Shown: positions 1 to 8,572 of the stretch, in pieces
Position numbering within the stretch: position 1 is the stretch's first letter
Layout of the letters: the number at the start of each line of letters is the position of its first letter
DNA from: JACRDV01 sp024860865 [NCBI: Methanobacteriota archaeon]
GTDB lineage: Archaea > JACRDV01
Direction: 5' to 3'
NCBI GenBank assembly: GCA_024860865.1
Contig: JACRDV010000025.1
Location: 1 to 8,572 of the forward strand
Length of the DNA stretch: 8,572 nt
Program-made: the position numbers and the translations under genes
The notes under the pieces: generated by a model
What the model was told of the DNA's origin: nothing
The model's database searches: none
What the model saw: the letters and a program-made list of their open reading frames with translations, nothing else

Positions 1-1561
1 ACTTAATTATTGAATTATAAAACAAAAACTTTAGCTTGACCTCTTTTAGCATGTTTCTCTTTTTAGAAGCCATAACATGCTCTCCAGTTAGCCTTTTAAC
101 AGAGGATAGATTTCCTTCAGCATCCCACCTGTAGCCATAGTTATACTTCTTAGCCACTTTTTCTAAAAGTTCATACCTATAAGATTTCACTAAGGGATTA
201 AATATGGGTATTTGAAATGCTTTTTTAAGTTGATGAAAACCTTTTATAACAACAAATTTATTTCCTTCTCGTGTAGTTTCTTGGTGTGACTTAATACCAA
301 GATCCTCTAAAAGTTTTTCAATAAGATCAGAATTCGGATAGCTTTCTATTCCAATTTCCTGTTTTGGTACAGAAACCCATCCATCTGAATCCACAATTCC
401 TTGAATGAAGGAAGCCTCAAACTTACGTTGCGCTGTAAAAATCCAATCCATTTTCAACGGCGCATAAGTTGTTGTCTCATAGTTCTTTAATCCTAACAAT
501 ACATTAAATATGTATGTGTTAAGAGCAGAACTTTGACTTCGCCAGCAATAAAATTTCCTTTCACCAGAATCTATATCGGTAACTCTATGCATTCTTAATC
601 CCATTGCATTAACACATAAACTTACAAACTCTCCAAATCTAAGGTTACTCTTATAATTTTTAGACAATTTTAATTCTATGTGAATATTCCCAATGTGCCC
701 TTTTTTTGGTTTGTGCTTGCCACAATCTCCAACTAATGCTCCTAGAAAATAGGCAAAAAATTCATACTTGTTTTGTTTTATGTCAGTAAGGGAAAGCCCA
801 AATTGTTTTCCCTTTTCAAAAATTTCGTTCAAAGGTTTAAGTTGATCTATAACTCCTTTTACATCTTCCCAGCGTTTTACAATTATTGGGACTTGAATAA
901 ATGGTTTTTCAGGTAATTTAGCTCCTCTAACATTTAAATTTAATAATTGGTGGTACTTTTTTGGTTTTCCTAACTGTGTATAAATTTCAAAGAAATGCCA
1001 AACTTTTGGAAGAGACCTACACGTAACGAACGCTTGAGTTGTTCCTTTTGGTAGGTGAAGCTTCCTATCTATGTGCTTAAATTTTTCCCCATTCAAATAC
1101 AGTTTGAGGCCCTTTAAGAATATTTCAAATCGCCTAATATCTTTTGGTCTTATGGGTTTCCAGTAAAAATACTCAAGAAATTGTAAGTTCTTCTTTTTAA
1201 TGTGATTTAAAAGTCTTTGAATAAGCCTATTTGGCATTTTTGGTGCTATTTTCCTCTTTATTATACCGAGTTTACGGAAATAAGAGGCTACTGTAGTTGG
1301 ATGCACTTTATACATACTAGCTATAGTTTTGATGTCGGCATTTCTCTTGTACAATTCTTCCCATTCATGTAGCACTTTTCTATTTATTTTAACTGCATAT
1401 GGTTTGTTTCTTCCACAAAGCCATCTTTTAATTGTGCCGAGTGGAATTTTGAGTTGACTTGCTATTTTATGATATTTTAGTTCCTCATTACGGAGTTTTA
1501 TCGCTTCATTGTAAAGTTTCCTTCTTTTTTCATATAACTTAAATTTCTTCTCTATATCCAT
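1..1561 (-). CDS. LAGLIDADG homing-endonuclease-like protein with two N-terminal HTH segments (partial, C-terminus beyond window)
   Basis: An uninterrupted reading frame of 520 codons runs from an ATG at 1561 off the left edge without a stop. Two LAGLIDADG-type helices are visible: YFLGALVGDCG at residues 271-281 (acidic D279) and FIQGIVDSDGW at 385-395 (acidic D393). This is the spacing of a monomeric two-motif DNA endonuclease or a maturase-like relative. The N-terminus holds two helix-turn-helix-like stretches: about 28-50 (HKIASQLKIPLGTIKRWL) and about 77-100 (IKTIASMYKVHPTTVASYF). The segment between about 105 and 265 is Lys/Arg-rich and I do not recognise it. No intein splice motifs are seen and the gene has its own ATG, so a free-standing protein is the simplest reading. 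There is no convincing Shine-Dalgarno; an in-frame GTG at 1579 is an alternative start. The gene is visibly more A/T-rich than the conserved genes to the right, which fits a transferred element. The family call is firm, but cleavage activity and target are unknown. Confidence 0.85.
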   Translation of the reverse strand, partial: MDIEKKFKLYEKRRKLYNEAIKLRNEELKYHKIASQLKIPLGTIKRWLCGRNKPYAVKINRKVLHEWEELYKRNADIKTIASMYKVHPTTVASYFRKLGIIKRKIAPKMPNRLIQRLLNHIKKKNLQFLEYFYWKPIRPKDIRRFEIFLKGLKLYLNGEKFKHIDRKLHLPKGTTQAFVTCRSLPKVWHFFEIYTQLGKPKKYHQLLNLNVRGAKLPEKPFIQVPIIVKRWEDVKGVIDQLKPLNEIFEKGKQFGLSLTDIKQNKYEFFAYFLGALVGDCGKHKPKKGHIGNIHIELKLSKNYKSNLRFGEFVSLCVNAMGLRMHRVTDIDSGERKFYCWRSQSSALNTYIFNVLLGLKNYETTTYAPLKMDWIFTAQRKFEASFIQGIVDSDGWVSVPKQEIGIESYPNSDLIEKLLEDLGIKSHQETTREGNKFVVIKGFHQLKKAFQIPIFNPLVKSYRYELLEKVAKKYNYGYRWDAEGNLSSVKRLTGEHVMASKKRNMLKEVKLKFLFYNSIIK

Positions 1562-1586
1562 CTTGCTTATCTTTCTCACTTCTCAC

Positions 1587-1602
1587 GGATGTTAATGCAT
1601 CC
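1587..1602. repeat. Short inverted repeat upstream of the endonuclease gene
   Basis: GGATG and CATCC flank a 6-base spacer, giving a 5-bp stem in the 77-bp gap between the decayed element end and the endonuclease start. It could be a leader hairpin or an operator. It is too short to be sure it is meaningful. Confidence 0.3.
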
Positions 1603-1638
1603 TTTATTTCTTTTGGTGTAGTGTAAAGCCTATAGTCA

Positions 1639-1747
1639 GTTCTGTTGCATTTTCGAGACTCAACTTTCCTCCCATCTGCTCACAGCCTTTTTTAAGGGAC
1701 TGCTCAAAGCTTCAACTGAAGAGGCTATTACGGGCGAACCGCACCCG
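1639..1747 (-). ncRNA. Candidate orphan TnpB guide-RNA (omega RNA/reRNA) scaffold
   Basis: In IS200/IS605 TnpB systems the guide RNA is transcribed in the tnpB direction, covers the 3' end of tnpB and the right end, and its guide is the flanking DNA. This remnant keeps the structural parts. At 1731-1747 the RNA strand reads CGGGUG-CGGUU-CGCCCG, a 6-bp hairpin. Bases 1655-1657 and 1679-1681 (GAG with CUC, plus a G-U pair) can form a second helix. The terminus at 1639-1655 is identical to the right-hand copy. The stems differ in sequence from that copy yet still pair. The predicted guide begins at 1638 and reads leftward on the minus strand as TGACTATAGGCTTTACAC. Expression and a partner TnpB are not shown here. 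Structure and homology are seen; function is inference. Confidence 0.5.
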
Positions 1748-1814
1748 CTCATCTTGATTATTTTTGCCTTTCCTTTCCTATACCCATTGGTTTAGCTCAT
1801 AGCACTTCGAGCAG
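1639..1814 (-). pseudogene. Decayed 3' end of a tnpB gene with IS200/IS605-type right end
   Basis: Read on the minus strand, this stretch is homologous to the 3' end of the better-preserved tnpB at 8184-8411. It starts with a zinc-finger half, codons C-S-K-C at 1802-1813, matching C-P-K-C in the intact copy. After five more codons (Y-E-L-N-Q) and W-V it hits an in-frame TAG. Further along, D-E-R-V-R-F corresponds to D-E-G-V-R-F but lies in a different frame from the final A-V-S-R, which matches A-V-G-R at the intact C-terminus. The copy is therefore frameshifted, and about 45 bases are missing between the hairpin and the terminus. The first 17 bases (1639-1655) are identical to 8184-8200 and mark the element end. 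No coding capacity for a transposon nuclease remains. Homology was judged by eye from several aligned blocks. Confidence 0.75.
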
Positions 1815-1829
1815 GTTCAATATTTAACT

Positions 1830-1850
1830 TTCAAATATATAAGTTGAGAG
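1830..1850 (+). repeat. Promoter-like direct repeat, copy 1
   Basis: The sequence TTCAAATATATAAGTTGAGA here closely matches the sequence at 1941-1960 in the same orientation. It contains a TATA-like core with TCAA and TTGA arms around it. AGGTGA follows at 1851-1856, but no reading frame of useful length opens behind it (the GTG frame stops after five codons). It may be a duplicated or dead promoter. Confidence 0.45.
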
Positions 1851-1940
1851 AGGTGACCGAAAGTATTTAGGTTAACTCGGAAAATTCAGAACCATGTTAC
1901 AAATCTTTTGACATCGGGAAAATTATTCAAAAACGATATC

Positions 1941-1960
1941 TTCAAATATAAGTTTGAGAA
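1941..1960 (+). promoter_or_regulatory. TATA-box promoter of the small acidic gene, with flanking inverted repeat
   Basis: AAATATAAG at 1944-1952 is a good archaeal TATA box. Transcription would be expected about 25 bases later, near 1972, giving an 18-base leader with a Shine-Dalgarno before the TTG start at 1990. The box is framed by TCAAA (1942-1946) and TTTGA (1953-1957), a 5-bp inverted repeat that could bind a regulator and block TBP. It is copy 2 of the direct repeat beginning at 1830. Confidence 0.55.
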
Positions 1961-1989
1961 CCTCATATAGGCAATGTGGGGGTGAAAAT

Positions 1990-2067
1990 TTGAGAAGACG
2001 TCCGGAAGGAGAGCCGGAAGAAGAATGGGAAGAAGAATGGGAGGAAGAAGAAGAGGAAGAATGGTAA
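1990..2067 (+). CDS. Highly acidic Glu/Trp microprotein, 25 aa
   Basis: A TTG start at 1990 is preceded by GGGGGTGA (1978-1985) four bases upstream and by a TATA box at the right distance. The frame ends in TAA at 2065-2067. The product begins M-R-R-R-P-E-G-E-P and continues as three blocks of glutamates each closed by a tryptophan (EEEW, EEEW, then seven E and W). Three basic residues at the N-terminus precede 14 or more glutamates, so the protein is very acidic and must be unstructured or need a basic partner. The coding DNA contains a near-perfect 12-base repeat, GAAGAAGAATGG. I do not recognise a family. Possibilities are a nucleic-acid-mimic or inhibitor peptide, or a chance frame over a purine-rich repeat. 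The combination of promoter, ribosome site and frame favours a real gene. Confidence 0.5.
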   Translation: MRRRPEGEPEEEWEEEWEEEEEEEW

Positions 2068-2089
2068 ATTTAATTTAATTTGCACTTAT

Positions 2090-2133
2090 TTTAAAATTTA
2101 TAGTTCATTTTTGTTAAAAATTAATTGTTTTTC
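2090..2133 (+). terminator. Probable T-rich archaeal terminator after the microprotein gene
   Basis: Several T runs (ATTTT, ATTTTTG, GTTTTTC) follow the TAA at 2067 within 25-65 bases, typical of intrinsic archaeal termination, which needs no hairpin. Confidence 0.35.
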
Positions 2134-2249
2134 GTGTTGTAACACAAAGTATAGATAAGTATGCACACCGGAGCGTTCCCATGAATCCTGAACCTATAAC
2201 TTGTACTATGTACCATACTGGAGTAAACCAACACTAACTAGAAGTCAAT
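2134..2249. other. Intergenic stretch with short palindromes, no gene seen
   Basis: Between the microprotein gene and the converging phosphoesterase gene I see no credible reading frame, tRNA or box C/D signature. Two short palindromes are present: GTGTTGTAACAC at 2134-2145 and GTACTATGTAC at 2203-2213. Neither has a clear partner promoter, so no function is assigned. Confidence 0.5.
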
Positions 2250-2296
2250 GTAGGTAAAATTAAAAAATAAACAAAAATGATTTGAAAAGTTAAAAA
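2250..2296 (-). terminator. T-rich terminator of the phosphoesterase gene
   Basis: On the minus strand the bases after the stop codon contain repeated runs of four to six T (TTTTTAAC, ATTTTTG, ATTTTTTAATTTT). This is a strong archaeal-type end signal for the last gene of the co-oriented block. Confidence 0.5.
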
Positions 2297-3163
2297 TTAT
2301 TTACGGCGAAATTCTCTTAATTCCTGCAAGTTCTTTAACATTCCAAGATAGGTGCCATCTAAGAGATAAACTTCAGCTTCTTCTAATAAAAAAACATTAG
2401 GCTTTAGCAATGGGCCGAGCGACTCGTCAGGCTTAATTAAATTAAAAGCTAACCCGCTAATTAATTCATTAAATGCTGGCATAATCAGTATTTCAAGTTC
2501 TCCTATTTTGATCTGATACTCCTCCTCTAAAACTTCAACTGCAGTTTTGTATTTTTTAATTAAATTTTCTGACTTTTGTCCGCTAAGTTTTTTAAGATAG
2601 TGTTGTGCAATTTCTTCTCTATTCAATTTTGTTCTTATCCAAGCAGGCTCAGTGCTTCGATGGCCAAGTTCATCTCTGAACTGAATTGCAGGGTGGTAAT
2701 GCCCTGCTATTACTAAATCTGAGTTTAATAATTCCTCAGAGGGCCAGCTGTGACCGTGTAATAGCGCAATTATCTTCTCATTTTTAATTAGAGTTCCTTT
2801 TAAATCATTGATTTTTACGTTTTCAGGTAGAAGAAATTCAATATCTCCATCATGATTCCCAGGAATAATCTCAATTTTTATGCGCTGTGTCAATTCTTCA
2901 AATAACGTTGGGATATCTCTGAATTCCTGCCAAGCTATTCCTGGAACATTATGCTTAATATCTCCTAGCAAAATCAATTTTGAAGCTTTAGTTTTTTCAA
3001 TTAAATTAAACAACCGCTGCTTATTTTTTTCTGTCTGCGGAGGTATGCTGACTCCGCTCTGGGCTAACTCATACTCAATGCCTATATGTAAATCTGCTAT
3101 AACTAAAATTCTTTCTTGGCCTTCAATTATTAAAGCAGGTTCATCAAAAACAAAAGTGAGCAT
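2297..3163 (-). CDS. ICC-like/SbcD-related metallophosphoesterase (COG1407, MJ0037-type)
   Basis: The 288-residue protein has all the calcineurin-like metal-site motifs in order: D24-L-H26 (ADLHIG), G67-D68, G102-N-H-D105, H136-G-H138 and G154-H-Y-H157. These bind two divalent metals and would hydrolyse phosphomonoester or phosphodiester bonds. Length and the N-terminal LVIADLHIG context fit the archaeal SbcD-related family (TIGR00024/COG1407). Bacterial relatives (PdeM) sit beside DNA-repair helicase and ligase genes. Residues 180-225 form a Lys/Glu-rich helical insert typical of the family. No Lhr-type helicase gene is nearby here, so a repair role is only by analogy and the natural substrate is unknown. 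It starts 30 bp after the membrane wHTH gene, with a TATA-like box in the gap and no Shine-Dalgarno, suggesting a leaderless transcript. It is the last gene of the minus-strand block. Confidence 0.88.
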   Translation of the reverse strand: MLTFVFDEPALIIEGQERILVIADLHIGIEYELAQSGVSIPPQTEKNKQRLFNLIEKTKASKLILLGDIKHNVPGIAWQEFRDIPTLFEELTQRIKIEIIPGNHDGDIEFLLPENVKINDLKGTLIKNEKIIALLHGHSWPSEELLNSDLVIAGHYHPAIQFRDELGHRSTEPAWIRTKLNREEIAQHYLKKLSGQKSENLIKKYKTAVEVLEEEYQIKIGELEILIMPAFNELISGLAFNLIKPDESLGPLLKPNVFLLEEAEVYLLDGTYLGMLKNLQELREFRRK

Positions 3164-3185
3164 AAATTTAGTTATTTAAAACCTT

Positions 3186-3193
3186 TATTAATA
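3186..3193 (-). promoter_or_regulatory. Possible TATA box for the phosphoesterase (leaderless)
   Basis: TATTAATA lies 23-30 bases before the ATG at 3163, the distance expected if transcription starts at or next to the start codon. The gap has no Shine-Dalgarno. The box abuts the stop codon of the upstream gene. Confidence 0.35.
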
Positions 3194-4282
3194 CTATTCA
3201 GGAGGGCTTTTCTTTTCTTCAGGAGTTTTTTCTAGTTCTTCTTTTGGTATCTCCTTTGGCTTTTCTTCTGATTTCGCTGGCTTATAAAAGTCTTCAGACA
3301 ACATTAAGATATTGGTTCTGCCTTCGCGATCTTTTCTCAAAACTCCTCTCTTTTCCAAGTCAAACACCAATCTACTGAGCTTTGCTTTTGAAAAGCCAGT
3401 TTTATCCTGGAGCTCCCTTTGAGTCATTTTTCCGCCAGCTACAAGCATTGCTTCGATTGCTTTCCTTTCATCTTCCTTCAGGACTGTTAGTGTTATGTCT
3501 ACTCGCTCTTCTGTTGGCACTTTGTAGTAAAACCTGAAAAGTATGTAAATAATTAAACTGCCAGCAATGAAACTAATCACCATAAAAATAATGAACTCAT
3601 ATGGCCCTAAGCTAAATTGTGGCTTTGCTCCTGGTCCAAATACAACAGTCGGTGAGATCTCCCAACCTGCAGGCAAATTGTTATAATCCCAAACTATTAA
3701 GAACCTATTGGCTTCTGTTTTAATGTTTGCATCTGGTGGACTCAAAGAGGGTGAAACAGATAACCCGCCAGTTGGCAAAGTTCGTTTTTCAGGGGTTACA
3801 ATCCACATATATTCTGGTAGTTTAATTGATAAAGTGAAATTTTTGATTAAGGCTGGAGAAGTGAATGTAAATTTAAAAAATGTGTTCTCATTGATTCTGC
3901 CAATAAAACTAGTTGTTTGAAATCTAATGGTTAAGGTATATTCTTCATTTGTTCCGATTGGCTTTCGAAATAAGCATGAGATTATGCTGCTGTGTTCCTC
4001 TCTTGTGATGTTATAATTAAGCGGGCCTGTTGAATCTGAAACTTTAACATCAAAAACTTTCCCGGATACTATGTAATCAACTTTCGTCATTGGAGTTGGA
4101 CCAATATTCTTAATTGTTAAAACTATTTCCTCAGCAACTTTGTCCACACCAACGTCTGCTGAGATACTGTACTTAGTGAACTCGTATTGGTACTGACTAT
4201 CACCAATGTCTTGTGCAAAGGCGATGCTAATTAAAAATAAAACCGAAATGAGACAAATAAAAAATAATTTTAAATCTTTCAT
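3194..4282 (-). CDS. Membrane-anchored winged-helix protein with secreted ectodomain
   Basis: The 362-residue protein starts with a signal peptide (residues 1-23, hydrophobic core then A-F-A, cleavage likely before Q24). A beta-rich extracytoplasmic region of about 24-225 follows, with N-glycosylation-type sites such as N91-I-T. A single transmembrane helix at about 230-252 is followed by a basic R-F-Y-Y-K stop-transfer. The cytoplasmic side carries a winged helix at about 264-331 (TQRELQDKTGFSKAKLSRLV as recognition region, then a K-R-G-V-L wing), and then a Lys/Glu/Pro-rich tail. This is the layout of COG2512-type archaeal membrane HTH proteins, which are thought to pass a surface signal to DNA. 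The ectodomain has a faint resemblance to ribophorin I-like domains, which I cannot confirm. The ligand and target promoters are unknown. It lies 31 bp after the aminotransferase gene with its own TATA-like box. Confidence 0.8.
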   Translation of the reverse strand: MKDLKLFFICLISVLFLISIAFAQDIGDSQYQYEFTKYSISADVGVDKVAEEIVLTIKNIGPTPMTKVDYIVSGKVFDVKVSDSTGPLNYNITREEHSSIISCLFRKPIGTNEEYTLTIRFQTTSFIGRINENTFFKFTFTSPALIKNFTLSIKLPEYMWIVTPEKRTLPTGGLSVSPSLSPPDANIKTEANRFLIVWDYNNLPAGWEISPTVVFGPGAKPQFSLGPYEFIIFMVISFIAGSLIIYILFRFYYKVPTEERVDITLTVLKEDERKAIEAMLVAGGKMTQRELQDKTGFSKAKLSRLVFDLEKRGVLRKDREGRTNILMLSEDFYKPAKSEEKPKEIPKEELEKTPEEKKSPPE

Positions 4283-4300
4283 AGTTAATTATTAAAAAAC

Positions 4301-4312
4301 TATATTTTTAAA
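4301..4312 (-). promoter_or_regulatory. Possible TATA box for the membrane wHTH gene
   Basis: On the minus strand TTTAAAAATATA sits 19-30 bases before the ATG at 4282, suiting a leaderless or near-leaderless transcript. It directly abuts the end of the aminotransferase gene, and no Shine-Dalgarno is visible. Confidence 0.4.
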
Positions 4313-4313
4313 C

Positions 4314-5207
4314 TTAGCTAATCGGTATTCCTTCTTTTTCAGTTAATTCTGAATAAAGCTTCATCAGCTTTCGTGTAATCTGACCTACCTTGCCGGCACC
4401 AATCTTTCGGCCATCTATCTCAACTACTGGAGCTATTTCAGCTGCGGTTCCGGTCAAGAACAACTCATCAGCATTGTAAATTTCTGGCAAAGTTAGGTCT
4501 CTCTCCTCGACTTGTATGTTTAACTTTTTGGCTAATTCGAATACAACCCGGCGGGTAATTCCCTTGAGCACTATGGTTTCTGGCGGAGTAGCTAGTTTTC
4601 CTTTCTTGACGATAAAAACATTGTCTCCAGTTGCTTCAGAAACAAAGCCTCGAACATCCAACATCAAGGCTTCTTCAGCACCAAAGTTTATTGCTTCAAT
4701 TCTAGCGAGGATATTGTTTAGATAATTGCAAGATTTTATATTCGGGCTCAAACAATCTGGTGGAATTCTCCGCGTAGAGGCAGTTACTATCTTTAATCCT
4801 TTCTCATAAGCATCTCCGTAGTATTTTCCCCAGGGCTGAGCAATTATAACAACAGTTGGCTTCGAACATTTTCTTGGATCAAGTCCGAGGTCTCCAACCC
4901 CTCTGCTGACTATTGGCCTAATATATGCATCCTTAAGATTATTTGCTCGCAAAGTTTTCAAAATTGCTTGTTTGAATTCTTCTTTTGTTAAAGGAATTTT
5001 GAGATCGATTGTCTGGGCTGATTCGTAAAGACGATCGATATGCTCGTTAAGCTTAAAAACTCGTCCGTTATAGCTTCTGATTCCTTCAAAAACTGCATCA
5101 CCGTATAGGTATCCGTGGTCGTATACAGAAACTTTAGCTTGATTTGTTGGAACTAGCTCTCCATCAATATAAACTAAAAGTTCTTTCTCTGGCAATTTGT
5201 TCCCCAA
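4314..5207 (-). CDS. ilvE: Branched-chain amino acid aminotransferase (class IV, PLP)
   Basis: The enzyme interconverts leucine, isoleucine and valine with their 2-oxo acids, using 2-oxoglutarate/glutamate and PLP in the cytoplasm. Class IV hallmarks are present: YIDGELVP and the [16 protein letters not shown] block near the N-terminus, the PLP lysine in [12 protein letters not shown], the S-E-A-T-G-D-N-V-F cofactor loop, and F-L-T-G-T-A-A-E-I near the C-terminus. The length of about 297 residues is normal. No ATG is available. I chose TTG at 5207 because GGAG (5217-5220) lies nine bases upstream and because this trims a non-conserved tail. TTG at 5228 is the alternative (304 aa). A TATA box at 5253-5260 would start transcription near 5228, leaving a short leader that holds the GGAG. 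The D-amino-acid aminotransferase/aminodeoxychorismate lyase subfamilies are less likely given the EGIRSYNG and SCNYLNN motifs. Confidence 0.9.
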
Positions 5208-5252
5208 GTCTTTTAGCTCCAATTGCAATTTTGTCTTTTCTAATTGCTTTGC

Positions 5253-5260
5253 TTTATAAA
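5253..5260 (-). promoter_or_regulatory. TATA box for the aminotransferase gene
   Basis: TTTATAAA is a textbook archaeal TATA box. It lies 24 bases before the upstream TTG (5228), in the gap after the regulator gene. It implies independent transcription of the downstream genes in addition to read-through. Confidence 0.5.
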
Positions 5261-5269
5261 TTGTTTGTG

Positions 5270-5890
5270 TTAAATTCGAACAACCTTAACCAAAGATTTC
5301 ACTGGAACTCCATTAACTTTGTCTATCCCTTTCTTATCAATCAATACTATTACTGCTAATGGGTCAGCACCAACTTCGCGCAAAAGCGTAACTGCTTCTC
5401 CCAGAGTTGAACCTGTTGTAATTACATCATCAACAATTACAACTTTTTTTCCTTGAACTGCGGCGAAGTTTGGAGTGATTACACCTTTTACTTTTTCAGC
5501 TAGCTCGGGCTCCCAAATAGTTTTTTTAGGCCGAATAACTGCCATAGAAGCTTCAACATAATCAGCAATTATAGTTGCAAGAGGTATTCCACTCGTTGCA
5601 ATTCCAACAATAACCTCGGGCTCAGGCAATTTTTTCTCAGCTAAACTCTCATGGAGCAAATCTGCCATTGCGATTGCTAAGTTTCGCATCCGGAGAGGAG
5701 AGCTTCCAATTGTGCTCCAGTCTACAAAAATGTCTTTTGGAGCAACCTCTTCTTTCCTTTTCTTCTCATGCATTAACAGCCAAACAGCAGTCTCGCGAGA
5801 AACGTTTAGCTCATCTGCTATCTCGCCGGTTGTAAATCCCTTCTCTTTTAACTCATGTGCTTTTTTCTCTAATTCTTCTAGAGTGCGCAT
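5270..5890 (-). CDS. gfcR: HTH-PRTase regulator, orotate phosphoribosyltransferase-like (GfcR family)
   Basis: The 206-residue protein joins an N-terminal helix-turn-helix (about residues 4-42; [18 protein letters not shown]) to a type I phosphoribosyltransferase fold. The PRPP loop [13 protein letters not shown] is at about 150-162, and V-G-I-A-T-S-G-I-P forms the pyrophosphate loop. Archaeal proteins of this build are annotated as orotate PRTase-like, and the Haloferax member GfcR is a transcription activator of sugar-degradation genes. A regulator sensing a phosphorylated metabolite is more likely here than a pyrimidine enzyme. ATG at 5890 is chosen because GGAGG lies six bases upstream inside the end of nob1; an upstream ATG at 5920 would overlap nob1 and lacks a site. 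Only one base separates the nob1 stop from this start, so the two are probably translationally coupled. Confidence 0.85.
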
Positions 5891-5891
5891 G

Positions 5892-6413
5892 TCATTCCTC
5901 CAATGCTCGTTTTTCACCAACCTTCTTTTTTAACTTAGTGCCACAAACCTCGCAGTTTTCAATTTGAGCCTGCATAGGATAAACTTTATGACAAGCTGGG
6001 CAATATTTTATCCAAATAAAAATCTCCTTTATCCCAACTGTAATAATTTTTTGATATTCAATTCCAAGCTTAGCAGCTAAATTTTGGATTGAATAATCGT
6101 CAGTAACAATTTTCGGATTGAAACCCTTTTCCCTTAAATCTAAAGCTAATGCTAAAATCTTTATGTCAGCAGTTGAAAGAATTCCAATATCGCCCGTTTC
6201 TATCGCTAATTTTTCAATTTCTTGGATTGATTGCTTTAATGGCTCAAGTATGGTTAATTTTTTTGTTTCTATGCTCAGCTCAGCTTTGAGCTTTCTTTCC
6301 TCATCTTTAACCTCTTGCAAAACTTCGTAAACTGTGTAAAGAGGTTCTTCAGCTAATTGAACATCAAAGCCTCCAAAAAGAGCTGATGTATCAAGAACTA
6401 AAACTTTGGTCAT
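5892..6413 (-). CDS. nob1: Endoribonuclease Nob1 (16S rRNA 3'-end maturation)
   Basis: Nob1 cuts the precursor small-subunit rRNA at the mature 3' end during late ribosome assembly. The 173-residue protein has a PIN nuclease domain at 1-125 with acidic metal ligands D8 (V-L-D-T-S-A-L-F), an early Glu (E30 or E34), D83 (S-T-A-D-I-K-I-L-A-L-A) and D105/D106 (V-T-D-D-Y-S-I-Q-N-L-A). A zinc ribbon follows with C138-x2-C141 and C154-x2-C157. This is the usual compact archaeal form. ATG at 6413 is chosen because it puts the conserved V-L-V-L-D-T-S at the very N-terminus; an open frame to 6518 overlaps the thermosome gene and adds an unrelated basic stretch. The gene starts 25 bp after the thermosome stop, without a Shine-Dalgarno, and its own end supplies the ribosome site of the next gene. 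Confidence 0.92.
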   Translation of the reverse strand: MTKVLVLDTSALFGGFDVQLAEEPLYTVYEVLQEVKDEERKLKAELSIETKKLTILEPLKQSIQEIEKLAIETGDIGILSTADIKILALALDLREKGFNPKIVTDDYSIQNLAAKLGIEYQKIITVGIKEIFIWIKYCPACHKVYPMQAQIENCEVCGTKLKKKVGEKRALEE

Positions 6414-6448
6414 AAAAAATAATAGAAAAGAAGAGAGCTTAAAGCTCT
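6414..6448 (-). terminator. Hairpin plus T-tract at the thermosome end
   Basis: AGAGCTTTAAGCTCT (6434-6448) is a perfect inverted repeat over the thermosome stop codon. On the minus strand it is followed by the pyrimidine-rich tract CTTCTTTTCTATTATTTTTT. This looks like an intrinsic terminator that would separate high thermosome transcription from nob1. The central CTTTAAGC also lies about 25-31 bases before the nob1 ATG and could serve as its TATA element. Confidence 0.5.
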
Positions 6449-8076
6449 TCCTCACCCGGCGGTGAAGGCGGAGTCGGTGGTCTGCCTTTTTCCATAGCTG
6501 CTGCTGCAATAACATCATCGATTCTAAGAATCATCACTGCTGCTTCAGCTGCTGATTTTATTGCTTGAGTTTTAACTCTAAGGGGTTCTAAAACTCCTTT
6601 ATTTATCATATCTACGGCTTTGCCTTCAAAAACATCAAGCCCAACCCACCTGCCATCTGCTTCGTGTTTTGCCCTGAGTTCGATTAACATGTCAATTGGA
6701 TCAAGACCTGCATTTTCTGCCAATGATCTTGGGATAACCTCTAGTGAGTCTGCAAAAGCTTCTATAGCAAGCTGTTCTCTGCCCCCAATTTTCGCAGCAT
6801 GTGCTCTAAGTTTCTTTGCAAGCTCAATCTCTGGAGCTCCACCACCTGCTACATACTTACCATCCTCTATAGCTTTCGATACAACACAGAGTGCATCATG
6901 GATACCTCTTTCAACTTCATCAACCACATGCTCAGTTCCGCCTCTGGCAAGAATGCTGACTGCTTTTGGATCCTTGCAACCCTCAATAAAAGTCATTTCT
7001 TCTCCAGCAATCTTTCTCTCTTCTACAGCATCTGCAGAGCCTAAGTCATCTTTTGTTAAGTCTTTAAGGTTTGTAATTATTTTTCCACCAGTTGCTCTTG
7101 CAAGTTTTTTCATGTCAGATTCTGAAACTCTCTTAACTGCAAAAATTTCTTCCTTTGCTAGATAATGCTCAGCAAGATCATCAATACCTTTCTGGCAAAA
7201 AACTACATTTGCTCCGCTGGCTTTTATTTTTTCAACCATCTCTCTGAGCATTTTTTCTTCTTCAGCAAGAAAGGCTTTTAATTGATCTGGATCAGTAATT
7301 CGAATCTCTGCACTAACTTCAGTCTTTTTAACTTCGAGCGCTACAGCGAGCAAAGCAATTTTTGCATTATCAACCCTTAAAGGCATCCCAGAATGGGCCC
7401 TTTCTTTATCAAAAACAATGCCTTTAATCAGCTGAGTATCTCCAATGCTTGCGCCCTGTTTCTTTTCAACTTTGATATTATCTATGTCGACTCCAATTTT
7501 TTCATCTGTTTTTTCCATAACTTGCTTAACCGCTTGAACAGCTATTCTAGCAAGATATTCTCCTGCAATTTCAACTTCTCTGCCACTCATAGAAGTTACT
7601 GCAATTTTCTTTAAGATATCTTCTTGGTCTGGTGAGACATTTTCTGCAATTTGATTTAGTATTTTTATGCACTCTTCTGCGGCCATTCTATAGCCTTTAG
7701 TTATTACACTGGAGTGGATTTCTTGATCGAGCAATCCCTCCGCTTTTTTGAGAAGCTCTCCGGCTAGAACAACTGCAGTTGTAGTTCCATCTCCAACTTC
7801 TTCATCTATAGTTTCTGCGACTTCAACCATCATTTTAGCAGCTGGATGCTGGATGTCCATTTCTTTTAGTATTGTTACTCCATCGTTAGTAATAACCACA
7901 TCTCCTAAACTGTCTACTAACATTTTGTCCATACCCTTAGGACCTAATGTTGTTCTAACTGCTTCAGCAACAACTCTAGCAGCTAGAATATTCATCCTTT
8001 GAGCATCGCGCCCAAGGAAGCGCTGGGCCTTTTCAGGCAAGATCAACACTGGTTGACCACTTAATTGAGTTCCCAT
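6439..8076 (-). CDS. ths: Thermosome subunit (group II chaperonin)
   Basis: This is an ATP-driven folding chamber subunit that forms the cytosolic double-ring thermosome. The 545-residue length is normal. Equatorial ATP-binding motifs are present: [12 protein letters not shown] at 41-52, T-N-D-G-V-T-I-L at 63-70, G-D-G-T-T-T at 95-100, catalytic Asp in E-R-G-I-H-D-A-L (D394) and A-G-G-G-A-P-E at 410-416. The apical domain spans about 215-365. The C-terminal tail is unusual: where many thermosomes end in Gly-Gly-Met repeats, this one ends in a Pro-rich acidic tail ([15 protein letters not shown]). The gene has its own TATA box and the strongest Shine-Dalgarno in the window (GGAGGGA, 8081-8087). 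The paralogue type (alpha, beta or gamma) cannot be told from one gene. Confidence 0.97.
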
Positions 8077-8120
8077 TTTCTCCCTCCAAAAATCAAGTTT
8101 TGAGCGTTAAATGTAATGTT

Positions 8121-8131
8121 ACTATAAATAG
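8121..8131 (-). promoter_or_regulatory. Thermosome promoter (TATA box)
   Basis: CTATTTATAGT on the minus strand is a strong TATA box, with a purine-rich stretch upstream (GGATGATAAAAC) that could be the TFB site. Transcription should start near 8098, giving a leader of about 20 bases with GGAGGGA at 8081-8087, a few bases before the ATG at 8076. CTATTTATAG is itself palindromic and could overlap a regulator site. Confidence 0.65.
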
Positions 8132-8183
8132 TTTTATCATCCGATTAAAAGTTTTTGGCAAGTATTAAATATTTAGGTGCTAT

Positions 8184-8342
8184 GTTCTGTTGCATTTTCG
8201 GGACTTGAAAAATAATTTTTTCTCATCTGCCCACAGCCTTTAATGCAACTTCTGGGCTTAGGCTCGGCGGATTAGAGTTCATTGATCCCCCGTTCCGCTT
8301 CAACACTGCATTTGCCCAGCTATCTGGAGTGAACCGCACTCC
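8184..8342 (-). ncRNA. Predicted TnpB guide RNA (omega RNA/reRNA) scaffold
   Basis: The RNA strand has a perfect 6-bp hairpin GGAGUG-CGGUU-CACUCC at 8326-8342 and a possible long-range helix between GGG (8230-8232) and CCC (8200-8202). Between these is a local A/T stem GAAAAA-UUUUUC at 8207-8222. The scaffold ends at 8184, and the guide would be copied from 8183 leftward, beginning ATAGCACCTAAATATT. Overlap with the 3' end of tnpB is the norm for this system. The 5' boundary is arbitrary. Confidence 0.55.
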
Positions 8343-8572
8343 TTCATCTTGGGTTTTTAACAAATTGATTGCAGCATTAAGCTGCCTGTCTATTAATCCA
8401 CACTTGGGGCAGCTTGCAAGGTGTACATTCAAGTATTCCAAATTTGACCCACATATCGTGCACCTTTGCGAAGTCCCCTTTGGGTTTACTTCGATTATTT
8501 TGGCTCCTTCCCAGAGAGCTTTATACTTTATAAAATTTTGAAGCCTCCTCATGCAAGCTTGGTTTAGCCTTC
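8223..8572 (-). CDS. tnpB: TnpB RNA-guided nuclease, C-terminal part (N-terminus beyond window)
   Basis: The last 115 residues are present and the frame stays open to the right edge; the internal Met at 8552 is not the real start. A zinc ribbon is seen at C37-x2-C40 and C54-x2-C57 of this fragment. It is followed at once by the last RuvC catalytic aspartate in L-I-D61-R-Q-L-N-A-A-I-N-L-L, and preceded by the V-N-P-K-G-T-S-Q-R-C motif typical of TnpB/OrfB. These proteins are guide-RNA-directed DNA nucleases that help the element persist at its donor site. The visible catalytic and zinc residues are intact, so this copy could be active if the missing part is sound. The final residues (T-P-D to A-V-G-R) are also the DNA for the guide-RNA scaffold, so their sequence is constrained by RNA structure. 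Confidence 0.9.
   Translation of the reverse strand, partial: RLNQACMRRLQNFIKYKALWEGAKIIEVNPKGTSQRCTICGSNLEYLNVHLASCPKCGLIDRQLNAAINLLKTQDEGVRFTPDSWANAVLKRNGGSMNSNPPSLSPEVALKAVGR

What the first reader, a model, noticed from the sequence alone, without database searches (positions are those of the whole stretch)
1731..1747. Compensating base changes keep the guide-RNA hairpin of a dead TnpB copy
On the RNA strand the decayed copy reads CGGGUG-CGGUU-CGCCCG and the intact copy (8326-8342) reads GGAGUG-CGGUU-CACUCC. The loop is identical. Of six stem pairs, pair 1 changed G-C to C-G, pair 3 A-U to G-C, and pair 5 U-A to U-G; all still pair. The tnpB frame of the left copy is broken around this place. 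Preservation of pairing with changed sequence points to selection on RNA structure rather than on protein. This may have acted before decay, or may still act if the RNA is used in trans by another TnpB.
Basis: partly seen in the sequence, partly recalled or inferred. Interest (0 to 1): 0.75.

Follow-up and report, generated by a model that had tools for sequence, protein, structure and literature searches.

The report
Guide-RNA remnant of a gutted transposon
A shrunken jumping gene in an uncultured archaeon has lost the gene for its RNA-guided DNA-cutting protein but keeps the conserved guide-RNA structure and a promoter-like block, and its relatives have unexpected ends for this type of element: inverted repeats and duplicated target sites.

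Summary
The hairpin and its compensating changes are real. They belong to a conserved omega-RNA (TnpB guide-RNA scaffold): six copies in this archaeal MAG and two distinct copies from two other archaeal genomes all form the six pairs, several with changes on both sides, and a second, long-range stem covaries. Amino acids coded by the changed stem positions vary, so RNA structure is what is kept. The left copy is not a frame-broken tnpB: the tnpB body is absent. What remains is a promoter-like block, about 70 nt of spacer, the omega-RNA, the right end and a flank that would be the guide (window 1638-1893, minus strand). Relatives are not IS1341-like: their ends are 22-24-bp inverted repeats (GGTTCTGTTGC...) and three pairs of ends in two genomes share an 8-bp flank, as expected of DDE-type target duplication; the pairing of ends is inferred because contigs break inside the elements. 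All six canonical left ends have TTT just before the 8-bp target copy; the right side shows no mirrored AAA (0 of 3). That is what a TAM in register with the guide would give. Transcription and use in trans are untested, and the left copy's changes may all predate loss of tnpB.

The parts
1870..1893 (-). degenerate left terminal inverted repeat (GGTTCTG-AATTTTCCGAG...) of the left, internally deleted element
   Evidence: sits directly upstream of the promoter-like block, as the 24-bp repeat does in C50 and C118; aligned by eye, imperfect and gapped
1833..1867 (-). promoter-like block AATACTTTCGGTCACCTCTCTCAACTTATATATTT with archaeal TATA-like core (promoter role inferred)
   Evidence: 23-base core at 1833-1855 is one of 7 matches in the genome at up to 3 mismatches, 0 in the reversed control; two of the seven lie at tnpB 5' ends
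1638..1763 (-). omega-RNA scaffold plus right end of the left copy
   Evidence: covariance model R1, 104.6 bits; this copy is one of the six the model was built from
1731..1747 (-). stem A, the reported hairpin CGGGUG-CGGUU-CGCCCG
1638..1661 (-). right terminal inverted repeat of the left copy, ...GAGTCTCGAAAATGCAACAGAAC
   Evidence: inverted repeat of the C50 left end GGTTCTGTTGCATTTTCGGGACTT with a few differences
1618..1637 (-). predicted guide of the left copy (flank-derived)
   Evidence: sequence right after the right end, different in each own-genome copy; guide role by analogy with ISDra2
8223..8572 (-). 3' part of tnpB of the right copy (TNB zinc finger PF07282), cut by the contig end
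   Evidence: contig is 8572 bases
8183..8358 (-). omega-RNA scaffold and right end of the right copy
   Evidence: covariance model R1, 154.3 bits; also one of the six the model was built from
8326..8342 (-). stem A of the right copy, GGAGUG-CGGUU-CACUCC
8163..8182 (-). predicted guide of the right copy
   Evidence: flank after the right end

Best explanation
The left copy (about 256 bp, 1638-1893, minus strand) is an internally deleted, non-autonomous derivative of an archaeal TnpB transposon. It has kept the left-end promoter-like block, the complete omega-RNA scaffold and the right end; the flank supplies the guide. The reported hairpin is stem A of that scaffold, and its base changes were filtered by selection to bind TnpB (pairing shown at family level by covariation; TnpB binding inferred). 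The tnpB-bearing relatives, seen only as 5' and 3' halves at contig ends, lie between 22-24-bp terminal inverted repeats with 8-bp target duplications and no transposase gene in the parts seen, so they were most likely moved in trans by a DDE transposase. TnpB loaded with omega-RNA would recognise the empty site: a TTT motif (the TAM) followed by the 8-bp target and right flank, which the guide matches. It would cut element-free copies of the locus and so favour retention or homing of the element. A TnpB made elsewhere in the genome could load the left RNA in trans. Seen in the sequence: conserved pairing, left-end block, inverted repeats, three shared 8-bp flanks, TTT phase. Inferred: that paired ends are one element, transcription, TnpB loading, cleavage, trans use.
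For: Stems A and B covary in six own copies (0.722 vs 0.265 shuffled, 0/500) and the whole model in ten sequences (0.487 vs 0.174, 0/500). The model finds relatives in other archaea: G353 72 bits, G078 three identical places at 55.8 bits. Left end: repeat plus promoter-like block in the same order as C50 and C118. Shared 8-bp flanks: C118/C147 ATAGTAGA; G078 C7/C23 TACCAAGC; G078 C28/C16 GTGGTAAA. TTT directly before the 8-mer in 6 of 6 canonical left ends, with CAT, CCG, TGC and not AAA after the duplication on the right. A second gutted copy, with both inverted repeats on one contig and an intact stem A, exists in G353 (304 bp). A Sulfolobus TnpB uses the T-rich TAM TTTAA (passages of PMC10640517); reRNA is made from the 3' end of tnpB plus right end plus flank (passages of PMC8612924).
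Against: No expression data. Single-sequence folding of the left RNA is no better than shuffles (z 0.38), and the minimum-energy fold of C151 lacks stem A. The number of pairs with a double change in stems A and B is not unusual against shuffles (83 of 500), and related sequences can exceed shuffles without structure. The left inverted repeat of the left copy is degenerate, its two flanks share no 8-mer by eye, and TTT lies one base off the expected place. The G353 deleted element, the only one of this family with both ends on one contig, shows no 8-bp duplication (CGCTCTTC vs TCTTTTAC). The left ends of C50 and G078 C22 have no partner. No transposase with the same ends was found. Stem B of the left copy pairs 6 of 6 only when shifted by one base (5 of 6 in the aligned register). 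Keeping of the RNA could reflect recency rather than selection after tnpB loss.
Confidence: 0.7

Rival explanations
1. Plain decay: the left copy is an inert remnant; the compensating changes accumulated while the lineage still encoded tnpB, and nothing acts on the RNA now.
For: No close tnpB-bearing parent is known: identity to each of the other five copies is 65-68% in unpaired columns. Its left inverted repeat is degenerate. In G078 other remnants have lost stem A (C12, by eye) or one pair of it (C8).
Against: The four truncated own-genome copies found (left, C8, C34, C151) all keep the whole omega-RNA and right end, and a search with left end plus tnpB start found no copy with tnpB start but no 3' end, apart from the two cut by contig ends. 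This is weak: three of the four were found with 3'-end queries, the middle of tnpB could not be searched, and four sites match only the promoter-like block. The promoter-like block of the left copy is intact.
Confidence: 0.45
2. Protein-level selection: the hairpin is kept because tnpB codes through it.
For: The loop codes Arg-Phe in 8 of 8 copies, including a synonymous CGG to AGG change in G078.
Against: Amino acids at the changed stem codons are not conserved whereas pairing is; in the left copy a stop codon lies between the two arms of stem B, which still pair.
Confidence: 0.05
3. The TTT motif before the duplicated target is a target-site preference of the unknown transposase, not a TAM.
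For: No cleavage data; insertions lie in A+T-rich flanks.
Against: A dimeric DDE transposase would be expected to give a mirrored signal; right flanks start CAT, CCG, TGC (0 of 3 AAA). The motif is on the side that a TAM must occupy.
Confidence: 0.3

Closest known systems
ISDra2-type TnpB and its reRNA/omega-RNA (IS200/IS605 family)
   Same: TnpB with OrfB_IS605 and TNB domains (G353 relative; TNB in the right copy); guide RNA from the 3' end of tnpB plus right end, guide from the flank (passages of PMC8612924); T-containing motif on the left
   Different: Here the ends are perfect or near-perfect inverted repeats with shared 8-bp flanks; ISDra2 integrates without target duplication
IS1341-type tnpB-only elements
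   Same: tnpB without a transposase gene in the parts seen
   Different: Bao and Jurka 2013 state that TnpB-only elements lack TIRs and TSDs (passage of PMC3627910); these have both
Eukaryotic Fanzor elements in DDE transposons
   Same: TnpB-like nuclease carried between TIRs with TSDs (passages of PMC3627910; PMC10711439)
   Different: Those are of eukaryotes and their viruses; the elements here are archaeal and TnpB-type
IS6- and ISL3-type insertion sequences
   Same: CTGTT near the start of the repeat (IS6 loci L159, L172; ISL3-like element on C8); 8-bp duplication in the ISL3-like element (AAAAGAAT). That IS6 elements make 8-bp duplications is recalled
   Different: No such transposase seen inside the TnpB elements; the rest of the repeat differs; L159 and L172 showed no matching 8-mers in their flanks
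MITE-like deletion derivatives of IS605 elements (PATEs); recalled, and seen only as a search listing
   Same: Short non-autonomous derivative that keeps the ends
   Different: The derivative here also keeps a full guide-RNA scaffold and a promoter-like block

Membership tests
TnpB/omega-RNA (OMEGA) systems | TnpB protein with RuvC and TNB zinc finger | tested here: met
   Right copy (3' part only): PF07282 1.7e-18; guided_TnpB 71.6 bits, below the curated 100. G353 relative, part scanned: PF07282 and PF01385 over cut-off, guided_TnpB 95 bits, below 100. The C118 N-terminal part matches no TnpB model
TnpB/omega-RNA (OMEGA) systems | structured RNA spanning the tnpB 3' end and right end, followed by a variable flank | tested here: met
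TnpB/omega-RNA (OMEGA) systems | TAM-dependent RNA-guided cleavage | not testable with these tools
   TTT before the target copy in 6 of 6 canonical left ends is suggestive only
IS200/IS605, IS1341 group | no terminal inverted repeats and no target-site duplication | tested here: not met
   24-bp inverted repeat (C50 vs C147, 24 of 24), 22-bp in G078; three shared 8-bp flanks
IS200/IS605, IS1341 group | Y1 transposase in the genome, or its end hairpins | not tested
   no tnpA search was run
IS6 (or ISL3) family | encodes the family transposase | tested here: not met
   no transposase ORF in the parts of the elements seen; own genome has no IS6 match at 1e-15, only three weak ones. The middles of the elements are not assembled
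IS6 (or ISL3) family | family-type ends and 8-bp duplication | tested here: inconclusive
   8-bp shared flanks seen; ends resemble the IS6 and ISL3-like ends found only in the first 9-10 bases
MITE (non-autonomous deletion derivative) | short, no complete gene, both inverted repeats | tested here: inconclusive
   left copy: right repeat kept, left repeat degenerate; G353 C181 copy: both repeats present, no 8-bp duplication

The most novel reading that the evidence does not exclude
Archaea carry TnpB transposons that move by DDE-type transposition supplied in trans, with the TnpB guide made of the duplicated target plus right flank and the TAM (TTT) lying just outside the duplication. TnpB here has changed its mobilising partner, a prokaryotic counterpart of Fanzor capture, and insertions in the wrong phase or orientation to a TAM are not kept. 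Gutted copies persist as promoter-driven stand-alone guide RNAs served in trans by TnpB.
Probability: 0.45. Interest if true: 0.78.

Novelty: new variant of a known kind. Interest (0 to 1): 0.58.

Why it matters
TnpB, the ancestor of Cas12, is described in prokaryotes as travelling in IS200/IS605 and IS607 elements, with Y1 or serine transposases (passages). Elements with inverted repeats, 8-bp duplications and a TTT motif in register with the guide would show that the nuclease can serve a different transposition chemistry, and would separate what TnpB does (cut empty sites) from how IS605 moves. Stand-alone guide RNAs with promoters would make trans-acting guides directly testable.

Tried and rejected
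Rfam: no family at gathering score for the window or for four other loci. A first alignment with two wrongly cut sequences (A1) was discarded and replaced by A2. Close relatives in named genomes: one locus, 45% identity; none in viral contigs; both searches used a single 115-aa query, which finds close relatives only. A gapped DNA pattern in viral contigs gave one hit, L173; it overlaps a long phage-like ORF and the covariance model does not match it: chance. Pattern hits L081, L082, L083 and L085 in four other genomes were not followed up. Model hits in G048 and G212 are weak (E 0.0097 and 0.0036) and probably chance; G291 (9.9e-5) lacks the GCAACAG end and no tnpB was seen beside it.

Screen for inverted repeats at 27 other archaeal TnpB loci: L039 gave no ORF, for L035 and L040 the script picked a wrong ORF, and several loci are cut at contig ends, so fewer than 27 were usable. 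L021 and L028 gave a repeat; that of L028 lies inside coding sequence.

Literature: the listings of ten searches showed no paper on prokaryotic TnpB elements with inverted repeats and target duplications; the library holds only open-licence papers, and one likely relevant paper (10.1073/pnas.2308224120, recalled) is not held.

Guide matches elsewhere could be checked only in about 0.2 Mb of overlapping loci of this genome, by the first 13 nt of each guide: apart from the copies themselves, one 14-nt match of the C151 guide in L062, not preceded by TTT, taken as chance.

The p-value for TTT (about 4e-10 to 2e-9) was computed after seeing the pattern and with an assumed T frequency; it is a guide only. 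Simulated P values for the stems assume unlinked random substitutions.

On rereading I mended these: 'full-length relatives' (only halves are seen), the stop between the arms of stem B, the shuffle result that does not favour covariation, and the bias in how truncated copies were found.

Full report
Observation. Both hairpins are present as described on the minus strand at 1731-1747 and 8326-8342, with identical loops, two double changes and one single change, and full pairing in both. Five random substitutions in this stem would keep all six pairs in about 0.6% of draws.

What the left copy is. On the minus strand the similarity to the right copy starts near 1766 and ends at 1638. Upstream no tnpB is recognisable. 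Instead there is a block, AATACTTTCGGTCACCTCTCTCAACTTATATATTT, which also heads the two tnpB 5' ends found in this genome, C50:20812 and C118:6039, and before it a degenerate form of their terminal repeat. So the left copy joins a left end to an omega-RNA with about 70 nt of spacer: an internal deletion, not a broken reading frame. Three-frame translation of 1639-1900 shows scattered stops.

Other copies in the genome. The MAG (1.54 Mb, 160 contigs; the window is the whole contig C114) holds four more copies of the 3' end: C147 (96% protein identity, contig end), C151, C34 and C8. C151, C34 and C8 are 5'-truncated. Thus the four truncated copies found, the left one included, keep the complete omega-RNA and right end. 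A search with 452 nt of left end plus tnpB start gave 11 matches: the query itself, C50, four sites matching only the promoter-like block (C118:3277, two on C136, C2), three right ends (C147, C114, C8) and two short matches of 19-21 nt. No copy with tnpB start but without 3' end was found apart from the two cut by contig ends. The comparison is biased, since three of the four truncated copies came from 3'-end queries and the central part of tnpB is not assembled and could not be searched.

RNA structure. Aligned (A2), the six copies give a consensus with stem A (the reported hairpin), a long-range stem B and an inner arm. Stems A and B: 98.6% of cells paired against 75.1% in shuffles, covariation 0.722 against 0.265, 0 of 500 shuffles as high; sliding the partner by one column halves the pairing; but the number of pairs with a double change, 6, is reached by 83 of 500 shuffles. 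The whole structure: 93.0% paired against 77.7%, covariation 0.464 against 0.205, 0 of 500; 10 pairs with a double change, reached by 5 of 500. The tool warns that related sequences can exceed shuffles without structure. In the left copy stem B is CCUCUU/GGGAGG, nine substitutions from the right copy's CUGGGC/GCCCAG and fully paired, but only after a one-base shift; in the aligned register 5 of 6 pairs form. A covariance model from A2 finds the six copies and, in a search of 394 archaeal genomes with the stricter filters, matches at E<=0.01 in five others, of which G353 (72 bits) and G078 (three identical places, 55.8 bits) are strong. With these, a weak match in G291 and a decayed G078 copy, ten sequences give covariation 0.487 against 0.174 (0 of 500); that alignment is fitted to the model and leans towards it. 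Stem A forms all six pairs in the eight intact distinct copies; the decayed G078 C8 copy has five of six, and the G078 C12 remnant has lost the hairpin (by eye, sequence; no model match). The amino acids coded across the stem vary while the loop codes Arg-Phe in 8 of 8, so the stem is kept as RNA and the loop may be kept as both. Against this, folding each sequence alone gives no significant stability (left z 0.38, C151 -1.26, C8 -0.45, C34 -0.95, right -1.51).

The element is not IS1341-like. The left end of C50, GGTTCTGTTGCATTTTCGGGACTT, is the exact inverted repeat of the right end of C147; C118 differs at one base. In G078 the repeat is GGTTCTGTTGCGTAATCGGGAG. Comparing six left flanks with eleven right flanks gave three exact 8-bp matches, each within one genome: ATAGTAGA (C118/C147), TACCAAGC (G078 C7/C23), GTGGTAAA (G078 C28/C16). 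Three further G078 right-type ends (C8, C12, C26) were not in that comparison; by eye their flanks match none. Each pair lies on two contig ends that break inside the element, so that they are one element is inferred. The C50 and G078 C22 left ends have no partner, and the G353 C181 element, with both ends on one contig, has no duplication. A screen of 27 other archaeal TnpB loci (not all usable, see Tried and rejected) showed a repeat of 16 bp with up to 2 mismatches in two, L021 and L028; that of L028 is inside coding sequence. L021 is a second TnpB subfamily in G078: a 1289-bp element with CAGGCTGTTTC ends, a 398-aa TnpB frame and a 9-bp duplication ATTGCCTGT.

TTT phase. In all six canonical left ends (G000 C118, C50; G078 C7, C22, C28; G353 C181) the three bases before the 8-bp target copy are TTT. 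The bases after the duplication on the right are CAT, CCG, TGC. The left copy of the window has TTT one base closer (TTT plus 7 nt) and is not counted. A transposase preference would be expected to be symmetric; a TAM is not. Sulfolobus TnpB uses TTTAA (passages of PMC10640517). With guide = duplicated target + right flank, only the empty site offers TTT followed by the full target; the left junction matches 8 nt and the right junction lacks the motif. This last step is reasoning, not a test.

Who moves it. The genome has no IS6 transposase at E<=1e-15; three weak matches are a fragment at the start of C143 and two C8 ORFs. G078 has one IS6-like gene at that threshold, with other ends (L167). 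One C8 ORF, C8:10702-11934, is ISL3-like (NF033550, 143 bits, below its cut-off of 180; PF01610 over cut-off) with ends GACACTGTTCGG.../GAGACTGTTCGG... and an 8-bp duplication AAAAGAAT. It resembles the TnpB ends only in the first bases, so the transposase is unknown.

A second gutted copy. G353 C181 has a 304-bp element with both inverted repeats, a zinc-finger scrap of tnpB and an omega-RNA with intact stem A, so loss of tnpB with retention of omega-RNA seems to have happened at least twice. A longer tnpB relative is on C204 of the same genome, in two overlapping frames, with a run of N near its 3' end and its left end off the contig.

Literature. Bao and Jurka 2013 state that TnpB-only elements lack TIRs and TSDs and describe TIR-bounded eukaryotic Fanzor elements (passages of PMC3627910); PMC10711439 reports Fanzor2 elements with TIRs and TSDs (passages). 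PMC9956272 describes hairpins at the ends of most IS1341 elements (passages). PMC12558985 was searched for six terms on truncated or non-autonomous copies without a hit. The listings of ten searches showed no prokaryotic counterpart; the library is partial.

Verdict. The hairpin is ordinary in kind, an omega-RNA stem, and well supported. The unusual parts are the copy that keeps promoter-like block and guide RNA without tnpB and, more so, the terminal repeats, shared 8-bp flanks and TTT phase of the family.

Noticed in passing
window 2-1579 (minus): 526-aa ORF just downstream of the left omega-RNA: weak helix-turn-helix matches, LAGLIDADG_3 just over its cut-off, and a C-terminal tail (463-523) matching IS5 transposase NF033579 at 1.9e-7, below cut-off. 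C95:1-66 carries a near copy of that tail. Possibly a homing endonuclease fused to or inserted in an IS5 remnant.
   Followed up: partly
window 1833-1855 (minus); C118:3293, C118:6075, C136:2366, C136:3534, C2:414, C50:20848 of G000: Seven copies of a promoter-like motif CACCTCTSTCAASTTATATAYTT at 0-1 mismatch, none in the reversed control. One precedes an ORF that looks Lrp-like by eye; those on C2 and C136:2366 seem to precede non-coding sequence with short hairpins (by eye; no Rfam match). A regulon or small-RNA promoter class?
   Followed up: partly
L021 (G078:C5), 1289-bp element: Second TnpB subfamily with inverted-repeat ends CAGGCTGTTTC and 9-bp duplication ATTGCCTGT.
   Followed up: partly
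L079 (G000:C8:10702-11934): ISL3-like element with 8-bp duplication AAAAGAAT, about 5 kb from the C8 omega-RNA remnant.
   Followed up: partly
L167 (G078:C4:8645-9319): IS6-like transposase with GGTTCTCTTCG ends and a 9-bp repeat GATCGTAGC at both flanks.
   Followed up: partly
window 1990-2067 (plus): Short frame coding a strongly acidic repeat (EEEWEEEW-like) between the left element and the phosphoesterase gene.
   Followed up: no
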